64,000 nucleotides of DNA, taken from assembly GCA_029237825.1 (NCBI GenBank), contig JAQZBQ010000003.1, forward strand, positions 1-64,000. The letters are read 5' to 3'. The notes under the pieces are model-generated. The model saw only the letters and a program-made list of their open reading frames with translations. It was not told the origin of the DNA and did not search any database. Position numbers and translations under genes: made by a program. Of the stretch, positions 1 to 64,000 are shown one piece after another. The number at the start of each line of letters is the position of its first letter. Position 1 is the stretch's first letter. The stretch is from Bacteroidota bacterium. Lineage in GTDB: Bacteria > Bacteroidota > Bacteroidia > B-17B0 > Aurantibacillaceae.

Positions 1-160
1 TACAATCCTTCGGGAACCCTTCCACATGCACCAGTTCAGATTTAACTTGGTGTTTCATACCACAGTTAGGACAATATTTTTCGGGTAACTGCTTTTGTCC
101 CTCAACTGACTGTCGTGTTAGATTCTGTTTTTCGCTGTTAAAAAGATTTATTGTTTTCAT
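1..160 (-). CDS. Zinc-ribbon small protein, N-terminal part (runs off window)
   Basis: Translating the minus strand from the ATG at 160 gives 53 open codons that continue past base 1. The N-terminus begins MKTINLFNSEKQ and residues 30-34 are CPNCG, followed by a further Cys at residue 53, which looks like half of a Cys4 zinc ribbon. No family is assigned, and function is unknown. The start codon sits inside the left arm of a long inverted repeat (150-358), so its leader is mirrored by a second start region on the plus strand. The context suggests an accessory or mobile-element gene, but this is inference. Confidence is limited by the truncation. Confidence 0.5.
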   Translation of the reverse strand, partial: MKTINLFNSEKQNLTRQSVEGQKQLPEKYCPNCGMKHQVKSELVHVEGFPKDC

Positions 161-358
161 GTTTTTTTTTAAACTGCCTTAGTTGAGTTCTCGTTATCGC
201 TGTGCCAAAGGGTTAAAAAAATAATATAGGGCGGTAAGGCGGTAAATAGTGGAGCGAAGCGGAACGGCTTTAAGGAGCCGTCCGGCCTATATTATTTTTA
301 CCTTTGCACACGCGAAACGAAGAAACTCAACAGGCAAATTAAAAAACATGAAAAAACA
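150..358. repeat. Long imperfect inverted repeat with divergent start regions
   Basis: The arms at about 150-233 and 282-358 are imperfect reverse complements over roughly 80 bases. They share the block CCTATATTATTTTT, then CCTTTG, then a degenerate stretch ending ACTCAAC, then an A-rich tract and ATGAAAA. The left arm carries the ATG of the minus-strand zinc-ribbon gene and the right arm the ATG of a 26-codon plus-strand frame. The 48-base centre contains a further small hairpin (CGGCT/AGCCG, 265-280). This could be a duplicated promoter/leader region or the end of an integrative element. No transposase or integrase is visible in the window. Confidence 0.6.
299..306 (+). promoter_or_regulatory. 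Bacteroidota -7 box in right repeat arm
   Basis: TACCTTTG matches the TAnnTTTG consensus exactly and is followed by CA, as in many Bacteroidota promoters. It points to the ATG at 348. No clear TTTG -33 element is seen. The left arm has a weaker equivalent facing the other way. Confidence 0.4.
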
Positions 359-428
359 ATTCCATTGGCGACGACCGAGGGACGAGGGCGGTACTAAAAG
401 CCTTTTATTTGACCCCGGAAAGCTTTAA
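348..428 (+). CDS. Possible 26-residue peptide inside accessory region
   Basis: An ATG in the right arm of the inverted repeat opens a 26-codon frame beginning MKKQFHWRRPRDEGG and ending DPGKL. It lies 42 bases after an exact -7 box. A second frame over the same bases (352-474) is open, lacks a start codon, and reads like protein (a stretch such as LTPESFKNKLYLF). It stays open past one TGA until 597. Either frame could be a remnant of a longer gene. The coding status is uncertain; it is reported because the stretch 161-672 otherwise holds no recognisable gene. Confidence 0.2.
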   Translation: MKKQFHWRRPRDEGGTKSLLFDPGKL

Positions 429-482
429 AAATAAATTATACCTTTTCTGTCATCCTGACAAATTTCGTTTACCCTGATGCCC

Positions 483-513
483 TTGTTTGCGTGCTTATAA
501 CATACGCAAACAA
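483..513. repeat. 10-bp inverted repeat with 11-base spacer
   Basis: TTGTTTGCGT (483-492) and ACGCAAACAA (504-513) are perfect reverse complements separated by 11 bases. There is no T-run on either side, so it is a poor terminator. The geometry fits a protein-binding site or a tyrosine-recombinase-type core, but no recombinase gene is in view. Confidence 0.4.
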
Positions 514-672
514 CGGACACTATTGTCCTCAAAAAAACCCATTTTTTTAACTCAGACAATCAGTAAAAAGGGACAGATAACAGACTATTTAGAATGATTC
601 TACTTAATATCTGCCATAATGACAAAAAAAAGTTTTATTTTTGACCATTAACCAATTTAAAAAACCAATAAC

Positions 673-984
673 ATGAAAAAAACAATTTTTTTATCAGTGG
701 CTTTCGCTGCTGTTTTCGCATCCTGTAACCGTCAACCGACAGCAGATTTCGACACGGATTTATCAGAGTATTATGCAGGCGAAACAATTCACACAACAAA
801 TAAATCTTTAGACGCTGAAAGCTACAAATGGACTTTACCAGACGGGCAGACCAGCGCATCTAAAGACGTTGATTATTATTTACCAGATAATTTCGCTGCT
901 GGTGTGTATACGATCGAACTTGAAGCAATATCTAAGAACGGAAAAAAACGTTCCACAGCTAAAAAGAGTTTCACTGTTTATTAA
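673..984 (+). CDS. Small PKD-like lipoprotein
   Basis: The protein has 103 residues. The N-terminus is a lipoprotein signal peptide (Lys-Lys, hydrophobic core, lipobox FASC with Cys at about residue 18). The mature part reads as one PKD/immunoglobulin-like domain: an entry strand with DF and a TTNKS/Y-W pattern, a DG turn, and a final GVYTIELEA strand typical of PKD folds. It is probably an envelope lipoprotein. A TATTTTTG -7 box lies at 636-643, about 30 bases upstream. Substrate or partner is unknown. It sits alone between the accessory stretch and queA. Confidence 0.75.
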   Translation: MKKTIFLSVAFAAVFASCNRQPTADFDTDLSEYYAGETIHTTNKSLDAESYKWTLPDGQTSASKDVDYYLPDNFAAGVYTIELEAISKNGKKRSTAKKSFTVY

Positions 985-1281
985 AATTAACAGTGAACAT
1001 CATAATGTTCATAAATCGAAAAATATTACACATTTAACTTCAAAACAAATAATAAATTTGCAACAGTTCTTTGCATGTTTGTTTTAAGTTAGTTAAACGG
1101 GGCGTGGAAAAGTCGATATAGCAAAAAGGAGGGGATTACATTTATCCCCTATATTATAAACGTTTACATTTAACATAATGTTAATTATAGATAATAGAAT
1201 ATATATAAAAACTTGATAATCAGTTAGCTAATATTATCACATTTAAACACCAATCGGACAATCCTGACAAAATATACAGAT
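985..1281. other. AT-rich intergenic region with weak promoter and hairpin signals
   Basis: This stretch holds no convincing gene. TAAATTTG at 1053-1060 is an exact -7 consensus without a clear -33 partner. AGGGGAT (1130-1136) and ATCCCCT (1144-1150) form a 7-bp hairpin with a 7-base loop but no T-run. Together they could be a leader for queA, but this is weak. Confidence 0.3.
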
Positions 1282-2331
1282 ATGAAACTATCCATGTTCA
1301 AGTTCAATCTGCCAAAAGAATTGTTGGCAGAACATCCTTCAAAAAACCGCGACGAAAGTAGATTAATGGTTGTTGATCGCGCTACCGGTAAAATTGCTCA
1401 CAAAAAATTTAAAGATATCATTAATTATTTTGATGATGGCGATGTGATGGTTTTAAATGATACTAAAGTGTTCCCGGCCAGAATGTATGGAAATAAAGAA
1501 AAAACCGGCGCAAAAATCGAGGTATTTTTATTACGTGAGCTCAATGCTGAAAGCCGTTTATGGGATGTATTGGTTGACCCTGCCCGTAAAATCCGTATAG
1601 GGAACAAGTTATACTTTGGCGAAAACGATAACGTGGTGGCTGAAGTGATTGATAATACTACCTCGCGCGGAAGAACACTCCGTTTTTTATTTGATGGTCC
1701 GTATGAAGAGTTCCGAAAAGCATTATACGACCTGGGCGAAACGCCGTTACCGAAATACATCAAACGTGCAGTTGAAGACAGCGATATAGAACGCTATCAG
1801 ACTGTGTTCGCTGAAAATGAAGGCGCCGTGGCTGCTCCTACTGCCGGCCTGCATTTCAGTCGCGAATTACTTAAACGCCTTGAAATAAAAGGTGTAAACT
1901 ACGCAAAAGTTACCCTCCACATTGGTTTAGGAACTTTTAGAATGGTTGAAGTTGAAGATCTTACCAAGCATAAAATGGACAGTGAAGAAGCCATTATTAC
2001 GGAAGAAGCATGTAAAATTATTAATACCGGGAAAGACCGTAAAAAGCGCGTGTGTGCTGTTGGAACAACTGTAATGCGTGCGCTTGAATCGTCGGTTTCA
2101 ACTACCGGCCATGTAAACCCTTACCGTGGGTGGACCAATAAATTTATTTTCCCGCCATACGATTTCTCAGTTGCTAATTGCATGATAACTAATTTTCATA
2201 TGCCTGAATCAACCCTATTGATGCAGGTGGCAGCTTTCGGAGGTTACGATTTAATCATGAAAGCTTATAAAGAAGCCATAAAAGAAAAATACCGTTTCTA
2301 TTCATACGGGGACGCAATGTTGATTTTGTAA
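1282..2331 (+). CDS. queA: S-adenosylmethionine:tRNA ribosyltransferase-isomerase
   Basis: QueA transfers and isomerises the ribosyl part of SAM onto preQ1 in tRNA, giving epoxyqueuosine, the penultimate step of queuosine synthesis in the cytoplasm. The 349 residues match the family's usual length. Recognisable signatures are [13 protein letters not shown] (58-70), PLPKYI (155-160), a YQTVFA block (about 172), [12 protein letters not shown] (181-192) and HIGLGTF (213-219), in the order seen in QueA proteins. The start ATG gives the normal N-terminus beginning with an FNLP motif. It is followed directly by a strong terminator and appears monocistronic. No other queuosine genes are near. Confidence 0.97.
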
Positions 2332-2347
2332 CGTTTGTTACTTATTG

Positions 2348-2384
2348 AAAGCCATCAGTTTATTAAGCTGATGGCTTTTTATTT
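2348..2384 (+). terminator. Rho-independent terminator after queA
   Basis: AAAGCCATCAG (2348-2358) pairs perfectly with CTGATGGCTTT (2368-2378) across a 9-base loop, and a T-rich tail follows. It abuts the stop codon of the convergent minus-strand gene. Confidence 0.9.
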
Positions 2385-3866
2385 TGATATTAAAAATAGT
2401 TCGCTTCCTCGGTAGTTTAATATCGGCTTATTAAGTCTAATTTTTAATTTCAAGAATTCGAGATATTCTGGATCTGTTACAAGTAGATAATCAGATTTTT
2501 TAAAATATTCATTAAGAAAAGGATTTACTGTATCACCAATTGTATATCCAAAACGGTTTGCTAAAAACAGACTTCCATTCATAGTATAATCTGGTACAAC
2601 TAAAATCTTTGCGTTTGTTGGTACGTTAATACTATCCATTTTGCTTTCAATGTCTTCAAGTATGTAGGAAATTTTTGCTACTTGTTCAAATGGTGTTGAA
2701 TATCTTCTCTGAATATTAAGCTTTGCATAATTTAAACTCAAAACAGTAATTAATAATACGATAGATGTTAGAATCCAATTAACATTCTTGGGAAGTCCTG
2801 TACTAACAACAGCAAATGAACTAATAAAAATATAAAAGAAAGTGGGTACAAACTCCATAAAATAATAGTCATGATCTTTGAATTGTGAAAAAAAGAGAAC
2901 AAAATAGCATATTGATCCGCAAATGAATAATAAGCTAATTATTATCTCTTGGACTTTGTACTTGCTGTAAAAGATTGAAGAAACTATTGTTACAATTAGA
3001 AATAAATGTATAGTAGTTTGATAATAATATTTATAAGACCAATACTTAGTAATAAATTGAAATACTTCTTTTATCTCAGAATTTGACATTTTCCAGATTG
3101 GTTTAATACCTGTCAAATAGTAATCCGCATGATGCATATTGTTATAATATATCACGAAACAATTCCAGATTAAAAGAATAATAAACAGAAAGAAAAACAT
3201 CATATATATAGAAAAATCGTGCCTTTTCGTATTAAGGTACCTTATTAAAAGGAAAAAGAATATTGCTATCGGATAAATTGCAAATGTGATTTTTAATAAG
3301 CCTGCTATTAAGAAATAAGAAATTGAAATTTTAATAAAGTTTGTATTGTCGGATTCTAAATATTTCATGAATCTGATTAAACCTAGAAATGTAAAACAAA
3401 GTGCAGGAAAATTAGGGATGAAATTAATCGCATAATATAAAATGATCGTAGAAGAGAACGTAAGAAATGTCAATGAAATTGAATTCAAAAAGGTGAATTT
3501 CTTTATAAGAAAACAAAACATTGAGTAACTGGTAAAAAAGAAAATTATAATGTGAAAGATTTTCAATACTATGAAACCCTCAATCCCTAATTTACTTACA
3601 ATTGCTGTTAGATAGTAAAGAATAGGAAACTCACAAATTGTTTTGCCTGTACCATTGTAAAGATTTAGATTTCCAATATTAAAGAAATTTAAACCCGTTT
3701 TTAAATAGTAGCTTATGAACGATAAACTATCGGTTTGTCTGATAAAGTGAAAACTTCTTGGCTTTAAAAATAAGATTGAATAGTAATTCAAGAAAACAAT
3801 CACTCCAAAAAATAAAATCAAAAAATAATAATTCTTATTTTTGAGTTTTTTAAAGAATTCAATCAT
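2379..3866 (-). CDS. GT-C-like polytopic membrane protein (probable glycosyltransferase)
   Basis: The protein has 495 residues and is strongly hydrophobic, with roughly ten or more membrane segments, a first extracytoplasmic loop carrying RQTD (43-46) and a conserved-looking EFP (79-81). This layout (WRQxD-type acid motif after the first helix, then GxxEFP) resembles GT-C fold transferases and ArnT/PMT-like Bacteroidota proteins that use lipid-linked sugars. The catalytic role is inferred, not shown. The soluble C-terminus is about 100 residues. The gene is visibly more AT-rich than its neighbours. Its ATG overlaps the stop of the upstream T9SS protein gene (TAATG), so the two are probably translationally coupled, last in a four-gene operon. 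Confidence 0.7.
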   Translation of the reverse strand: MIEFFKKLKNKNYYFLILFFGVIVFLNYYSILFLKPRSFHFIRQTDSLSFISYYLKTGLNFFNIGNLNLYNGTGKTICEFPILYYLTAIVSKLGIEGFIVLKIFHIIIFFFTSYSMFCFLIKKFTFLNSISLTFLTFSSTIILYYAINFIPNFPALCFTFLGLIRFMKYLESDNTNFIKISISYFLIAGLLKITFAIYPIAIFFFLLIRYLNTKRHDFSIYMMFFFLFIILLIWNCFVIYYNNMHHADYYLTGIKPIWKMSNSEIKEVFQFITKYWSYKYYYQTTIHLFLIVTIVSSIFYSKYKVQEIIISLLFICGSICYFVLFFSQFKDHDYYFMEFVPTFFYIFISSFAVVSTGLPKNVNWILTSIVLLITVLSLNYAKLNIQRRYSTPFEQVAKISYILEDIESKMDSINVPTNAKILVVPDYTMNGSLFLANRFGYTIGDTVNPFLNEYFKKSDYLLVTDPEYLEFLKLKIRLNKPILNYRGSELFLISK

Positions 3867-5329
3867 TAATCTTGTTTTATTAAAGTTTTTGAAAACTTAG
3901 TAATTTTCCCGTCACTAATTTGAACAAAATAAAGACCGCAGGGAAATAGATTTAAGTTAATCGATTCGACTAAATCTAAGGATTTTTCTATGATTTTTTG
4001 TCCATAAACATCATAAATTCGAATTAATAGTTCATTTTCATAAGATACATTATATTCCACAATGATCTTATCCTGAACAGGATTAGGATAAATTTTAAAG
4101 TTATTTTCTATTTCTTCAACCTCCGGGATTCCTACAATATTTGGGCCAATAGAAAGCAAAGAATCATATTTAATTATGAATACGTCAGACAAGATACTAT
4201 TATAGCTCTTGGTATATCCTACAGCAATATATCCCTTTGATATTTCATTTGTCAATGTGAAACTGAAACATTCATCATCTTGGCTGCTTCCAATTGCTCC
4301 ACCATTTACATAATAACCCGCACTATTTAATAGGAGCAATTTAACATCCGTTTTAAAACTTGATCCATTTTCATGTGAATTTTGCAGAGCTGTATAGTTG
4401 CCGAAGTAAGAATTTGATACGTCTACTTTGAAAAACTCTTCATCTGTACCACTTTGTCCGTCTATAAATTGTAAAATAATTTGGCCAGTTGAATTAATCT
4501 TTACAAAATTTGACTGTTGCTTCAAATTATTAGTATAAGTAATTGCTCCACCTAAAATTAATTCGCCAGAAGAAAGTTCTTTCACATCGTTGTAGACGTC
4601 GTATTGAACAATCCCATAATTGTGGGAAAAAGAATTAATAGAATCTCCATTTAAATCAATTTTAAAAACCCAGGCGTCGCCTAAAGAATCTGCATAACTC
4701 TTTGTATAACCCGCTAATGCATAATTTCCATCATTTGTTTCAATCACCGATTTAAACTCATCATCCTTTTTCCCTCCGTAGGTTTTACTCCACTCAACAA
4801 TTCCGTTAGCGTCGGTTTTTATTACATAGCCATCCGCGTTTCCATATCCAAAACTATAGGTGGTACCGCCAATAATAAAACCTCCGTCACTTGTTTTTTT
4901 AATACTGTGTGCGAAATCCCAATCGGTGCCGCCAAAAGTCTTTTGCCATTGTAGCGCTCCGTTTTTATCTGCTTTCACCATCAAAATATCATAACCACCA
5001 ATACCCATGGAACTTGTATAACCCACGATAACAAATCCGGAATCCGGTAAAACCAAAATGCTTTTCCCAATATCGTTACTGTAACCGCCAAATGAAGTCT
5101 GGAACTTCACCTGCCCCATACTATCGAGTTTTAAAAGGTATATATCTGTATTTCCTTGTCCAAAACTACTGGTTGAACCGGTAATGATATACCCTTTATC
5201 CAGGGTTTGCTTCACATCATACCCAACATCATAACCCGAACCACCATACCGGCAATGGAATTTCGACGGAGGTTGTGCCGACCCAAAAAGCACCAGGACA
5301 AAAAAGTAAAATAGAAAAATCTGTTTCAT
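3866..5329 (-). CDS. T9SS-exported beta-propeller-like repeat protein
   Basis: The protein has 487 residues. A signal peptide (first 18 residues, ending SAQ) is followed by at least four tandem repeats of about 50 residues. Each has a Y/FGG start, a D-x-G-Y/F-I-I-x-G-x-T-x-S core and an I-K-x-D-x-x-G turn, a pattern found in SBBP/kelch-like propellers. The last about 75 residues form a type A sorting domain (starting IYPNPV, with a YDVYGQK block and closing GLYFVQI-type strand), which directs export through the type IX secretion system and surface attachment. It is third in the 8177-to-2379 operon, after the DUF5723 gene with a 3-base gap. Confidence 0.85.
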   Translation of the reverse strand: MKQIFLFYFFVLVLFGSAQPPSKFHCRYGGSGYDVGYDVKQTLDKGYIITGSTSSFGQGNTDIYLLKLDSMGQVKFQTSFGGYSNDIGKSILVLPDSGFVIVGYTSSMGIGGYDILMVKADKNGALQWQKTFGGTDWDFAHSIKKTSDGGFIIGGTTYSFGYGNADGYVIKTDANGIVEWSKTYGGKKDDEFKSVIETNDGNYALAGYTKSYADSLGDAWVFKIDLNGDSINSFSHNYGIVQYDVYNDVKELSSGELILGGAITYTNNLKQQSNFVKINSTGQIILQFIDGQSGTDEEFFKVDVSNSYFGNYTALQNSHENGSSFKTDVKLLLLNSAGYYVNGGAIGSSQDDECFSFTLTNEISKGYIAVGYTKSYNSILSDVFIIKYDSLLSIGPNIVGIPEVEEIENNFKIYPNPVQDKIIVEYNVSYENELLIRIYDVYGQKIIEKSLDLVESINLNLFPCGLYFVQISDGKITKFSKTLIKQD

Positions 5330-5332
5330 GAC

Positions 5333-6598
5333 CTACCTTTTAAATTTTCTTGCAATACTTAAAAACGCTCCCTGACCGTAGGTGTTGGCGGGCGAAATAT
5401 ATCCCTGCAAACTGTTACTGCCTATTTTAAAAAACCATGACGAGGATACATACGAAAATGCTACACCAAGATTTAATTTGCTATACCCGCCATAACCAAC
5501 ATGTAATGATCCTGAAATTTTTGGACTCAACATGTATTCTGCTTCCATAAAGAAATAGGGTTTAAAATTTGAGTTGAATAAATACCGAAATCCGGTCCCA
5601 CAAACAAATTTGTCGGTAAAACGGATACGGTTTACAATTAAAAGATTAGTGGGAATATTAACGTTAAAGGATTCCTGATGGGCGTTTGTGGTATTTTTTA
5701 TTATGGAATCCCGGTTAATCGCGGCAAGTGTTGAATCTTTTAAATCAAGTAAATTATCAATCTGATACCCTTCAAATTTGAAAGTTGAATCGCTGCTGTA
5801 TTGCACACTATTGTCAAACCAATGCAAAAAACCGATGTTATTCGCATTTACCGTTAAAACGCTCTCTTTACCTATTTTACTTTTATAGGGCGTTTCAAAA
5901 AAGATATCGGCGCTCGCCCCTAACCCTGTATACGCAAAAGGATTTTTTCGGTTGTTGGTATCACTTAATGCCATGTTAAAATTAGAATTAAATACCAATT
6001 CCGTTCCATCGGAATTCGTATACAAAGAAGACCCTTCCTTTGCTCTGATATAAAAAAGCTGTTGTCCTTTCAAAATAGAAATGGAAACACCCACTTTAGC
6101 AGTCGTATCAATTTTGTGCCAGATAAATCCCAATTTCAATTCCTGAAAGCGGAGGGAATTAATGCTTGATCCGGATAAATTTTTGGTTTCATTCTTATAC
6201 GGTTGGTTTCCGTAAAAAACCAGCTGATAAAAATCTTTGGTAAAGGATGAATTAAAAATGCGCTGATCTTTGAAGCCTACGAGGTAAGAGTATTTTGGAC
6301 TACGGCCAAAAAACGTGGAAATGTCGTAATTCATATTCGCACCCATTACGTTCAAATTGCGCATCGAATTGTTGGATGCATCTTTTGTTTTTTTATCGAT
6401 GTAGCCACCGTAAATAAACTTATTAAGAAAAGAGTTGTAAATCCCGTTCGATCCTAATTCATATTCGGCATTCAGTGAAACACTTCGGCCCATTTTTTCA
6501 AAATTGATAAATTCTGAATTATACTGACTGAAAGCCGGCAATGCGAATATGCCTAAATATAATACAAATAAAATTCGCAGTCTATTTGGTTTTCGCAT
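5333..6598 (-). CDS. DUF5723 family outer-membrane protein
   Basis: The 421 residues begin with a signal peptide ending PAFSQ, followed by a long region rich in alternating strands with GxG turns and aromatic residues, and an ending typical of an outer-membrane barrel (FLSIARKFKR). The overall pattern (early NSEF/NFEKMGR motif, large barrel-like strands, closing GxGxFLSxxRK) matches DUF5723 proteins of Bacteroidota, whose function is not known. It overlaps the upstream lipoprotein gene by 17 bases, so both are surely co-transcribed, and it may act with that lipoprotein in the outer membrane. Confidence 0.75.
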   Translation of the reverse strand: MRKPNRLRILFVLYLGIFALPAFSQYNSEFINFEKMGRSVSLNAEYELGSNGIYNSFLNKFIYGGYIDKKTKDASNNSMRNLNVMGANMNYDISTFFGRSPKYSYLVGFKDQRIFNSSFTKDFYQLVFYGNQPYKNETKNLSGSSINSLRFQELKLGFIWHKIDTTAKVGVSISILKGQQLFYIRAKEGSSLYTNSDGTELVFNSNFNMALSDTNNRKNPFAYTGLGASADIFFETPYKSKIGKESVLTVNANNIGFLHWFDNSVQYSSDSTFKFEGYQIDNLLDLKDSTLAAINRDSIIKNTTNAHQESFNVNIPTNLLIVNRIRFTDKFVCGTGFRYLFNSNFKPYFFMEAEYMLSPKISGSLHVGYGGYSKLNLGVAFSYVSSSWFFKIGSNSLQGYISPANTYGQGAFLSIARKFKR

Positions 6599-8177
6599 TG
6601 TAATTTAAATTGGCATGAACAATTATATCAAGATAGCTGTCTTCTTTTATTTTAATGGGCGCGGGTTGATTAGTAAGGTACATAAAACTCACGAATTTAA
6701 TTTGTTTGCACTGAGCAAGGTGCTCAATTTTGTCCTTGTTAAAATTAGCTTCAAGATTTGAGTCTTTATAATTCAAAACAACATTTGCAGCATCGGTAAT
6801 CGCAGGTTCCACTATATTTTGCCCCGGAATAAAAAGAGAATCAATTACTTCATTATTTTCATTTAGCATATAACCCTGAATTTGGGCTTTAAACGGATAA
6901 TTATTTCTTACATCAACTTGTATCTGACATGAATTTACATCATTAAGTTCCTTTAATTGGGTAAGGTCTACTTTAGAAAAATTTTGCAGCTTAAAATAAT
7001 CTGCCGAGAGTTGAAGCGGAATATCGAGATCAGCAATTACTTTTAGACCCCGACCGTAAAATGCAAAATCATTTCCTGCCGAAATGTTTCCCAAGGGATT
7101 AACAATTGCCTGAACAGAATACCCCAGGTAATTTGGCAGGTTTTGAAGGAATGCATTGAGATTTGAATTGCCCGAATTGATCGTAATTTCTTTTACCCAT
7201 GGAAAAACCGGATTTGAAGGATTGCCCGTTTTCCCGGCACGCCCTACATTAATAGATTGAAGCTGATTGCCCGCATTTAAAGCGATTGTATTTGGCGGAT
7301 TGGTTTTAATGGAACGAAGGCTGTTAATGGAACTGGAAAGTTCTAGCCCAAACTCATTAATAATCCTGAAATTGATGGAAGATTGCGAGAGTACTAAATT
7401 GCTGGTGCTAAAATTGTCTAATAAACCCAATGATGAAGAGTCTGGACCAAAGGACAAATTTTGCTGCCCGAAATATCCTTGTATATATTCAGGAACTATA
7501 TTTTCAAACGTTAATTTAATCAGTAGCCCCTGCCCTGCCTGAAGCGTAGCCGAATTACCGCCAGCGTCGGTGCTGATAGTATAGGTTTGAACCAGTGTAT
7601 TTACTTTATTTCCCGATAAACCCGTGAGATTGATTTGATACCCGTCCAGCGGATAGGTTTTAACTAATGTTGAACTTCCAGAAACAATCTGGGAAATTGA
7701 CAATTGATTACCCCAAAGTGTAGCCGAGTTAATCAGGTAGTCAAACTTTAAGGGCTGACTGTAAGAATTGGTGTATTCAATTTTTAAAGAACCTTTCCGG
7801 ACAATGGCTTTGTTAAGCTCAACGCCATTACTAACATCAAACGTAATTTCTTTATCGTTAGACGAGGCATTAGAAAATATCTGTACACCGGGAGATAAAC
7901 TCGTGGAAAACGGAACCACGTAATTAAGTGTGACTGTTGTATCCGGCAGCTCCACTAAACTATCCATTGTATAATTAATTAAATCGCGGCTAACAGCAAG
8001 GTGAAGCAGTCCAGAAGGGTCTGACTGGAAAATAGAATCGCCAAAAAAGTTACTGATGTTTAAATGGCTTCGCGCAATGGGAATTGCCAAATCAACATCC
8101 CAGCTCGTTTCCTTTCTACAGGATAGAAAAGTACTTGCAATCGATACTAAAATTAACAGTTTGTAAAAAAAACGCAT
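6582..8177 (-). CDS. Large hypothetical lipoprotein
   Basis: The 531 residues open with a lipoprotein signal (lipobox FLSC, Cys at about residue 20) followed by RKETSWDVDLAIPIA, a motif I associate with Bacteroidota surface lipoproteins encoded next to barrel proteins. The rest is predicted beta-rich with no enzyme motif. It is the first gene of the 8177-to-2379 operon and overlaps the DUF5723 gene by 17 bases, which suggests a shared complex at the outer membrane. Function is unknown. Confidence 0.7.
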   Translation of the reverse strand: MRFFYKLLILVSIASTFLSCRKETSWDVDLAIPIARSHLNISNFFGDSIFQSDPSGLLHLAVSRDLINYTMDSLVELPDTTVTLNYVVPFSTSLSPGVQIFSNASSNDKEITFDVSNGVELNKAIVRKGSLKIEYTNSYSQPLKFDYLINSATLWGNQLSISQIVSGSSTLVKTYPLDGYQINLTGLSGNKVNTLVQTYTISTDAGGNSATLQAGQGLLIKLTFENIVPEYIQGYFGQQNLSFGPDSSSLGLLDNFSTSNLVLSQSSINFRIINEFGLELSSSINSLRSIKTNPPNTIALNAGNQLQSINVGRAGKTGNPSNPVFPWVKEITINSGNSNLNAFLQNLPNYLGYSVQAIVNPLGNISAGNDFAFYGRGLKVIADLDIPLQLSADYFKLQNFSKVDLTQLKELNDVNSCQIQVDVRNNYPFKAQIQGYMLNENNEVIDSLFIPGQNIVEPAITDAANVVLNYKDSNLEANFNKDKIEHLAQCKQIKFVSFMYLTNQPAPIKIKEDSYLDIIVHANLNYNAKTK

Positions 8178-8230
8178 CTCACAAACTTAACCTATTTTAA
8201 TCCAAAATCACAATCATTTTTTGGCAAAGT

Positions 8231-8265
8231 TTTTGCTTTCCGTAGCAAAAGAAATATTACTTTTG
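8231..8265 (+). promoter_or_regulatory. Bacteroidota promoter (TTTTG-N22-TACTTTTG)
   Basis: TTTTG at 8231-8235 and TACTTTTG at 8258-8265 are separated by 22 bases, close to the usual -33/-7 spacing. The ATG at 8271 is only 5 bases beyond the box, so the transcript is probably leaderless or nearly so. Confidence 0.65.
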
Positions 8266-8270
8266 TATTC

Positions 8271-8708
8271 ATGCTTTATTCTTTTCGATTTTACTTAAGC
8301 TGGATTGTTTCTGCCGTCTTAATGTATGTTGCATTTTACATTTGGCATGGTGTGTTTTTAAACGATTTAAATCGTATCTCGTTTTCCAAAGGCCTGTTTT
8401 TAGGATTGGCCGCGCTGATTTACCTTGTTATTTCTTTCGTTTTATATAAAGCTTTCGAATCAAAAACGCTTACAAAATATGTCAGTCAACCCATGCTGAG
8501 AGGCGTTGTCAGCGGTTTTTTGCTTGGTTTTATATTGTTTGCCCTGGTAACCGTTTTAGGAATATCATTTACTAAAGACATTAACCTTACTTACATTCTT
8601 GCAGATTGTTGCTGGCAGGTTGTAGAGCAAATAATCGGTGGTGTGGTAATAGGTTTATGTAAAGTGATCATTTTTGAACCGGCTCCTGAATTGATTCATC
8701 GGGAATAA
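8271..8708 (+). CDS. Small four-helix integral membrane protein
   Basis: The 145 residues contain four predicted membrane helices (about 8-28, 43-63, 80-102 and 115-135). No charged catalytic motif is evident. It lies alone between two minus-strand units and has its own good promoter, with the start codon almost at the transcription start. I do not recognise the family with confidence. Confidence 0.75.
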   Translation: MLYSFRFYLSWIVSAVLMYVAFYIWHGVFLNDLNRISFSKGLFLGLAALIYLVISFVLYKAFESKTLTKYVSQPMLRGVVSGFLLGFILFALVTVLGISFTKDINLTYILADCCWQVVEQIIGGVVIGLCKVIIFEPAPELIHRE

Positions 8709-8728
8709 CGAATTTCGTTCGTCTCGGA

Positions 8729-10003
8729 CTAATACCCATATTTATCTTTCCATCGTTGTTTTAAAAATTCCTTCAGATCTTTCTCCCGGGAAAACTCAGA
8801 CGGCTCGTAAAATGTAGTGCCGCTTATTTCCGTTGGCAGAAATTCCTGCGCCACAAAATGATTGTCGAAATCATGTGCGTATTTGTATTCCTCTCCGTAT
8901 CCCAGTTCTTTCATGAGTTTAGTGGGTGCATTTCTTAAATGTAATGGCACAGGTAAATCGCCTGATCTTTTAATTTCCTGCTGAGCCATATTAATAGCCA
9001 TATAACTACTGTTGCTTTTTGCGGAACAGGCGAGGTATGTGGTAGTCTGAGCAAGAATAATCCTGCTCTCAGGAAAGCCAATAACGTTCACAGCCTGAAA
9101 ACAATTGTTTGCAATTACGAGCGCGGTAGGATTTGCATTTCCTATGTCTTCGGAAGCCAGAATCAACAGTCGTCTCGCTATAAAACCAGGCTCCTCGCCT
9201 CCATCAATCATCCTTGCCAGCCAATACACGGCGCCATTAGGATCTGAACCGCGGATAGATTTTATGAAGGCGGAGATAATATCATAATGCTGTTCGCCTG
9301 ACTTATCATAAAGCGCTAAATTCTGTTGAATATACTCCTTAACAATCCCATCGGTAATTACAATTTCCGGCCCGTTAAAACAGTTCACAACTATCTCCAA
9401 AGCATTTAAAAGCTTGCGGCCGTCTCCGCCCGAAATCCTTAATAGGGCTTCATACTCCTTAAATACAATATTTTTACGTTTAAAAAATTCGTCCTGCTCA
9501 ACAGCATTATTCAACAACTTGATTAAGTTGGGCTTTGTAAGATGCTTTAAAACAATAACCTGGCATCTGGACAATAAAGCAGGGATCACTTCAAACGAAG
9601 GGTTTTCGGTTGTAGCCCCTACAAGTGTAACGATGCCTTTTTCAACCGCATTTAATAAGGAATCCTGCTGCGATTTACTAAAGCGATGAATCTCATCAAT
9701 GAACAGTACCGGTTTTTCCTGCTTAAAAAACCCGCCGTCATGAGATGCTTTTTCAATGACATCCCGTACATCTTTAACTCCCGAATTAATGGCGCTCAAA
9801 GCATAAAAAGGACGCTTTAATGTTTGAGAAATGATTTGAGCAAGAGTGGTTTTCCCAACGCCCGGCGGGCCCCATAAAATAATGGAGGGAAGAAGATTTT
9901 GATCAATGGCTTTGCGTAACGCAGAATTAGCGCCAATCACATGATCTTGTCCGATATAGTTATCAAGAGATTTTGGTCTAACTCTTTCTGCCAGTGGTTG
10001 CAT
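8729..10003 (-). CDS. rarA: Replication-associated recombination ATPase RarA
   Basis: RarA (MgsA) is an AAA+ ATPase related to clamp-loader subunits that acts at stalled replication forks. Starting at the ATG at 10003 gives 424 residues with the family's N-terminus MQPLAERVRPKSLDNYIGQ. Walker A is GPPGVGKT (45-52), Walker B is FIDEIHRF, sensor 1 lies in VGATTENPSFE, and the C-terminal tetramerisation region includes LARMIDGGEEPGFIARRL. A GTG at 10030 would add nine residues (MLSLWEFYT) not found in the family, so the ATG is preferred. It converges on the small membrane-protein gene. Confidence 0.95.
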   Translation of the reverse strand: MQPLAERVRPKSLDNYIGQDHVIGANSALRKAIDQNLLPSIILWGPPGVGKTTLAQIISQTLKRPFYALSAINSGVKDVRDVIEKASHDGGFFKQEKPVLFIDEIHRFSKSQQDSLLNAVEKGIVTLVGATTENPSFEVIPALLSRCQVIVLKHLTKPNLIKLLNNAVEQDEFFKRKNIVFKEYEALLRISGGDGRKLLNALEIVVNCFNGPEIVITDGIVKEYIQQNLALYDKSGEQHYDIISAFIKSIRGSDPNGAVYWLARMIDGGEEPGFIARRLLILASEDIGNANPTALVIANNCFQAVNVIGFPESRIILAQTTTYLACSAKSNSSYMAINMAQQEIKRSGDLPVPLHLRNAPTKLMKELGYGEEYKYAHDFDNHFVAQEFLPTEISGTTFYEPSEFSREKDLKEFLKQRWKDKYGY

Positions 10004-10150
10004 GGTATAAAATTCCCATAAAGATAACACCTCTTTATGGATTTAACCTTCGGGGAATTTTATAGTCTTCCAAAAAAATACTAATTAATTGTAAACACAT
10101 TTAACCACCGGTATAATTTTATTACATTTACGAATACTAAAACCAAAAAA

Positions 10151-10609
10151 ATGAACTTGAGACACATTATTATTTCAGCCTCCGTGGTGGCAGTGGGCCT
10201 GTTAAGCATTAACGCTATAAAAAAGGGAGAACCTAAAGATACAGTTGATAAGCGTAAATTTACAGTGAATGTAACTGAGGTTAAAGAAGGTGGCCCGCCT
10301 AAGAAAGCGATAGAAGATGAATTTGAATTTAAGTCGGGGAAATTTTTTAGCCAGTTATTGATGGATAAATTTGATATCAAATGGGTGAAATATGAATTGA
10401 CTAAAGATTCAACTTTTACAGATGAAGATCAGAACGAGAATCATTGGACAGAAGTGGAAATTTCAACTACAGATGCAACAGATCAAACCGTGGTTTTAAA
10501 ATGCGTTGTTGAAAACTATGACATCAGTGGTGAAATCAAAGTAACTAAGAAAGATAAGTTAAAAAAGAAGTATGAGTTTTCCGGAAAGGAAAAAGCAAAA
10601 AAGAAATAA
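10151..10609 (+). CDS. Hypothetical exported protein, lysine-rich C-terminus
   Basis: The protein has 152 residues. A hydrophobic N-terminus (about residues 5-22) acts as signal or anchor. The rest is charged, rich in Lys, Asp and Glu, with predicted beta strands and a Lys-rich tail ending KAKKK. No family is recognised. It is a single gene, ended by a strong terminator. Confidence 0.7.
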   Translation: MNLRHIIISASVVAVGLLSINAIKKGEPKDTVDKRKFTVNVTEVKEGGPPKKAIEDEFEFKSGKFFSQLLMDKFDIKWVKYELTKDSTFTDEDQNENHWTEVEISTTDATDQTVVLKCVVENYDISGEIKVTKKDKLKKKYEFSGKEKAKKK

Positions 10610-10631
10610 GACCATTTATAAAGTTTTGCGG

Positions 10632-10657
10632 GCCGTGGTTTTTACCACGGCTTTTTT
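10632..10657 (+). terminator. Rho-independent terminator
   Basis: GCCGTGGT (10632-10639) and ACCACGGC (10644-10651) pair perfectly over a TTTT loop, followed by six T. It ends the 10151-10609 gene. Confidence 0.92.
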
Positions 10658-10714
10658 AATACCTGTTTTGTGAAAAATAGCGTGTTATTATTCCAAAATT
10701 AACGTTGAATTAGT

Positions 10715-10744
10715 TTTGTAATTCCCGTCAAAAATTTATATTTG
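10715..10744 (+). promoter_or_regulatory. Promoter of the fused E1 dehydrogenase gene
   Basis: TTTG (10715-10718) and TATATTTG (10737-10744) are 18 bases apart, a close match to the Bacteroidota -33/-7 pair, 17 bases upstream of the ATG at 10762. Confidence 0.65.
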
Positions 10745-10761
10745 TAAGATAAGGATATATT

Positions 10762-13179
10762 ATGCAAGAAGGAGTTATGCCAGCCACTCAAGGCTTAAGT
10801 TTTGAAGATTTTAAGAAAATTGTACTAAACGATTACCGTTTGATAAATGAGAGTCGCCAAACAAGTTTGCTTGGCCGTAAAGAAGTATTAACGGGGAAAG
10901 CGAAATTTGGGATTTTTGGCGATGGAAAAGAATTAGCTCAGGTTGCCTTGGCGAAAGTTTTTCGTGATGGCGACTTCCGAAGCGGTTATTATCGTGACCA
11001 AACATTTATGATGGCGATTGGACAGTTATCGCTGAAAGAATATTTTGCAGGACTTTACGGTCACACAGATTTAGAAAAAGAACCAATGAGCGGTGGCCGT
11101 CAGATGGGCGGGCATTTCGGCACACACACCCTCAATGCAGACGGAACCTTTCGTGAATTGGTTAAACAAAAAAATTCTTCCGCAGATATTTCACCAACTG
11201 CGGGGCAAATGCCGCGTTTGTTAGGGTTAGCTTATGCATCTCATTTCTATAAAATTAATAAAGATTTACATCAGGGTAAATTTTTGAATTATAGCAATAA
11301 AGGAAACGAAATTGCTTTTGGAACAATCGGTGACGCCTCCACTTCCGAAGGATTATTCTGGGAAGCCATCAATGCCGCCGGAGTGTTGCAGGTGCCAATG
11401 TTGATGAGTGTTTGGGATGATGGTCATGGTATTTCCGTTCCCAAAAAATACCAAACTACAAAGGAAAGTATTTCTGAAATCTTAAAAGGTTTTCAGCGTG
11501 AAGGCAAAGGAAACGGATTCGAGATTTTTAAAACCAAAGGTTGGGATTATGCACACTTGTGTGAAACCTACGAAAAAGCAGCTAAAATTTGCCGTGAAGA
11601 GCACGTTCCGGTTTTAGTTCATGTGGAAGAAGTTACACAACCACAAGGCCACAGTACTTCCGGATCCCATGAACGCTACAAGTCGAAAGAACGCTTACAA
11701 TTTGAAATTGATTTTGATTGTGTCAAAAAAATGCGTGAATTCATTATCCAGAATGCTTTGGCAGATGAATCTACCCTTAACGCAATCGAGGAAGAGGCTA
11801 AGAACAATGTGAAAACGGCCCAAAAAGCTGCCTGGACGGATTATTTAACACCCATCAAATCAGAAGTTTCAGAAGTATCTGCATTATTTGATGATTTGGC
11901 TTCCGGTGAAAACGGACCAGCAATTTCACAAATCAAAACTGAATTAAATTCTATAAAGGAACCCATTCGTCGTGAAATTCATAATGCCGTAAAAAAAGTA
12001 CTGCGTTTAACTAAAAACGCGAATTCCGCTTCGCGCTCCAAACTCGCAGATTGGTTACGCCTTGCAAATATTGAAAATGCCGACCGATACAGTTCCCACT
12101 TACATTCTCAATCACCGTTCCAGGTATCTAATATTGCTCCGGTGGCGCCGCAGTATAATGGCGAAAAATTAGTGGATGGCAGAGAATTATTGCGAGAAAA
12201 TTTTGACTATATCCTTTCAAAATACCCTGAAACACTCATCTTTGGGGAAGATTCGGGAAAAATTGGTGGTGTAAATCAGGGACTCGAAGGTTTACAAGCA
12301 AAGTTTGGTGAACACCGTGTGTTTGATACAGGAATTCGCGAAGCTACCATTATGGGACAGGCCATTGGATTATCGATGAGAGGATTGCGTCCTATTGCCG
12401 AAATTCAGTATCTGGATTACCTGTTGTATGCCTTGCAAATTATGAGCGATGATTTGGCAACCGTTCAATGGAGAACAAAAGGTATGCAGAAAGCCCCGGT
12501 TATAATTCGTACCCGTGGTCATAGGTTAGAAGGCGTTTGGCACAGCGGATCCCCTATGGGTATGATTGTTCATGCTTGTCGGGGTATTAATGTTTGTGTG
12601 CCAAGAAATATGACCCAGGCAGCTGGTTTCTATAATTTATTGCTGGAAGCAGATGAGCCATCATTAGTTGTTGAGCCTTTAAATGGATACCGATTAAAAG
12701 AAAATCTACCATCTAATATCGGAGAATATAAAATTGCCCTCGGTGTTCCGGAAGTACTGAGTGAAGGAACTGATGTTACTTTAGTAACTTATGGATCCTC
12801 AATCCGTATTGCACAAGACGCCATCAAACAATTAGAGGAACATGGAATTTCTGTTGAATTAATTGATGTTCAAACTTTGCTTCCATTTGATATTCACCAC
12901 AAGATTGTGGAGTCTTTAAAGAAAACCAACCGTGTTGTGTTCTTTGATGAAGACGTGCCAGGCGGAGCATCTGCGTACATGATGCAAAAAGTTTTGGAAG
13001 AACAAGGTGGGTATCAATACCTGGATTCAAAACCAGTAACCATCGCGTCAAAAGAACACCGGCCGGCTTATGGTTCTGATGGTGATTATTTCTCAAAGCC
13101 AAGTGCTGATGATGTTTTTGATGTTATCTACAATTTGATGTTAGAAGTTAATCCGGGTTCATTTACTAAGATTTATTAA
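10762..13179 (+). CDS. Fused 2-oxoacid dehydrogenase E1 (alpha+beta), branched-chain type
   Basis: This is the thiamine-diphosphate-dependent E1 that decarboxylates a 2-oxoacid and passes the acyl group to the lipoyl E2. The 805 residues join the two normally separate subunits. Residues about 30-350 form the alpha part, with MSGGRQMGGHFG (109-120) and the cofactor loop GDAST at 190-194 followed by VWDDGHGISVP. Residues about 440-805 form the beta part, with a FGEDSGKIGG start and the PGGASAYMMQKVL region near the end. The Bacteroidota fused enzyme is usually assigned to branched-chain 2-oxoacids, but the exact substrate is inferred. A second Met (residue 6) has AAGGAG just before it and is an alternative start. 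Confidence 0.88.
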   Translation: MQEGVMPATQGLSFEDFKKIVLNDYRLINESRQTSLLGRKEVLTGKAKFGIFGDGKELAQVALAKVFRDGDFRSGYYRDQTFMMAIGQLSLKEYFAGLYGHTDLEKEPMSGGRQMGGHFGTHTLNADGTFRELVKQKNSSADISPTAGQMPRLLGLAYASHFYKINKDLHQGKFLNYSNKGNEIAFGTIGDASTSEGLFWEAINAAGVLQVPMLMSVWDDGHGISVPKKYQTTKESISEILKGFQREGKGNGFEIFKTKGWDYAHLCETYEKAAKICREEHVPVLVHVEEVTQPQGHSTSGSHERYKSKERLQFEIDFDCVKKMREFIIQNALADESTLNAIEEEAKNNVKTAQKAAWTDYLTPIKSEVSEVSALFDDLASGENGPAISQIKTELNSIKEPIRREIHNAVKKVLRLTKNANSASRSKLADWLRLANIENADRYSSHLHSQSPFQVSNIAPVAPQYNGEKLVDGRELLRENFDYILSKYPETLIFGEDSGKIGGVNQGLEGLQAKFGEHRVFDTGIREATIMGQAIGLSMRGLRPIAEIQYLDYLLYALQIMSDDLATVQWRTKGMQKAPVIIRTRGHRLEGVWHSGSPMGMIVHACRGINVCVPRNMTQAAGFYNLLLEADEPSLVVEPLNGYRLKENLPSNIGEYKIALGVPEVLSEGTDVTLVTYGSSIRIAQDAIKQLEEHGISVELIDVQTLLPFDIHHKIVESLKKTNRVVFFDEDVPGGASAYMMQKVLEEQGGYQYLDSKPVTIASKEHRPAYGSDGDYFSKPSADDVFDVIYNLMLEVNPGSFTKIY

Positions 13180-13227
13180 TACGATTAAATTTATAATCTG
13201 TAATTTTTGGTGTAAAAAAGAAGTTTT

Positions 13228-13839
13228 ATGAAATTCAACTATTTAATAATTGCCTGCTCCGTTTTGCTTTCGGTAAACCAATTAAGTTCGCAAGAAGCAA
13301 AAACGGATGAAAAGAAGATTCAGGAAGTTGTGAGCCTTATGGCTGATCCCGTTTCCCTTCCTCCAAACGAGGACGGCTCGGTTCCGGTAGATACCAATCC
13401 TCCAAAAGGAATGGCGGCAAGTGAAATTCTTAAACGTGCAGTAAATTTTGTGAAGAATGAATCCAAAAAATACACTAAAAGCAACGGTGTGACTACCGCA
13501 AACAAAGCTGAATGTTTGGTTAGTTTTCCATATAAGCCAAAAGAATTAAACCCAACTGCTGATGTGCAGGGCACCATTTCTATGCATGTGAGTATTGACG
13601 CAAAAGAGGGGAAATACAGGTATACAATTTCAAAATTAAGCCATAATGCAAAATCATCTGATTTTTCAGGTGGCGATATTTACAATGAAGTTCCAAAATG
13701 TGGAAGTATGAAAATGCCTCCTGACCTATGGAAACGAATCAGAAGTGAAGCCTTTAAACAAAGTGCAATTGTAGTGGCCGATCTTAAAGAAGCCATGCAG
13801 GTTTCCAGTTCAACTCCAGTTAATTCTGAAGAGTGGTAA
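13228..13839 (+). CDS. Hypothetical secreted protein (DUF4468-like layout)
   Basis: The 203 residues have a signal peptide (cleavage near LSSQ, residue 22). The mature domain shows ASEILKRAVNFVKNE, then a beta-strand pattern with VQGTISMHVSIDAKEGKYRYTI written here only in outline, and two Cys residues. This order (helix, then paired strands ending in a K-Y-R-Y-T-I motif) recalls the DUF4468 TBP-like fold of Bacteroidota, but I cannot confirm it. It lies 48 bases after the E1 gene and before a terminator, so it may share that transcript. Confidence 0.65.
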   Translation: MKFNYLIIACSVLLSVNQLSSQEAKTDEKKIQEVVSLMADPVSLPPNEDGSVPVDTNPPKGMAASEILKRAVNFVKNESKKYTKSNGVTTANKAECLVSFPYKPKELNPTADVQGTISMHVSIDAKEGKYRYTISKLSHNAKSSDFSGGDIYNEVPKCGSMKMPPDLWKRIRSEAFKQSAIVVADLKEAMQVSSSTPVNSEEW

Positions 13840-13859
13840 TCACGTTAAAATAAATTTTT

Positions 13860-13886
13860 AAAGTCCCGCTTTGGGACTTTTTTTTT
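13860..13886 (+). terminator. Rho-independent terminator
   Basis: AAAGTCCC (13860-13867) pairs with GGGACTTT (13873-13880) over a 5-base loop, followed by a six-T tail. Confidence 0.92.
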
Positions 13887-13902
13887 GAAACCAGTTAATT
13901 TC

Positions 13903-14943
13903 ATGAAAGAATTAATACAATATTCTAAAAAAGACATAGAGACACTTACACGGAAACGCACCAACGAAGTGAAAATTGGCGAAAAAGTATTTGTATTTAA
14001 TACCGACCAGAATTGGGAAACTGAATTAGAGAACGTTTCTTGTCGGTATGTGCTGATTGGAATACCAGAAGATATTGGTGTGAGGGCTAATTTCGGGCGT
14101 GGTGGCACGCACTCGGCATGGAAACCTGCCTTGGATAGTTTTTTGAGCCAGCAAAGTAATCATTTTTTAAAGGGTGAGGACGTATGTATTTTGGGTCATG
14201 TGTTTGTGGATGACTTGATGGAACAAACTGCAGAACTTAATGTAAAGGTTAAAAGCGATCTGGATCAGTTAAGGAAACTGGTATCGATCGTTGACGATCG
14301 TGTATCCCGGATTATTTCTAAAATTGTGAAGGTTGGAAAAATCCCGATCATCATCGGCGGAGGCCACAACAATTCTTATCCTATAATTAAAGGAACGTCA
14401 CAGGCAACGGAAAAAAAGCTAAACGTTATTAATTGCGACCCCCATACCGATTTCAGACCTTTGGAAGGAAGACACAGCGGAAACGGGTTTAGTTACGCAT
14501 TTCATGAAAACTTTATAGATCGCTATTCCGTTTTTTGTATACACGAACAGTATAATACTGCGAGTGTTTTGCAAAGGTTTAACACAGATCGAGAACATTT
14601 GTTTTTTACACGGTACGAGGACGTATTTGTTAGGGAATCACAGAATTTCTCAGCGGCTCTCCTTCAAAACCTCGGCTTTGTAAAATCAAATCACTGTGGT
14701 GTGGAGTTGGATTTGGATGCCATCACAAACGTTCCTTCAAGTGCAAAAACAAGCAGTGGCATATCTCCGGTTCAGGCCCGACAATACGCCTATCAATGTG
14801 GTAAACATTTAAAGCCGTTATATTTTCATATTGCTGAAGGTGCCCCTATCCTTTCACATATTAAAGCAGATAATAAAACAGGAAAACTTATCGCGTATTT
14901 GATTTCTGATTTTATTAAAGGAATAGCAGACGGTTGCGATTAA
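13903..14943 (+). CDS. Arginase-family ureohydrolase (formimidoylglutamase-like)
   Basis: The family hydrolyses guanidino or formimino groups using a binuclear Mn centre. From the ATG at 13903 the protein has 346 residues. Metal ligands are visible in GGGHNN (152-157), DPHTD (179-183) and ELDLDA (268-273), and a conserved Glu sits in HIAEGAP (about 309-315). Bacteroidota relatives are usually named formimidoylglutamase, but no hut genes lie nearby, so the substrate is open. A TTG at 13885 would extend the frame by six residues but lies in the upstream terminator's T-run, which argues against it. Its stop codon overlaps the end of the convergent sensor-kinase gene by 4 bases. Confidence 0.8.
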   Translation: MKELIQYSKKDIETLTRKRTNEVKIGEKVFVFNTDQNWETELENVSCRYVLIGIPEDIGVRANFGRGGTHSAWKPALDSFLSQQSNHFLKGEDVCILGHVFVDDLMEQTAELNVKVKSDLDQLRKLVSIVDDRVSRIISKIVKVGKIPIIIGGGHNNSYPIIKGTSQATEKKLNVINCDPHTDFRPLEGRHSGNGFSYAFHENFIDRYSVFCIHEQYNTASVLQRFNTDREHLFFTRYEDVFVRESQNFSAALLQNLGFVKSNHCGVELDLDAITNVPSSAKTSSGISPVQARQYAYQCGKHLKPLYFHIAEGAPILSHIKADNKTGKLIAYLISDFIKGIADGCD

Positions 14944-15827
14944 GCTTTGAAAATTATTTCAAAGTTTGCTCCGTTTGAATTGTAGATCTTCAACTCGGCA
15001 TTAATTTGTTCCGACAAAATGCAGACAATGTCTAAGCCTAGTGAATCCACACTCGCTAAGTCGAAGTCAGCTGGTAATCCCGGGCCATTATCTGCAATCT
15101 TTAGCTGATAGGTATTTTTCCGGTAGGCAGTAAGCTCAACAATAATAATTCCTCTTTTGCCATTAAATGCATGCTTAAATGCATTTGAAATGAGTTCATT
15201 GGTTATTAATCCCAAAGGAATTGCCGTATCAAGGTCTAATTCAAGCGGTATTAATTTGTACTCAATTTGAACATCTTTGCTAAAGCTCGCTGAAATTTGT
15301 GTTATAAGATTTGTCAGGTATTCGTTAAACAGTATACTCGACATTTGGTTATTGCGATACAGAAGTTGGTGCAATAAGGCCATTGAATTAATTCTGTCCT
15401 GGGCTTCGGCAAGTGAACTTTTGATTTCTTCATTCGCTGTTTTTCCAGCTTGCAGCTTCAAAAGGCTTGAAATTATTTGCAAATTATTTTTCACACGGTG
15501 ATGCACTTCCTTTATTAAAAGGTCTTTTTCCGATAAAGATTGATTTATTATTTCATTTCTTGTTGCAATACGTTTATTCTTTATTTCAAGCAACTGCTTT
15601 TGAGCTTTAGTTCTTTTAAGTTGTGTTGAAACAAACACGATCACTATGATTAAAACCAGTCCGGAAAAAAGAAGTGCATTTCTGAATGCTTTTTGTTTAG
15701 TTAGTTCCGCGTTTCTTTCCCGTATTTTTTTCTGACTTTCGCGTATAAGATTTTCACGTTCTTCAACCTGGCTCGCAACCTGCTTAGAAATAAGCTCTTT
15801 TAAATTTTCGCGAAGGTCCGTACTACT
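14940..15827 (-). pseudogene. HisKA_2 sensor kinase half of a frameshifted TPR kinase
   Basis: This is the downstream part of a sensor gene. The kinase reading frame is open from 15827 to the stop at 14940. It encodes a charged coiled coil (S-S-T-D-L-R-E-N-L onward), one membrane helix (about 15690-15630), then a HisKA_2-type dimerisation/phosphoacceptor helix with EVHHRVKNNLQIISSLL and a HATPase domain (NELISNAFKHAF, then DNGPGLP and DSLGLDIV). The first canonical start in this frame is a GTG at 15644 inside the membrane helix, which is not a credible N-terminus. The preceding gene supplies the TPR sensor in another frame. See the matching entry for the TPR half. Confidence 0.7.
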
Positions 15828-16903
15828 TTAAAATTAATGTACCGGTTATAATAATCAATTGCTAATTTATAGGATCCTGACTTTTCATAGAAGAAAGCAA
15901 ATTGTTTTAACAGCTTCAACCAGGCGTTATAATCTTCAATTTGTGTTAGCCTGTAATGTGCGCTATCCAAGTATGATTTACTTTTTTGAAATTGATTTAA
16001 ATTTAAATAGCAGTTAGCCAATTCTATTTCACTGACAGCAGCGTTGAGGTTATGTTTCACCCTCAAACTACTTTTCACGTCTTTTTCAAGTAAAGGAATG
16101 GCTTTCTTAAATTCTCCTTTTTCCATTAACACCTGCCCGATATTCCCTTCAATTAAACCCAGGCTAAATAAATCAGCGTCGCTCTTCTGACCCTTATAAA
16201 TTTCATGGTAAGCATCTAAAGCAACGTTGTACCAAAACATTGCACTATCCAATTGCCCGAATTTCTGCCAAAACAACCCTCGATTATTGTAATATCCCAA
16301 TTTCATCATGTCGTTGTTCTTCATGTCTTCGAATTCAAGTAATTGTTGGGAGAGGCTTTCTTTATATAATTTCATTTCATAATACAACACACTCAGTCTT
16401 GGGTGCAATTTCCATGGATCGATATCCGGATGGTTCTTGTAAAGCTGAATCAGTTGGCGATGAATTTCTATTGCTTTATTGAGAGAATGGAGATTGATGT
16501 AGGCGTTTTTTAGATAGAACAATACGGCAACACTATCTGTGTAATTCTTGATTTTGTTTCCCTCGAGCAGTTCGGTAAAAAGAGTGATGGATTTTGAATA
16601 ATTTTTATTGAGGTAATAAATTTCGGCTTCAATTTTTGTTAGCCTGTCCAGCATTCCATCTTTTTGATCAATTCGCGCCTGTTCCCTTATTTTTTCAAGC
16701 TCCTTTTTTACCAACGGGTAAATTTTGAGTTTTTGTTCATTAGAAAGGGAATCGTAAGCGTTTACTTTACCTCCCATATTTTGCGCTTTAAAAAACAAAA
16801 GAAAACGCTCTTCATTACCATGCTGGGAATAAACATTACTAGTGCTCACCACACATACTACGGTTGAAAACCATATCAGCAATATAAATTGAGATTTTTG
16901 CAC
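15800..16903 (-). pseudogene. TPR sensor half of a frameshifted TPR kinase
   Basis: The 367 residues start at a GTG (16903) with a signal peptide ending VYSQ, followed by about six to seven tetratricopeptide-like helix pairs, for example AMFWYNVALDAYHEI and AIPLLEKDVKS. The frame closes with an abrupt VVRTFAKI and stop at 15800. Reading one frame over from about 15828 continues into the coiled coil and kinase of the neighbouring half. The usual Bacteroidota architecture is signal-TPR-coiled coil-TM-HisKA_2-HATPase in one chain, so a single-base loss near 15828-15832 (an A-run, TTTAAAG) best explains the split. It may be a real mutation or an assembly error. Confidence 0.75.
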
Positions 16904-17159
16904 TTATACTTAAAGGTATTATATAATATTTGAATAATCCGAGTGCTTTGTTTAAACAATCTCATTGTTTAAAAGTTTAATCTTCATTTTCTTAACACAT
17001 TCTGATTGGAAGTTAGGGTTACTAACAAATCCAAACCTGATAATCAGTTCATTAAAATTTGATGTTAACCATTTGTTAAGTGTGTACGACGAGCCTAAAT
17101 TTTGTAAATTCATAGTTCAGAAAGTATTGAGCATTTTTGCCCTCCCGTATTAAAAATCT

Positions 17160-18734
17160 ATGCAGAATTTCGATAACCAAAATAAAACCCGTAAAAAATT
17201 AATTTACAGTCCTGCTGCTACTAATGAAGTTGGAAAGTTGCAGCCACAGGCAATTGAACTTGAAGAGGCAGTTTTAGGAGCCATGCTTCTGGAGAAAGAT
17301 GCGTTAAGCACTGTAATTGATGTTTTATCAGCAGAGAGTTTTTATAAGGAACAAAACGGAATTATTTTTAAAGCGATCTATAATTTATTCAATCGTTCTG
17401 AACCTGTTGACATCCTAACGGTTACGCAGGAATTAAAACGAAGCGGTGAACTGGAAATTGTTGGTGGATCTTTTTACGTTTCATCTTTAACTAACCGAAT
17501 TGCTTCCTCAGCAAATATTGAATATCACGCACGTATTGTGGCTCAAAAATATTTACAGAGAGAACTTATCCGGATCAGTACAGAAACGATAAAATCTGCC
17601 TACGAAGACAGTACAGATGTATTTGAATTACTCGATTCAACTACCCAGCATATTTTTGAAATTTTAGATTCAAATGTTCGTAAGCAGCATGCCGGGATGA
17701 CTTCTTTAATTGCACAGGCCATTAATGAAATTGAGCAAGCGGCACAACAAACTGATGGGTTATTAGGAGTACCCTCAGGTTTTACCGCATTAGACAGAAT
17801 AACTGGTGGGTGGCAAAAATCCGATTTATTAATTCTTGCTGCACGGCCCGGTATGGGTAAAACGGCATTTGTAGTTACAATGGCGAAAAATGCTGCGGTA
17901 GAATTTAATAAACCTGTCGCAATTTTCTCACTGGAAATGTCTTCACTACAGTTGGTAAAGCGTTTAATTTCTTCCGAAACAGAAATCAACCAGGATAAAA
18001 TCCTGAAAGGAAATCTTGATAACCATGAGTTCGTTCAGCTGAATGAACGCATAAAAAAACTTTCTGTAGCACCGTTATATATTGATGATACTCCTGCCCT
18101 ATCCATATTTGAATTACGGGCAAAAGCGCGTCGTTTAAAAGAGCAACAGAATATTTCGCTTATTATCATAGATTACCTTCAGTTAATGAGTGGTGGTCCG
18201 GATAGCAAGGGCAATCGTGAACAGGAAATTTCAGCTATTTCACGGGGATTGAAATCACTCGCTAAAGAGCTTGAAATTCCCATCATTGCCTTGTCACAGT
18301 TAAGCCGACAGGTTGAAAACCGCCCTGGTGGTAGTAAACGTCCGCAGTTAAGTGATTTACGTGAGTCGGGAGCCATTGAGCAGGATGCCGATATGGTAAT
18401 GTTCATTTACCGTCCGGAGTATTATGGAATTGAAGTGGATGAAAATAATCAACCTACAAAAAACCGGGCAGAAATTATAATTGCCAAGAACAGACATGGT
18501 TCAATTGTAGATGTACCTTTGAAATTCATCGGACAGTTCGCAAAGTTTACAGACTTAGATTATAATGAAGGATCTGATTTTTACACATCTACACCAATGA
18601 CTTCGGGTCTGCCACAAAACACGGATTTCTTATCCCAGCCAACAACTAAAACTTTGCAATCCAAAAACTGGGATGACGATGATGCTCCTGGATCAGACAT
18701 CATCAGAAGGAATGACATTGATGAAGTGTTTTAA
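17160..18734 (+). CDS. dnaB: Replicative DNA helicase DnaB
   Basis: DnaB is the hexameric helicase that unwinds DNA at the replication fork. The 524 residues have an N-terminal primase-interaction domain (about 30-135, with EEAVLGAMLLEKDAL), a linker, and a RecA-like domain with Walker A RPGMGKTA (229-236), the ISLEM-like FSLEMSS motif, Walker B LIIIDYLQLM and the closing HGSIVDVPLKF region. Length and order are standard, and no intein is present. The upstream 255 bases hold no gene. It stands alone before a 150-base gap. Confidence 0.97.
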   Translation: MQNFDNQNKTRKKLIYSPAATNEVGKLQPQAIELEEAVLGAMLLEKDALSTVIDVLSAESFYKEQNGIIFKAIYNLFNRSEPVDILTVTQELKRSGELEIVGGSFYVSSLTNRIASSANIEYHARIVAQKYLQRELIRISTETIKSAYEDSTDVFELLDSTTQHIFEILDSNVRKQHAGMTSLIAQAINEIEQAAQQTDGLLGVPSGFTALDRITGGWQKSDLLILAARPGMGKTAFVVTMAKNAAVEFNKPVAIFSLEMSSLQLVKRLISSETEINQDKILKGNLDNHEFVQLNERIKKLSVAPLYIDDTPALSIFELRAKARRLKEQQNISLIIIDYLQLMSGGPDSKGNREQEISAISRGLKSLAKELEIPIIALSQLSRQVENRPGGSKRPQLSDLRESGAIEQDADMVMFIYRPEYYGIEVDENNQPTKNRAEIIIAKNRHGSIVDVPLKFIGQFAKFTDLDYNEGSDFYTSTPMTSGLPQNTDFLSQPTTKTLQSKNWDDDDAPGSDIIRRNDIDEVF

Positions 18735-18851
18735 TAATAAAAATAGTTTAAATCCGGGTTACATCATTATTACTATTTAAGCCTGTAATAGGGCTTTGTC
18801 AATAACTCTTCAGTTTTTATTTTCATCTTTCCCCACTCCATTTCGAAAAAA

Positions 18852-18879
18852 AACCTATGTTTATAGGCTTATTTTTTTT
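18852..18879 (+). terminator. Short hairpin with T-run before the helicase start
   Basis: CCTAT and ATAGG (about 18854-18867) form a 5-bp stem over a GTTT loop, followed by an eight-T run ending at 18879, just before the TTG start at 18885. The stem is short; it may be a weak terminator for dnaB or a leader hairpin. Confidence 0.35.
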
Positions 18880-18884
18880 AAAAG

Positions 18885-20390
18885 TTGGAAACAGAAGAAA
18901 CTACATCGACCCGTCAATTATACCCCTACCAGGAAGAAGCTGTTAATACAATCTTTAATAAGTTAAAGGAGGCTAAACCTAACGAGAATATTCTGTTTCA
19001 GCTTCCTACAGGCGGTGGTAAAACCATTATTTTTTCTGAGATTGCCAAACGGTACATAAACCATTTTAAGCGTAAGGTTTTAATTTTAACGCACCGGATT
19101 GAGTTAAGCAAACAAACTTCTGATGTCCTCACCGGGATTGGTATAAAGAACAAAGTAATAAATTCGGATGTAAAAACACTTACCCAGCAAAGCGAGTTCC
19201 AAAGTTTTACCGCGCTTGTCGAAACATTAAATAACCGGCTTCAGGAAGATGAACAATTTTTGGAAGACATTGGTTTAGTAATCGTGGATGAAGCCCATTA
19301 TAATTCTTTCCGTAAAATATTTCATTACTTCGAAAACGTCAATATCCTAGGGGTAACCGCTACGCCTTTGAGCAGCAACAAAAAATTACCGCTTTATCAA
19401 ACCTATAAAGAGATTATAGTAGGTGAAAGTATCGCATCCTTAATTGATCAGGGATTTTTGGCTGAGGGAGTAACTTATTCCAACGATGTAAATCTTAGCG
19501 CATTGAGAGTGGGAAATAATGGTGAATTTACTACCGGGTCACATGAGATGCTTTACACGCAGGCCATCATGCAAGGGAAATTGCTGGATGCTTATGAAGA
19601 AATCGGAAAAGGAACCAAAACCTTAATATTTAATGCCGGTATACTTACCAGTATAGCCGTTTATAATATGTTTAAGGCTAAAGGCTACCCTATCCGCTAC
19701 CTCGATAGTACGTTTAGTGATCGTGACAGGGCTGAAACCCTGGATTGGTTCAGGAATACAAAAGATGGCATTTTAAGTTCAGTAAGTATCCTTACAACCG
19801 GCTTCGACGAACCCGAAGTTGAAACCATCATCTTGAACCGTGCAACCAAATCACTTACTCTGTATCACCAGATGATCGGTCGCGGATCACGGATATTGCC
19901 ACACAAAAAAAAGTTCAATATTGTTGACCTTGGTAATAATTCCCGTCGTTTCAATTTATGGCAGTTTCCTATTGACTGGAAACATGTTTTTGTAGCTCCT
20001 CATTTATATTTAGAACAACGGTACAAAGATGAATGGGATTATGAACTGGAAAACGACTACGAGCTTCCGGATGACATAAAGGCAAGATTCTTAAATTCAT
20101 CTGCTGAAGCATTCATTGTGCGCGAAAGGTATTTACAATGTTTAAGAAAAGGATTAAAGCCACAGACTGTTCTTGATCAGTCGCTTGATGACCACTTTGG
20201 ACGGATCAAAGATAATGCGGCTGATTTTGATGAGGCTTTTGAGTTGTTTGATTTATTAAGTGAGGAAGTGAAGTACAGGGTGAAACAATTTGCCAAATGT
20301 ATTAATGCCACAAATAACTACACCGATTACCAAACCCAAACCTATAGCAGTAAGTTAAGACGGCGTTTAATTGGCTGGTTTGTGGAATAA
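18885..20390 (+). CDS. Superfamily 2 DEAD/DEAH helicase (RecQ/XPB-like ATPase)
   Basis: The 501 residues carry helicase motifs in order: a Q-like LYPYQ (about 12-16), Walker A LPTGGGKT (about 40-47), LTHRIEL (Ia), VDEAH (II), ATPLSS (III), a motif V-type STVSILTTGFDEP stretch and QMIGRGSR (VI). This is the SSL2/type III restriction-like DExH family of DNA or RNA helicases; the exact role is unknown. A TAA lies directly upstream in frame, so the TTG at 18885 is the only available start. It is followed by a lipoprotein gene 25 bases on. Confidence 0.85.
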   Translation: METEETTSTRQLYPYQEEAVNTIFNKLKEAKPNENILFQLPTGGGKTIIFSEIAKRYINHFKRKVLILTHRIELSKQTSDVLTGIGIKNKVINSDVKTLTQQSEFQSFTALVETLNNRLQEDEQFLEDIGLVIVDEAHYNSFRKIFHYFENVNILGVTATPLSSNKKLPLYQTYKEIIVGESIASLIDQGFLAEGVTYSNDVNLSALRVGNNGEFTTGSHEMLYTQAIMQGKLLDAYEEIGKGTKTLIFNAGILTSIAVYNMFKAKGYPIRYLDSTFSDRDRAETLDWFRNTKDGILSSVSILTTGFDEPEVETIILNRATKSLTLYHQMIGRGSRILPHKKKFNIVDLGNNSRRFNLWQFPIDWKHVFVAPHLYLEQRYKDEWDYELENDYELPDDIKARFLNSSAEAFIVRERYLQCLRKGLKPQTVLDQSLDDHFGRIKDNAADFDEAFELFDLLSEEVKYRVKQFAKCINATNNYTDYQTQTYSSKLRRRLIGWFVE

Positions 20391-20415
20391 AAAGTGAACT
20401 TTTATATTTAGAGAA

Positions 20416-20805
20416 ATGAAAAAATTCGTTTTTAAACCGTTTTCTTTAGTATTGATTGCTTTAGCATTGATGATTTCTTGCAAAAAAAATCAAATTGGCG
20501 GCAAAGCCACAATTCGTGGAACCGTTAAGCATCACGATAAACCTATTGAGCATGCGATCGTGTATGTTAAGTTTAACGCGTCTGAATTTCCGGGCGAAGA
20601 CCTAAAGCTTTACGATACGTATGTGGAGGCAGATGGCTCTGGAAATTATAATATTTCTGTTTATAAAGGCAACTATTACCTGTATGCTGTTGGAACAGAT
20701 TTGGATGTTCCTCCACCCTATGAGGTTAAAGGCGGCGTTCCGGTTACGGTTAAAAAACGTAAGGATGAGCTTACTGTTGATATAGCAATTTCTGGTCATA
20801 ATTAA
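20416..20805 (+). CDS. Lipoprotein with carboxypeptidase-regulatory-like domain
   Basis: The 129 residues have a lipobox (MISC, Cys about residue 22) and one small beta-sandwich domain of the CarboxypepD_reg/CnaB kind: TIRGTVKHHDKPIEHAIVYV opening, DGSGNYNISVYKGNYYLYA core. Such domains are common in Bacteroidota envelope proteins as structural or binding modules. It lies 25 bases after the helicase gene but has no obvious functional tie to it. Confidence 0.7.
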   Translation: MKKFVFKPFSLVLIALALMISCKKNQIGGKATIRGTVKHHDKPIEHAIVYVKFNASEFPGEDLKLYDTYVEADGSGNYNISVYKGNYYLYAVGTDLDVPPPYEVKGGVPVTVKKRKDELTVDIAISGHN

Positions 20806-20859
20806 CCATAAACCGTTAAAAACCTGCAGCTTTTGTTTTTTAAAGTTGATAATTTTATT

Positions 20860-20867
20860 TATCTTCG
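20860..20867 (+). promoter_or_regulatory. Variant -7 box (TATCTTCG)
   Basis: TATCTTCG is a one-base variant of TAnnTTTG, followed by CC, 22 bases upstream of the ATG at 20890. No clear -33 element is seen. Confidence 0.35.
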
Positions 20868-20889
20868 CCACTCAAATTTTTAATTTATT

Positions 20890-21648
20890 ATGTCTGAAGA
20901 AATCGAACAAATAGAACGCGTTGAAAGTGGAAATGAGCCTGCTGTTAAGAATATCAAAAAGTCATCTGCAGGTGATATGGATTTTGGTGGTTTAGAGTTT
21001 TTCTATGAAAAAAATAAAAAGGCCATAAATTATGCTGGCGTGGCGATTCTTGCTATTGCTGCAATTTTCAGTTTTTATAAATTCTATTGGTTACCTGGTG
21101 AAGAAAAAGAAGCTAATAATGAAGTTTTCTTTGCTCAGTCGTACTTTGAGAAAGACAGTTTTTTAGTTGCTTTAAACGGTGGTGTGAGTGTAAGAACTTC
21201 TGAAGGACCAAAAACCATGATGGGCTTTAAAGAAATTGCTGAAAATTACAGTGCTACAAAAACAGGAAAACTTGCTAACTATTATGCAGGGATTTGTTTG
21301 TTGCGTACGGGTAAGTTCGAAGAAGCCATTGGTTACCTTGAAAATTATGATTTGAAAGATGAAATGGTGGCCCCTGTTGCCATTGGTGCAATTGGCGATG
21401 CTAACATGGAATTAAACAAAGTGGATGACGCAATTAAATATTATTTGAAAGCAGCTGAACAATCAACCAACAATTTTACTACACCTTTATTTTTAAAGAA
21501 GGCGGCATTTGCCTATGAACAAAAAGCCAATTACCCGGAAGCCCTTGCTGCGTATGAACGATTAAAAAATGAATATTCAAAGAGTTCGGAAGCAAGAGAA
21601 ATTGATAAATATATCGCAAGGGTTAAGGCCTTGGGAAACATCCAGTAA
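20890..21648 (+). CDS. Tetratricopeptide repeat membrane protein (YfgM-like)
   Basis: The 252 residues have a charged cytoplasmic N-terminus (about 1-45), one membrane helix (about 52-72) and at least three TPR-like helix pairs, such as FEEAIGYLENYDL and PEALAAYERLKNEY. The layout matches the YfgM/TPR_21 type of inner-membrane protein, which in some bacteria assists envelope chaperones; that role is inferred from the family only. It is followed by a terminator and then ribH. Confidence 0.75.
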   Translation: MSEEIEQIERVESGNEPAVKNIKKSSAGDMDFGGLEFFYEKNKKAINYAGVAILAIAAIFSFYKFYWLPGEEKEANNEVFFAQSYFEKDSFLVALNGGVSVRTSEGPKTMMGFKEIAENYSATKTGKLANYYAGICLLRTGKFEEAIGYLENYDLKDEMVAPVAIGAIGDANMELNKVDDAIKYYLKAAEQSTNNFTTPLFLKKAAFAYEQKANYPEALAAYERLKNEYSKSSEAREIDKYIARVKALGNIQ

Positions 21649-21668
21649 CTTAAAAAATTTGAAATTGT

Positions 21669-21697
21669 AAAAGGTGATATCAGTCACCTTTTTTTTT
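21669..21697 (+). terminator. Rho-independent terminator
   Basis: AAAAGGTGA (21669-21677) pairs with TCACCTTTT (21684-21692) over a 6-base loop, followed by more T. It separates the TPR gene from ribH. Confidence 0.92.
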
Positions 21698-21718
21698 GAC
21701 TAAAAATATTGATTTAAA

Positions 21719-22234
21719 ATGGCAAGCAACTTAAAAAACCTCTCGGTGTTTGAAGGAACCGACATCCCGAATGCGGAAGAAATGAAATTTGGAATTGTAT
21801 GGGCTGAATGGAACCATGCAATCACCGAAAAATTAATGCAGGGAGCTCACAATACCCTTATTAAATACGGTGCAAAACCTTCCAACATTGTTACAAAAAC
21901 GGTTCCCGGCGCTTTTGAATTGCCGCTTGGCGCTCAATATATGGCAGAATTCGGCCAGGTTGATGCGATTATCTGCATTGGATGTGTAATCCAGGGAGAC
22001 ACCAAGCATTTTGATTTTATTTGTGATGCTGTAGCCAAAGGCATAACCAATTTGAACCTACAGTTTGGCAAGCCATTTATATTCGGCGTATTAACCGTTA
22101 ATACACAAGAACAGGCAGAAGACCGTACCGGTGGTAAACATGGAAACAAAGGAGATGAAGCTGCCGTTACCGCAATAAAAATGCTGGGCTTAAAAAAAAG
22201 TTTTGAATCCAATAAAGGAAAAATCGGGTTTTAG
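21719..22234 (+). CDS. ribH: 6,7-dimethyl-8-ribityllumazine synthase
   Basis: RibH condenses the ribityl-aminouracil with dihydroxybutanone phosphate, the step before riboflavin synthase. The 171 residues show the family's substrate-contact motifs: WAEWN near residue 29, PGAFELP (about 62-68), [13 protein letters not shown] with the catalytic His, and [18 protein letters not shown]. No FMN-riboswitch-like leader is seen in the short gap upstream. No other rib genes are close. Confidence 0.97.
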
Positions 22235-22238
22235 AGAA

Positions 22239-23075
22239 TTAAAACATTACCCCTAAAGTCATTGTTAATTGCGCTGCGAAGAAATGGTGGCTTGCCGAAC
22301 CATTCCCTTTCCCAATTACTAATGAATTCCTGTAATCAGCAAACACACCTTTCCCGGTTAATTCAAACACACCATGTTTTAAAAACTCACATCGCAACCC
22401 GGTTTCAATACCGGCGATCCACCCTGCAACATGGTATTTATTATTTAAACGTTCTCCAAAAATGGTAACATCCGTTTTTGGAACAACAATTCCTGCTCCC
22501 GGTTTAACTACATAACCAAGATTAAACTTAGAAGAGGGCTCATATAATTTCCATCGCTTCAAAAAATTTAGCATGAAAAAATTTGCACCGTCTGTATGCT
22601 CAAAATGTAGAAAATTGTCAGGATCCAGAATTGTATCTTTATCTACATATTGACCATTAAAAGAACCTTTCACCCTTACAGTATGATTATTGACCACTAC
22701 ATACTTAGCGTGATCATAATTAAATTCAACACCAATATCTTGCTTATTATTAAAATAATACCCTATATGTAGAACAAATTGCGGAATCGTAATATTCGCC
22801 ACATCTTTTATCTGGTTAAAATCTGGACGGTCTTTTGCTTTCGCGTCATAAATTGTAAAATCATAATCATTATACCTGCCGGTTACCTCATGGTAAGTAT
22901 TAGACCGATCCTTAAAATGGATATCACTTTTGCTAAACCAGCAACGGGTATAACCCCACAGCGCGTAAAAATTTCCCTTTTTCTTTTCTTGAGAAACGGA
23001 TGAAGGGTTTACCAGCTCCGTTTGAGAATAAGAAACGGATGCAATACATAAAAAAAACAGAAATGAGCGTTTCAT
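22239..23075 (-). CDS. Hypothetical outer-membrane beta-barrel protein
   Basis: From the ATG at 23075 the protein has 278 residues: a signal peptide (cleavage near SYSQ) and a barrel-like series of amphipathic strands with aromatic girdle residues, ending LTMTLGVMF. It shares one base with the tsaE stop (TGATG), which fixes this start over the TTG at 23099 that would add eight residues. It resembles P44/Msp-like or generic Bacteroidota barrel proteins in pattern only. Function is unknown. Confidence 0.7.
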   Translation of the reverse strand: MKRSFLFFLCIASVSYSQTELVNPSSVSQEKKKGNFYALWGYTRCWFSKSDIHFKDRSNTYHEVTGRYNDYDFTIYDAKAKDRPDFNQIKDVANITIPQFVLHIGYYFNNKQDIGVEFNYDHAKYVVVNNHTVRVKGSFNGQYVDKDTILDPDNFLHFEHTDGANFFMLNFLKRWKLYEPSSKFNLGYVVKPGAGIVVPKTDVTIFGERLNNKYHVAGWIAGIETGLRCEFLKHGVFELTGKGVFADYRNSLVIGKGNGSASHHFFAAQLTMTLGVMF

Positions 23076-23503
23076 CACCTTGTAAAAATTTCGGCGCAAA
23101 GATAACGAATATTATTTTCCGACGATATGACATTACTCACATATGACCCCAAAAAGCCATTCGCCACTTCAGGCCATTCGATAAAAAGATAATGTCCCGA
23201 AAACAAATACTCCTCAAATCCCAAATCAAATAATTCGCTCTCGCTCTTTAAGCGATATAAATCAAAGTGGTAAAGCTTAATGTCAGTAGTGGTATGGTAC
23301 TCATTCACAATTGAATAAGTTGGGCTACTCATTCTATCTTTTACGCCTAACTCAAGGCATAACGATTTTATAAAGGTAGTCTTCCCCGATCCCATTGGTG
23401 CTTCAAAAGTAAATACCTTTTCATTGCCAGCAAATTGAAGTAAATCGCGGGCAGCACGACGGTGATGGTCTAAATTGGAAATATCTAATTTAAGTTTCTT
23501 CAT
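23075..23503 (-). CDS. tsaE: tRNA threonylcarbamoyladenosine synthesis ATPase TsaE
   Basis: TsaE is the small ATPase that works with TsaB-TsaD to install t6A37 in ANN-decoding tRNAs. The 142 residues show Walker A APMGSGKTTFIK (about 35-46), the SSPTYSIVNEY switch, YHFDLYRL and the IEWPE motif, all standard. It overlaps the upstream gene by 4 bases (ATGA) and the downstream barrel gene by one base, so it is embedded in an operon. Confidence 0.96.
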   Translation of the reverse strand: MKKLKLDISNLDHHRRAARDLLQFAGNEKVFTFEAPMGSGKTTFIKSLCLELGVKDRMSSPTYSIVNEYHTTTDIKLYHFDLYRLKSESELFDLGFEEYLFSGHYLFIEWPEVANGFLGSYVSNVISSENNIRYLCAEIFTR

Positions 23504-24432
23504 TCCAGTAAACTATACAGAGTTTTAAAGTAAATTTCTTTATCTAATTTCTGACGTTTTTTTGTATTGATGTCTAGGACCATAAAATTGCCAGATTGAA
23601 TGACCAGTAATTTTTCATTTCCAAGATTATAAAGCTGTTCGCCTTTTAATTCAAAACTCTCTTTCTTTGAATTTTTGGCAATCACATAAATTTCTTCCGG
23701 CACATATTTCTTTAAAATGCAAAATTGTTTGGAAAAAAATTCAATGTGATGATTACTTGAATAAACTAAACTTCCATTGAAATTATAAACATCATCATTG
23801 GCTTTGTTGTTACTGAAGGCGCTACAGCAAAAAACCAAACTGTCGCTTAGGTTAAGTGTAATTTCAGCATATTTGCACGGCACAATAACTTTACCGGAAG
23901 AATCCAACAGCCCCTTCTTCCGAATTGATGCGTTATTTAAAACAATGTGATTCTCTGCTTCAAAAAAACCACGATGCGGCATCGAAGACAAGTTATCGAA
24001 TCCTACAGACAGTTGTTTCCCGATTTTTGAAACAAGGTATAGCTTACCCTGGAGCAGAACCTTAAAACAATTTTGTGAATTTAGATACTCATTTTTTAAT
24101 TCCTGTTGGTCCGGAAATACCGATACACTATCCGGGAATTGTTCCGGGAGGATTTTAATTTTGGAATTATTCCTGTCGATAAAAAAATAGTCATAACCAA
24201 CCATTTCTTCACCGGTTAACGGATTAATATTTTTTTTAAAATCACTTATATTAGCTGCCATTGCAATCCTTTGTGTCTTATCAAAAGGAAATACAGTGTC
24301 GTATTCCGCATTTATCTTAATTGTCTGCCCTTCCCGGAATCCACATTTTTGATTGAATTTAAAGGGTGTCAGATTTTGTGCATTCAAAAATGAAATGCTT
24401 AAAATAACGAGTATAACAATGAATTTTAAAAT
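23500..24432 (-). CDS. WG-repeat-like secreted protein with uncertain start
   Basis: The chain contains at least one WG-type repeat (KKGLLDSSGKVIVPCKY followed by A-E-I) and other degenerate copies; such proteins are widespread in Bacteroidota with unknown function. The first canonical in-frame start is TTG at 24387, which gives MNAQN and no signal peptide. Fifteen codons upstream, beginning at an ATT at 24432, the same frame encodes ILKFIVILVILSISFLNAQ, a textbook signal peptide with cleavage at NAQ. No ATG, GTG or TTG is available there, so initiation may be at ATT or the true start may have been altered. It ends overlapping tsaE by 4 bases. Confidence 0.65.
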   Translation of the reverse strand: MLKFIVILVILSISFLNAQNLTPFKFNQKCGFREGQTIKINAEYDTVFPFDKTQRIAMAANISDFKKNINPLTGEEMVGYDYFFIDRNNSKIKILPEQFPDSVSVFPDQQELKNEYLNSQNCFKVLLQGKLYLVSKIGKQLSVGFDNLSSMPHRGFFEAENHIVLNNASIRKKGLLDSSGKVIVPCKYAEITLNLSDSLVFCCSAFSNNKANDDVYNFNGSLVYSSNHHIEFFSKQFCILKKYVPEEIYVIAKNSKKESFELKGEQLYNLGNEKLLVIQSGNFMVLDINTKKRQKLDKEIYFKTLYSLLE

Positions 24433-24491
24433 GTCAAATGCTTTGATGTAAAATAAGAGAGTTCGGATACGATTGCGGGCTAAGGTAAAAA

Positions 24492-24899
24492 TTATTTTAA
24501 GACTACTCCTTTAAAGCGAAGTTTTTGATTCGATTTTTTGGCATTTGATTGAATTTCCACAATCCGGTCTTGCCGGTCGTAGGTTGATTTGGTATCAAAC
24601 TTAACAACTATAACCGAAGATTGCCCTGGTAAAATTGGTTCGCGTGGATATTCTACACTAGTACATGAACATTCGGCTCTCGCCTCGGAAATAAGAACAG
24701 GCATATTACCTGAATTTATAAACTTAAAATTCAGAATAACGAGTTCGCCTTTTTTTATGAATCCAAAATTTTTCTTCACTTCAGAAAATTTTAGTTCACC
24801 CTGAGACAATCCGCAATGCCAAAACACGCAGAGGCACAAACAAAAAACCCCTCTAAGAATAGAAGGGTTTTTAAAACATAAGTTAAACTTATTTTGCAT
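24492..24899 (-). CDS. DUF1573 protein, third of three
   Basis: The mature domain is a DUF1573 immunoglobulin-like fold, with FGFIKKGE, a central CSCTSVEYP motif (Cys pair typical of the family) and PILPGQSSVIVVKFDTKS. From the ATG at 24899 the chain has about 135 residues and an N-terminal hydrophobic, Cys-rich signal region (GVFCLCLCVFWHCGLSQ). This start overlaps the end of the previous DUF1573 gene by 11 bases. A strong hairpin with a T-run lies within the signal-coding bases (24842-24871). DUF1573 proteins are envelope proteins of unknown role. Confidence 0.75.
   Translation of the reverse strand: MQNKFNLCFKNPSILRGVFCLCLCVFWHCGLSQGELKFSEVKKNFGFIKKGELVILNFKFINSGNMPVLISEARAECSCTSVEYPREPILPGQSSVIVVKFDTKSTYDRQDRIVEIQSNAKKSNQKLRFKGVVLK
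24842..24871 (-). terminator. Terminator-like hairpin inside a signal-peptide coding region
   Basis: On the minus strand AAAACCCTTCTA and TAGAGGGGTTTT (24871-24860 and 24855-24844) pair with one mismatch over a TTCT loop, and a run of six T follows on the transcript. It lies just after the stop of the 24889-25347 gene but inside the next coding region. Confidence 0.75.
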
Positions 24900-25347
24900 C
24901 AGGCGTTGCTGCTGCTGCAGGCGCTGCTTCAACAACACCTTTAATTTTTACTACTTTACTCGGTTCCTTACCATTTGAGGTAATTGTAACATTTTTTTCA
25001 AATGGTCCCGGACGTTTGGTATCATACTTTACTTTTATACTTGCGGTTTTACCAGGTAAAATCGGTTCCTGAGGCCAACCTGGTTTACCGTCAATAGTTG
25101 TAGCAGTACACCCACATTGACCTTGAACATTCGAAATGGTTAAAGGGGATTTCCCCGTATTTTTAACTTTGAATTCACGAACTCCATTGGCGTCGAATTT
25201 TATTGTTCCATAATCAAGAACCTCAGATTCAAACTTCATTTCAGGTGCGTTTGGGTCAATGTTAGGAACAACTGAACCGCCTTCCTGTGCGTTTACTGAA
25301 AAACCTAATCCTAAAAATAAAGCTACTGCTGCGAATACTTTTTTCAT
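24889..25347 (-). CDS. DUF1573 protein, second of three
   Basis: The 152 residues have a signal peptide (cleavage near VNAQ), a DUF1573 domain with LDYGTI, QGQCGCTATTIDG and PILPGKTASIKVKYDT, and an Ala/Pro-rich tail (AAPAAAATPDAK). It is followed by a terminator that overlaps the start of the third copy, and lies 26 bases after the first copy. Function is unknown; envelope location is likely. Confidence 0.85.
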   Translation of the reverse strand: MKKVFAAVALFLGLGFSVNAQEGGSVVPNIDPNAPEMKFESEVLDYGTIKFDANGVREFKVKNTGKSPLTISNVQGQCGCTATTIDGKPGWPQEPILPGKTASIKVKYDTKRPGPFEKNVTITSNGKEPSKVVKIKGVVEAAPAAAATPDAK

Positions 25348-25373
25348 TTTTTATTAATGCCTTTAATGATTAA

Positions 25374-25874
25374 TTATTTTTTTTCTAATGGTGCTCCCTG
25401 AGATGGTTGATTAGCCGGGAAAGCTTCTTCAACTGGTTTTGCTGACACATTACCTTTTATCTGTAATGTTTGAGTTCCGGTTTTTGAATTAGATTGAACT
25501 GAAACCGATTTACTGATTGGACCAACTCGATTTGAATCATACTTCACTTTTATCTCACCGGATTTACCAGGTAAAATAGGATCTTTTGGACACTGAGGAA
25601 CTGTACATCCACAAGAACCCTGACACATCGTGATGATTAACGGCTCTTTACCCACATTCTTAAATTTAAAAACACATTCACCATTATCACCCTGTTTAAT
25701 TTCGCCGTAATCATGAACCAATTTATCAAATTTGATTTCGGCTGTGCTTACAGGCGCAGTTGTTGCAGATGGAGTAGCACCATGGTTATGACCATCATGC
25801 GCATTGTGTTCCTGTGCATTTGAGATAAAGCTTAACGAAGCCACAAATCCTAGGGTATAAATAAATTTTTTCAT
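25374..25874 (-). CDS. DUF1573 protein with His-rich N-terminus, first of three
   Basis: The 166 residues have a signal peptide (cleavage near SNAQ), a His/Asp-rich stretch (EHNAHDGHNHG) at the mature N-terminus that could bind metal, and a DUF1573 domain with VHDYGEI, CQGSCGCTVPQCPKD and PILPGKSGEIKVKYDS. The conserved Cys cluster is richer than in the other two copies. It is the first gene of a minus-strand run of three paralogues. Confidence 0.85.
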   Translation of the reverse strand: MKKFIYTLGFVASLSFISNAQEHNAHDGHNHGATPSATTAPVSTAEIKFDKLVHDYGEIKQGDNGECVFKFKNVGKEPLIITMCQGSCGCTVPQCPKDPILPGKSGEIKVKYDSNRVGPISKSVSVQSNSKTGTQTLQIKGNVSAKPVEEAFPANQPSQGAPLEKK

Positions 25875-25956
25875 TTTTTAAATTGAGATTGTTTACGGTT
25901 CAAAAATTATTCCAAAATCGTGCCATAAAGATAGTACCCATATAGGTTGGTATCAC

Positions 25957-25964
25957 TATTTTTG
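25957..25964 (+). promoter_or_regulatory. -7 box upstream of valS
   Basis: TATTTTTG matches TAnnTTTG and is followed by CG, 28 bases before the valS ATG at 25993. A TTGG lies too close to be a normal -33, so only the -7 element is supported. Confidence 0.45.
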
Positions 25965-25992
25965 CGAAATTTAACAAATTTTTAAGACATTC

Positions 25993-28656
25993 ATGGAAAT
26001 CGCTAAAACATATAATTCAGCACTGGCAGAACGCACTTGGTACCAATACTGGTTGGATAATAAATTCTTCAAATCAACACCCGATCATAGGACTCCCTAT
26101 ACAATTGTGATTCCCCCTCCTAACGTTACCGGAGTGCTTCACATGGGACATATGCTTAACAATACAATTCAGGATGTATTAATACGTCGCGCAAGAATGC
26201 TAGGGTTTAACGCATGCTGGGTTCCGGGTACAGACCATGCCAGTATTGCAACTGAAGCAAAAGTTGTGGCGCACCTGAAAGAAAATGGAATTCAAAAATC
26301 TGACTTGAGTCGCGAAGATTTTTTAAAGCATGCCTGGGACTGGAAAGAAAAGTATGGCGGCATTATCCTTGAACAACTTAAAAAGCTTGGTGCAAGTTGT
26401 GATTGGGACCGAACCCGTTTCACAATGGAAAAGGATTTAAGCGAAGCGGTTATTGATGTATTTATTGATCTCTATAATAAAGGACATATTTATCGTGGAG
26501 TGCGTATGGTAAATTGGGACCCGGAAGGGTTAACAGCTGTAAGCGATGAGGAAGTAATTCATAAAGAAGCTCAGAGTAAACTTGTTTACGTTAAATATCA
26601 GATTGAGGGAACGAATGATTTCATAACAATTGCAACTACGCGTCCTGAAACTATTATGGGCGATACAGCCGTGTGTGTGAATCCTGCGGATGAACGTTAT
26701 ACCCATTTGAAAGGAAAGAATGTGATTGTTCCAGTTGTTAACCGTGTTGTTCCCGTAATATTTGACGATTATGTGGATAAAGACTTTGGAACGGGAACTT
26801 TAAAAGTAACACCTGCTCATGACATCAACGATTTTAACTTAGGTCAACGACATAAACTTCAAACAATTGATGTATTAACCCAGGATGGTAAAATCAGTGA
26901 AGCTGCGGGGGCTTATGTTGGGATGGATAGATTTGCATGCCGGAAACAAATTATTAAAGACCTGGAAGAAAAAGGATTGGTTTCCAAAATCGAAGAAATA
27001 AAGAATAAGGTCGGTTATAGCGAACGTACAAATGCAGTAATTGAACCGCGGCTAAGCATGCAATGGTTTCTTAAAATGGAAACTGTCAGTAAGCCTGCGT
27101 TAGAAAATGTTTTAAACGGTGAAATAAAATTGATTCCGGATAAATTCATTAATACGTATAAACACTGGATGGAAAACGTTCATGATTGGTGTATCAGCAG
27201 ACAATTGTGGTGGGGACAACGTATTCCTGCATGGTATGACAACCAGGGAAATACTGTAATCTGCAAAACAAAAGAAGAAGCCATAACCTTATTAAAATCC
27301 AAAAACCCGGAGGTGAATATTAACGTGGTTAAGCAGGATGAAGATGTTTTAGATACATGGTTTTCATCGTGGTTATGGCCAATTACTGTTTTTGATCCGG
27401 ATGTAATCCGCAAAGGAAAAGAAAACGCAAACGACGATTTAAAATATTATTATCCAACAAATGACCTGGTAACCGCGCCGGAAATTTTATTTTTTTGGGT
27501 GGCCCGTATGGCTATCGCCGGTTACGAGTGGATGGGGGAAAAACCATTTACGAATGTTTACTTAACCGGAATTGTTCGTGATAAATTAGGCCGTAAAATG
27601 AGTAAAAGTTTAGGAAACTCCCCTGACCCACTCGACCTGATTGAAAAATATGGTGCTGACGGTGTACGTGTTGGAATGCTGTTATGTTCACCGGCTGGTA
27701 ACGATCTCATGTTTGATGAAAGCTACTGTGAACAGGGACGAAATTTTGCGAATAAGGTTTGGAATGCATTCCGATTAATTAAAGGATTTGAAGTGGCATC
27801 AGTCGCACAGAATGGAGTTGAAGTGTTACAGACTGAAGCCCAGAAAGCGGCTATATCCTGGTTCGACAACAAATTATCGGAACAGTTAGAAATCATTAAC
27901 GATCACTATTCCAAATACAGAATGAGTGATGCTTTAATGGCAACTTACAAATTAGTGTGGGATGATTTTTGTGCCTGGTATTTGGAAGCAATTAAACCGG
28001 AATTTATTGATGGTAAAGCGCAGCCTATTGATAGCGCTACTTTCAATATAACCATCTCATACCTTGAATCGCTTTTAAAGATCATGCATCCGTGGATGCC
28101 TTTTATTACGGAGGAGATTTGGCACTTATTAAAAGAACGCGATGCAAAAGACTGCATTATTGTTGCTGAATGGCCAAAAACAAAAACAAATTTGGATAAA
28201 AAGAAATTAGCTGAGTTTGAAGTATCCAAAGAATTGGTAGCAATGGTAAGGAATGTGCGGGCACAGAAGCAACTTTCGCCAAAAGAAAAGTTGGAAGTAA
28301 TTGAAAGGTCGAATGCAACGCGCTCTTATTTTGATAATACCATTATAAAATTAGCCAATCTTTCTGCCTTCTCTTACACAAAAGAAAAAGTAGAAGGCGC
28401 TTTTTCTTTTCAAATTAAAACAACAGAATTTTATATTCCGTTAGCTATTAACCTTAATAAAGAAGAAGAAATTGAACGCTTGACAAAAGAACTGGAATAC
28501 AATAAAGGCTTCCTAAAATCAGTTCAGATTAAACTGTCGAATGAAAAATTTGTTGCTAACGCAAAACCAGAGGTAATCGCGGTAGAGAGGAAAAAAGAAA
28601 GTGATGCCTTATCAAAAATAAAATCTATTGAGGAACAATTATCGGTCCTGAACTAG
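25993..28656 (+). CDS. valS: Valine-tRNA ligase
   Basis: ValS charges tRNA-Val with valine and edits threonine. The 887 residues show the HIGH-type motif in PPPNVTGVLHMGHML (about 37-51), the editing-domain TTRPETIMGDTAV, the KMSKS signature at about residue 535, the anticodon-binding domain and a C-terminal coiled-coil tRNA arm (EEEIERLTKELEYNKGF onward). Length and domain order are normal for a bacterial enzyme. It is monocistronic, ended by a strong bidirectional hairpin. Confidence 0.98.
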   Translation: MEIAKTYNSALAERTWYQYWLDNKFFKSTPDHRTPYTIVIPPPNVTGVLHMGHMLNNTIQDVLIRRARMLGFNACWVPGTDHASIATEAKVVAHLKENGIQKSDLSREDFLKHAWDWKEKYGGIILEQLKKLGASCDWDRTRFTMEKDLSEAVIDVFIDLYNKGHIYRGVRMVNWDPEGLTAVSDEEVIHKEAQSKLVYVKYQIEGTNDFITIATTRPETIMGDTAVCVNPADERYTHLKGKNVIVPVVNRVVPVIFDDYVDKDFGTGTLKVTPAHDINDFNLGQRHKLQTIDVLTQDGKISEAAGAYVGMDRFACRKQIIKDLEEKGLVSKIEEIKNKVGYSERTNAVIEPRLSMQWFLKMETVSKPALENVLNGEIKLIPDKFINTYKHWMENVHDWCISRQLWWGQRIPAWYDNQGNTVICKTKEEAITLLKSKNPEVNINVVKQDEDVLDTWFSSWLWPITVFDPDVIRKGKENANDDLKYYYPTNDLVTAPEILFFWVARMAIAGYEWMGEKPFTNVYLTGIVRDKLGRKMSKSLGNSPDPLDLIEKYGADGVRVGMLLCSPAGNDLMFDESYCEQGRNFANKVWNAFRLIKGFEVASVAQNGVEVLQTEAQKAAISWFDNKLSEQLEIINDHYSKYRMSDALMATYKLVWDDFCAWYLEAIKPEFIDGKAQPIDSATFNITISYLESLLKIMHPWMPFITEEIWHLLKERDAKDCIIVAEWPKTKTNLDKKKLAEFEVSKELVAMVRNVRAQKQLSPKEKLEVIERSNATRSYFDNTIIKLANLSAFSYTKEKVEGAFSFQIKTTEFYIPLAINLNKEEEIERLTKELEYNKGFLKSVQIKLSNEKFVANAKPEVIAVERKKESDALSKIKSIEEQLSVLN

Positions 28657-28667
28657 ACGTTACGTAA

Positions 28668-28697
28668 AAAAAGCTGCCTGAATAACGGCAGCTTTTT
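28668..28697 (+). terminator. Bidirectional rho-independent terminator
   Basis: AAAAAGCTGCC (28668-28678) pairs perfectly with GGCAGCTTTTT (28687-28697) over an 8-base loop. T-runs exist on both strands, so it can end valS and the convergent receptor gene. Confidence 0.92.
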
Positions 28698-28741
28698 ATC
28701 GACAAGTGACGCAGAACCAAATTAAAACTGATCAACGTGGG

Positions 28742-31192
28742 TTAACCCATCCCTGAACCAGCCCGTTGTTTAATATCATCTGCACCGCCTTGTCGTTTCT
28801 TTGAAACCGGCACACTGCTTTTACCGAATTTATATGAAAATGCGATTGTTGCTATACGCGAATCGCGCTGAACCACAAAATGTTCACGGTAATCTGTAAA
28901 AGCAATATCCGCAGTTGTTTGGTTAGTAAAAAACACATCGTTAAAATTTAATTTCAGTGTGGCTTTATTGTTTAATAGCTTTTTCTGGATACCTACATTT
29001 AAAAACCATCTTGGTTGGATTAAATCAAAAGCATACACTTCTTTAGTTTGGTAAAACCCGTTCAGTTCGCCAGAGAGTGTTGAAGTAAAATTAAACGTGT
29101 TTATCATGTTAATATTAAAATTAAGACTTCCAATATTATTTAATGGTGTGTTTGCTACATTCCCTGTGTATGAGGCATAGTATGAACTAAATTCATTACT
29201 TATATGCCACCATTTAGCCACATCTATCGGTAATGAGCAATTAAATGCATATACATCTACTTTTGCCAGATTTTTGTTTGTTTGGATGGTCAACTTTGGT
29301 TGGTCATCGGCAGGCGCAATCACTTCTGTAATGTTTTTATAAGTCCTGCCAAATCCAAGTGTCGCATAAATCTTTTGTTTAAAAATATGTGTCCATTCAA
29401 ACGACTCAGTTGTTTGCGGCATTAAATAAGGGTTTCCTTCTTTATAGGTCGTTGGATCAATATAAAATTTGAATGGATTCAACTGCTCGTAACTTGGTCG
29501 GTTGATTCTACGGCTATAATTAAATTCCATTCCATAAACATCATTAAACTTATAACCAATAAATGCGCTTGGGAAAAGCTGCACGTAAGTATTTACAAAT
29601 GAAGTATTGTTAACGAGTTGATTCCCTTTAACTGATGTTTGTTCACAGCGCAATCCAATTTGCGAACTCCATTTTTTATAGTCCTTTGAAAGGGTTGAGT
29701 AAATGGCATTAATATTTTCGGTATAAATAAAATGATTACTCTTGCTGGAATCAAACAAATTCTGGTTATTGCTTCGGTTAAAAAATGAGAGCTTATTGTC
29801 GGCAATTACGTAGCTCGATTTTTGCCCGGCTTCAAATTTGAAATCCTTTTTTAATGTTTTTACAAAATCGTTTTTAACAGAATATACAGACAAGTCTCCG
29901 TTAATTTTTCCGTGGAGTAGATAAGGATTGAGATATTCCAGATTATTCAAGTCATAGTACCTTGTAGTGAAATTCTGGACGGTATTATTTCCAAAATGAG
30001 CATAATCTACATCAGTATTTAGTTCTGTGCCTAGGGAGTCAAAAACGTGTTTATAGTTTAGGTTCAGGGAATAATTGTACCAGTTATCTTTAGATCGGTT
30101 CGTGGTAGTATAAGTTGAAGACTTCTCTTTATTTTGATCCAGCACATCAGCAACATTATCGCCTTTAGGATTAAATTTATTACTGACACCGCTAATTACA
30201 AAACCAACTATATTTTTGCTATTAGCGTAATAATCTGCCCCTGCCCGGGCTACATGGTTATTAAAATCAAATTTAATATAATTGTCCTGATGGTATGCGC
30301 CGATAAACGAATCGTTTTTATAAAATTTACGATCCAGTTTTAAATGTGAGAAAGCCTCCCTGTACGCATAACTGTAGGATCCAAACACGTTAACCTTTTT
30401 ATTACGATGGTTTAGGGAAAGGCTATTATTTGATTTCATATAAACTCCCTGTCCATAGGAATTTGAAATACTTCCGTTCGTACCGATATTTTTGTCCTTT
30501 TTCAATTTGATATTAATAATTGAAGACCCTGCTGCGTCATATCTGGCGGATGGATTTGAAATCATTTCTATTTTTTCAATCGAGGAAGACGGTATTCCCC
30601 GTAAGTAATTGGCAAGATCAGTACCAGTCATTTGGCTTGGTTTCCCGTCAATCCAAATGGCAACCCCTGATTTTCCGTTAAGATTAACGTTATCATTATT
30701 ATTATCTACTCTTACACCGGGAGCTTTTTCAATAAGTTCAAAAGCTGATGACCCGGCTGCACTAATGCTATTATCAATATTTAATATCACTTTCCCTTTT
30801 TCCCTTTCTACATAAGGCTTTCTTGCCATAACAGACACCTCTTTTAAATTAATTGAAGATTTTTGTAAGACTATGGCTTCAAGTAGTAGATTCTGTTGAA
30901 GTGAAATTGGCGATGATAGATACATATTATACCCCAGTAAATTCACCTGAATTAAATAGTTTCCTGTAGAAAGGTCATCGAACTTAAAAGTACCATCATT
31001 TTCTGTAAACTCATTTTTGATGAGTGAAGAGTCTGACTGGTTTAATAATTGAACGATAGCGTCAGGCACAGGGCCACTATCTGCGTTGAGAAGCTTTCCT
31101 GAAAGGGAAAAGTTCTGTGCATGAAGCGAACGGCTAAATAACATTACGACTGTGAGTAATGACATTACGATTAAAATAAAATAATTTTTCAT
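28742..31192 (-). CDS. Outer-membrane beta-barrel receptor (TonB-dependent-like)
   Basis: The 816 residues have a signal peptide (ending SLHAQ), a CarboxypepD_reg-like domain (about 28-110, GKLLNADSGPVPDAIVQL), a plug-like region (about 140-230, with FELIEKAPGVRVD and SSSIEKIEMISNPSARYDA) and a long barrel of the OMP_b-brl_3 type found in Bacteroidota. It probably takes up or exports a substrate across the outer membrane; the ligand is unknown. It lies 8 bases after a MarR-type regulator gene, which probably controls it through the palindrome at 31652-31669. Confidence 0.85.
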   Translation of the reverse strand: MKNYFILIVMSLLTVVMLFSRSLHAQNFSLSGKLLNADSGPVPDAIVQLLNQSDSSLIKNEFTENDGTFKFDDLSTGNYLIQVNLLGYNMYLSSPISLQQNLLLEAIVLQKSSINLKEVSVMARKPYVEREKGKVILNIDNSISAAGSSAFELIEKAPGVRVDNNNDNVNLNGKSGVAIWIDGKPSQMTGTDLANYLRGIPSSSIEKIEMISNPSARYDAAGSSIINIKLKKDKNIGTNGSISNSYGQGVYMKSNNSLSLNHRNKKVNVFGSYSYAYREAFSHLKLDRKFYKNDSFIGAYHQDNYIKFDFNNHVARAGADYYANSKNIVGFVISGVSNKFNPKGDNVADVLDQNKEKSSTYTTTNRSKDNWYNYSLNLNYKHVFDSLGTELNTDVDYAHFGNNTVQNFTTRYYDLNNLEYLNPYLLHGKINGDLSVYSVKNDFVKTLKKDFKFEAGQKSSYVIADNKLSFFNRSNNQNLFDSSKSNHFIYTENINAIYSTLSKDYKKWSSQIGLRCEQTSVKGNQLVNNTSFVNTYVQLFPSAFIGYKFNDVYGMEFNYSRRINRPSYEQLNPFKFYIDPTTYKEGNPYLMPQTTESFEWTHIFKQKIYATLGFGRTYKNITEVIAPADDQPKLTIQTNKNLAKVDVYAFNCSLPIDVAKWWHISNEFSSYYASYTGNVANTPLNNIGSLNFNINMINTFNFTSTLSGELNGFYQTKEVYAFDLIQPRWFLNVGIQKKLLNNKATLKLNFNDVFFTNQTTADIAFTDYREHFVVQRDSRIATIAFSYKFGKSSVPVSKKRQGGADDIKQRAGSGMG

Positions 31193-31200
31193 GGCTTAAA

Positions 31201-31629
31201 TTATTGGCAGTTATTAATAATAGTTTTCATCACGGCATTAACATGGTTTTCTTTCGCAATACCAATTCCCTTCAAAGCGGTTTTCCGATAAGATTCAACC
31301 ACTTGCTCAGCAAATCGTATCGTCTCTAATCCTGAACTGGTAATTGAAATGTTTGACTTTCGTTTATCATATTTATGATCGGTTTTATTGAGGTATTTCG
31401 CTTTTACCAGCAGCTCAATTATCCTGGTAATAGAAGCGGTGTCTTTAAAAACCATTTCAGCAAGTTCCTTTTGGGAAATATCCGGATTATCAAAAAGACA
31501 TTTTAGTGTAAGCCATTGATCCACTGTAATAGTAAGTCCAGCCTTCTTCAGCTCCCTTTGTGCGAACTGGCGGTAAGTTTTAATTGCTTTCTCTAATGAA
31601 TAAAAGAGAACAGAATTTAAATTTTTCAT
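31201..31629 (-). CDS. MarR-family transcriptional regulator
   Basis: The 142 residues form one winged-helix MarR domain: QWLTLKCLFDNPDISQKELAE spans the recognition region in outline, then the wing with LVKAKYLNKTDHKYDKRKSN. MarR proteins usually bind palindromes in their own promoter and are released by small aromatic ligands. An 18-bp perfect palindrome lies 23 bases upstream of the ATG. The outer-membrane receptor follows 8 bases downstream, so the pair likely forms a self-regulated transport operon. Confidence 0.9.
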   Translation of the reverse strand: MKNLNSVLFYSLEKAIKTYRQFAQRELKKAGLTITVDQWLTLKCLFDNPDISQKELAEMVFKDTASITRIIELLVKAKYLNKTDHKYDKRKSNISITSSGLETIRFAEQVVESYRKTALKGIGIAKENHVNAVMKTIINNCQ

Positions 31630-31651
31630 AACATCTTTCCGACCGCTAAAC

Positions 31652-31680
31652 TAATTGATATATCAATTACTTTAGTAAAG
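31652..31680 (-). promoter_or_regulatory. Palindromic operator of the MarR/receptor operon
   Basis: TAATTGATATATCAATTA (31652-31669) is a perfect 18-bp palindrome, typical in size and AT content of MarR operators. It is followed directly by CTTTAGTAAAG (31670-31680), an 11-base interrupted palindrome. On the minus strand the sites lie 23-51 bases upstream of the marR ATG, where the promoter is expected. Confidence 0.7.
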
Positions 31681-31745
31681 AATATTATAAATGCGAATAT
31701 TTAAATTACAAATGGCAAAATGAGATTATAAATAAACTGAGATGC

Positions 31746-32963
31746 TTAAACTGGCCGCTGAAAAGTAATTTCAACGCAACAACCGCTATGGTTGAATACA
31801 CAATACGAGCCATCTATTTGACAAGCAAGAGATTTTACAAGTTCGAGTCCCAGCGAGCCACTGGAAATGGTCTTATCAAAATCAAATCCCGGTCCGTTGT
31901 CCTTCACCTTTAAATACATTTTTTCATCTTTTTCAATAAAACCAATTTCAAGTTGTAGCTTCCTATCAGAAGTAGCGGCATGCTTAAACGCATTGGTAAT
32001 CAATTCATTTAATATCAACCCGCATGGAATCGCGTAGGTCAGGGGCAACTCAATTTCTTCTGTGTTAAGTAAAACTTCAACTTTTTCATTCCCTCCAATT
32101 GACTTGACCGATTCATTCACTAAATCATCAATGTATTCCTTAAAATTTAAGGAGCTTGCGCTTTTATTATTATATATTTTTTGATGTACAAGTTCCATTG
32201 AAAAAACACGTTCCCTACATTCTTGTAAAGCTAACTTAACTTCCTCAGAACTTGAAGCGTGCATTTTTAGATTGAGAAGGCTAGTTACAATCGTCATATT
32301 ATTTTTCACGCGATGAAATACTTCTGCCAGAAGAATTTCCTTTTCTTTCAAGGTGTTCTTTATTAAAGTTTCCTGCTTAACATGCTCAATAGTAAGCATT
32401 GAAATCAACACCACAGTGAGAAAAAAACCGGAGAGAATATTAAACATTCTGAGGTTAAACAGTGTGCTCTCGGTAAATACAAAGGTTGTCAAATCCATCT
32501 TCTGAAAAATTACTACTCCAACGATGGAAATGAAAAAAAGAAATCCTATAATTACCAGGTGTTTGAAAGTTTCCTTTCCCCCAAACACATGGATCAAACT
32601 TACTATGATGGGAAAATAAAAGAGAATGAAAAACGTTTCCAATCCCATTCGTATTGCCATAAAGAAGAACAGGATAATACCGATAAGGTAAAATAGATAT
32701 CCTGCCCAGATAAAATTTTTTCTGGAATTCAACACAATAACGAAGGGACCTACCAGTAATGTGATAATGCATTCCGGAATAAATTGGTAAAACCCAAATC
32801 CAATAAAGAAAAGAATCGTTAGGGAAACATTAAGAATACCAATTATAGAAAGTAAATTCAGTTTTCTGGTTAAATGGACTTCCCAGGCTTCATAGGTTGA
32901 TTTAACTCCTATGTTTTGAATTCTTTCAAACCATTGCACCATCTTCATTAAGAGCCTTGACAT
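31746..32963 (-). CDS. Membrane sensor histidine kinase (HisKA_2)
   Basis: The 405 residues contain about six membrane helices (about 33-195), then a HisKA_2 phosphoacceptor helix with EVFHRVKNNMTIVTSLLNLK (His at about 215) and a HATPase domain with NELITNAFKHA (N box), DNGPGFDF and GSLGLELV. No response-regulator gene is adjacent. The membrane part resembles a simple 6-TM sensor. It is similar in its kinase part to the frameshifted kinase at 14940-16903. Confidence 0.88.
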   Translation of the reverse strand: MSRLLMKMVQWFERIQNIGVKSTYEAWEVHLTRKLNLLSIIGILNVSLTILFFIGFGFYQFIPECIITLLVGPFVIVLNSRKNFIWAGYLFYLIGIILFFFMAIRMGLETFFILFYFPIIVSLIHVFGGKETFKHLVIIGFLFFISIVGVVIFQKMDLTTFVFTESTLFNLRMFNILSGFFLTVVLISMLTIEHVKQETLIKNTLKEKEILLAEVFHRVKNNMTIVTSLLNLKMHASSSEEVKLALQECRERVFSMELVHQKIYNNKSASSLNFKEYIDDLVNESVKSIGGNEKVEVLLNTEEIELPLTYAIPCGLILNELITNAFKHAATSDRKLQLEIGFIEKDEKMYLKVKDNGPGFDFDKTISSGSLGLELVKSLACQIDGSYCVFNHSGCCVEITFQRPV

Positions 32964-32990
32964 GCTTGTAATTCAAAAGAAGTCATAGGA

Positions 32991-33977
32991 TCAAGCAGGT
33001 GTCTGATATTTTGACGGAATGGACATCAATACTTCGCGGATTTCGTCAATGCTATCGGTAGTGACAAGTTTCATGCGGGTTTCTTTAAAATGATCAATTC
33101 CGCGGAAGTAATTAGTGTAATGAGGCCGCATTTCAAGCACTCCCAATTTAGGGCCTTTCCATTCAATTGATTTGTCAAAGTGAGCCAGCGCCACCTCTAC
33201 CCTGTTTTCAAGGGTTGGCTTTGGCAAATGCTCGCCTGTTTTAAAATAATGCTTTATCTCATTGAAAATCCAGGGATATCCAATACTGGCTCTACCAATC
33301 ATCATTCCGTCAAGGCCAAATTTATTCTTATACTCCAATGCCTTTTCAGGCGTTGTTATATCACCGTTTCCAAAAATTGGAATATGAATTCGGGGATTAT
33401 TTTTCACCTCTGCTATCGGTGCCCAATTAGCTGAACCTTTGTACATTTGTGCGCGTGTCCTGCCGTGAATGGTAAGCGCTTTTATTCCGACGTCCTGTAA
33501 ACGTTCGGCAACTTCCATAATATTAATCATGCTTTCATCCCAACCTAAACGCGTTTTCACAGTAACCGGTAAGCTTGTTGATTTGACAACCGCTTTAGTT
33601 AAACGTACCATAAGGTCAACATCTTTAAGAACACCCGCCCCGGCACCTTTACAGACTACTTTTTTTACCGGGCACCCGAAATTAATATCCAGCAAATCCG
33701 GTTGAGTAGCATCCACAATTTTTGCAGACATGGCCATGGCTTCCTCATCGCCTCCAAAAATCTGAATGCCAATGGGTTTTTCATATTCAAAAATATCAAG
33801 CTTTTTACGGCTTTTAATCGCATCACGAATTAATCCTTCGCTACTGATAAATTCAGTGTACATCAAATCGGCACCATATTTTTTACAAACGTAACGAAAA
33901 GGCGGATCACTCACATCCTCCATGGGAGCGAGCAATAATGGAAATTCACCTAGTTGTATATCAGCAATTTTTACGAT
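32991..33977 (-). CDS. dusB: tRNA-dihydrouridine synthase B, non-canonical start
   Basis: DusB reduces uridine to dihydrouridine in tRNA with FMN. The core from 33935 (TTG) gives LLAPMEDVSDPPFRYVCKKY, the catalytic-Cys motif FGCPVKKVVCKGAGAG, VTVKTRLGWDE and IFGNGDI. Homologues carry about 14 more N-terminal residues (M-V/I-K-I-x-D-I-x-L-G-E-F-P-L), and these codons are present in frame here (ATC GTA AAA ATT GCT GAT ATA) but begin with ATC at 33977 rather than ATG. An exact -7 box (33989-33982) lies 4 bases before. The start given is the ATC; the safe alternative is TTG 33935. Confidence 0.88.
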   Translation of the reverse strand: MVKIADIQLGEFPLLLAPMEDVSDPPFRYVCKKYGADLMYTEFISSEGLIRDAIKSRKKLDIFEYEKPIGIQIFGGDEEAMAMSAKIVDATQPDLLDINFGCPVKKVVCKGAGAGVLKDVDLMVRLTKAVVKSTSLPVTVKTRLGWDESMINIMEVAERLQDVGIKALTIHGRTRAQMYKGSANWAPIAEVKNNPRIHIPIFGNGDITTPEKALEYKNKFGLDGMMIGRASIGYPWIFNEIKHYFKTGEHLPKPTLENRVEVALAHFDKSIEWKGPKLGVLEMRPHYTNYFRGIDHFKETRMKLVTTDSIDEIREVLMSIPSKYQTPA

Positions 33978-33981
33978 GGTG

Positions 33982-33989
33982 CAAAGGTA
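33982..33989 (-). promoter_or_regulatory. -7 box immediately upstream of dusB
   Basis: TACCTTTG on the minus strand exactly matches TAnnTTTG and is followed by CA. It ends only 4 bases before the codon where dusB homologues begin, implying a leaderless transcript. Confidence 0.55.
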
Positions 33990-34013
33990 AGAAATATATT
34001 CTGGATTATTCTT

Positions 34014-34069
34014 GTGATCACCTGGTTGGCCTCCATCCTATTAGGTGCCAGGAAGGAAGTGGCAATCAC
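34014..34069. other. Possible structured element between dusB and the serine hydrolase
   Basis: GTGATCACC (34014-34022) can pair with GGCAATCAC (34061-34069) if wobbles are allowed, enclosing further short complementary blocks (CCTGG/CCAGG). No gene lies here. It could be a terminator-like or regulatory fold. Weak. Confidence 0.25.
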
Positions 34070-34138
34070 TTAAATCTTTTTGCCTCTTTAAACCTCGGAA
34101 AGGATTTAGGCTTGCTTTCCTGTGTTTAAATAGTACGG

Positions 34139-35314
34139 TTATTCGTCTTCAGTTTCCTGGCTGAAACAAGAAGCCTTTGGTCCATCAATAGCAGCGTAAA
34201 TTCTGCCGGTTGAATACACACTTTTATTTAATCGGTTACTTAAAACAATAATTGTTAAACTGTCTTTTAACCGCCGATGAAAAGCGGTACGGTATCCGTG
34301 CCACCAGCCATTATGAAACACTTCCTTGTTGGAGTCGTGCATGTTTTTCATGCGCCAACCCAAGCCATAATTACTCATTTTTTTTTCGGCACTATGCGGT
34401 GCGTAAGCTAATTGCTGAGTTTCCTTTGACAATAATTTATGCTGGAACAAAGCTGTACTCAATAAAAAAAGATCATATGTAGTCATATATACACCTTTAT
34501 CTCCCAGAACGCCATCATAACAATCATTTGCTACACACGCGTATTTCATTGTATACCCACGGGTAATATGTTCTTTTGTACTATCAATATTTAATGCTGT
34601 ATAGCTGTGTTTCATTCCTAATGGAATAAAGAGTTCTTCTTTTAAAAAGTCGGAGTAATTTTTTTTAGAAACTTTTTCGATGATCAACGCTAGAAGTGCA
34701 AAATTAGTATTGCAATAATTAAAACGGACATCCGGATTTAAATATGCCTTTGGTTGATGCTTTACAATAATATCCAACAGCATTTGGTTGCTCACAGTGC
34801 AAACCGTGTTATCAATGTAATCGCCACAAAAGTAAGTATAATTAGGTAAGCCAGACCGATGGGTTAAGAGCTGTTTTACCGTAATGGCTTTGTAGGGAAA
34901 TTCAGGCAAAATATCTGAAACCTTCGTGTCTAACTGTAATTTACCTTTTTCATAAAGCAGAAGCGTAGCCACCGCTGTAATTACTTTTGATACTGATGCC
35001 AATTGAAATAAAGACGAATCGTTAAGTGTTTGATGTGTTTCCTTAATACCATACCCAAACGATTTTTGGTAAATTATGTCCTCGCCTTTTGCTATTAATA
35101 CATTTCCATTAAACGATCCCGTTTTGTATAATTTTGTAAAGAGTGTGTCTAACCTGTAAATTTCACTTTTGTACTTTACCGAATCGATACGTGTTGAGAC
35201 ACTCCGCTTTTTGAAATGTCCAATATTTTCCTGAACTTCCTTTCCGGATTCGTCGCAGTTTGCCGCTAATAAAGTGAAAACAACAATTGGGATTATGAAT
35301 TTGATTGGGCTCAA
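34139..35314 (-). CDS. Serine beta-lactamase-like hydrolase lipoprotein (class C family)
   Basis: The 391 residues begin at a TTG (35314), the only start in frame after an upstream TAA, giving a lipoprotein signal with lipobox LLAANC (Cys 20). The beta-lactamase fold motifs are SVSK (Ser107-Lys110), YCN (in FNYCNTNFALL) and HNGWWHGYRT in place of KTG. Members of this family are mostly esterases or D,D-peptidases and not antibiotic resistance enzymes, so no resistance is implied. It is a single gene with no obvious partner. Confidence 0.85.
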   Translation of the reverse strand: MSPIKFIIPIVVFTLLAANCDESGKEVQENIGHFKKRSVSTRIDSVKYKSEIYRLDTLFTKLYKTGSFNGNVLIAKGEDIIYQKSFGYGIKETHQTLNDSSLFQLASVSKVITAVATLLLYEKGKLQLDTKVSDILPEFPYKAITVKQLLTHRSGLPNYTYFCGDYIDNTVCTVSNQMLLDIIVKHQPKAYLNPDVRFNYCNTNFALLALIIEKVSKKNYSDFLKEELFIPLGMKHSYTALNIDSTKEHITRGYTMKYACVANDCYDGVLGDKGVYMTTYDLFLLSTALFQHKLLSKETQQLAYAPHSAEKKMSNYGLGWRMKNMHDSNKEVFHNGWWHGYRTAFHRRLKDSLTIIVLSNRLNKSVYSTGRIYAAIDGPKASCFSQETEDE

Positions 35315-35401
35315 TGATTAGTTGTTTGGCAAAAATGTAATCTTAAATAAAATAGTTAAGAATACATAGAACTCGTCAGATTTTTAACTAAAGCAGGATT
35401 G

Positions 35402-35869
35402 TTAATTATTAATTCGACCTGGACAGTTAAAATGGTTCTTAATATTCTGGTAGACTTTTAAATGTGCTTTCTTTAAGATATCCAAAAATACAATCGCCAC
35501 AAGTAAATTCGTATTGACTTCAATATGCTCTACCATCTTAGTTTTGCCATTATTTTCGGAAAAGTGAAAATCAATGATTAAAAAAACGTAACTCTTTACC
35601 TGAGATGTATAACGCAATTTCTTATGCTTCTCTAGTTCAATAACTTTTGCTTTGTAATTCGGGCGCATGCGTATTAATCCAAATAAAAGAACCTCTTCAT
35701 CTATTTCATACTCAACATAATGGGGACGTTTATCTTCTACAATCTTTACCGTTTTCATCACGGGATGGTGAGCTCCGTATTTTTGAAAATCACAAAACTG
35801 CTCATATAGATTTTGAATATCGACTTCAAATTCTTCCTCGAGTTTCAGGGTCTGTTTCCTAGTAAACAT
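35402..35869 (-). CDS. SRPBCC-like protein
   Basis: From the ATG at 35869 the protein has 155 residues. Its strand-helix-strand pattern (FEVDIQNLYEQFCDFQKYGAHH opening in outline, then a long set of strands with VEHIEV, and a C-terminal helix LDILKKAHLKVYQNI) resembles the START/SRPBCC hydrophobic-ligand fold of Bacteroidota. A GTG at 35926 would extend the frame by 19 residues that do not look like protein. Ligand and role are unknown. Confidence 0.6.
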   Translation of the reverse strand: MFTRKQTLKLEEEFEVDIQNLYEQFCDFQKYGAHHPVMKTVKIVEDKRPHYVEYEIDEEVLLFGLIRMRPNYKAKVIELEKHKKLRYTSQVKSYVFLIIDFHFSENNGKTKMVEHIEVNTNLLVAIVFLDILKKAHLKVYQNIKNHFNCPGRINN

Positions 35870-36073
35870 AGTTCTATTTCGTTCGGGTAAAACACAAATT
35901 AAGCGTGGTTTGAAATTATCGTCCACGCACCTAATCTACTTACTTTATTCCCATGAAACATTGCAAGAGTTTAGTATTTCAGATAAAATCTTTGATACAC
36001 AACTCATCTAGATCACGAAAATACATGATTTCTTATTGTCCCAAAAAATGAACGAGCAAATGTTGATATTACT

Positions 36074-36625
36074 CTAACTTTTAGGGCAGATTAGCGAATA
36101 AACCGCTGTGTCCTGAAACTGTCCGTTAACTAAGAAGTTTTCTTTATAATAAGCTTCTCTAACAAACTTAAATTTTTCAAGGACTTTCTGTGAAGCTAAA
36201 TTTTCCGGATCGATTTGCGCTTCAATGGTATGTAAATTCATTGTTTTAAAACCGTAATCAATCACCTTTTCCAAAGCTTCACTGATAATTCCTTTTTTCC
36301 AAAAATCGGGATTCAGAATGTAGCCTATTTCAGCGCGGTGATGTTCTTTTATTACCCTGTGGTAGGATGCAGTACCAATCATGATATTATCAGAATTGAG
36401 ACATACCGCCCAGGCAATTCCATCATTCATATTTATCATTTCATTCACTTTCTGGATTTTTTCAATCGTTTCATCCAGCGTAGGCATTTTTTGATCTATA
36501 TGCTTCATTGCAACCACATTCGTTCTCAACGCGTAATAATGATCTAAATCCTGTAAAGTCATTCGCCTCAAAACCAACCGATCGGTTTTGATCACCGGAA
36601 AAGGATCGAAGTTCAATTTTAACAT
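36074..36625 (-). CDS. GNAT acetyltransferase (RimJ/RimL type)
   Basis: From the ATG at 36625 the protein has 183 residues and the fold order of RimL-type N-acetyltransferases: TDRLVLRRM (start strand), IGTASYHRV, EIGYILNPDFWKKG (acetyl-CoA pyrophosphate loop region), then NLASQKVLEKFKF. This class acetylates protein N-termini or small amines; the substrate is unknown. Its start lies one base beyond the stop of the upstream gene, so a longer frame to 36706 (adding 27 residues) is unlikely. Confidence 0.85.
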   Translation of the reverse strand: MLKLNFDPFPVIKTDRLVLRRMTLQDLDHYYALRTNVVAMKHIDQKMPTLDETIEKIQKVNEMINMNDGIAWAVCLNSDNIMIGTASYHRVIKEHHRAEIGYILNPDFWKKGIISEALEKVIDYGFKTMNLHTIEAQIDPENLASQKVLEKFKFVREAYYKENFLVNGQFQDTAVYSLICPKS

Positions 36626-36626
36626 C

Positions 36627-37517
36627 TTATATATTTGTGTAGTGATAATAAGCAATTTTCCATTCTCCTGATTTATCTTTTCTCCAAATGGCGGTGTAAC
36701 GTACATCGTTTGCTGTTTCAGCTTTTTTCTTCAGATAAATTAATTTAGAAATTCCGGTTTCAATAGCCACCTCATTCATTACATCAACTGTTAAAATCTT
36801 ATGCTCCCAGGCTACACCTTTATCTTCCACCTGTTTCCAATATTCAATGATTTTATCCCGGCCCTGAATCTCCATCCCGGCACCAATAATTTTAGCGTCA
36901 TCTAAGTAGAAATCCGCAATTTGCTGCATGCGGTTTTTCTTAAACAGATCTTCCATTTGTAAATACTGACCTCTTATATCAGAGGTATGTGTTCTTGAAT
37001 CTTTCTTTCTGCGATAATCCAAATCATACTCAGTTTTCCATGTCACACCCTTATCTTTCGAAATTTCGCCATGCCGCCGGACTTTTTGATCGCTAAGGTT
37101 GTAAAAAGTCAAGCGGCGGATTGCCATAGTATCTTTAGATAAAGGAAATGGATTCGTAAGAAATTCAATTTTAGTATTATCAAATTTGCCGATAAGAAAT
37201 TCATTTGATCCACCCGTATTGTCAACCCACGTTTGTTGCCATTGTTGAGTGGCTGCATTGAAGGTGTTGAAACTTTTTCCTGAATATAAAACGCCTTTGT
37301 GTTTGCTCACGCTTGTCCACTCTTCCTGCAAAACACAGCTATTAAGAATTGTAGTAATTCTGCTGTCGCCGGCCTTATTATTTCTCAAATCAAAAACCTC
37401 CCACTCCCCTAGCCAGAAATCAAACTGACGGTAAACCGGATCCTTTTCACAGGGACTTTCCTGTGCATGAGAAAAAAATGCCCAAAATAGAAAGAAAACA
37501 AAAAAACCAGACTTCAT
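36627..37517 (-). CDS. Secreted DUF1579-like plus SnoaL/DUF4440-like fusion
   Basis: The 296 residues have a signal peptide (cleavage SHAQ), an N-terminal domain with FDFWLGEWEVFD, a motif of the DUF1579 lipocalin-like family (about 30-180), and a C-terminal domain (about 185-296) with the pattern of an NTF2/SnoaL or DUF4440 fold, including DAKIIGAGMEIQGRDKI and RYTAIWRKDKSGEWKIAYYH. Such ketosteroid-isomerase-like domains bind small ligands. The joint architecture is plausible, and the function is unknown. It lies directly upstream of the acetyltransferase gene. Confidence 0.75.
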   Translation of the reverse strand: MKSGFFVFFLFWAFFSHAQESPCEKDPVYRQFDFWLGEWEVFDLRNNKAGDSRITTILNSCVLQEEWTSVSKHKGVLYSGKSFNTFNAATQQWQQTWVDNTGGSNEFLIGKFDNTKIEFLTNPFPLSKDTMAIRRLTFYNLSDQKVRRHGEISKDKGVTWKTEYDLDYRRKKDSRTHTSDIRGQYLQMEDLFKKNRMQQIADFYLDDAKIIGAGMEIQGRDKIIEYWKQVEDKGVAWEHKILTVDVMNEVAIETGISKLIYLKKKAETANDVRYTAIWRKDKSGEWKIAYYHYTNI

Positions 37518-37698
37518 AAAAAATAATTTAAGGATTGAAATAAAACAGTTGCGACATAAGATTTAGGTACACAAATATAGAATTCGTGATCCATTAATGA
37601 ACAGCATCCGTAGTAAAATTGTAAAATTTAAAACTGTTCCCTCTCCCAACTATAATCTGTATAATGAATTGTTTTAAAGAAAACACTATTTTCAGCTC

Positions 37699-38526
37699 AT
37701 GAAATATTGTACGGGTTTAATATTGGTAATGCTATTGTTCTCCGCCTGTTCCACACGACGTATTACCAAAATGAAAGACCAGGTTTACGATCAGGAGAAC
37801 AGCCTTAAACTGGACGTTTTTTCCCCGAGAAACGATAAGGGTCCGAAAAAAATTTTGGTGTTTGTACATGGTGGAAGTTGGGTAAATGGGAAAAAATCGC
37901 TTTATCCTTTTTTCGGGAAAGGGCTTGCCAGGAGAGGTATTGTGGGAGTGATAATCAGTTACCGGCTTAGCCCCAGAACAGATATTGCAGGCATGGCGGG
38001 TGACGTTGCAAAATCTATTAAATGGGTTAAAGATAATGCTAAAATGTTTAATGGAGATACGCTTAATATTTTTGTTTCAGGTCATTCCGCAGGTGGTCAT
38101 CTTGCTGCCATGGTAGCAACGGATGATACATATTTTAAAAATCTGAAAATGAAAAACCCTGTAAAGGGAACAATTTTGATTGACGCCTATGGATTGAATG
38201 TGTATAAATTTCTGAAAGCATCTAACAATCCGGCTGATTCAAAGTACTATCCGATATTTTCATCGGAAGAGGCTAACTGGAAAAAATACTCGCCCATTAA
38301 TCACTTGGATAAAAGTTCCCCTCCGTTTATTCAATTTGTGGGTGGGAAAACCAATCAGATTATTAAAGACATGAATGCTGACTTTTATGAAGGAATTAAA
38401 AATTATCAGCCGAATGCTGAGTTTATTGTAGTTAAGCGCAAAAGGCATGTGCCTATGATGTTCCAGTTTTATAACCCCTTTAATAGAACATATAATAAGG
38501 TTGAGGAATTTATTAGTACTAATTAA
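37699..38526 (+). CDS. Alpha/beta hydrolase lipoprotein (BD-FAE-like)
   Basis: The 275 residues have a lipobox (FSAC) and an alpha/beta-hydrolase core: the oxyanion-hole motif HGGSW, nucleophile elbow GHSAGGH with the catalytic Ser, and a C-terminal His in KRKRHVPMM. The layout resembles carbohydrate/feruloyl esterase-like BD-FAE family enzymes. The substrate is not determined. It converges with the DUF5362 gene. Confidence 0.85.
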   Translation: MKYCTGLILVMLLFSACSTRRITKMKDQVYDQENSLKLDVFSPRNDKGPKKILVFVHGGSWVNGKKSLYPFFGKGLARRGIVGVIISYRLSPRTDIAGMAGDVAKSIKWVKDNAKMFNGDTLNIFVSGHSAGGHLAAMVATDDTYFKNLKMKNPVKGTILIDAYGLNVYKFLKASNNPADSKYYPIFSSEEANWKKYSPINHLDKSSPPFIQFVGGKTNQIIKDMNADFYEGIKNYQPNAEFIVVKRKRHVPMMFQFYNPFNRTYNKVEEFISTN

Positions 38527-38533
38527 ATAGTAT

Positions 38534-38995
38534 TTACAATCTGAAACTTAAAGCGATAACAGCGAATACCATGATGAGTATATTCAATGAAATAATAACA
38601 ATCATCATAATTCCCAAAAATTTATAATGAGATTTTAAATTTGCAAAACCGGCAGTTAATTGATCCTGATTATTTGCGCGAATGCCATTTTGAAATCCAA
38701 TTGATGTTTTAAATAAATAGTAGCAAGGAAAAAAATACACCAAAGCGATGACTAAATACAGTAAAGCAATCGCCACTGCGCCAACTATTCCAAACGAATC
38801 ATTTCCCATAAGTGTACCAAAGGAAACTCCAACAACTAAAACTGAAAATGCTCCGAGCACCATCAGACCTATTCCAATAAATCCCAGGATAGCTAGAAAT
38901 TTCGCCCATTTCGCTGTCTCGATCAGATGTTTCTGTATTTGGTCGTTTAGTGTGATATTCTGTTGAAAATTCATTGAGTTAATTGTTGTATCCAT
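38534..38995 (-). CDS. DUF5362-like integral membrane protein
   Basis: From the ATG at 38995 the protein has 153 residues with three to four membrane helices (about 35-60, 70-95 and 125-150) and the opening pattern LIETAKWAKFLAILGFIG, which matches DUF5362 proteins of Bacteroidota; function unknown. An upstream ATG at 39007 would add four residues (MIKK). It ends before the alpha/beta hydrolase gene. Confidence 0.7.
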   Translation of the reverse strand: MDTTINSMNFQQNITLNDQIQKHLIETAKWAKFLAILGFIGIGLMVLGAFSVLVVGVSFGTLMGNDSFGIVGAVAIALLYLVIALVYFFPCYYLFKTSIGFQNGIRANNQDQLTAGFANLKSHYKFLGIMMIVIISLNILIMVFAVIALSFRL

Positions 38996-39034
38996 TTTTT
39001 TTATCATAAAAGTAAAACATCAAAGTTTAAAAAC

Positions 39035-39063
39035 AAAAAACCCATCCTATAAGGGATGGGTTT
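39035..39063 (-). terminator. Rho-independent terminator after pnp
   Basis: Read on the minus strand, AAACCCATCC and GGATGGGTTT pair over a 6-base loop and are followed by a six-T run. It terminates the rpsO-pnp direction. Confidence 0.92.
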
Positions 39064-39084
39064 GAATATTAAGCGACGTAAAGG

Positions 39085-41232
39085 TTACGCTTTGTTTTCT
39101 TCAGCCGGAGCATTCTCAGGCTTAGGCATCGTTGCTTTACGGGATAACTTTGCTTTACCGTTTTTCGGGTCTGTTCCAATGTATTTCACACTAATAACAT
39201 CTCCTTCTTTCACCAAACCATTTAAAGATTCAATGCGTTTCCAGTCGTATTCGCTGATGTGCAACAAACCTTCTTTTCCAGGCATGAACTCAACAAATGC
39301 ACCATAAGGCATGATTGATTTCACAGTGGCATCATACACCTCTCCAACTTCAGGAATCGCGACAATTCCTTTGATACGTGCAACGGCTGCTTTCAGGTCT
39401 TCCAGTTTTTCAGCAAAGATTTCAACGCGCCCACTATTATCAATTTCAGTAATTGAAATGGTAGCGTTTGTTTTCTTCTGGATATCCTGAATTACTTTTC
39501 CACCAGGTCCGATGATAGCACCAATGAATTCCTGAGGTACAGTTAATACTTCAAAACGTGGAACGTTTTCGTTATAATCCGCACGAGGCTCAGTCATGGT
39601 TTTCATGATTTCACCCATTATGTGTAAACGACCTTCTTTCGCCTGTAAAAGCGCTTTTTCCATTACTTCATATGGCAAGCCATTTACTTTCAAATCCATT
39701 TGAACTGCTGTTATGCCGTCTTTGGTTCCGCAAACTTTAAAATCCATATCACCCAAATGATCTTCATCACCAAGTATATCTGATAATATTGCATACGAAC
39801 TGTTATCTGAAGAAGTAATTAACCCCATTGCAATTCCTGTAACGGGTTTTGCAATTTTTACACCGGCGTCCATTAAAGCTAATGTACCTGCGCAAACGGT
39901 TGCCATCGAAGATGATCCGTTAGACTCCAGAATATCTGAAACCACACGCACTGTATAGGGCGTATCGGTAGGAACAACTTTTGACAACGCGCGCATCGCT
40001 AAATTCCCATGACCAACTTCACGGCGGCCAACTCCACGGTTTGGTTTAGCTTCACCGGTTGAGAATCCAGGGAAATTATAGTGTAAGATAAATTTTGTTT
40101 CACCGCGGTAAAATGCGCCATCAATTAACTGAGCGTCCTTTCCTGTGCCAAGAGTTACAGATGTTAACGACTGCGTTTCGCCACGCTGGAAAATTGCAGA
40201 ACCATGTGCAGCTGGTAAATACCCTACTTCACTCCAGATTGGACGAATTTGATTTGTTTTACGGCCATCTAAACGGATTTGAGTATCAAGAGTTGCCTGA
40301 CGTACCGCGTCATACTCAACACCGTGGTAATATGTATTAATCAGCGCTTCTTTTTCTTTCAATTCTTCAGCAGTGAAAGTAGCTTTGTATTCATTTAGTA
40401 CCGCTTTAAAAGCTTCTTTACGTTCATTTTTATTTGGATTTCCTTTTTTTGCAACAGCGTATACTTTATCGTAAGTTGCTTTTGCTACTGCGGCTTTTAA
40501 TTCCAAATCATGTTTTTCATGACTGTATTCGCGTTTAGGTTTTAAACCCGCTTTTACAGCAAATTCATTAATTGCCTTAATTTGAACCTTGATTGCTTCA
40601 TGAGCAAATTTGATCGCTTCCAGCATTTCTGCTTCGCTGATTTCGCTCATTTCACCTTCAACCATTGCAATATCGTGTTCAGAAGCTGCAACAATCATAT
40701 CAATGCTTGACAATGCCAGTTGGTCAATATCAGGGTTGATTACCAATTTACCTTCAATTTTACCAACACGTACTTCTGAAATTGGTCCGTTAAAAGGAAT
40801 ATCAGAAACTGCTACTGCTGCAGACGCCGCTAAACCAACTAATGCGTCCGGCATTGTTTTTTTGTCAGATGAAATCAACGATAACATGATTTGTGTATCT
40901 GCGTGATAATCATCCGGGAATAACGGGCGCATTGCTCTGTCCACAATACGGCTTATTAACACTTCATAATCAGATAATTTTGCCTCCCTGCGGAAAAAAC
41001 CACCTGGGAAACGACCAGTTGCCGCATATTTCTCCTGATAATCTACCGTTAATGGTAAAAAATCTACTCCTTCTTTTGCTTCTTTGTTACTAACAACAGT
41101 AGCTAAAATCATGGTATTACCTAATTTAACTACTACTGCACCATCAGCTTGTTTAGCTAATTTTCCTGTTTCCAGGGTTACAATTCGTCCATCTCCTATG
41201 TCGAACGAATGTTGAATTCCAATTTGTGACAT
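39085..41232 (-). CDS. pnp: Polyribonucleotide nucleotidyltransferase
   Basis: PNPase is the phosphorolytic 3'-5' exoribonuclease of the degradosome. The 715 residues contain two RNase PH domains (about 10-230 and 310-540, with [21 protein letters not shown] in the second, given here in outline), a KH domain with [13 protein letters not shown] (about 555-615) and an S1 domain (about 620-690, ending AKLSRKA). It follows rpsO, the classic conserved arrangement, with a terminator between that probably allows partial read-through. Confidence 0.97.
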
Positions 41233-41339
41233 CTTTTTTGTTTAAGTTGTGCACCGGCGTTTCCGGTACGGATTTATATTTGTTTTCTAATTTTCGTCTT
41301 TAATTATGCCAGAGAAGTTAATGGATTATTTTATTCATG

Positions 41340-41368
41340 AAAAAGGCATTCCGATTTACCGAAATGCC
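41340..41368 (-). terminator. Hairpin terminator between rpsO and pnp
   Basis: On the minus strand GGCATTTCG and CGGAATGCC pair (one wobble) over a 6-base loop and are followed by a five-T run. It lies after the rpsO stop, upstream of pnp. Confidence 0.85.
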
Positions 41369-41393
41369 CCTTTCCAATAACAAAAACCCATTA

Positions 41394-41663
41394 TTATTTA
41401 CGGATATCTAATACCTTAATAACAGCACGGTAACGCATAATATCCGTGTTTTTTAAATAATCTAATAACGCACGACGTTTACCTACAAGGTTTAAAAGCG
41501 CACGCTGTGTTCCAAAATCTTTCTTATTATTTTTTAAGTGACCGGTTAAATGGTCTATACGGTGAGTAAATAATGCCACTTGAGATTCAGCTGAACCTGT
41601 GTTTTTATCGCTACCACCGTGTTTTTTAAAAATGTCTTTCTTTACTTCTGATGTTAAATACAT
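41394..41663 (-). CDS. rpsO: 30S ribosomal protein S15
   Basis: S15 binds the 16S rRNA central domain. The 89 residues carry the signature GSAESQVALFTHRIDHLTGHL and RRALLDYL near the end, with the usual length. It is followed by pnp as in many bacteria, and has its own promoter immediately upstream. Autoregulation by S15 binding its leader occurs in several groups; I cannot show it here. Confidence 0.98.
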   Translation of the reverse strand: MYLTSEVKKDIFKKHGGSDKNTGSAESQVALFTHRIDHLTGHLKNNKKDFGTQRALLNLVGKRRALLDYLKNTDIMRYRAVIKVLDIRK

Positions 41664-41699
41664 GTTTTACTTCTTTTAATGTTATCTTTAATAGGGCTA

Positions 41700-41729
41700 C
41701 AAATATAAGACATTTTGTGAAACAAACAA
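41700..41729 (-). promoter_or_regulatory. Promoter of rpsO (TTG-N19-TATATTTG)
   Basis: On the minus strand TTG (41729-41727) and TATATTTG (41707-41700) are separated by 19 bases, the standard Bacteroidota spacing. The box ends about 36 bases upstream of the rpsO ATG. Confidence 0.75.
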
Positions 41730-41794
41730 TAGTTATTCACATTTAATCCTCTTTTTAGTCCTAATTTTCATCCAGATTAATTCCAACCTCATAT

Positions 41795-43078
41795 TCAGGA
41801 AAGTTTTTTCAAGGCATTCCTTAAATTAGTGATTACATCGGCAACATCGGATAATTTACACGTTCCAACAGACATCCGATACCATGGTGAATTATCTGAA
41901 GCTCCAAATGCATAAAAGGGTACGACTGCTAATTTAGCTTCGTCTAAAATAAACTTCGTAATATCTTTAGTCGTTTCCAAAACCTTGCCGTCATTGGTTT
42001 TTAGTCCATGCAAATCAAATTTTATAGTTAAATAAATGGCAGCCTGTGGTGTGATGGCATCCACTTTAAAACCTTCATTTTTCAAATCCTGAAATCCTTT
42101 ATAAAATCCCTCAAGTCGCGAAATTACTTTGGTTTTTTGCTCTTCAATAAATTTATCATACATCGGCAAATCATTTAAATATTTCGCACTCGCCATCTGT
42201 TCTGCCTTTGGTGCCCATGCGCCAACATGGGTTAAAATGGCCTTCATCTTATCAATAATAACTTTTGGCCCCATGCTCCATCCGACACGGACGCCCGTAG
42301 CAGCTAAAGATTTTGATATTCCGTCTACAAATACAGTATACGCTCTCATTTCCGGACGTAAGACAACCGGATTGTAATGCTTATTATTTCCAAAAGTTAA
42401 TGCCCAATAAATCTGATCATACATCAGGTAAACTGGTTTTGCATCCGGTCCTCTTCTTAAATTCTCAGCTAAAATCATGTCGCAAATTTCTTCCAGACCT
42501 TCTTTACTGAAAATTGTTCCTGTTGGGTTTTGTGGAGAACATAATGCCACCAGGGTAGCCTCTTTAATATGTGGTTTAATGTCTGCCGCAGTTGGCATAA
42601 AATTTTGTTCCGGTGTTGCCTCAATTACTACAGATTTTGCAAAATTCAAATAGGAATAATGATTGTTATTCCAGGATGGAACCGCGAAAATTACTGTATC
42701 ATCCGCATCAACCAGGGCTTTAAAAATGCTATAAATCACTGGGCGCGCGCCTCCTGCAATAAGAATTTCATCATTTTTATAATCAAGTTGTCCACGTTCT
42801 TTTAATAATTTCGAAACGGCATTCCGCAACTCAAGCATACCATCGGCCGCAGGGTAATTAGTTTGATCATCAAAATAAGCATCTACAATGTATTGTTTTA
42901 ATTCCGCGGGAATGGGAAATTCCTTCGGGTTAAAATCTCCAATGGTCATATTATAAATCTTTTCGCCCTGCTTAATTTTTTCATTGACCTCGCCAGCCAG
43001 TTTAATAATTTCAGAACCAATAATGTTTTCAGCAAGTTTAGATACTTTTGTTTTTTGGGCTTGTAGTGAAGTGCTCAT
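41795..43078 (-). CDS. PLP-dependent aminotransferase (aspartate type)
   Basis: The 427 residues follow fold type I: SPQNPTGTIFS (Asn contacting PLP), YDQIYWALTF, and the Schiff-base lysine in VDGISKSLAATGVRVGW. The family interconverts amino acids and 2-oxoacids, most likely aspartate/glutamate; exact substrate is inferred. The N-terminus is long with a coiled start (SLQAQKTKVSKLAE). It lies divergently from the suhB-like gene. Confidence 0.85.
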   Translation of the reverse strand: MSTSLQAQKTKVSKLAENIIGSEIIKLAGEVNEKIKQGEKIYNMTIGDFNPKEFPIPAELKQYIVDAYFDDQTNYPAADGMLELRNAVSKLLKERGQLDYKNDEILIAGGARPVIYSIFKALVDADDTVIFAVPSWNNNHYSYLNFAKSVVIEATPEQNFMPTAADIKPHIKEATLVALCSPQNPTGTIFSKEGLEEICDMILAENLRRGPDAKPVYLMYDQIYWALTFGNNKHYNPVVLRPEMRAYTVFVDGISKSLAATGVRVGWSMGPKVIIDKMKAILTHVGAWAPKAEQMASAKYLNDLPMYDKFIEEQKTKVISRLEGFYKGFQDLKNEGFKVDAITPQAAIYLTIKFDLHGLKTNDGKVLETTKDITKFILDEAKLAVVPFYAFGASDNSPWYRMSVGTCKLSDVADVITNLRNALKKLS

Positions 43079-43208
43079 TAGAATAATTTTTTTGAAAAAT
43101 ATAGATAATCCTTCTTACTTCAAAATAATGTTGGAAAAGTTTCCTCTAATTTGTAAATATGTTGATTTTAGTGGATGTTGGAAAGTATTTTATAGTTTTA
43201 AACTTAAA

Positions 43209-43220
43209 ATGAGATCTCAT
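43209..43220. repeat. 12-bp perfect palindrome over the next start codon
   Basis: ATGAGATCTCAT overlaps the first two bases of the ATG at 43219. It may be chance, but it could act as an operator or translational control site. Confidence 0.35.
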
Positions 43221-44013
43221 GGATTTAAAGTCTTTAACGGTACAGGTAATTGAACTGGCAAAAAACGTAGGAAGTTTCATTCGTGAGGAACGAGAAACCT
43301 TCTCATATGATGTTGTGGAAATTAAAGGGTTAAACGACCTGGTAAGTTACGTGGATAAAACTTCCGAAAAGAAAATTGTTGAGCAGTTAGCCATATTGTT
43401 TCCGGACGCAGGATTTATTGTTGAAGAAAATACCCGTTCAGAAAAAAGGGATTATAACTGGATTGTGGATCCTCTGGACGGTACAACAAACTTCATCCAC
43501 GGAATTCCATGTTATGCCATCAGTATAGCATTGGAATTAAACGGTGAGGTAATTTTAGGCGTAGTGTATGAAGTTTCTCGCGACGAATGTTTTTATGCCT
43601 TCCGCTCAGGAGGTGCTTTTTTAAATGATAAACAGATTCATGTTTCTAATTGTAAACAGCTATCCGATAGTTTAATCGCAACGGGATTTCCGATCTATAA
43701 TTTTTCCCGGCTCGATCCGTTTGTAAACACCCTTACGCATTTAATGAAACACACCCACGGCATACGAAGAATTGGCGCCGCTGCCGCTGACCTTTGCTAT
43801 CTTGCCTGCGGAAGGGTTGATGCTTTTTTTGAATACAATTTAAACCCATGGGATGTGGCAGCAGGGGCATTAATTGTACAGGAAGCAGGAGGTACAATTT
43901 CGGATTTTAATAAGGGTACGAACTGGCTTTTTGGAAAAGAAATTATGGGAACAAATTCCTACATCAAAGAAGAATTTCAAAATGTAATTCAGACAAACTT
44001 TGCAAAAATTTAG
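43219..44013 (+). CDS. Inositol monophosphatase family protein (SuhB-like)
   Basis: The 264 residues carry the Mg-dependent phosphatase motifs: an Glu in VEENTRS, DPLDGTTNFIHG (metal-binding core) and WDVAAGALIVQEAGG. This class hydrolyses inositol phosphates or related sugar phosphates. In other bacteria SuhB also influences transcription; that is not implied here. It starts divergently from the aminotransferase gene and its stop overlaps the end of the convergent DUF6089 gene by 4 bases. Confidence 0.92.
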   Translation: MDLKSLTVQVIELAKNVGSFIREERETFSYDVVEIKGLNDLVSYVDKTSEKKIVEQLAILFPDAGFIVEENTRSEKRDYNWIVDPLDGTTNFIHGIPCYAISIALELNGEVILGVVYEVSRDECFYAFRSGGAFLNDKQIHVSNCKQLSDSLIATGFPIYNFSRLDPFVNTLTHLMKHTHGIRRIGAAAADLCYLACGRVDAFFEYNLNPWDVAAGALIVQEAGGTISDFNKGTNWLFGKEIMGTNSYIKEEFQNVIQTNFAKI

Positions 44014-44963
44014 AACTTAGAACGCAACCGTGTTTTCTTGCGCTTAGGCGGAAAAAAACGACCAACGGTAACCTGGATAGACATAAAGCTGTCATTTTCT
44101 TTATCGCCACGCTGCGCACCAGTACCATCACCATTTGGAGCTGTAGCATTAGGAATGTTACCTAAACTCGGATCTGCAAGCGCCACCGATTTTGGACCGT
44201 AAGCGTCTAATAAAGCAGCCTTATTATAGTACGTTCCATGCACATCATCGATGTAATCTGTGAACGTTTTCCGGTAATTAAACTCGAGGCCAACACACCA
44301 TAACTTATTTAAAATCATTCTCCATGCTATACCCATTGGTATACTTAAAGCTATACGTTTATACTGCGGCGGCCCTCCAGGTAAACCCTGCCCTTCTGTA
44401 TGTAAAGGATAAAGTTTTTCAAATTTGCCGGTAGCCGGATCTCTTCCTTTTGGATTAAAATAAAATCCTCCTACCCCAACAAATGCTATAAATTCATGTG
44501 ACTTACCTTTGTGTCGTCTTGATAAAGTATTTTTTATTTTGTAACGGTGACCAACTTTGGTATTGAAAAAAGAAAACTCGAACCGGGTTGCGAATTCAAA
44601 AATATTTGATTTAAAATTAAGATTCCTGTTATTTCGAAATGGTTCAGTAGTAAGCTTGTCATCCCCCGCCACAAGCAGATAATTAAAACTAGTGTGCCAG
44701 TTAAAGTTTTTGGCAATTTTATAACGATAGGCTAAACTAAATGCCGGACGGGTTAAAGCAAACTCAACGTCAACCGGACTAAAATCGGTTCCGATTTTAT
44801 TCAATCCACCAAGGTCTCCTAAAAAGCCAGATGCACCTCCCTGAAAAACTAATTCTTTTCTGTATTTTTTCCAATCGTTGGGCCGTGTAAAGTTTTGGGA
44901 AGAGAGATTTTCAGTCACAAAAGCTCCTGATATTAAAAAATATAGTACTAACTTTTTAATCAT
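44010..44963 (-). CDS. DUF6089-like outer-membrane protein, copy 1
   Basis: The 317 residues have a signal peptide (start MIKKLV, cleavage near SSQ) and a barrel-like domain with FLGDLGG near the start and a FVGVGGFYFNPKGRDP block. The family is of unknown function and in Bacteroidota is often found near gliding or envelope genes. A paralogue of the same length lies directly upstream (45087-46040); sequences such as GQGLPGG, YPLHTEGQ and FTDYIDDV are shared. The Arg/Lys-rich C-terminus (RKKTRLRSKF) is also shared. Confidence 0.78.
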   Translation of the reverse strand: MIKKLVLYFLISGAFVTENLSSQNFTRPNDWKKYRKELVFQGGASGFLGDLGGLNKIGTDFSPVDVEFALTRPAFSLAYRYKIAKNFNWHTSFNYLLVAGDDKLTTEPFRNNRNLNFKSNIFEFATRFEFSFFNTKVGHRYKIKNTLSRRHKGKSHEFIAFVGVGGFYFNPKGRDPATGKFEKLYPLHTEGQGLPGGPPQYKRIALSIPMGIAWRMILNKLWCVGLEFNYRKTFTDYIDDVHGTYYNKAALLDAYGPKSVALADPSLGNIPNATAPNGDGTGAQRGDKENDSFMSIQVTVGRFFPPKRKKTRLRSKF

Positions 44964-45086
44964 GTTGATGACTTCTTCCTTTAATCTTTGTGATTTTGGA
45001 GCGGTAAATATACCAAAAACCTATAATGGAAAATGTTAATTTGTAGAATAAAATATAAAATTAATTGGTTCTTTTGGCCGGTTGAC

Positions 45087-46040
45087 CTAAAATTTAGAAC
45101 GCAATTTGGTTCTTCCGTGTTTTGGTGGGAAGAACCGGCCAACGGTTATTTGAATGGTTGCGAAGGCATCTTTTTGCTTATCACCTCGTTGTGCGCGGGA
45201 GCCATCAGCGTTTGGTGAACTCGCCCCGTTTATTTCACCTCTATTCGGATCCGACATTAAAGCTGACTTTTCACCGTAGGCGGCTAGCAGCGCAGCCTTA
45301 TCGTAATAGGTCGTGCTAACATCATCAATATAATCTGTAAATGTTTTCCGGTAACTAATTTCTAACCCTACCGACCATAGCTTGTCAATGATGTAATGAA
45401 CACAAATACCCAGGGGTAAACTTACAGCGACTTTACGGTACTGTTTTGGTCCGCCGGGTAAACCCTGACCCTCTGTATGCAAAGGATAAAGATTTTCAAA
45501 TTCTCCCGTTATAGGATTTCTTCCTTTTGGATTAAAATAAAATGCCCCAACCCCAACAAAGCCAATAAATTCCAATGCCTGACGTTTTGTAATTCTTCCG
45601 AGCGATTTTTTAAGACTATACACTCCGGTTCTTCGAAATGAGGATATTCCAAACTCAATTCGGGTAGCCAATTCAAATACATTGGTTTTGAAATTCAGGT
45701 TACGGTTATTACGGTATGGCTCATTGGTTAATTTATCGTCACCTGCTAAAATCAGGTAATTAAAATTAGAAAACCAATTGATGTTTTTGTTGAATTTATA
45801 CCGGTAACCTGCGCTAACAGCCGGACGGGTTAATGCAAATTCAAGGTCAACAGGACTATAATCTGTACCAATCTTATCTCTTCCTCCCAAATCACCTAAA
45901 AAACCCGAAGCGCCAATTTGAAAAACAACTTCTTTACGGTATTTTTTCCAGGCATTTGGTCTGACATATCCCTGGCTCCTGACATAAGTCAAAAATCCCA
46001 GGAAAAAGAAAAGAGTAATAACAAACCTTTTTATAGCCAA
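45087..46040 (-). CDS. DUF6089-like outer-membrane protein, copy 2
   Basis: The 317 residues mirror the downstream copy: WKKYRKEVVFQIGASGFLGD, GDDKLTNEPYRNNRNLNFK and AFYFNPKGRNP in outline, and the ending TKLRSKF. The start is a TTG (46040) giving MAIKRFVITLFFFLGFL, a signal peptide; no ATG is in frame nearby. Tandem duplication is clear. It lies before the NdpA-type gene on the minus strand. Confidence 0.76.
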   Translation of the reverse strand: MAIKRFVITLFFFLGFLTYVRSQGYVRPNAWKKYRKEVVFQIGASGFLGDLGGRDKIGTDYSPVDLEFALTRPAVSAGYRYKFNKNINWFSNFNYLILAGDDKLTNEPYRNNRNLNFKTNVFELATRIEFGISSFRRTGVYSLKKSLGRITKRQALEFIGFVGVGAFYFNPKGRNPITGEFENLYPLHTEGQGLPGGPKQYRKVAVSLPLGICVHYIIDKLWSVGLEISYRKTFTDYIDDVSTTYYDKAALLAAYGEKSALMSDPNRGEINGASSPNADGSRAQRGDKQKDAFATIQITVGRFFPPKHGRTKLRSKF

Positions 46041-46121
46041 AACATCTAAATTTAATGGCTAATATAGAGATATTATCCGTTAATAATGTAAGTTGGAGGT
46101 AAAATAATAAAGAATGGTTTG

Positions 46122-47180
46122 TTAATTACCAAAATCCTCATTCGTGTAATACAGCTTATAAAACTTTAAACCGCGCTCTTCATCATATCCTTTCTCAACA
46201 TAATCATGTCTGCCATGAACATAGATATGAAAATTCTTATCGAGTTTTACCACACTTTTCATAAACTTTTGATTTTTCTTAACGGCAGTAGGCGAAATTT
46301 CGAAATCATCAATGGCTGTCAAATCCATTTTATCGTTAAAGGTTTGTCTGTATTCACGAAAAGCTTCTTTCAATTCTTCCTGCGGAAGTATTTCTTTTTC
46401 AAATTCCTTCATATCAAATTTATCCTTCTCTTTAAAGAAACTAGTGCTCTTATTAAGCATCATCATTTGATCCTGTTTTGTAACGTTATTTTCCTCGGTT
46501 AAGACTTCTTCGCAAAACCCTTTACAGGTCTCCATGAAATTCGCAGTATGGAAATAGGCATTTTCCTTCATTTTGGTATTTAGGAAATCCTCTACCCAAT
46601 AAAAGGCACAGTCAGCTATTTTATTGTTCGTATCTACAATGCTTACCTTATATCCTTTTTCAGCCTCGGTATTAAAAATGATACAGCCTTTATCCAGCTT
46701 GTTAATATTGATACCATTGTCACACTCAATATCAAAATTATCCATGTGTTGAAACACTTTCAGATAAGTTTCTTTATTTTCAGTTTTAAACAAACCAATC
46801 GCGTCACAAATTACCCCGTCTACATTACAATCTTTAAAATAGCAAGTATAAAATTCACCACCTTTTATTTTTGGATGCATGGATTGGTTGTAAAGGTGCT
46901 CAGCGATATGCTTACTACTTTCAATAAATTGTTCACGATTTTTAAATACATCGCTTACGTAGCTCTTTACATCATGATAATGCAATTCGTTTTTTGATTT
47001 AAATTGGTAATAGATATCAGTTTTAAAAGGTGATGTCAAATACCTCATGACCGTATCTTTCAAAAAATCATCACTGATTTGAATTTGTTTTTCACTGAGG
47101 GTTAATTCTTCCCCCAGCCCTTTGTTTCCAACAAAATGTATCACGAAATGGGTTAATTCGGCACGTGTAAAATCAATCAT
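46122..47180 (-). CDS. Nucleoid-associated protein, NdpA/YejK family
   Basis: The 352 residues fit the NdpA family: MIDFTRAELTHFVIHFVGNK start, a central region with HIAEHLYNQSMHPKIKGGEF, and FHIYVHGRHDYVEKGYDEER near the end, as in bacterial nucleoid-associated proteins of 330-350 residues. The molecular role is not well defined. It lies 81 bases upstream of the DUF6089 pair on the minus strand and may share their transcript. Confidence 0.85.
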   Translation of the reverse strand: MIDFTRAELTHFVIHFVGNKGLGEELTLSEKQIQISDDFLKDTVMRYLTSPFKTDIYYQFKSKNELHYHDVKSYVSDVFKNREQFIESSKHIAEHLYNQSMHPKIKGGEFYTCYFKDCNVDGVICDAIGLFKTENKETYLKVFQHMDNFDIECDNGININKLDKGCIIFNTEAEKGYKVSIVDTNNKIADCAFYWVEDFLNTKMKENAYFHTANFMETCKGFCEEVLTEENNVTKQDQMMMLNKSTSFFKEKDKFDMKEFEKEILPQEELKEAFREYRQTFNDKMDLTAIDDFEISPTAVKKNQKFMKSVVKLDKNFHIYVHGRHDYVEKGYDEERGLKFYKLYYTNEDFGN

Positions 47181-47293
47181 ATTGCAAAAATGTTTTAAAT
47201 ACTATCGGTAAATGTAAGTGTTTAGTTTCCGCTTGAATTAACAAAGTTTAAACAAAAATTAATGTTACTAACGGGCGAAATCAGGTATAATAC

Positions 47294-47326
47294 TTGGTAT
47301 TCCTAATCTGAATTTAGTTAAATTTG
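47294..47326 (+). promoter_or_regulatory. Promoter of the Prc-like protease gene
   Basis: TTG (47294-47296) and TAAATTTG (47319-47326) are 22 bases apart. The ATG at 47332 lies only 5 bases after the box, so the message is nearly leaderless. Confidence 0.6.
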
Positions 47327-47331
47327 TTCTT

Positions 47332-49407
47332 ATGCTACGTAAAATCTTTCAACCTATAATTCTCATATTTTTTATTAGTCTGTGTTCATTTACTTTTTTT
47401 CAATTCGAAAAAAATCAGGTGCTGCAGGATATGTTAATGTCTGTTTTAAATCAAGCTCATTATCACCCTTTGAAAGTGGATGATGAATTCAGTGAGAAGG
47501 CGTTCAATTTGTATATCAAAAGACTTGATGTAAGTAAAAAATTTCTCATGCAACAGGACGTTGACGCATTGAGTAAGTATAAAAAGAATATTGACGATGA
47601 AATAAATAATGGGTCGTTCGAATTTTATAAACTTTCTGCTGACTTAATTTCAAAAAGAATTAAAGAAAAAGAGAACTGGAGTAAAGAGATTTTATCAGCT
47701 CCTTTTGACTATTCTGTTGATGAGGAATATGAAACAGATGGAGAGAAAGCAAAATTTGCGTCTACGGAACAGGAATTAAAAAATGAGTGGAGAAAGATGC
47801 TCAAGTACCAGACCGTAGCGCGTTTAGACGAGATGTTGACGGGCCAGGAAAAAGCAAAAGAGAAAAAGGATACCGTGTTTGTTGAGAAAACCTTTGATAG
47901 TCTGGAAGTTGATGCCAGGAGAAAAACACTAAAAGCTAATACGGACTGGTTTAAACGTTTAAATAAACTTACTACAAAAGATCGCTTTTCAACATATATT
48001 AATACCATCACTGGTATGTACGATCCACACACCGAATATTTTGCGCCAAAAGAAAAAAAGAAATTTGATCAAAGTATGAGCGGCCAATTTGAAGGAATTG
48101 GGGCACGCTTACAATCGAAAGATGGAATACTGAAGGTTTCTGAAATCATAGTAGGTTCGCCTTCTTTCAAGCAAGGTGATTTAAAAGCTGGCGATGAAAT
48201 TCATAAAGTTGCACAGGGCGTTAATGAGCCTGTGGATATTACCAATATGGATATGGACGATGCCATTGATCTAATTAAAGGAAAAAAAGGGACGGAGGTG
48301 CGCCTGACTGTAAAAAAACCGGATGGTTCCTTTAAAGTAATTCCGATTATACGGGATGTTATTGAGATTGATGAAACCTATGCGAAATCCGCTATCATTA
48401 ATAATAAAAAGAAGATCGGATACATTTACCTCCCGATGTTTTATGCTGATTTTACTCGTAATGGTGCCCATAGAAGTTCTGCTGATATGAAAAAGGAAAT
48501 AGAGAAGCTGAAAGCCCAGGGCGTGGAAGGAATTATTGTGGATTTACGTGACAACGGAGGTGGTTCTTTGCAGGAAGTAGTTGACATGGCAGGATTGTTT
48601 ATCATGAAAGGACCGGTTGTACAGGTAAAAGATAAATCAGGAAAGGTACACGTAATGGAAGACAGAAATTCGGAAGTAACCTGGGATGGACCGTTAGCTG
48701 TAATGGTAAATCATGGAAGCGCATCTGCTTCAGAAATTCTTGCTGCCGCGATTCAGGATTATAAAAGAGGGGTAATTATTGGAACGCAGAGTTTTGGTAA
48801 AGGCACGGTGCAATCCTTCTATAACCTTGACCAGTACCTTTTACCACAATTCGATACCATCCGACCTTTAGGCGAGGTAAAGATTACCAATCAAAAATTT
48901 TATAGAATCAATGGTGGCGCGACCCAATTAAAAGGAGTTGTGCCGGATGTTGTATTACCAGATCCATACGCCTTTATTGAAGTTGGCGAGAAAGAACTGG
49001 ACTATCCAATGCCATGGGATGAAATCATGAAAGCGCCCTATGTGGAGTTTTCATCCATCAATTACCCTAAAGTTAAGAAAAGCAGTTCGGATCGCGTAAA
49101 AGCCAGTTCAGCTTTCAAACTTATTGAAATGGAATCAAAGGATTTGAAAGCGAAAAAAGACGATACAAAATATAATCTGAACCTTGAAAAATTCAGAGCT
49201 GAGCAAAAACAACTGAGGGAATCCTATAAAAAATATGATGAATTGAAGGTAAATATTAAAAACTTTACTGCCGAGCTTCCCGCATATGATCAGGAAGTTC
49301 TGAAAAACGATACGGTGAAGATGAACAGGGAAATAAAATGGACAGGCAATATTCAAAAAGACAATTATATCTTTGAAGCAAGCAATATTATCAATGACAT
49401 GAAGTAA
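47332..49407 (+). CDS. C-terminal processing peptidase (Prc/S41 family)
   Basis: Tail-specific proteases cleave C-termini of envelope proteins. The 691 residues have a signal anchor (about 8-24), a coiled N-terminal region, a PDZ domain (about 240-330, with FEGIGARLQSKDGILKV), and the S41 core with the catalytic Ser in GSASASE (about 462-468) and Lys in SFGKGTVQS (about 490). A C-terminal Prc-type helical extension (about 560-691) is present. It ends at a strong terminator. Confidence 0.92.
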   Translation: MLRKIFQPIILIFFISLCSFTFFQFEKNQVLQDMLMSVLNQAHYHPLKVDDEFSEKAFNLYIKRLDVSKKFLMQQDVDALSKYKKNIDDEINNGSFEFYKLSADLISKRIKEKENWSKEILSAPFDYSVDEEYETDGEKAKFASTEQELKNEWRKMLKYQTVARLDEMLTGQEKAKEKKDTVFVEKTFDSLEVDARRKTLKANTDWFKRLNKLTTKDRFSTYINTITGMYDPHTEYFAPKEKKKFDQSMSGQFEGIGARLQSKDGILKVSEIIVGSPSFKQGDLKAGDEIHKVAQGVNEPVDITNMDMDDAIDLIKGKKGTEVRLTVKKPDGSFKVIPIIRDVIEIDETYAKSAIINNKKKIGYIYLPMFYADFTRNGAHRSSADMKKEIEKLKAQGVEGIIVDLRDNGGGSLQEVVDMAGLFIMKGPVVQVKDKSGKVHVMEDRNSEVTWDGPLAVMVNHGSASASEILAAAIQDYKRGVIIGTQSFGKGTVQSFYNLDQYLLPQFDTIRPLGEVKITNQKFYRINGGATQLKGVVPDVVLPDPYAFIEVGEKELDYPMPWDEIMKAPYVEFSSINYPKVKKSSSDRVKASSAFKLIEMESKDLKAKKDDTKYNLNLEKFRAEQKQLRESYKKYDELKVNIKNFTAELPAYDQEVLKNDTVKMNREIKWTGNIQKDNYIFEASNIINDMK

Positions 49408-49434
49408 ATGCTTGTTATCATCATACCACACACT

Positions 49435-49472
49435 AAAGTGCATTATTTGAATCAGATAATGCACTTTTTTTA
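49435..49472 (+). terminator. Rho-independent terminator
   Basis: AAAGTGCATTAT (49435-49446) pairs perfectly with ATAATGCACTTT (49456-49467) over a 9-base loop, followed by T. Confidence 0.93.
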
Positions 49473-49499
49473 TAACTTTACCTCACAAAAAAAATTTAA

Positions 49500-50912
49500 A
49501 TGGTAGTAGAACAATTGTATACAAGTTGCCTTGCACAGGGCGCTTATTTTATTCAATCCGAAGGAGAAGCCGCTGTCATAGATCCGTTAAGAGAATATAA
49601 ACCATATATAGAATTAGCAGCTCAAAACAAGGCAAAAATAAAATACATCTTTGAAACACACTTTCACGCTGATTTTGTTTCGGGTCACTTAGACCTGGCT
49701 AAAAAAACAGGAGCAGAAATTGTTTTCGGACCAAACGCACAAACAAATTTTAATAGTACAATTGCGAAAGATAATCAGGAGTTTAAAATTGGAAAGTTAA
49801 CCTTACAGGTTCTTCATACTCCAGGCCATACTCTTGAATCTACCACCTATTTATTGTTAGACGAAAATAAAAAACCTCATTGTCTTTTTACAGGTGACAC
49901 CTTGTTTATCGGTGACGTTGGAAGGCCTGACCTTGCCATCAAATCTGACCTAACGCAGGAAGACCTCGCAGGTATGCTTTATGACTCGCTCCATACAAAA
50001 ATCATTAATTTACCGGATGATGTAATTGTATACCCGGCCCACGGTGCAGGTTCGGCATGTGGAAAAAACATGAGTAAGGAAACCTATGATACCCTAGGAA
50101 ACCAAAAGAAAACAAATTATGCTTTTAAACTTTCCCGGAAGGAATTTGTTAAAGAATTGACGACCGGAATTTTACCTGCTCCGCAGTATTTTGCTAAAAA
50201 TGCCCAGCTCAATAAAAGTGGTTACGATAGTTACGATGTTGTTGCAGAGAAGGGAACAAAATCATTATCTCCGACAGAGGTTTACAATTTATTGTCATCT
50301 ACCAACGCAATAATTCTTGATGTTAGAAAGCCAGGAGAGTTTGCCAAAGAGCATATTCCAGGATCCATTTTTATTGGAATTGACGGTCAATTTGCTCCAT
50401 GGGTTGGCGCATTAATTACTGATTTAAAACAACCAATAATTCTTGTAGTTCCTGCCGGTCGAGAAAAAGAAGCAGTGACAAGGCTTAGTAGGGTTGGCTA
50501 TGATAATTGTGTTGGCTTTCTTAACGGCGGATTGGAGTCATGGAAAAAGGAAGGAAATCAAACTGCCTCGATAACTTCTATTTCCGCAAGTGAATTTGCA
50601 GAAAAACTTAGTACCGGTACTTTAAATATACTGGATGTTCGAAAACCGGGTGAGTATGATGCGAGCCACTTATGTGAAGTAGAATCTATGCCTTTGGATT
50701 TCATTAAAAACTGGGAAAGTAATTTATCTAAGGAGAAAGAATATCACATCCATTGTGCCGGTGGTTACAGGAGCATGATAGCAGCTTCTTTACTGAAGCG
50801 GCAGGGGTATTCTAAGCTTGTTGATATTGCAGGTGGATATAATGCCATTCAGAAAACGGATGCGAAAACAACGGAGTTCGTTTGTCCGTCTACACTGTCA
50901 AAAAATTCTTAA
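49500..50912 (+). CDS. Metallo-beta-lactamase fold hydrolase with two rhodanese domains
   Basis: The 470 residues combine an MBL domain (metal motif THFHADFVSGH, His and Asp ligands at about 55-62, and FTGDTLFIGDVGRPD) with two rhodanese domains. The first (about 255-355, LDVRKPGEF) has an Ala/Gly loop where the catalytic Cys should be (VVPAGREKEA), so it is likely inactive. The second (about 375-455, LDVRKPGEY) keeps the Cys in IHCAGGYRS. This is the persulfide-dioxygenase-like architecture that links glutathione or sulfide persulfides to sulfur transfer. It is followed 9 bases later by a DUF7793-like gene. Confidence 0.88.
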   Translation: MVVEQLYTSCLAQGAYFIQSEGEAAVIDPLREYKPYIELAAQNKAKIKYIFETHFHADFVSGHLDLAKKTGAEIVFGPNAQTNFNSTIAKDNQEFKIGKLTLQVLHTPGHTLESTTYLLLDENKKPHCLFTGDTLFIGDVGRPDLAIKSDLTQEDLAGMLYDSLHTKIINLPDDVIVYPAHGAGSACGKNMSKETYDTLGNQKKTNYAFKLSRKEFVKELTTGILPAPQYFAKNAQLNKSGYDSYDVVAEKGTKSLSPTEVYNLLSSTNAIILDVRKPGEFAKEHIPGSIFIGIDGQFAPWVGALITDLKQPIILVVPAGREKEAVTRLSRVGYDNCVGFLNGGLESWKKEGNQTASITSISASEFAEKLSTGTLNILDVRKPGEYDASHLCEVESMPLDFIKNWESNLSKEKEYHIHCAGGYRSMIAASLLKRQGYSKLVDIAGGYNAIQKTDAKTTEFVCPSTLSKNS

Positions 50913-50921
50913 TTGACGGGA

Positions 50922-51311
50922 ATGAATATTGAATCTGAGATTCGTTTAAAATATGCCATCGTTCAGCGATTACCGAACAATATTGTACGCTTGGAAATGT
51001 TTGATAACGTTATCATCGGATTTATCGAATGTCGCGAAATGAATAATGCAATCGGTAAGCTAACGAATCGGTTGAAAGCTTTAATTTTAATGGTTCCAGG
51101 GAATTCTACCCAGTTTTTGCCGGAGGCGCGTGACTTTTCTGCAAGTCCTGAAGGACAACAGTTTACGCTGGCAGATGCCCTTGTTGTTTCCAACCTTGGC
51201 CAAAGGATATTGATGAGTTTTTATTTAAAGTTTAATCGTCCCCCTAGTCCAAGTCAGGCGTTTGATACAGAAGAGCACGCCATGGAGTGGTTATTGAGTT
51301 TACCTAAATAA
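50922..51311 (+). CDS. STAS/SEC14-like protein (resembles DUF7793 group)
   Basis: The 129 residues have short beta strands and a C-terminal motif FDTEEHAMEWLLSLPK. The same ending (EEKAMKWLSSIP) occurs in the 61323-61730 gene, so these are likely paralogues of one small family. A TTG at 50913 gives three extra residues; the ATG at 50922 is preferred. It lies 9 bases after the MBL/rhodanese gene and is closed by a bidirectional terminator. Function is unknown. Confidence 0.65.
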   Translation: MNIESEIRLKYAIVQRLPNNIVRLEMFDNVIIGFIECREMNNAIGKLTNRLKALILMVPGNSTQFLPEARDFSASPEGQQFTLADALVVSNLGQRILMSFYLKFNRPPSPSQAFDTEEHAMEWLLSLPK

Positions 51312-51340
51312 AAAAGCCCCACTTCACAGTGAGGCTTTTT
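51311..51340 (+). terminator. Bidirectional terminator between convergent genes
   Basis: AAAAAGCCCCACT and AGTGAGGCTTTTT pair over a TCAC loop with one mismatch. T-runs exist on both strands, serving the 50922-51311 gene and the cold-shock gene on the minus strand. Confidence 0.9.
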
Positions 51341-51358
51341 ATATTATCGAGGCTCAAA

Positions 51359-51547
51359 TTAAGCTAACTTAACGTTAACTGCATTTAATCCTTTTTTTCC
51401 TTCTTGTACATCAAATACAACGTTATCGTTCTCACGAATTTCTTCTTCTAAACCCGTTGCGTGAACAAAAATTTCAGAACCATTTTCTTCTTTGATAAAT
51501 CCGAAACCTTTAGCTTCGTTGTAAAATTTTACTACTCCGTTTTTCAT
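51359..51547 (-). CDS. Cold-shock domain protein, copy 1
   Basis: The 62 residues form one cold-shock fold: RNP1 KGFGFI, RNP2 IFVHAT and a C-terminal GLNAVNVKLA. Cold-shock proteins bind single-stranded RNA or DNA and melt structure. Copy 2 upstream (51583-51771) differs at only two residues seen in outline (E/Q and N/E near the middle), so the pair is a recent duplication. Together with the adjacent DEAD-box helicase, it suggests an RNA-unfolding module. Confidence 0.93.
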   Translation of the reverse strand: MKNGVVKFYNEAKGFGFIKEENGSEIFVHATGLEEEIRENDNVVFDVQEGKKGLNAVNVKLA

Positions 51548-51582
51548 TTTATATTTTTTAATTGATTGTTTTTATTTTTTAA

Positions 51583-51771
51583 TTATGCTAACTTAACGTT
51601 AACTGCGTTTAATCCTTTTTTACCTTCCTGCACGTCAAACACAACTTCGTCGTTTTCGCGAATTTCTTCTTGTAAACCAGTTGCATGAACAAAGATCTCA
51701 GAACCATTTTCTTCTTTAATAAATCCGAAACCTTTTGCTTCGTTGTAAAATTTTACTACTCCGTTTTTCAT
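51583..51771 (-). CDS. Cold-shock domain protein, copy 2
   Basis: The 62 residues are nearly identical to copy 1, with the same RNP motifs. It lies 35 bases upstream of copy 1 on the minus strand and 60 bases after the DEAD-box helicase stop. The flanking bases between the copies also resemble each other, consistent with tandem duplication. Confidence 0.93.
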   Translation of the reverse strand: MKNGVVKFYNEAKGFGFIKEENGSEIFVHATGLQEEIRENDEVVFDVQEGKKGLNAVNVKLA

Positions 51772-51831
51772 TTTTTTGTTTTTTGTTGTTATTGTTTATT
51801 TGTTTTTGATATTCTTATTTTTAAGAATGCT

Positions 51832-52962
51832 TTATGAATAAGGATGCTTTTTAATCACATCGATATCTTTTTTAATTAATTTTTGAATGCCTTTGAAATA
51901 TGGTAATTCTTCATGGCTGCATAATGAAATAGCTTCGCCGCTTTCGCCTGCCCTACCAGTTCTTCCAATACGATGAACGTATGCCTCAGCCTGCTCAGGA
52001 ATCTCATAATTTATCACATGAGTTAACTTGTCCACATCAATACCTCTCGATGCAATATCAGTAGCTACTAATACATTAATCGTTCTGTCTTTAAAGCCTT
52101 TTAATGCTCTTTCCCTGTTATTCTGTGATTTATTACCGTGAATTGCTTCGGCTTTAATATTGAATCCATTCAGGGCCTTGGCTACTTTATCAGCTCCGTG
52201 CTTGGTTCTTGTAAAAACGAGCACGTGGTTAATATTATTTTCTTTTAAAATATGTTTTAACAATGCAGGTTTTTTTGTCTTTTGAACAAAATAAACAGTC
52301 TGCTTAACTAATGTTGCAGTTGACGAAACAGGATTAACAGCAACACTCACCGGGTTTTTTAAAATGGTGTTGGCAAGCTTCATGATATTCGGAGCCGCTG
52401 TTGCCGAAAAAAACAGGGTTTGTCTTTTTACCGGTAGTTTCGCAATCACCTTTTTCATGTCATTGATAAAACCCATATCTAACATACGATCTGCTTCATC
52501 CAAAACAAAATATTCAACCGATCCTAACTTAATGATCCCCTGCTGCATTAAATCCAATAACCTCCCTGGAGTGGCAATTAAAACATCAATGCCGGTTTTA
52601 ATAGAAACAACCTGATGAAACTGGGAAACGCCTCCAAAAATTACAGCATGTTTAAATCCAAGGTTTTCACCGTATTCTTTAAAATTCTCACTGATCTGTG
52701 TAGCTAATTCCCTGGTAGGTGCTAAAATAAGTGCTTTAATTTCACGGCGTTGATTTGGCTTACGGTTTGCATCCATTAACTGTAAAATAGGTAATGCAAA
52801 GGCAGCTGTTTTGCCGGTACCGGTTTGGGCACAGCCAAAAATATCTTTTCCTAATAAAATGTGCGGTATGCTTTGTTGTTGGATGGGAGATGGTTCTTTG
52901 TATCCCTTTTTATCAAGCGCGGTAAGCAGCGGTTTGATTAGTTTCAATTCGGTAAATGTCAT
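51832..52962 (-). CDS. DEAD-box RNA helicase (RhlE-like)
   Basis: The 376 residues have all core motifs: Q motif, GCAQTGTGKTAAF (I), PTRELATQI (Ia), DEAD in VLDEADRMLDMGF (II), SAT (III) and HRIGRTGRAGE (VI). No long C-terminal extension is present, like compact RhlE types. It is first in a minus-strand group with two cold-shock genes, so it likely unwinds RNA in the cold. Confidence 0.94.
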   Translation of the reverse strand: MTFTELKLIKPLLTALDKKGYKEPSPIQQQSIPHILLGKDIFGCAQTGTGKTAAFALPILQLMDANRKPNQRREIKALILAPTRELATQISENFKEYGENLGFKHAVIFGGVSQFHQVVSIKTGIDVLIATPGRLLDLMQQGIIKLGSVEYFVLDEADRMLDMGFINDMKKVIAKLPVKRQTLFFSATAAPNIMKLANTILKNPVSVAVNPVSSTATLVKQTVYFVQKTKKPALLKHILKENNINHVLVFTRTKHGADKVAKALNGFNIKAEAIHGNKSQNNRERALKGFKDRTINVLVATDIASRGIDVDKLTHVINYEIPEQAEAYVHRIGRTGRAGESGEAISLCSHEELPYFKGIQKLIKKDIDVIKKHPYS

Positions 52963-53148
52963 TCAGTTTTTTGTTATTAAATACTTTATTAAGAAAAATG
53001 TAAAAGTATTCGATTTGCAACTGGCATTTACAAGCGGATTGAACTACAATCTTCATAAGAAGTCTACAAATATAAACATATTATTAACAATAACCTAATT
53101 AATTAAAACATTTCTTGAAACGGTGATGAATACAATATTTTAGTTTTT

Positions 53149-53156
53149 TAGTTTTG
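53149..53156 (+). promoter_or_regulatory. -7 box of the TPM-domain gene
   Basis: TAGTTTTG matches TAnnTTTG and is followed by C, 19 bases upstream of the ATG at 53175. A TTG at 53154 lies within this box, arguing against it as a start. Confidence 0.5.
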
Positions 53157-53174
53157 CTCATCACACACCTTCAT

Positions 53175-54026
53175 ATGAAGTACATTATTTATTATCTAAT
53201 ATTTGCGAGCGTGTTTCTCAATGCGCAGGAATATCCAGAGAAACCGACGCAGTATGTTACAGACGAAGCAAAAGTTTTATCAACTGAACAGGAGCGTATC
53301 TTAAACTGGAGGCTTAAAGCTTTTGAAGATAGTACGACCAATCAGATATTTGTTTATACTGCGCTGTCACTTAATGGAAGGGCAATTGAAAATGTAAGCC
53401 AGGATATTTTTCATAAATGGCATATCGGTCAGGGAAAAAAGAATAACGGTGTATTAATCGCAGTTTTTATTAACGATCACAAATTCAGAATTCATACCGG
53501 TTATGGTTTAGAAGGCGCATTGCCTGACTTGCTCACGAAACACATCCAGGATAAGGAAATGCGACCGTTTTTTATAGAAAACAAATACTATGAAGGCATT
53601 GACAAAGGCATAGAAGAATTAATGTACTATAGCAGGAATGAATTTTCACCTTCAGATATAGAAGAATCACCAATTGGTTTGTTCATTTTCTTTTATGCTT
53701 TCGCATCCGTTTTTTTGCTGGTGACCCTTTTATTAAACCGAAAAATGAAAGATAGACCAACTGCTAAAAAAGTGGTACTGATTTTATCAATTCTCTTTTT
53801 TCTGATTCCATTTATAGGCGCATTCCTTCTGCTCATTATGGTGTTTATCGCGCTTTCTTTGAGAAAGGATCTGGTAAATAGTGGCAGCTCCGGAACGGCT
53901 ACATGGACGTCATCAGGTGAATCGTCATCCTGGAGTACTTCCGACTACAGTAGTTCGGGAAGTTCAGATTTTGGCGGCGGTGGCGGCGGTGACTCCGGAG
54001 GAGGTGGAAGTAGCAGTGATTGGTAA
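53175..54026 (+). CDS. TPM-domain (YgcG-type) membrane protein
   Basis: From the ATG at 53175 the protein has 283 residues. A signal peptide (LNAQ) precedes a TPM domain (about 25-150, with VLSTEQERILNWRLKAFE and GQGKKNNGVLIAVFINDHKF, in outline), two membrane helices (about 170-215), and a Gly/Ser-rich C-terminus (SGSSDFGGGGGGDSGGGG). TPM domains are linked to photosystem assembly and phosphate or metal functions in other groups; no specific role is implied here. It converges with the helicase at 54029. Confidence 0.82.
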   Translation: MKYIIYYLIFASVFLNAQEYPEKPTQYVTDEAKVLSTEQERILNWRLKAFEDSTTNQIFVYTALSLNGRAIENVSQDIFHKWHIGQGKKNNGVLIAVFINDHKFRIHTGYGLEGALPDLLTKHIQDKEMRPFFIENKYYEGIDKGIEELMYYSRNEFSPSDIEESPIGLFIFFYAFASVFLLVTLLLNRKMKDRPTAKKVVLILSILFFLIPFIGAFLLLIMVFIALSLRKDLVNSGSSGTATWTSSGESSSWSTSDYSSSGSSDFGGGGGGDSGGGGSSSDW

Positions 54027-54028
54027 TG

Positions 54029-55345
54029 TTAAGAAGATATTTCCATCTTTATTTTCCTGTTTTTAATCTTTTCTTCTTTTATCAATTGTAGAGTCTTAAT
54101 GATCTTATTTGCTTTTACAGCAACATAAGCGGAATGGTCAAGCACTTCAATCTTACCAAGTTCATCCTTTTGCAATTTCCCTTTCTGAAGCAGCATACCC
54201 ACAATATCCATCTTGTTGATTTTATCTTTCTTACCTGCAGCAATATAAAGCGTTTTCCATTCGCAGGGCGGCGGAAATTCCAATTTCTTTGGAAGAGATT
54301 CCTCGACTGGCTGGCTTTCTAAAAACTGGGGCAAATGATCTTCAATATCCAATAAAAAATAAACGGTACCGCTGGCGTGCATTCGAGCGGTTCTCCCGTT
54401 TCTATGAATCATTACATCTTCGGTTGCAGGCATCTGATAATGAATCACCGTTTCAATCTCGGGTATATCAAGACCTCTGGCCGCCAAATCCGTTGTTATT
54501 AATAAATTAATACTTCCGTTTCGCAGTTTAATCAGCGTTTTCTCTCTGTCTATTTGTTCAAGGCCACCATGATAAAAGCCATGCTCAACGTTATATAAGT
54601 TCAATTGCTCAGAAATACGGTTAACCGCATCCCGGTGATTACAAAAGACAAGAGTTGATTTGGATTTGATTTTACCAAGCAATAACATCAGCGCTTCAAG
54701 TTTATCGTCACCCTCAACCCTCACTGATTTTATTGATAATACCGAATTTGACTTACGTTGCCTTGAAGTAAAATCCAATTCCACACTATGCCTTAAGCCA
54801 ACAAAAGATGGCACCTCGTGCAGACTTGTGGCAGATGTTAAAATCCGCTTATTTAAATGCTTGCACTGCGAAACGATAAATTCCATCTCGTCTTTAAAAC
54901 CAAATTCAAGAGATTTATCAAATTCGTCAAGGATCAGCGTTTTTACATCATCGAGCAAAAGATTTTTCCGTCGGAGATGGTGAGCAATTCTTCCGGGTGT
55001 CCCAACGAGAACTGCGGGTGGATGTAGAAAGTTATTTTCCTCGATCCGCACAGAATGACCACCATAGCAGCAATTGATTTTAAAATTGGTATTCATCTGT
55101 TTAAACACCTGTTCAATTTGAATAGATAATTCCCTGGAAGGCACTACTATTAATACCTGGACATTTTTCTTCTCCTCATCCAATAACCCCAGAATAGGGA
55201 TTAAAAATCCAAGTGTTTTCCCCGATCCGGTTGGCGAAATCAAAACAACATCATTCTGCTTGGGAACAGCTTCCAACATGGCATTCTGCATCTCGTTCAA
55301 TTCTTTTATATTAAATTTTTCTAGGATTGACGAATAGTACATCAT
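54029..55345 (-). CDS. DEAD-box helicase with DEFD motif and DbpA-like C-terminus
   Basis: The 438 residues have SPTGSGKT (I), PSRELSIQ (Ia), DEFD in place of DEAD (LILDEFDKSLEFGF, II), SAT and HRNGRTARM in place of HRIGRTGR (VI). The last about 75 residues (from LYIAAGKKDKINKMDI) read as a DbpA-type RNA-recognition domain that in E. coli directs the helicase to 23S rRNA hairpin 92. Thus a ribosome-assembly role is plausible. Its end meets the TPM gene. Confidence 0.85.
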   Translation of the reverse strand: MMYYSSILEKFNIKELNEMQNAMLEAVPKQNDVVLISPTGSGKTLGFLIPILGLLDEEKKNVQVLIVVPSRELSIQIEQVFKQMNTNFKINCCYGGHSVRIEENNFLHPPAVLVGTPGRIAHHLRRKNLLLDDVKTLILDEFDKSLEFGFKDEMEFIVSQCKHLNKRILTSATSLHEVPSFVGLRHSVELDFTSRQRKSNSVLSIKSVRVEGDDKLEALMLLLGKIKSKSTLVFCNHRDAVNRISEQLNLYNVEHGFYHGGLEQIDREKTLIKLRNGSINLLITTDLAARGLDIPEIETVIHYQMPATEDVMIHRNGRTARMHASGTVYFLLDIEDHLPQFLESQPVEESLPKKLEFPPPCEWKTLYIAAGKKDKINKMDIVGMLLQKGKLQKDELGKIEVLDHSAYVAVKANKIIKTLQLIKEEKIKNRKIKMEISS

Positions 55346-55505
55346 GAAGGTTTAATTTTTCAGTAAATATAGTACAATTAAATCCCCCGCCTGTTTGTAA
55401 AAAACGACCTTACGAATCTGTATATTCCCATTCCTCGATGCATATAAATTTAAAATTGGTATTGCTGGTCAGTGGATTTTCTCATCATTAAACTTAAAAA
55501 GGTTC

Positions 55506-55513
55506 TATATTTG
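55506..55513 (+). promoter_or_regulatory. -7 box upstream of third DEAD-box gene
   Basis: TATATTTG matches TAnnTTTG exactly, 17 bases before the ATG at 55531. No clear -33 at normal spacing is seen. Confidence 0.45.
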
Positions 55514-55530
55514 AAATCAAACTTTTTCAA

Positions 55531-56673
55531 ATGCCTTTTTCGAATCTTGGATTGTCAGTTACTTTATTAAAAGCTCTGGCTGATCAAAAATATACCCAGC
55601 CCTACCCTATCCAGCAACAAGCTATTCCAGCCATTCTTGGCGGAAAAGATATTTTAGGTATTGCTCAAACAGGGTCAGGTAAAACCGCGAGTTTTGTACT
55701 ACCGATACTCCAGCAATTACTGGATGGCGGATCAACAAAAAAACGTCATATCAGGATCCTGGTATTGGTACCAACCCGGGAACTTGCTATTCAGGTAAAT
55801 GATGTGTTCAAAACTTTTGGCGGGCATCTTCTTCAACCTGTTAAAACATTGGCTGTTTATGGTGGAGTATCCATAAATTCCCAAAAAAACAATCTGGATC
55901 AGGTTGAAATTTTAGTAGCCACACCTGGCCGGTTACTCGAATTAATCTCTGATAAAGCCATTTCATTATCTGCCATTAAAACATTGGTTTTAGATGAAGC
56001 TGATAAAATGCTTAATCTGGGTTTCCAGGATGAAATGAAACAGGTTATATCCCTGCTCCCTAAAAACCGTCAAAACCTGTTATTCTCCGCTACTCTAAGC
56101 GAAGATTTAAACAGTATTAACCGCAATGTTTTGCGGGATCCAATGGTTATTAAAGTGGAAGAGGAAGAGAAAAATCTTGATCTTATTAAACAGTTTGGTT
56201 ACCTCATATCAGAAGAAAAGAAAGGTCCGTTATTACGCTACATATTAAAAACCCAGAAAATAAAACAGGTGTTAATTTTCACATCATCTGTACACAGGGC
56301 CGACGCAGTTGCATTAAAACTTAATCAAAATGGGATTGATGCATTTGCGATACACAGCAAAAAGAGCCAGGCTGGCCGGGAAGAAGCATTACATTTCTTT
56401 AAAGCCGGGAAAGTAAAAGTATTAGTTGCAACCGACCTGATGGCACGTGGTATCGATATTAAATATTTACCCTATGTGATAAATTACGAATTGCCGCGTT
56501 CGCCAAAAGATTACATTCATCGCATTGGAAGAACCGGAAGAGCCGAGTCGCCTGGCGAAGCTATCTCCTTGGTATCTCCTGACGAGGAACACCACTTTAA
56601 AATCATCCAGAAAAAAATGGGAAAACGGGCAACAATGATCGATGGTAATGCAATAAACCTGAAGGGTTTTTAA
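55531..56673 (+). CDS. DEAD-box RNA helicase (RhlE-like)
   Basis: The 380 residues carry the standard set: GIAQTGSGKTASF (I), PTRELAIQ (Ia), DEAD in LDEADKMLNLGF (II), SAT (III), TSSVHRA and HRIGRTGRAES (VI). It is the third DEAD-box gene within 5 kb, divergent from the preceding helicase. No C-terminal domain beyond the core is present. Confidence 0.94.
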   Translation: MPFSNLGLSVTLLKALADQKYTQPYPIQQQAIPAILGGKDILGIAQTGSGKTASFVLPILQQLLDGGSTKKRHIRILVLVPTRELAIQVNDVFKTFGGHLLQPVKTLAVYGGVSINSQKNNLDQVEILVATPGRLLELISDKAISLSAIKTLVLDEADKMLNLGFQDEMKQVISLLPKNRQNLLFSATLSEDLNSINRNVLRDPMVIKVEEEEKNLDLIKQFGYLISEEKKGPLLRYILKTQKIKQVLIFTSSVHRADAVALKLNQNGIDAFAIHSKKSQAGREEALHFFKAGKVKVLVATDLMARGIDIKYLPYVINYELPRSPKDYIHRIGRTGRAESPGEAISLVSPDEEHHFKIIQKKMGKRATMIDGNAINLKGF

Positions 56674-58869
56674 TTACAATTTAATTCCTACTACCAGGAT
56701 ATCATCTACCTGTTCTCTTTCCTGTCGCCAGTTAACCAACGTTTCCTCTAACATGTTGGATTGTTCAGTAACGGGTAAATGATGAATTCTTGAAAGCAGG
56801 GCCTGAAAATTCTTAGTCATAAATTTTTTACCTTTTTCGCCGCCAAATTGATCAACATAACCATCGGTGAAAATATACAGCATGCATCCTGCCCCAATAT
56901 TAAGTTCATGATTTTTAAAATGATAATCTTCCGCAGTGTAACCGCCAATTGAGCGACTGTCGCCATCAACTTTATGAAAATTATCAGTTAAATAATAAAA
57001 AGGACGCATAGCTCCAGCGTACTCAACTTTCTTGCTTTCAATTTCGATCGTACAGATTGCAATATCCATTCCGTCAGTTGTTTCTGATTTAATGGATTCT
57101 TGTTTTAGCGCGCGCTTCATACTGCGATTCAGTTGATTAAGTATTTCCGCCGGTTGCGTAATACCTTTTTCAATAATAATCTGATTGAGCATATCATTTC
57201 CAATCATACTCATAAATGCTCCCGGCACACCGTGTCCGGTACAATCAGCTACAGCAATGATAATTTTTTCCTGCCGTTCTGCGTAAAAGTAAAAGTCCCC
57301 GCTCACTATATCCTTAGGTTTGTAAAATACAAAACAGTCTTTTAAATATTTTTCCATTTCTTCTTTTGAAGGAAGAATTGCTTTTTGAATCCTGCTGGCA
57401 TAATTGATACTATCTGTAATACTCTTATTCTTTTCAGCAATTTGATCACGGCTCGATTCTATGATATGGTAAGCGTTGGCAAGTTCCATATTTTTCTGCT
57501 CAAGTTTAAAATTAGCCTTTTGCTTTTGGCGTACACCTGCAAATAAACCAATCGCAAATAAACATGCTACTATAAACCCTCCTGCAATCACATTTTTAGT
57601 GAGCCTTTGATTTTTTAACTCGATGTCACGAATTTTAAGTTCCTTATTTTGAGCCTCAGTTTTCAATTTCTCGCTTTGCAATTCTCTCTGCTTGAGTTGA
57701 TTTTCACGTTTACGTTGGAGCGCTTCCATTTTATTCTGAAGTGATTCCATCCTTTGTTGCTCGAACTCAAACTGTTGATGCTTTGTTTGAAGTGCCTGGA
57801 TTTCCTTCGCTCTGGTAAGTAAAGCAATTTCCTTTTCCTTCCGGTCATTGTCAAACCGCGTCTGCATCTCAATTAACTTAGATGAACTTTCTTTATTGAA
57901 AATGCTATCCTTGATCACCGTGTACAGCTTGTAATATTTTAAAGCATTTTTAGTACTATCAAGCTTTTCATAAATTAACGACAAACTGAGATAGGCTCCC
58001 TTCAACGCAGATTTATAGCCTACTTCTTGCGCCAGCTTTATTCCTTTTATTTCCGACTCAATCGCCTGTTGAAAGTCCCCTTGCTTTTCATAAATATTGC
58101 CCATGTCAATGTAACTCATCGCCATCCCTTTCTTATTATTAAGGTCTTTTCGGATGCCAAACGCTTTCTGTTGGTACTCCATCGCAAGGGCATAATTACC
58201 AAGTTCAAAATAGATGGATCCGATATTACCCAGACTGGAAGAAGTCCCTTTTCTGTCACCTGACTCTTCCTTCAATTTCAAGGATTTAAGCTGATAATCG
58301 AGTGCTTTTTCATATTCCTTTTGCTCCATGTAGATAATGCCAATATTATTATAGCAACCGGAAATTCCATCCTTGTCATTTAACTCTTCCCGTATTTTCA
58401 ATGACTTCAACTGGTATTCAAGGGCCAACTTATTGTTTCCTTGAGCAGAATAAATATTCCCAATACCCATCAAGCCATTCGCAATTCCCTTTTTATCTCC
58501 AAGCTCTTCAACCACTTTTAACGCTTTCAGATAATACTCTAATGAAGAGTTATAATTGCCTTCGAGGTAAAAACTATTCGCAATGGAATTACTGCTGTTA
58601 ACCTTACCCTGGGCATAGTTTGTTTTTTCAGCTAATTCCAACGCTGACATGCTATACCAACGCGCACGTGAAGGCTCGGTTCGCAAATGCATTTCACCAA
58701 GCCGGTTTAAGATTTCAATTTTAGATTTTGTATCCGTGGTCGATTGAAGTTTTTTCTCCCATTCAACAATCATTTCATTCTGCTGACTAAAAACAGAATG
58801 GGCACTCATTAGAAAGAGGAGAAGTAATTTAGTTAAGGATACAGGAAAGCAGGTAGCTATCCCACTCAA
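56674..58869 (-). CDS. TPR sensor with SpoIIE-type PP2C phosphatase domain
   Basis: The 731 residues start at a TTG (58869) with a signal peptide ending VFSQ, then about seven TPR helix pairs (about 40-320), a coiled coil (about 330-420), a membrane helix (about 423-445), and a SpoIIE/PP2C domain (about 500-731, with a DCTGHGVPGAFMSM metal motif near 543 and a closing DDILVVGIKL). This architecture is common in Bacteroidota and would sense envelope signals and dephosphorylate an anti-anti-sigma-type substrate; that link is inferred. A variant -7 box (TATTTTCG) lies just upstream. Confidence 0.88.
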   Translation of the reverse strand: MSGIATCFPVSLTKLLLLFLMSAHSVFSQQNEMIVEWEKKLQSTTDTKSKIEILNRLGEMHLRTEPSRARWYSMSALELAEKTNYAQGKVNSSNSIANSFYLEGNYNSSLEYYLKALKVVEELGDKKGIANGLMGIGNIYSAQGNNKLALEYQLKSLKIREELNDKDGISGCYNNIGIIYMEQKEYEKALDYQLKSLKLKEESGDRKGTSSSLGNIGSIYFELGNYALAMEYQQKAFGIRKDLNNKKGMAMSYIDMGNIYEKQGDFQQAIESEIKGIKLAQEVGYKSALKGAYLSLSLIYEKLDSTKNALKYYKLYTVIKDSIFNKESSSKLIEMQTRFDNDRKEKEIALLTRAKEIQALQTKHQQFEFEQQRMESLQNKMEALQRKRENQLKQRELQSEKLKTEAQNKELKIRDIELKNQRLTKNVIAGGFIVACLFAIGLFAGVRQKQKANFKLEQKNMELANAYHIIESSRDQIAEKNKSITDSINYASRIQKAILPSKEEMEKYLKDCFVFYKPKDIVSGDFYFYAERQEKIIIAVADCTGHGVPGAFMSMIGNDMLNQIIIEKGITQPAEILNQLNRSMKRALKQESIKSETTDGMDIAICTIEIESKKVEYAGAMRPFYYLTDNFHKVDGDSRSIGGYTAEDYHFKNHELNIGAGCMLYIFTDGYVDQFGGEKGKKFMTKNFQALLSRIHHLPVTEQSNMLEETLVNWRQEREQVDDILVVGIKL

Positions 58870-58980
58870 TATGCCGAAAATATGTTGCCGTATAAAAATG
58901 GTATTTTTGTATTGACGGTTATTTTCAAATATAGAAGATTTAAGTGAAAATCAGGAACCTAAATATTAAATTTTTACTTC

Positions 58981-59010
58981 TTGTGCGGTTAGCTGAAATC
59001 AATAAATTTG
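58981..59010 (+). promoter_or_regulatory. Promoter of the LOG-family gene
   Basis: TTG (58981-58983) and TAAATTTG (59003-59010) are 19 bases apart, a consensus Bacteroidota pair, 25 bases upstream of the ATG at 59036. Confidence 0.75.
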
Positions 59011-59035
59011 GACCTGGTGGAATATAATTAAAGCA

Positions 59036-59770
59036 ATGCTAAAAAGATTAAACAAAGCAGAACGGAAGTTTTTAGATGGACCAATGTCCCGTTGGACTGA
59101 GCTTAAATACGCGTTCACCATTTTCTATCAAATGATTATCGGTTTACGAAAATTGCATTTTATTGGTCCTTGCGTTACTGTTTTTGGATCTGCTCGTTTT
59201 AAGGAAGACCATCCCTATTACAAGCTAACAAGAACATTATCAGCGGAAATTGCCAAGCTGGGTTTTGCAATCATGACTGGCGGTGGACCAGGTATCATGG
59301 AAGCTGCAAACCGCGGCGCCAAAGAAGTTGGAGGATTATCGATTGGCTGTAACATTGTTTTGCCAGAAGAACAACATATCAATCCCTATATGGATAAATA
59401 TGTCTTAATAGATTATTTTTTCGTTCGTAAAGTTCTGCTCCGGAAATATTCATTTGCATTTATTGTAATGCCCGGTGGTTTTGGCACCATGGATGAATTT
59501 TTTGAAGCACTTACGCTGGTACAAACCAAGAAGACAGAAAAATTTCCAATTGTTGTCATGGGCGTGGATTACCATAAAGACCTGCTTGAACATATTCAGC
59601 GAATGATTATGGAACAAACTATCAACGCAGATGATCTTCAGTTAATTCTATTTACGGATTCAGTGGATGCTGCGATTGAACATCTCAAAAAATTCTCTAT
59701 TGATGCTTTTAATTTGAAATTAAGGGAAGCTAAAAAAAGATGGTGGATTTTTGGTGAATTCGACTATTAA
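59036..59770 (+). CDS. LOG-family Rossmann protein (cytokinin riboside phosphoribohydrolase-like)
   Basis: The 244 residues match the TIGR00730/LOG family: GSARF, MTGGGPGIMEAAN, and the PGGFGTMDEFFEAL motif that holds the catalytic residues. Bacterial LOG proteins hydrolyse AMP or related nucleotides. Its 3' end meets the terminator of the first TPP-like RNA on the other strand. It has its own promoter. Confidence 0.9.
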   Translation: MLKRLNKAERKFLDGPMSRWTELKYAFTIFYQMIIGLRKLHFIGPCVTVFGSARFKEDHPYYKLTRTLSAEIAKLGFAIMTGGGPGIMEAANRGAKEVGGLSIGCNIVLPEEQHINPYMDKYVLIDYFFVRKVLLRKYSFAFIVMPGGFGTMDEFFEALTLVQTKKTEKFPIVVMGVDYHKDLLEHIQRMIMEQTINADDLQLILFTDSVDAAIEHLKKFSIDAFNLKLREAKKRWWIFGEFDY

Positions 59771-59780
59771 TTTTAATAGT

Positions 59781-59814
59781 AAAAAAATACCCCCCCATAT
59801 TGCTATGAGAGGGT
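59781..59814 (-). terminator. Terminator of TPP-like unit 1
   Basis: On the minus strand ACCCTCTCATA and TATGGGGGGGT pair (with wobbles) over GCAA and are followed, after one A, by seven T. On the plus strand it also follows the LOG gene. Confidence 0.85.
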
Positions 59815-59817
59815 TAT

Positions 59818-59905
59818 ATTTACTTTTCTTTCGCCGGTATTACCCGGATCAAGTTATAAGGGTTTATTTCTCAGATTTCTCGTTCAAAACCTCCCCTAAA
59901 TAAAT
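59818..59905 (-). ncRNA. TPP riboswitch (THI element), unit 1
   Basis: Read on the minus strand the element has the TPP-aptamer core: an AT-rich P1 (ATTTATTT with AAGTAAAT), AGGGGA at the P2 start, CTGAGA, ACCCTT, AACTTGATCCGGGTAATA and CCGGCGAAAG, in the right order and spacing. A -7 box (TACCTTTG, 59922-59915) lies just upstream. It is followed by a strong terminator but by no gene on that strand: the next bases downstream belong to the convergent LOG gene. It is thus a gene-less TPP-binding RNA unless a distant or lost partner exists. Confidence 0.85.
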
Positions 59906-59914
59906 AATATAATT

Positions 59915-59922
59915 CAAAGGTA
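59915..59922 (-). promoter_or_regulatory. -7 box of TPP-like unit 1
   Basis: TACCTTTG on the minus strand is an exact TAnnTTTG match, about 10-17 bases before the riboswitch P1. The same arrangement, one base off, precedes unit 2. Confidence 0.6.
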
Positions 59923-59999
59923 ACTCCTAAGTGAAAGAAAGAAACTTATTTTCGGTGAGCAGTGTTTTTTAATAGCTCATTCTACTCTTCATTTGGGAT

Positions 60000-60033
60000 A
60001 AAAAAATACCCCCTCATATTTCTATGAGAGGGT
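60000..60033 (-). terminator. Terminator of TPP-like unit 2
   Basis: ACCCTCTCATA and TATGAGGGGGT pair over a GAAA loop and are followed, after one A, by seven T on the minus strand. It is a close copy of the unit 1 terminator. Confidence 0.88.
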
Positions 60034-60035
60034 TA

Positions 60036-60124
60036 CACTTATTTTTCTCTACCCGGTATAGTCCCGGTTTGAGCGGAGAGCCGGTTTCAGATACTAAATC
60101 ATAAAACTTTGCCCTCAATAAATT
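60036..60124 (-). ncRNA. Degenerate TPP-like RNA, unit 2
   Basis: This is a diverged copy of unit 1. It keeps an AT-rich P1 (AATTTATT with AATAAGTG), a GAGGGC start, CTGAAA in place of CTGAGA, ACCGGGACTATACCGGG in place of the TGATCCGGGTAATACCGG block, and the same terminator. The conserved ACCCTT and UGAUC segments are lost, so TPP binding is doubtful. A box TACCTTTA (60140-60133), one base off the consensus, precedes it. No gene follows on the minus strand other than unit 1. Confidence 0.6.
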
Positions 60125-60223
60125 ATATAGTATAAAGGTAATCACCCAAAAGGCTATTGATTAAAATTTTAGGTAAACCAACTTATTGCATAGCCGGAAG
60201 TTCTGGAATTATTGGTATTATTA

Positions 60224-61243
60224 TTAAAAATCCCTTTCTTCAATCGAACCATCCATGTATTTTGCGAAACGTTGAAATTTTTCTGAGTGTACTTGCTCGT
60301 ATTCCGGCCATGGCCAACCTCCAAATTGCGATTGATGATATTCTTCAAACGCTTCGTTAATCTCAGCTTTACTATTCATTACAAACGGACCATATTGTAC
60401 CACAGGTTCGTTAATGGGCCGTCCCTGTAAAATTAAAACCCTCGCATCTTTAGCAATTGCACTAATCAGTATTTCCGCTTCGGGATTAACTTCAACTGCA
60501 TGATAACTATTTATCCGCGTACCGTTAATTAAAATTTCTGTACCTGAATAAAAGTAAATCGTACGGTTAATACCAGCAGCTGCCTTAGGTATTGTAAAGC
60601 TACTGTCTGCATCCATTTTTAAATTCCACACGCCAACTTCGTTCTGAGGATCAGATGCCCAGGAATCTGGCGGAGGTGTTGGAGGGTTAATTCCAAACAA
60701 CGATCCTGCAATTATTTCCACATGGGTATTTTTCCCATTATTATCATTATGAACATACACTGGAATTGATTCTTTCCAAAACATTTTAAAATGTGGTTCG
60801 ACCTGTTTACTTTTTCGCGGAAGGTTCAACCAAATTTGAAAAAGTTCGAGCGAATTTGTTCTATCGGCATGGATCAATGGAAACATCTCTGAATGCAAAA
60901 CACCTTTTCCTGCGGTCATCCATTGAACATCACCATCTCCATACCTACCAGCTGCTCCAAGAGAATCCGCATGATCAACAATACCTTTTCTTACAATGGT
61001 AATAGTTTCAAATCCTTTATGCGGATGCCCCGGGAAACCCGGCACCGATTTGCCATGATACATTCGGAATCCATCTTTCGTAATAAAATCATCACCAGGG
61101 CTTCGGCCGGTCAGGTATTTCTTATCAAGACCCATGTTAGCGTTTCCGGGAGGAAAAGTATCTTCATGATGAACGCAAAATAAAAAGGGATCTTGCGTTT
61201 CCCATTGAAAGCCTAACGGTTTAATATTGAGGATTGCGTTCAT
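60224..61243 (-). CDS. Pirin family protein
   Basis: The 339 residues form a bicupin. N-terminal metal site residues are visible in HPHKGFETITIV and in GDVQWMTAGKGVLHSE, both classic pirin signatures. Pirins have redox or quercetinase-like activity; the exact substrate is unknown. A -7 box (CAAAAATA on plus, i.e. TATTTTTG on minus, 61270-61263) precedes the ATG. Its 3' end lies just upstream of the TPP-like units. Confidence 0.9.
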   Translation of the reverse strand: MNAILNIKPLGFQWETQDPFLFCVHHEDTFPPGNANMGLDKKYLTGRSPGDDFITKDGFRMYHGKSVPGFPGHPHKGFETITIVRKGIVDHADSLGAAGRYGDGDVQWMTAGKGVLHSEMFPLIHADRTNSLELFQIWLNLPRKSKQVEPHFKMFWKESIPVYVHNDNNGKNTHVEIIAGSLFGINPPTPPPDSWASDPQNEVGVWNLKMDADSSFTIPKAAAGINRTIYFYSGTEILINGTRINSYHAVEVNPEAEILISAIAKDARVLILQGRPINEPVVQYGPFVMNSKAEINEAFEEYHQSQFGGWPWPEYEQVHSEKFQRFAKYMDGSIEERDF

Positions 61244-61322
61244 GTATTTACGAATTAAACATCAAAAATAATGATTCTCTCGATAGATATCCTTTTATAC
61301 CCGAATATTGCAATGCGGAACC

Positions 61323-61730
61323 CTAACTGGATAATGGGAATTGAAGTGGAATTGAAGACAGCCATTTCATTGCTTTTTCTTCCGATGTAAATGCTTTAAA
61401 TGGTAATTTAGATTTATTGAACTGGTTCATAAATTCCGCGGCAAACCTGTAAAGGTCATTTTTTACAAGGATAGCACTTCCTCGAAATAGTGGCATGTTA
61501 TTAAAATCAGACAAAACAAGCTTACCTTGGTTGGTAATATTCACCTTTTCACGTACATCTGAAAAAGTCAGGTATGGCTTTAATCCGCTTAATTTTTCAG
61601 AAAGAGAAATTAATTCACGAATTTCAGGGAACCCAAGTTCTGCGCCCTCTTTATATCGAAAACATACAACCGGTTCCTGGTAAGAAATAGAAACGTAAGA
61701 TAGATCGATGGAGTTCATACTAAATTGCAT
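61323..61730 (-). CDS. STAS/SEC14-like protein (DUF7793-like)
   Basis: From the ATG at 61730 the protein has 135 residues and ends EEKAMKWLSSIPL, very like the end of the 50922 gene. A TTG at 61757 would add nine residues and an ATG at 61718 would remove four; both are possible. The fold is likely a small alpha/beta STAS-type domain. It lies in a cluster of small genes with a copper-binding protein and a ferritin-like protein, so a stress role is plausible but not shown. Confidence 0.6.
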   Translation of the reverse strand: MQFSMNSIDLSYVSISYQEPVVCFRYKEGAELGFPEIRELISLSEKLSGLKPYLTFSDVREKVNITNQGKLVLSDFNNMPLFRGSAILVKNDLYRFAAEFMNQFNKSKLPFKAFTSEEKAMKWLSSIPLQFPLSS

Positions 61731-61868
61731 TGTAAATTTACGAAATCCTATTTCCAAAAACCCTAATAAATCTTAAAAATATATAACAGGTAAAGTCCTA
61801 ACCTTGTAAATTCCAATACAAATGTATCCTTCAGGCAATTATTGGTTAACTTCATTAAAAAAAACATC

Positions 61869-62093
61869 ATGTGGTCATACAATACGTTGGTACAAAAAGA
61901 CAATAAGGTTATTGATATTATTGAAAAAATAGCAATGGATTTCAAACCTGCATTACATATTGAAACCTCTGCTTTTAGTAATGAATATAGCAGGTTAACT
62001 ATCCATTTTGAATCTGTCGAAAAACAAAATGAATTTCTCGCAGCGCTTTCAAAATCAGGAATTAATAATGATGTGTGTGACCTGAGTATTTGA
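61869..62093 (+). CDS. Small hypothetical protein
   Basis: From the ATG at 61869 the protein has 74 residues, beginning MWSYNTLVQKDNK. It has no signal peptide or recognised motif, and mixes alpha and beta segments (LTIHFESVEKQNEFLAALSK). It runs divergently from the 61323-61730 gene and converges with the next gene. Coding is plausible from its sequence texture but unproven. A TTG at 61842 is the alternative start. Confidence 0.45.
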   Translation: MWSYNTLVQKDNKVIDIIEKIAMDFKPALHIETSAFSNEYSRLTIHFESVEKQNEFLAALSKSGINNDVCDLSI

Positions 62094-62109
62094 TTTGAAA
62101 ACAGCTCTG

Positions 62110-62421
62110 CTATTTAAAAGAAGTCTTTTCGCCAAGTATATGCATACTAAAACTATTATCACCTACAAAAACAACACACATTTTTGAAGGCTGGTGAACA
62201 ATGGCGTGCTTGATATTGTCAGGTAATGTATGGAATTCATCCGCGTTGTGAGTTGGAGAAACCGGAATGCAATCGATGTATTGATTTTTACCAGCCAGGC
62301 GGGCCTCGCTTAATTTAACAAGTAAAACAGAATTGTTACCCTTAATCGTATCCTGATAGGTTTTAATTAAAGAATATTTATTCTCATGGACAATTTTTTC
62401 GGATAATGCTTCGAAATTCAT
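62110..62421 (-). CDS. Small hypothetical protein
   Basis: The 103 residues start at an ATG and contain alternating strands and helices with no known motif; several His residues (HNADEFH, IKHAIVHQ) and one Cys are notable. It lies 78 bases downstream of the copper-binding protein gene on the same strand, so it may be co-transcribed. Function is unknown. Confidence 0.5.
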   Translation of the reverse strand: MNFEALSEKIVHENKYSLIKTYQDTIKGNNSVLLVKLSEARLAGKNQYIDCIPVSPTHNADEFHTLPDNIKHAIVHQPSKMCVVFVGDNSFSMHILGEKTSFK

Positions 62422-62499
62422 TATTCAAATGATTGTTTATACTCAAAAATAGAAAAAAATTCATTGGGTTTCTATTTGTATCTCACTTTTTCATGCTTT

Positions 62500-62817
62500 T
62501 CATTTCCTACACGCATCGGCACATTTTCTGCACACCTCTGCGCATTTCTGACAATGGCTTACTTCATGTTTTCCGCATTCTTCTGCACATTTCATACAAA
62601 TTTCAGCGCACTCATTCAGTAAATGAATAGCGTGGTCTGAACGTCGCGCCACAAAAGCAGCCGTTACTGAGCAAAACTGTGCGCAATCCATATCCAGCTT
62701 AATGCATTCCGCCATCATGTTCACATCCGGTTCATTTAAACATGCCGTCAGGCACCGTTGACACTCCGCAGAACACTCTGCAAGCGTTTCAAGTAATATC
62801 GTATTTTGTTTTTCCAT
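62500..62817 (-). CDS. Four-helix-bundle copper-binding protein (DUF326/Csp-like)
   Basis: The 105 residues carry repeated Cys motifs along four helices: CSAECQRCLTAC, CIKLDMDCAQFC, CAEICMKCAEEC and CQKCAEVCRKCADAC. This pattern matches the bacterial four-helix copper-storage proteins that hold many Cu(I) ions in a Cys-lined core. It lies 19 bases after the 62837 gene and upstream of the 62110 gene on the minus strand, in a likely stress operon. Confidence 0.88.
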   Translation of the reverse strand: MEKQNTILLETLAECSAECQRCLTACLNEPDVNMMAECIKLDMDCAQFCSVTAAFVARRSDHAIHLLNECAEICMKCAEECGKHEVSHCQKCAEVCRKCADACRK

Positions 62818-62836
62818 CAGTATGCAATTATTGATT

Positions 62837-63322
62837 TTATTTCATAGCAAGTTTTCGTTCAAGTACCTGGAGTCGGTGGTAGCGTCTCTTTAATAATTCG
62901 AGTTGAGCAAGTAGTAGGTTTTTAGGTCCTTCTGAAATCGGATTATCCAAAACCTGACGGTAAAAACTCATAGTGTTTTCTTCAAACAACTTAATATTTT
63001 TTATCAATGATCCCAAATCATCTTTATCATAATCTGAAAAAAATTGTTCATGCGGATTTAAACTGTTTTTGATAACGTTCAGAGCATTGCGTTCGCCAAG
63101 GTGAACCAACAGTAATTGATTAATTTCTTCCCAGAACGCTTTACTTTGGCTTAATCCCTCGAGTAAAATAACTTTCAACGCCGGAAAATTTATATTTTCG
63201 TTAATGAAGTGAAAACGGTTAATCGTATCCATCTGGCATTCACGGAGCTCCCACAGCATTTCATGCTCATTCGACCCATTGATGGAGGAAGCTACATTTT
63301 TTAGGCCTCTGAGCTTGTCCAT
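62837..63322 (-). CDS. PA2169/DUF2383-like four-helix-bundle protein
   Basis: From the ATG at 63322 the protein has 161 residues, nearly all helical: EMLWELRECQMDTINRFHF opening and LFEENTMSFYRQVLDN in the last third, in the spacing of DUF2383/PA2169 ferritin-like proteins. Its start lies one base after the stop of the CphA-like gene (TAATATG), so the two are in one operon. A longer frame to 63385 is unlikely because it would overlap that gene. Whether it binds metal is not clear. Confidence 0.6.
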   Translation of the reverse strand: MDKLRGLKNVASSINGSNEHEMLWELRECQMDTINRFHFINENINFPALKVILLEGLSQSKAFWEEINQLLLVHLGERNALNVIKNSLNPHEQFFSDYDKDDLGSLIKNIKLFEENTMSFYRQVLDNPISEGPKNLLLAQLELLKRRYHRLQVLERKLAMK

Positions 63323-63323
63323 A

Positions 63324-64000
63324 TTAATAGTTGCTTTGAAGTTCTTTTTGGCGTTTGGCCCGTTGAACAATTGCCAGCGTATCATCTACACTATCGGCAT
63401 TTAATATCACATAATTTCCGGGCTGAGACTTTTCAAGTGCAAAATTAAGCGCCTCTTCAAGGTCAGGAATCACAGTAACTACCAAATTAATATTTGTGTT
63501 GTAAATTCCCTTTTTGATGAGTGTGATAATTTCGTTGCTGTTTCTTCCGCGGGTATCTTTATCCACGCGAATTATAATTTCATCGTAAATTTCAGCTGCT
63601 AATCGCCCTACTTCTTCAATATCTTCATCGCGCCTATCTCCCACTCCGGTAATTATTCCAATCTTATACTCCTCCATGTTGTTCATCAGTTCAGCAAACG
63701 CCTTTATACTGTGAGGATTGTGTGCATAATCAACCATCACATGTACATCACCGACGTCGATTATGTTTAACCTGCCCGGTGTTTGTTCGGCACTAGGAAA
63801 AAACGAACGTAGAGCCTCACGGGTAAGACGCATCGAAAAATTCAGTATGTATGCGGATAAAATAACAGGCAGCACGTTTTCAATCTGAAATCCTGCTTTT
63901 CCTTTCATTGTGATGGGGATATTTTCTACATGCTCCACCGTAGTTTTTTTATCGCCTTCCTGGATAATTAAATTTCCTTTTGCGTCTTTAAAAGCCGCTA
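63324..64000 (-). CDS. Cyanophycin-synthetase-type Mur ligase, C-terminal part (runs off window)
   Basis: The reading frame is open to the window end. The visible 225 codons contain VEHVENIPITMKGKAGFQIE, VDYAHNPHSIKAFAELM and ITGVGDRRDEDIEEVGRLA in outline, which match the Mur-ligase half of cyanophycin synthetase (CphA) rather than a peptidoglycan Mur ligase. CphA joins Arg and Asp into cyanophycin, a nitrogen store. The N-terminal ATP-grasp half is outside the window, so the assignment rests on the C-terminus alone. It heads an operon with the DUF2383-like, copper-binding and 62110 genes. Confidence 0.8.
   Translation of the reverse strand, partial: AAFKDAKGNLIIQEGDKKTTVEHVENIPITMKGKAGFQIENVLPVILSAYILNFSMRLTREALRSFFPSAEQTPGRLNIIDVGDVHVMVDYAHNPHSIKAFAELMNNMEEYKIGIITGVGDRRDEDIEEVGRLAAEIYDEIIIRVDKDTRGRNSNEIITLIKKGIYNTNINLVVTVIPDLEEALNFALEKSQPGNYVILNADSVDDTLAIVQRAKRQKELQSNY

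Follow-up and report, generated by a model that had tools for sequence, protein, structure and literature searches.

The TPP riboswitch is a textbook cis switch, and the locus studied here raises the question of what two such elements do where no gene follows them. The locus lies in the window, by which we mean the whole analyzed stretch of 64,000 nucleotides from a Bacteroidota contig (JAQZBQ010000003.1). A first-pass annotation of the sequence had described two tandem, terminated TPP-riboswitch units with no gene downstream, and this arrangement was confirmed. The pair is on the minus strand, inside the intergenic stretch between a pirin gene and a LOG-type gene (window sequence and Pfam), and downstream on that strand there is only the convergent LOG gene. 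The parts of the locus are as follows.

59036 to 59770, plus strand: LOG-type gene (PF03641), convergent, 3' neighbor of unit 1
60224 to 61243, minus strand: pirin gene (PF02678), upstream neighbor, oriented like the units
59915 to 59922, minus strand: unit 1 promoter box of the -7 type, TACCTTTG (from sequence; box type common to 6/6 units of the window, G008 and G078)
59809 to 59907, minus strand: unit 1 TPP aptamer, P1 to P5, with intact CTGAGA (J3/2) and CG (J4/5) (RF00059)
59781 to 59814, minus strand: unit 1 terminator, an 11-bp hairpin (59814-59789) with a GCAA loop and a T-run (59787-59781) (folding)
60133 to 60140, minus strand: unit 2 promoter box of the -7 type, TACCTTTA (from sequence)
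60032 to 60126, minus strand: unit 2 TPP-like three-way junction without TPP contact residues (R2 model and folding)
60000 to 60033, minus strand: unit 2 terminator, an 11-bp hairpin (60033-60008) with a GAAA loop and a T-run (folding)

The two units are built alike. A TACCTTTR box, which in unit 1 we take to be the Bacteroidota -7-type TAnnTTTG promoter motif, stands 25 nt before P2 in each, and each closes with a hairpin of 11 bp, capped by a GNRA loop, and a T-run (z -4.37 for unit 1 and -3.95 for unit 2; 0/200 shuffles folded as well in either case). Judged from these positions, each unit would yield an RNA of about 125 nt from box to terminator. No ORF with an ATG start and a length of 45 aa was found on the same strand within 100 nt after the hairpin of either unit, and the first ORF past unit 1, with 47 aa, lies 195 nt on and antisense within LOG. 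The pair does not look like two aptamers in one leader serving one gene, as by sequence there is a box and a terminator per unit and no gene. The LOG stop codon is situated about 10 nt beyond the T-run of unit 1; the unit 1 terminator hairpin (window 59771-59814) sits just past this stop and could conceivably be a two-way terminator. Elsewhere in the window (62500-62817) a 105-aa protein is encoded that is rich in Cys and contains DUF326 repeats (PF03860), which we assume to resemble copper-storage proteins.

Searching the whole window with cmscan, we found that RF00059 matches unit 1 end to end (59907-59809, minus strand) and scores 66.8 bits where the gathering cut-off is 54.3 (E 6e-11). The covariance-model check proposed in the first-pass annotation therefore came out in favor of unit 1, and its description as a conserved TPP aptamer with a box and a strong terminator (0/200 shuffles) holds. 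Both CTGAGA and the J4/5 CG are present, the stretches that we take to contact HMP and pyrophosphate. As these known TPP-binding sequence features are in place, unit 1 should be TPP-competent.

In the rest of the 3.55-Mb genome a single other RF00059 match was found, 30 nt before thiS (PF02597), which is followed by thiC (PF01964). The window pair is additional to this normal TPP control of thiS-thiC. Ordinary TPP leaders read in the genus precede either thiS-thiC or a receptor of about 810 aa, TonB-dependent by Pfam in the one tested. Genus leaders in front of the TonB-type receptor (L040-L044) match over 131-191 nt, below the Rfam cut-off and with long insertions. A DNA search of the window's own genome for further copies of the units gave a best other match with E 0.17.

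Unit 2 is homologous to unit 1, with 107 of 150 aligned columns identical, a box of the same TACCTTTR form and an equally long hairpin, as expected from the earlier description of a diverged copy with a similar box and terminator. It scores 130.7 bits against model R1, which was built from five units of which unit 2 is itself one, and 51.5 bits against model R2, built from 19 units that also include it. A 601-base search returned no RF00059 match in unit 2 at E<=10, so we do not class it as a TPP aptamer; matches of the unit pair to other Rfam families were all below the cut-off. The suggestion that unit 2 has changed or lost its ligand is supported, and the three-way fold is retained besides. 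From the flanks, its counterpart is unit a of the congener G008, where CTAAGA replaces CTGAGA and TA replaces the J4/5 CG. Between these two the promoter-P1 part agrees at 28/30 and the P1-terminator part at 47/50, whereas the core agrees at 39/77. Folding of the unit 2 core yields a three-way junction (Y-shape) on P1 at -42.1 kcal/mol. Out of 3000 dinucleotide shuffles of this core, 470 formed the junction, 82 reached an energy as low and 14 did both; the equivalent test on the unit 1 core gave 900, 302 and 83. For one sequence and one test, this retention of the junction fold is suggestive of a unit that is not simply decaying. What unit 2 lost are the TPP contacts; promoter box, P1, terminator and Y-shape were kept.

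Conservation of the locus was followed through 20 genomes of the genus. In G008 three tandem units lie between pirin and LOG, each equipped with a promoter box and a terminator of its own, which places gene-less units at the same locus in a related genome, the sort of recurrence that the first-pass annotation had proposed to look for. The G008 order is MbnP and di-haem cytochrome c peroxidase genes, then the units, then a YHYH gene; we took the G008 record to be JAJNBG010000004.1 from the spacing of the matches. Units at the LOG-pirin locus are found in 2/20 genus genomes only, G008 and the window's own genome (G000). In 7/20 a LOG ortholog was found with 70% identity or more, and the stretch downstream of LOG was read in four of the other five (all except G017). 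Pirin is about 400 nt from LOG in G003 and G013, with one small gene and no unit between them, LOG adjoins YHYH without units in G002, and a different gene occupies the place in G005. Model R1 found no unit at the five other LOG loci at E<=1. As far as seen, the units were thus either gained in the G000/G008 line or kept only there. No thi gene was seen at the LOG site of the congeners read; a thi gene directly downstream in relatives was what the first-pass annotation had named as evidence against its reading.

Unit 1 and unit c of G008 agree in 137/145 columns and their aptamers in 98/99, compared with 82/92 when the thi aptamers of the window's genome and G008 are aligned. LOG and pirin DNA are 75.8% and 70.7% alike between these genomes, their third codon positions 45.9% (LOG) and 41.2% (pirin), and the spacers between units reach 38-45% alignment identity. 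In G008 unit b the terminator stem is preserved via compensatory changes. The promoter-P1 part is less alike between unit 1 and G008 unit c (26/31 only), and the near-identity of the pair could stem from transfer or gene conversion, a possibility that counts against a role in trans.

To cover a wider range, R1 and R2 were searched against 87 genomes of the family (the order gives the identical 87), 395 genomes sampled from the class, two more families with 6 and 24 genomes, and 395 genomes sampled from the phylum. In the phylum sample (E<=1e-11) the window's own genome alone was matched, indicating that the unit group is rare. Overall, we collected 20 units that are terminated and have neither a thi nor a TonB gene, from 15 genomes and one named record. 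They were selected by eye as model or pattern matches with a terminator hairpin and without such a gene. Two come from G000, three from G008, two from G091 and one each from G078, G070, G043, G392, G393, G302, G475, G027, G024, G030, G034, G021 and the named record L141. Units thus occur in at least 10/87 family and at least 7/395 class genomes, counts that are lower bounds because 6/45 family-search places, G375 and most of the 71/101 class places that carried no locus were unread; five more family-search places, scanned for CTGAGA only, showed no unit. As 19 of the 20 units were built into R2 and five into R1, their scores against these models are not independent.

Weak R1 and R2 matches that looked like ordinary leaders of thiC or TonB genes, or that covered just the terminator, were dropped. 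Also left out of the 20 were L140, whose unit runs off the stored stretch, L142, L145 and L147, pattern matches that read as ordinary or partial leaders, and two canonical TPP aptamers followed by a terminator and ambiguous in their relation to a gene, L098 (G104, 54.5 bits) and L203 (G447, 64 bits). In L203 (1496-1590, minus strand) the terminator-like hairpin is followed by a gene of the Na+/H+-exchanger family (PF00999), possibly making it another unit with an unusual gene.

RF00059 matches 11/20 units above its cut-off (window unit 1, G008 units b and c, G078, G302, G475, G091 unit a, G070, G021, L141 and G392) and G393, G043 and G008 unit a below it, and gave no match at E<=0.1 in G091 unit b, G027, G024, G030 and G034. 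One or both contact stretches are missing, by eye in alignment A4, from these last five as well as from unit 2 and G008 unit a. Using this MAFFT alignment with the structure drawn on the unit 1 row, we measured covariation of the three-way junction over 19 units (without G475): 86.2% of cells pair, and in 14 of 23 pairs both sides change. None of 500 shuffles reached any of the five covariation measures, and every slide of the partner columns was worse. P1 strands of 19 units pair with their own partner at -6.28 kcal/mol versus -2.44 kcal/mol with swapped partners (0/5000 permutations), and this unit-specific pairing extends to G024, G030 and G034, whose cores have lost TPP residues.

Upstream of the units we found two kinds of promoter element. 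TAnnTTTR is positioned at -24/-25 from P2 in 6/6 units of the group formed by G000, G008 and G078. In 12 of the other 14 units TGGYAY occurs at -39 to -45 together with a T at the -12 position; G393 and L141 have no TGGYAY, and G392 has an extra TAnnTTTR match at -29. The TGGYAY pattern was chosen after the sequences had been seen, and in shuffled upstreams it appeared in a mean of 1.5/20 (maximum 6), or 0.5 (maximum 3) with the T. It is absent from 6/6 ordinary thi leaders. Promoters of the sigma-54 type have the consensus TGGCAC-N5-7-TTGCT, as given in PMC12316311. A -24/-12 test (TGGCAC-N5-TTGC) on the 12 non-window units recovered TGGYAY and the T at -12, and since the GC of the -12 element is not kept we call the element sigma-54-like only. 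RpoN is encoded in 16/16 genomes tested, including G001 and G012, which are without known units, and this supports the sigma-54 assignment weakly. With standard spacing, transcription from either promoter type would begin at the 5' edge of P1; the promoter types differ between groups, and the inferred start site is unchanged. On the minus strand of L128 (G030, around 1420-1450) the gene that follows the unit, ferritin-like and of the Dps type (PF00210), has its own TGGCATAAAA upstream, like that before the unit, hinting that the G030 unit and this gene share a regulon.

A riboswitch that works by switching its terminator was considered and is disfavored. Over the 20 units, and in a test without a positive control, the terminator arm pairs less with its own aptamer (0.19) than swapped arms do (0.26), and 4866/5000 permutations equaled or exceeded the cis value. 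Pairing is 0.04 and 0.05 in the window units, 0.04-0.07 across the five units of G000 and G008, and at most 0.01 in four others. Five of the 20 have sizeable values (G021 0.69, G070 0.59, G043 0.44, G091 unit b 0.42, L141 0.36), and single units may differ in this respect. Because their arms pair so little with the aptamers, the terminators of the window pair look constitutive, with no conserved antiterminator over the set; this fits a released RNA and speaks against attenuation.

In 9/20 units an ORF with an ATG start and no fewer than 45 aa begins on the same strand 8-93 nt past the hairpin, and the other 11, including the window pair, have none within 100 nt. These ORFs, of which some are small or stress-type, encode OsmC (PF02566) in G091, DUF6799 in G078, a 76-aa Pro-rich protein in both G302 and G475, a hydrophobic 122-aa protein without Pfam match in G027, and proteins of 147, 54, 53 and 134 aa in G024, G034, G393 and G021. 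The YHYH gene of G008 starts 127 nt on, and the stretch upstream of it is common to G002, where no unit was found (39/65 columns; 2/1000 shuffles as high). For units with a following gene, read-through together with a released RNA is possible. Close to units L095, L207 and L077 (after ~7590), in different genera, a small protein rich in Pro (EKDIPAKPDHNPDPT... / PDKETPAKPDPNPDPT...) turns up repeatedly.

Homology, structure, conservation, the absence of a downstream gene and terminator strength were established computationally. From these we arrive at a reading to which we give about an even chance: the units are self-contained RNAs of about 125 nt that act in trans, with TPP as the gate of unit 1 and with a ligand-blind unit 2. 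Each unit would be a full transcription unit, in which a housekeeping-type box, an RNA that begins with P1 and folds into the TPP-type three-way junction, and a constitutive intrinsic terminator lead to the release of an RNA of about 125 nt. The unit 1 RNA would occur both free and bound to TPP, while that of unit 2 would take a similar overall shape and not bind TPP in the known way. Once released, the RNA would bind an mRNA or protein target in trans, with TPP gating unit 1. A trans role appears most likely because a gene to be switched is missing and an antiterminator is not conserved, and it is supported by the separate cis TPP leader before thiS-thiC in the same genome. The three boxed and terminated units of G008 at the locus, together with conservation far above that of the flanks, favor units that stand alone. 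The trans role is weakened by the presence of units at this locus in 2/20 genus genomes and by the nine units elsewhere that precede an ORF. The first-pass annotation had offered stand-alone TPP-responsive small RNAs as one interpretation; the G008 units and the conservation substantiate "stand-alone", and "TPP-responsive" and "small RNA" are what we infer.

Extending the trans reading beyond this locus is a tentative step, and we lean against it: Bacteroidota would possess a family of free-standing TPP-sensing RNAs with dedicated promoters, in which TPP gates an RNA acting in trans and ligand-blind siblings are retained. Just as tentatively, the promoters of such a family would be housekeeping-type in the window group and sigma-54-like elsewhere, sometimes near stress-type genes. 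The ORFs 8-93 nt past the hairpin leave a cis role open at other loci, and the units might in general be cis leaders made of a promoter, a TPP-like aptamer and a leaky terminator, with read-through into a small or stress-type gene; the window copies would then have lost their gene or never had one. The gap to these nine ORFs mostly offers scant space for a second promoter, and the arm-aptamer pairing of 0.36-0.69 in 5/20 units points the same way. However, the downstream genes vary by locus except in the relatives G302 and G475, 11/20 units have no ORF within 100 nt, an antiterminator is not conserved over the set, and the stretch upstream of the G008 YHYH gene exists in G002 without a unit. 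We therefore judge general cis leaders to be unlikely.

Tandem copies, conservation of the whole unit and a scattered distribution (at least 10/87 family and 7/395 class genomes) would also suit a dispersed intergenic repeat or mobile element that carries a TPP aptamer by chance and is copied as a unit, and the two G008 spacers share a stretch that is 67.6% alike. Yet no genome yielded more than three copies, viral contigs (exact pattern) and plasmids and phages (blastn with unit 1) gave no match, base pairs covary and the start site is constant despite differing promoter types, which makes this origin quite improbable. The first-pass annotation had alternatively suggested relics left by the loss of a thi operon, in line with the absent downstream gene and the lost ligand residues of unit 2. 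This idea fared badly and is disfavored as very improbable: no thi gene was seen in the congeners read, thiS-thiC is present elsewhere with its own leader, the unit 1 aptamer is near-perfectly conserved, and unit 2 retains box, P1 and terminator. Hardly credible, finally, is a riboswitch-controlled antisense RNA to LOG, comparable to vitamin B12 and AspocR in Listeria. LOG is convergent and its stop codon closely follows the T-run of unit 1, but the terminator is strong, the arms in the window units pair little with the aptamer, and in G008 the YHYH gene, on the strand of the units, separates them from LOG.

We then compared the trans reading of the units with known systems. Unit 1 has its fold, CTGAGA and the J4/5 CG in common with TPP riboswitches of RF00059, including the thiS-thiC and TonB-receptor leaders of the genus. 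Unlike these, the window units have no downstream gene and carry their own terminator right after P1. P4 differs as well, reading ACTTGA/GAAAGRAAA in most of the 20 units and ACCTGA/GAAGGGAA in the TPP riboswitch.

According to PMC8079631, SreA and SreB are SAM riboswitch RNAs of Listeria that act in trans on prfA. SreA and the units are alike in being terminated riboswitch RNAs for which action in trans is proposed; SreA, however, has a downstream operon under its cis control as well and needs SAM to terminate, whereas the window units have nothing downstream and terminate seemingly constitutively. Rli55, described in the same paper, resembles the units in that a riboswitch (for B12) is tied to a non-coding RNA and not to a gene. 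There the riboswitch decides whether the effector part of the RNA is made, while no effector part follows the aptamer in the units. Barrick and Breaker 2007 (PMC2258182) mention, as unexplained, functional-looking aptamers away from related genes, for which antisense RNAs acting in trans or recent orphaning were suggested; the conservation of the units argues against recent orphaning. The paper also describes rare tandem TPP aptamers, which share one UTR, in contrast to the box and terminator of each window unit.

In a limited search of open-licence PMC papers, we found no description of stand-alone TPP RNAs of this type. At the window locus and in G008 the aptamer makes up the whole predicted transcript, no gene follows, conservation is strong, and predicted ligand-competent and ligand-blind versions are adjacent. 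The system thereby poses the questions whether a metabolite gates a small RNA without a downstream gene, and whether the fold is retained for a reason other than the ligand. The TPP aptamer family and, from PMC8079631, the action in trans of a terminated riboswitch RNA (SreA) are known. What appears to set this locus apart is that a TPP unit is conserved without a gene, has its own box and a seemingly constitutive terminator, and lies beside a putatively ligand-blind sibling.
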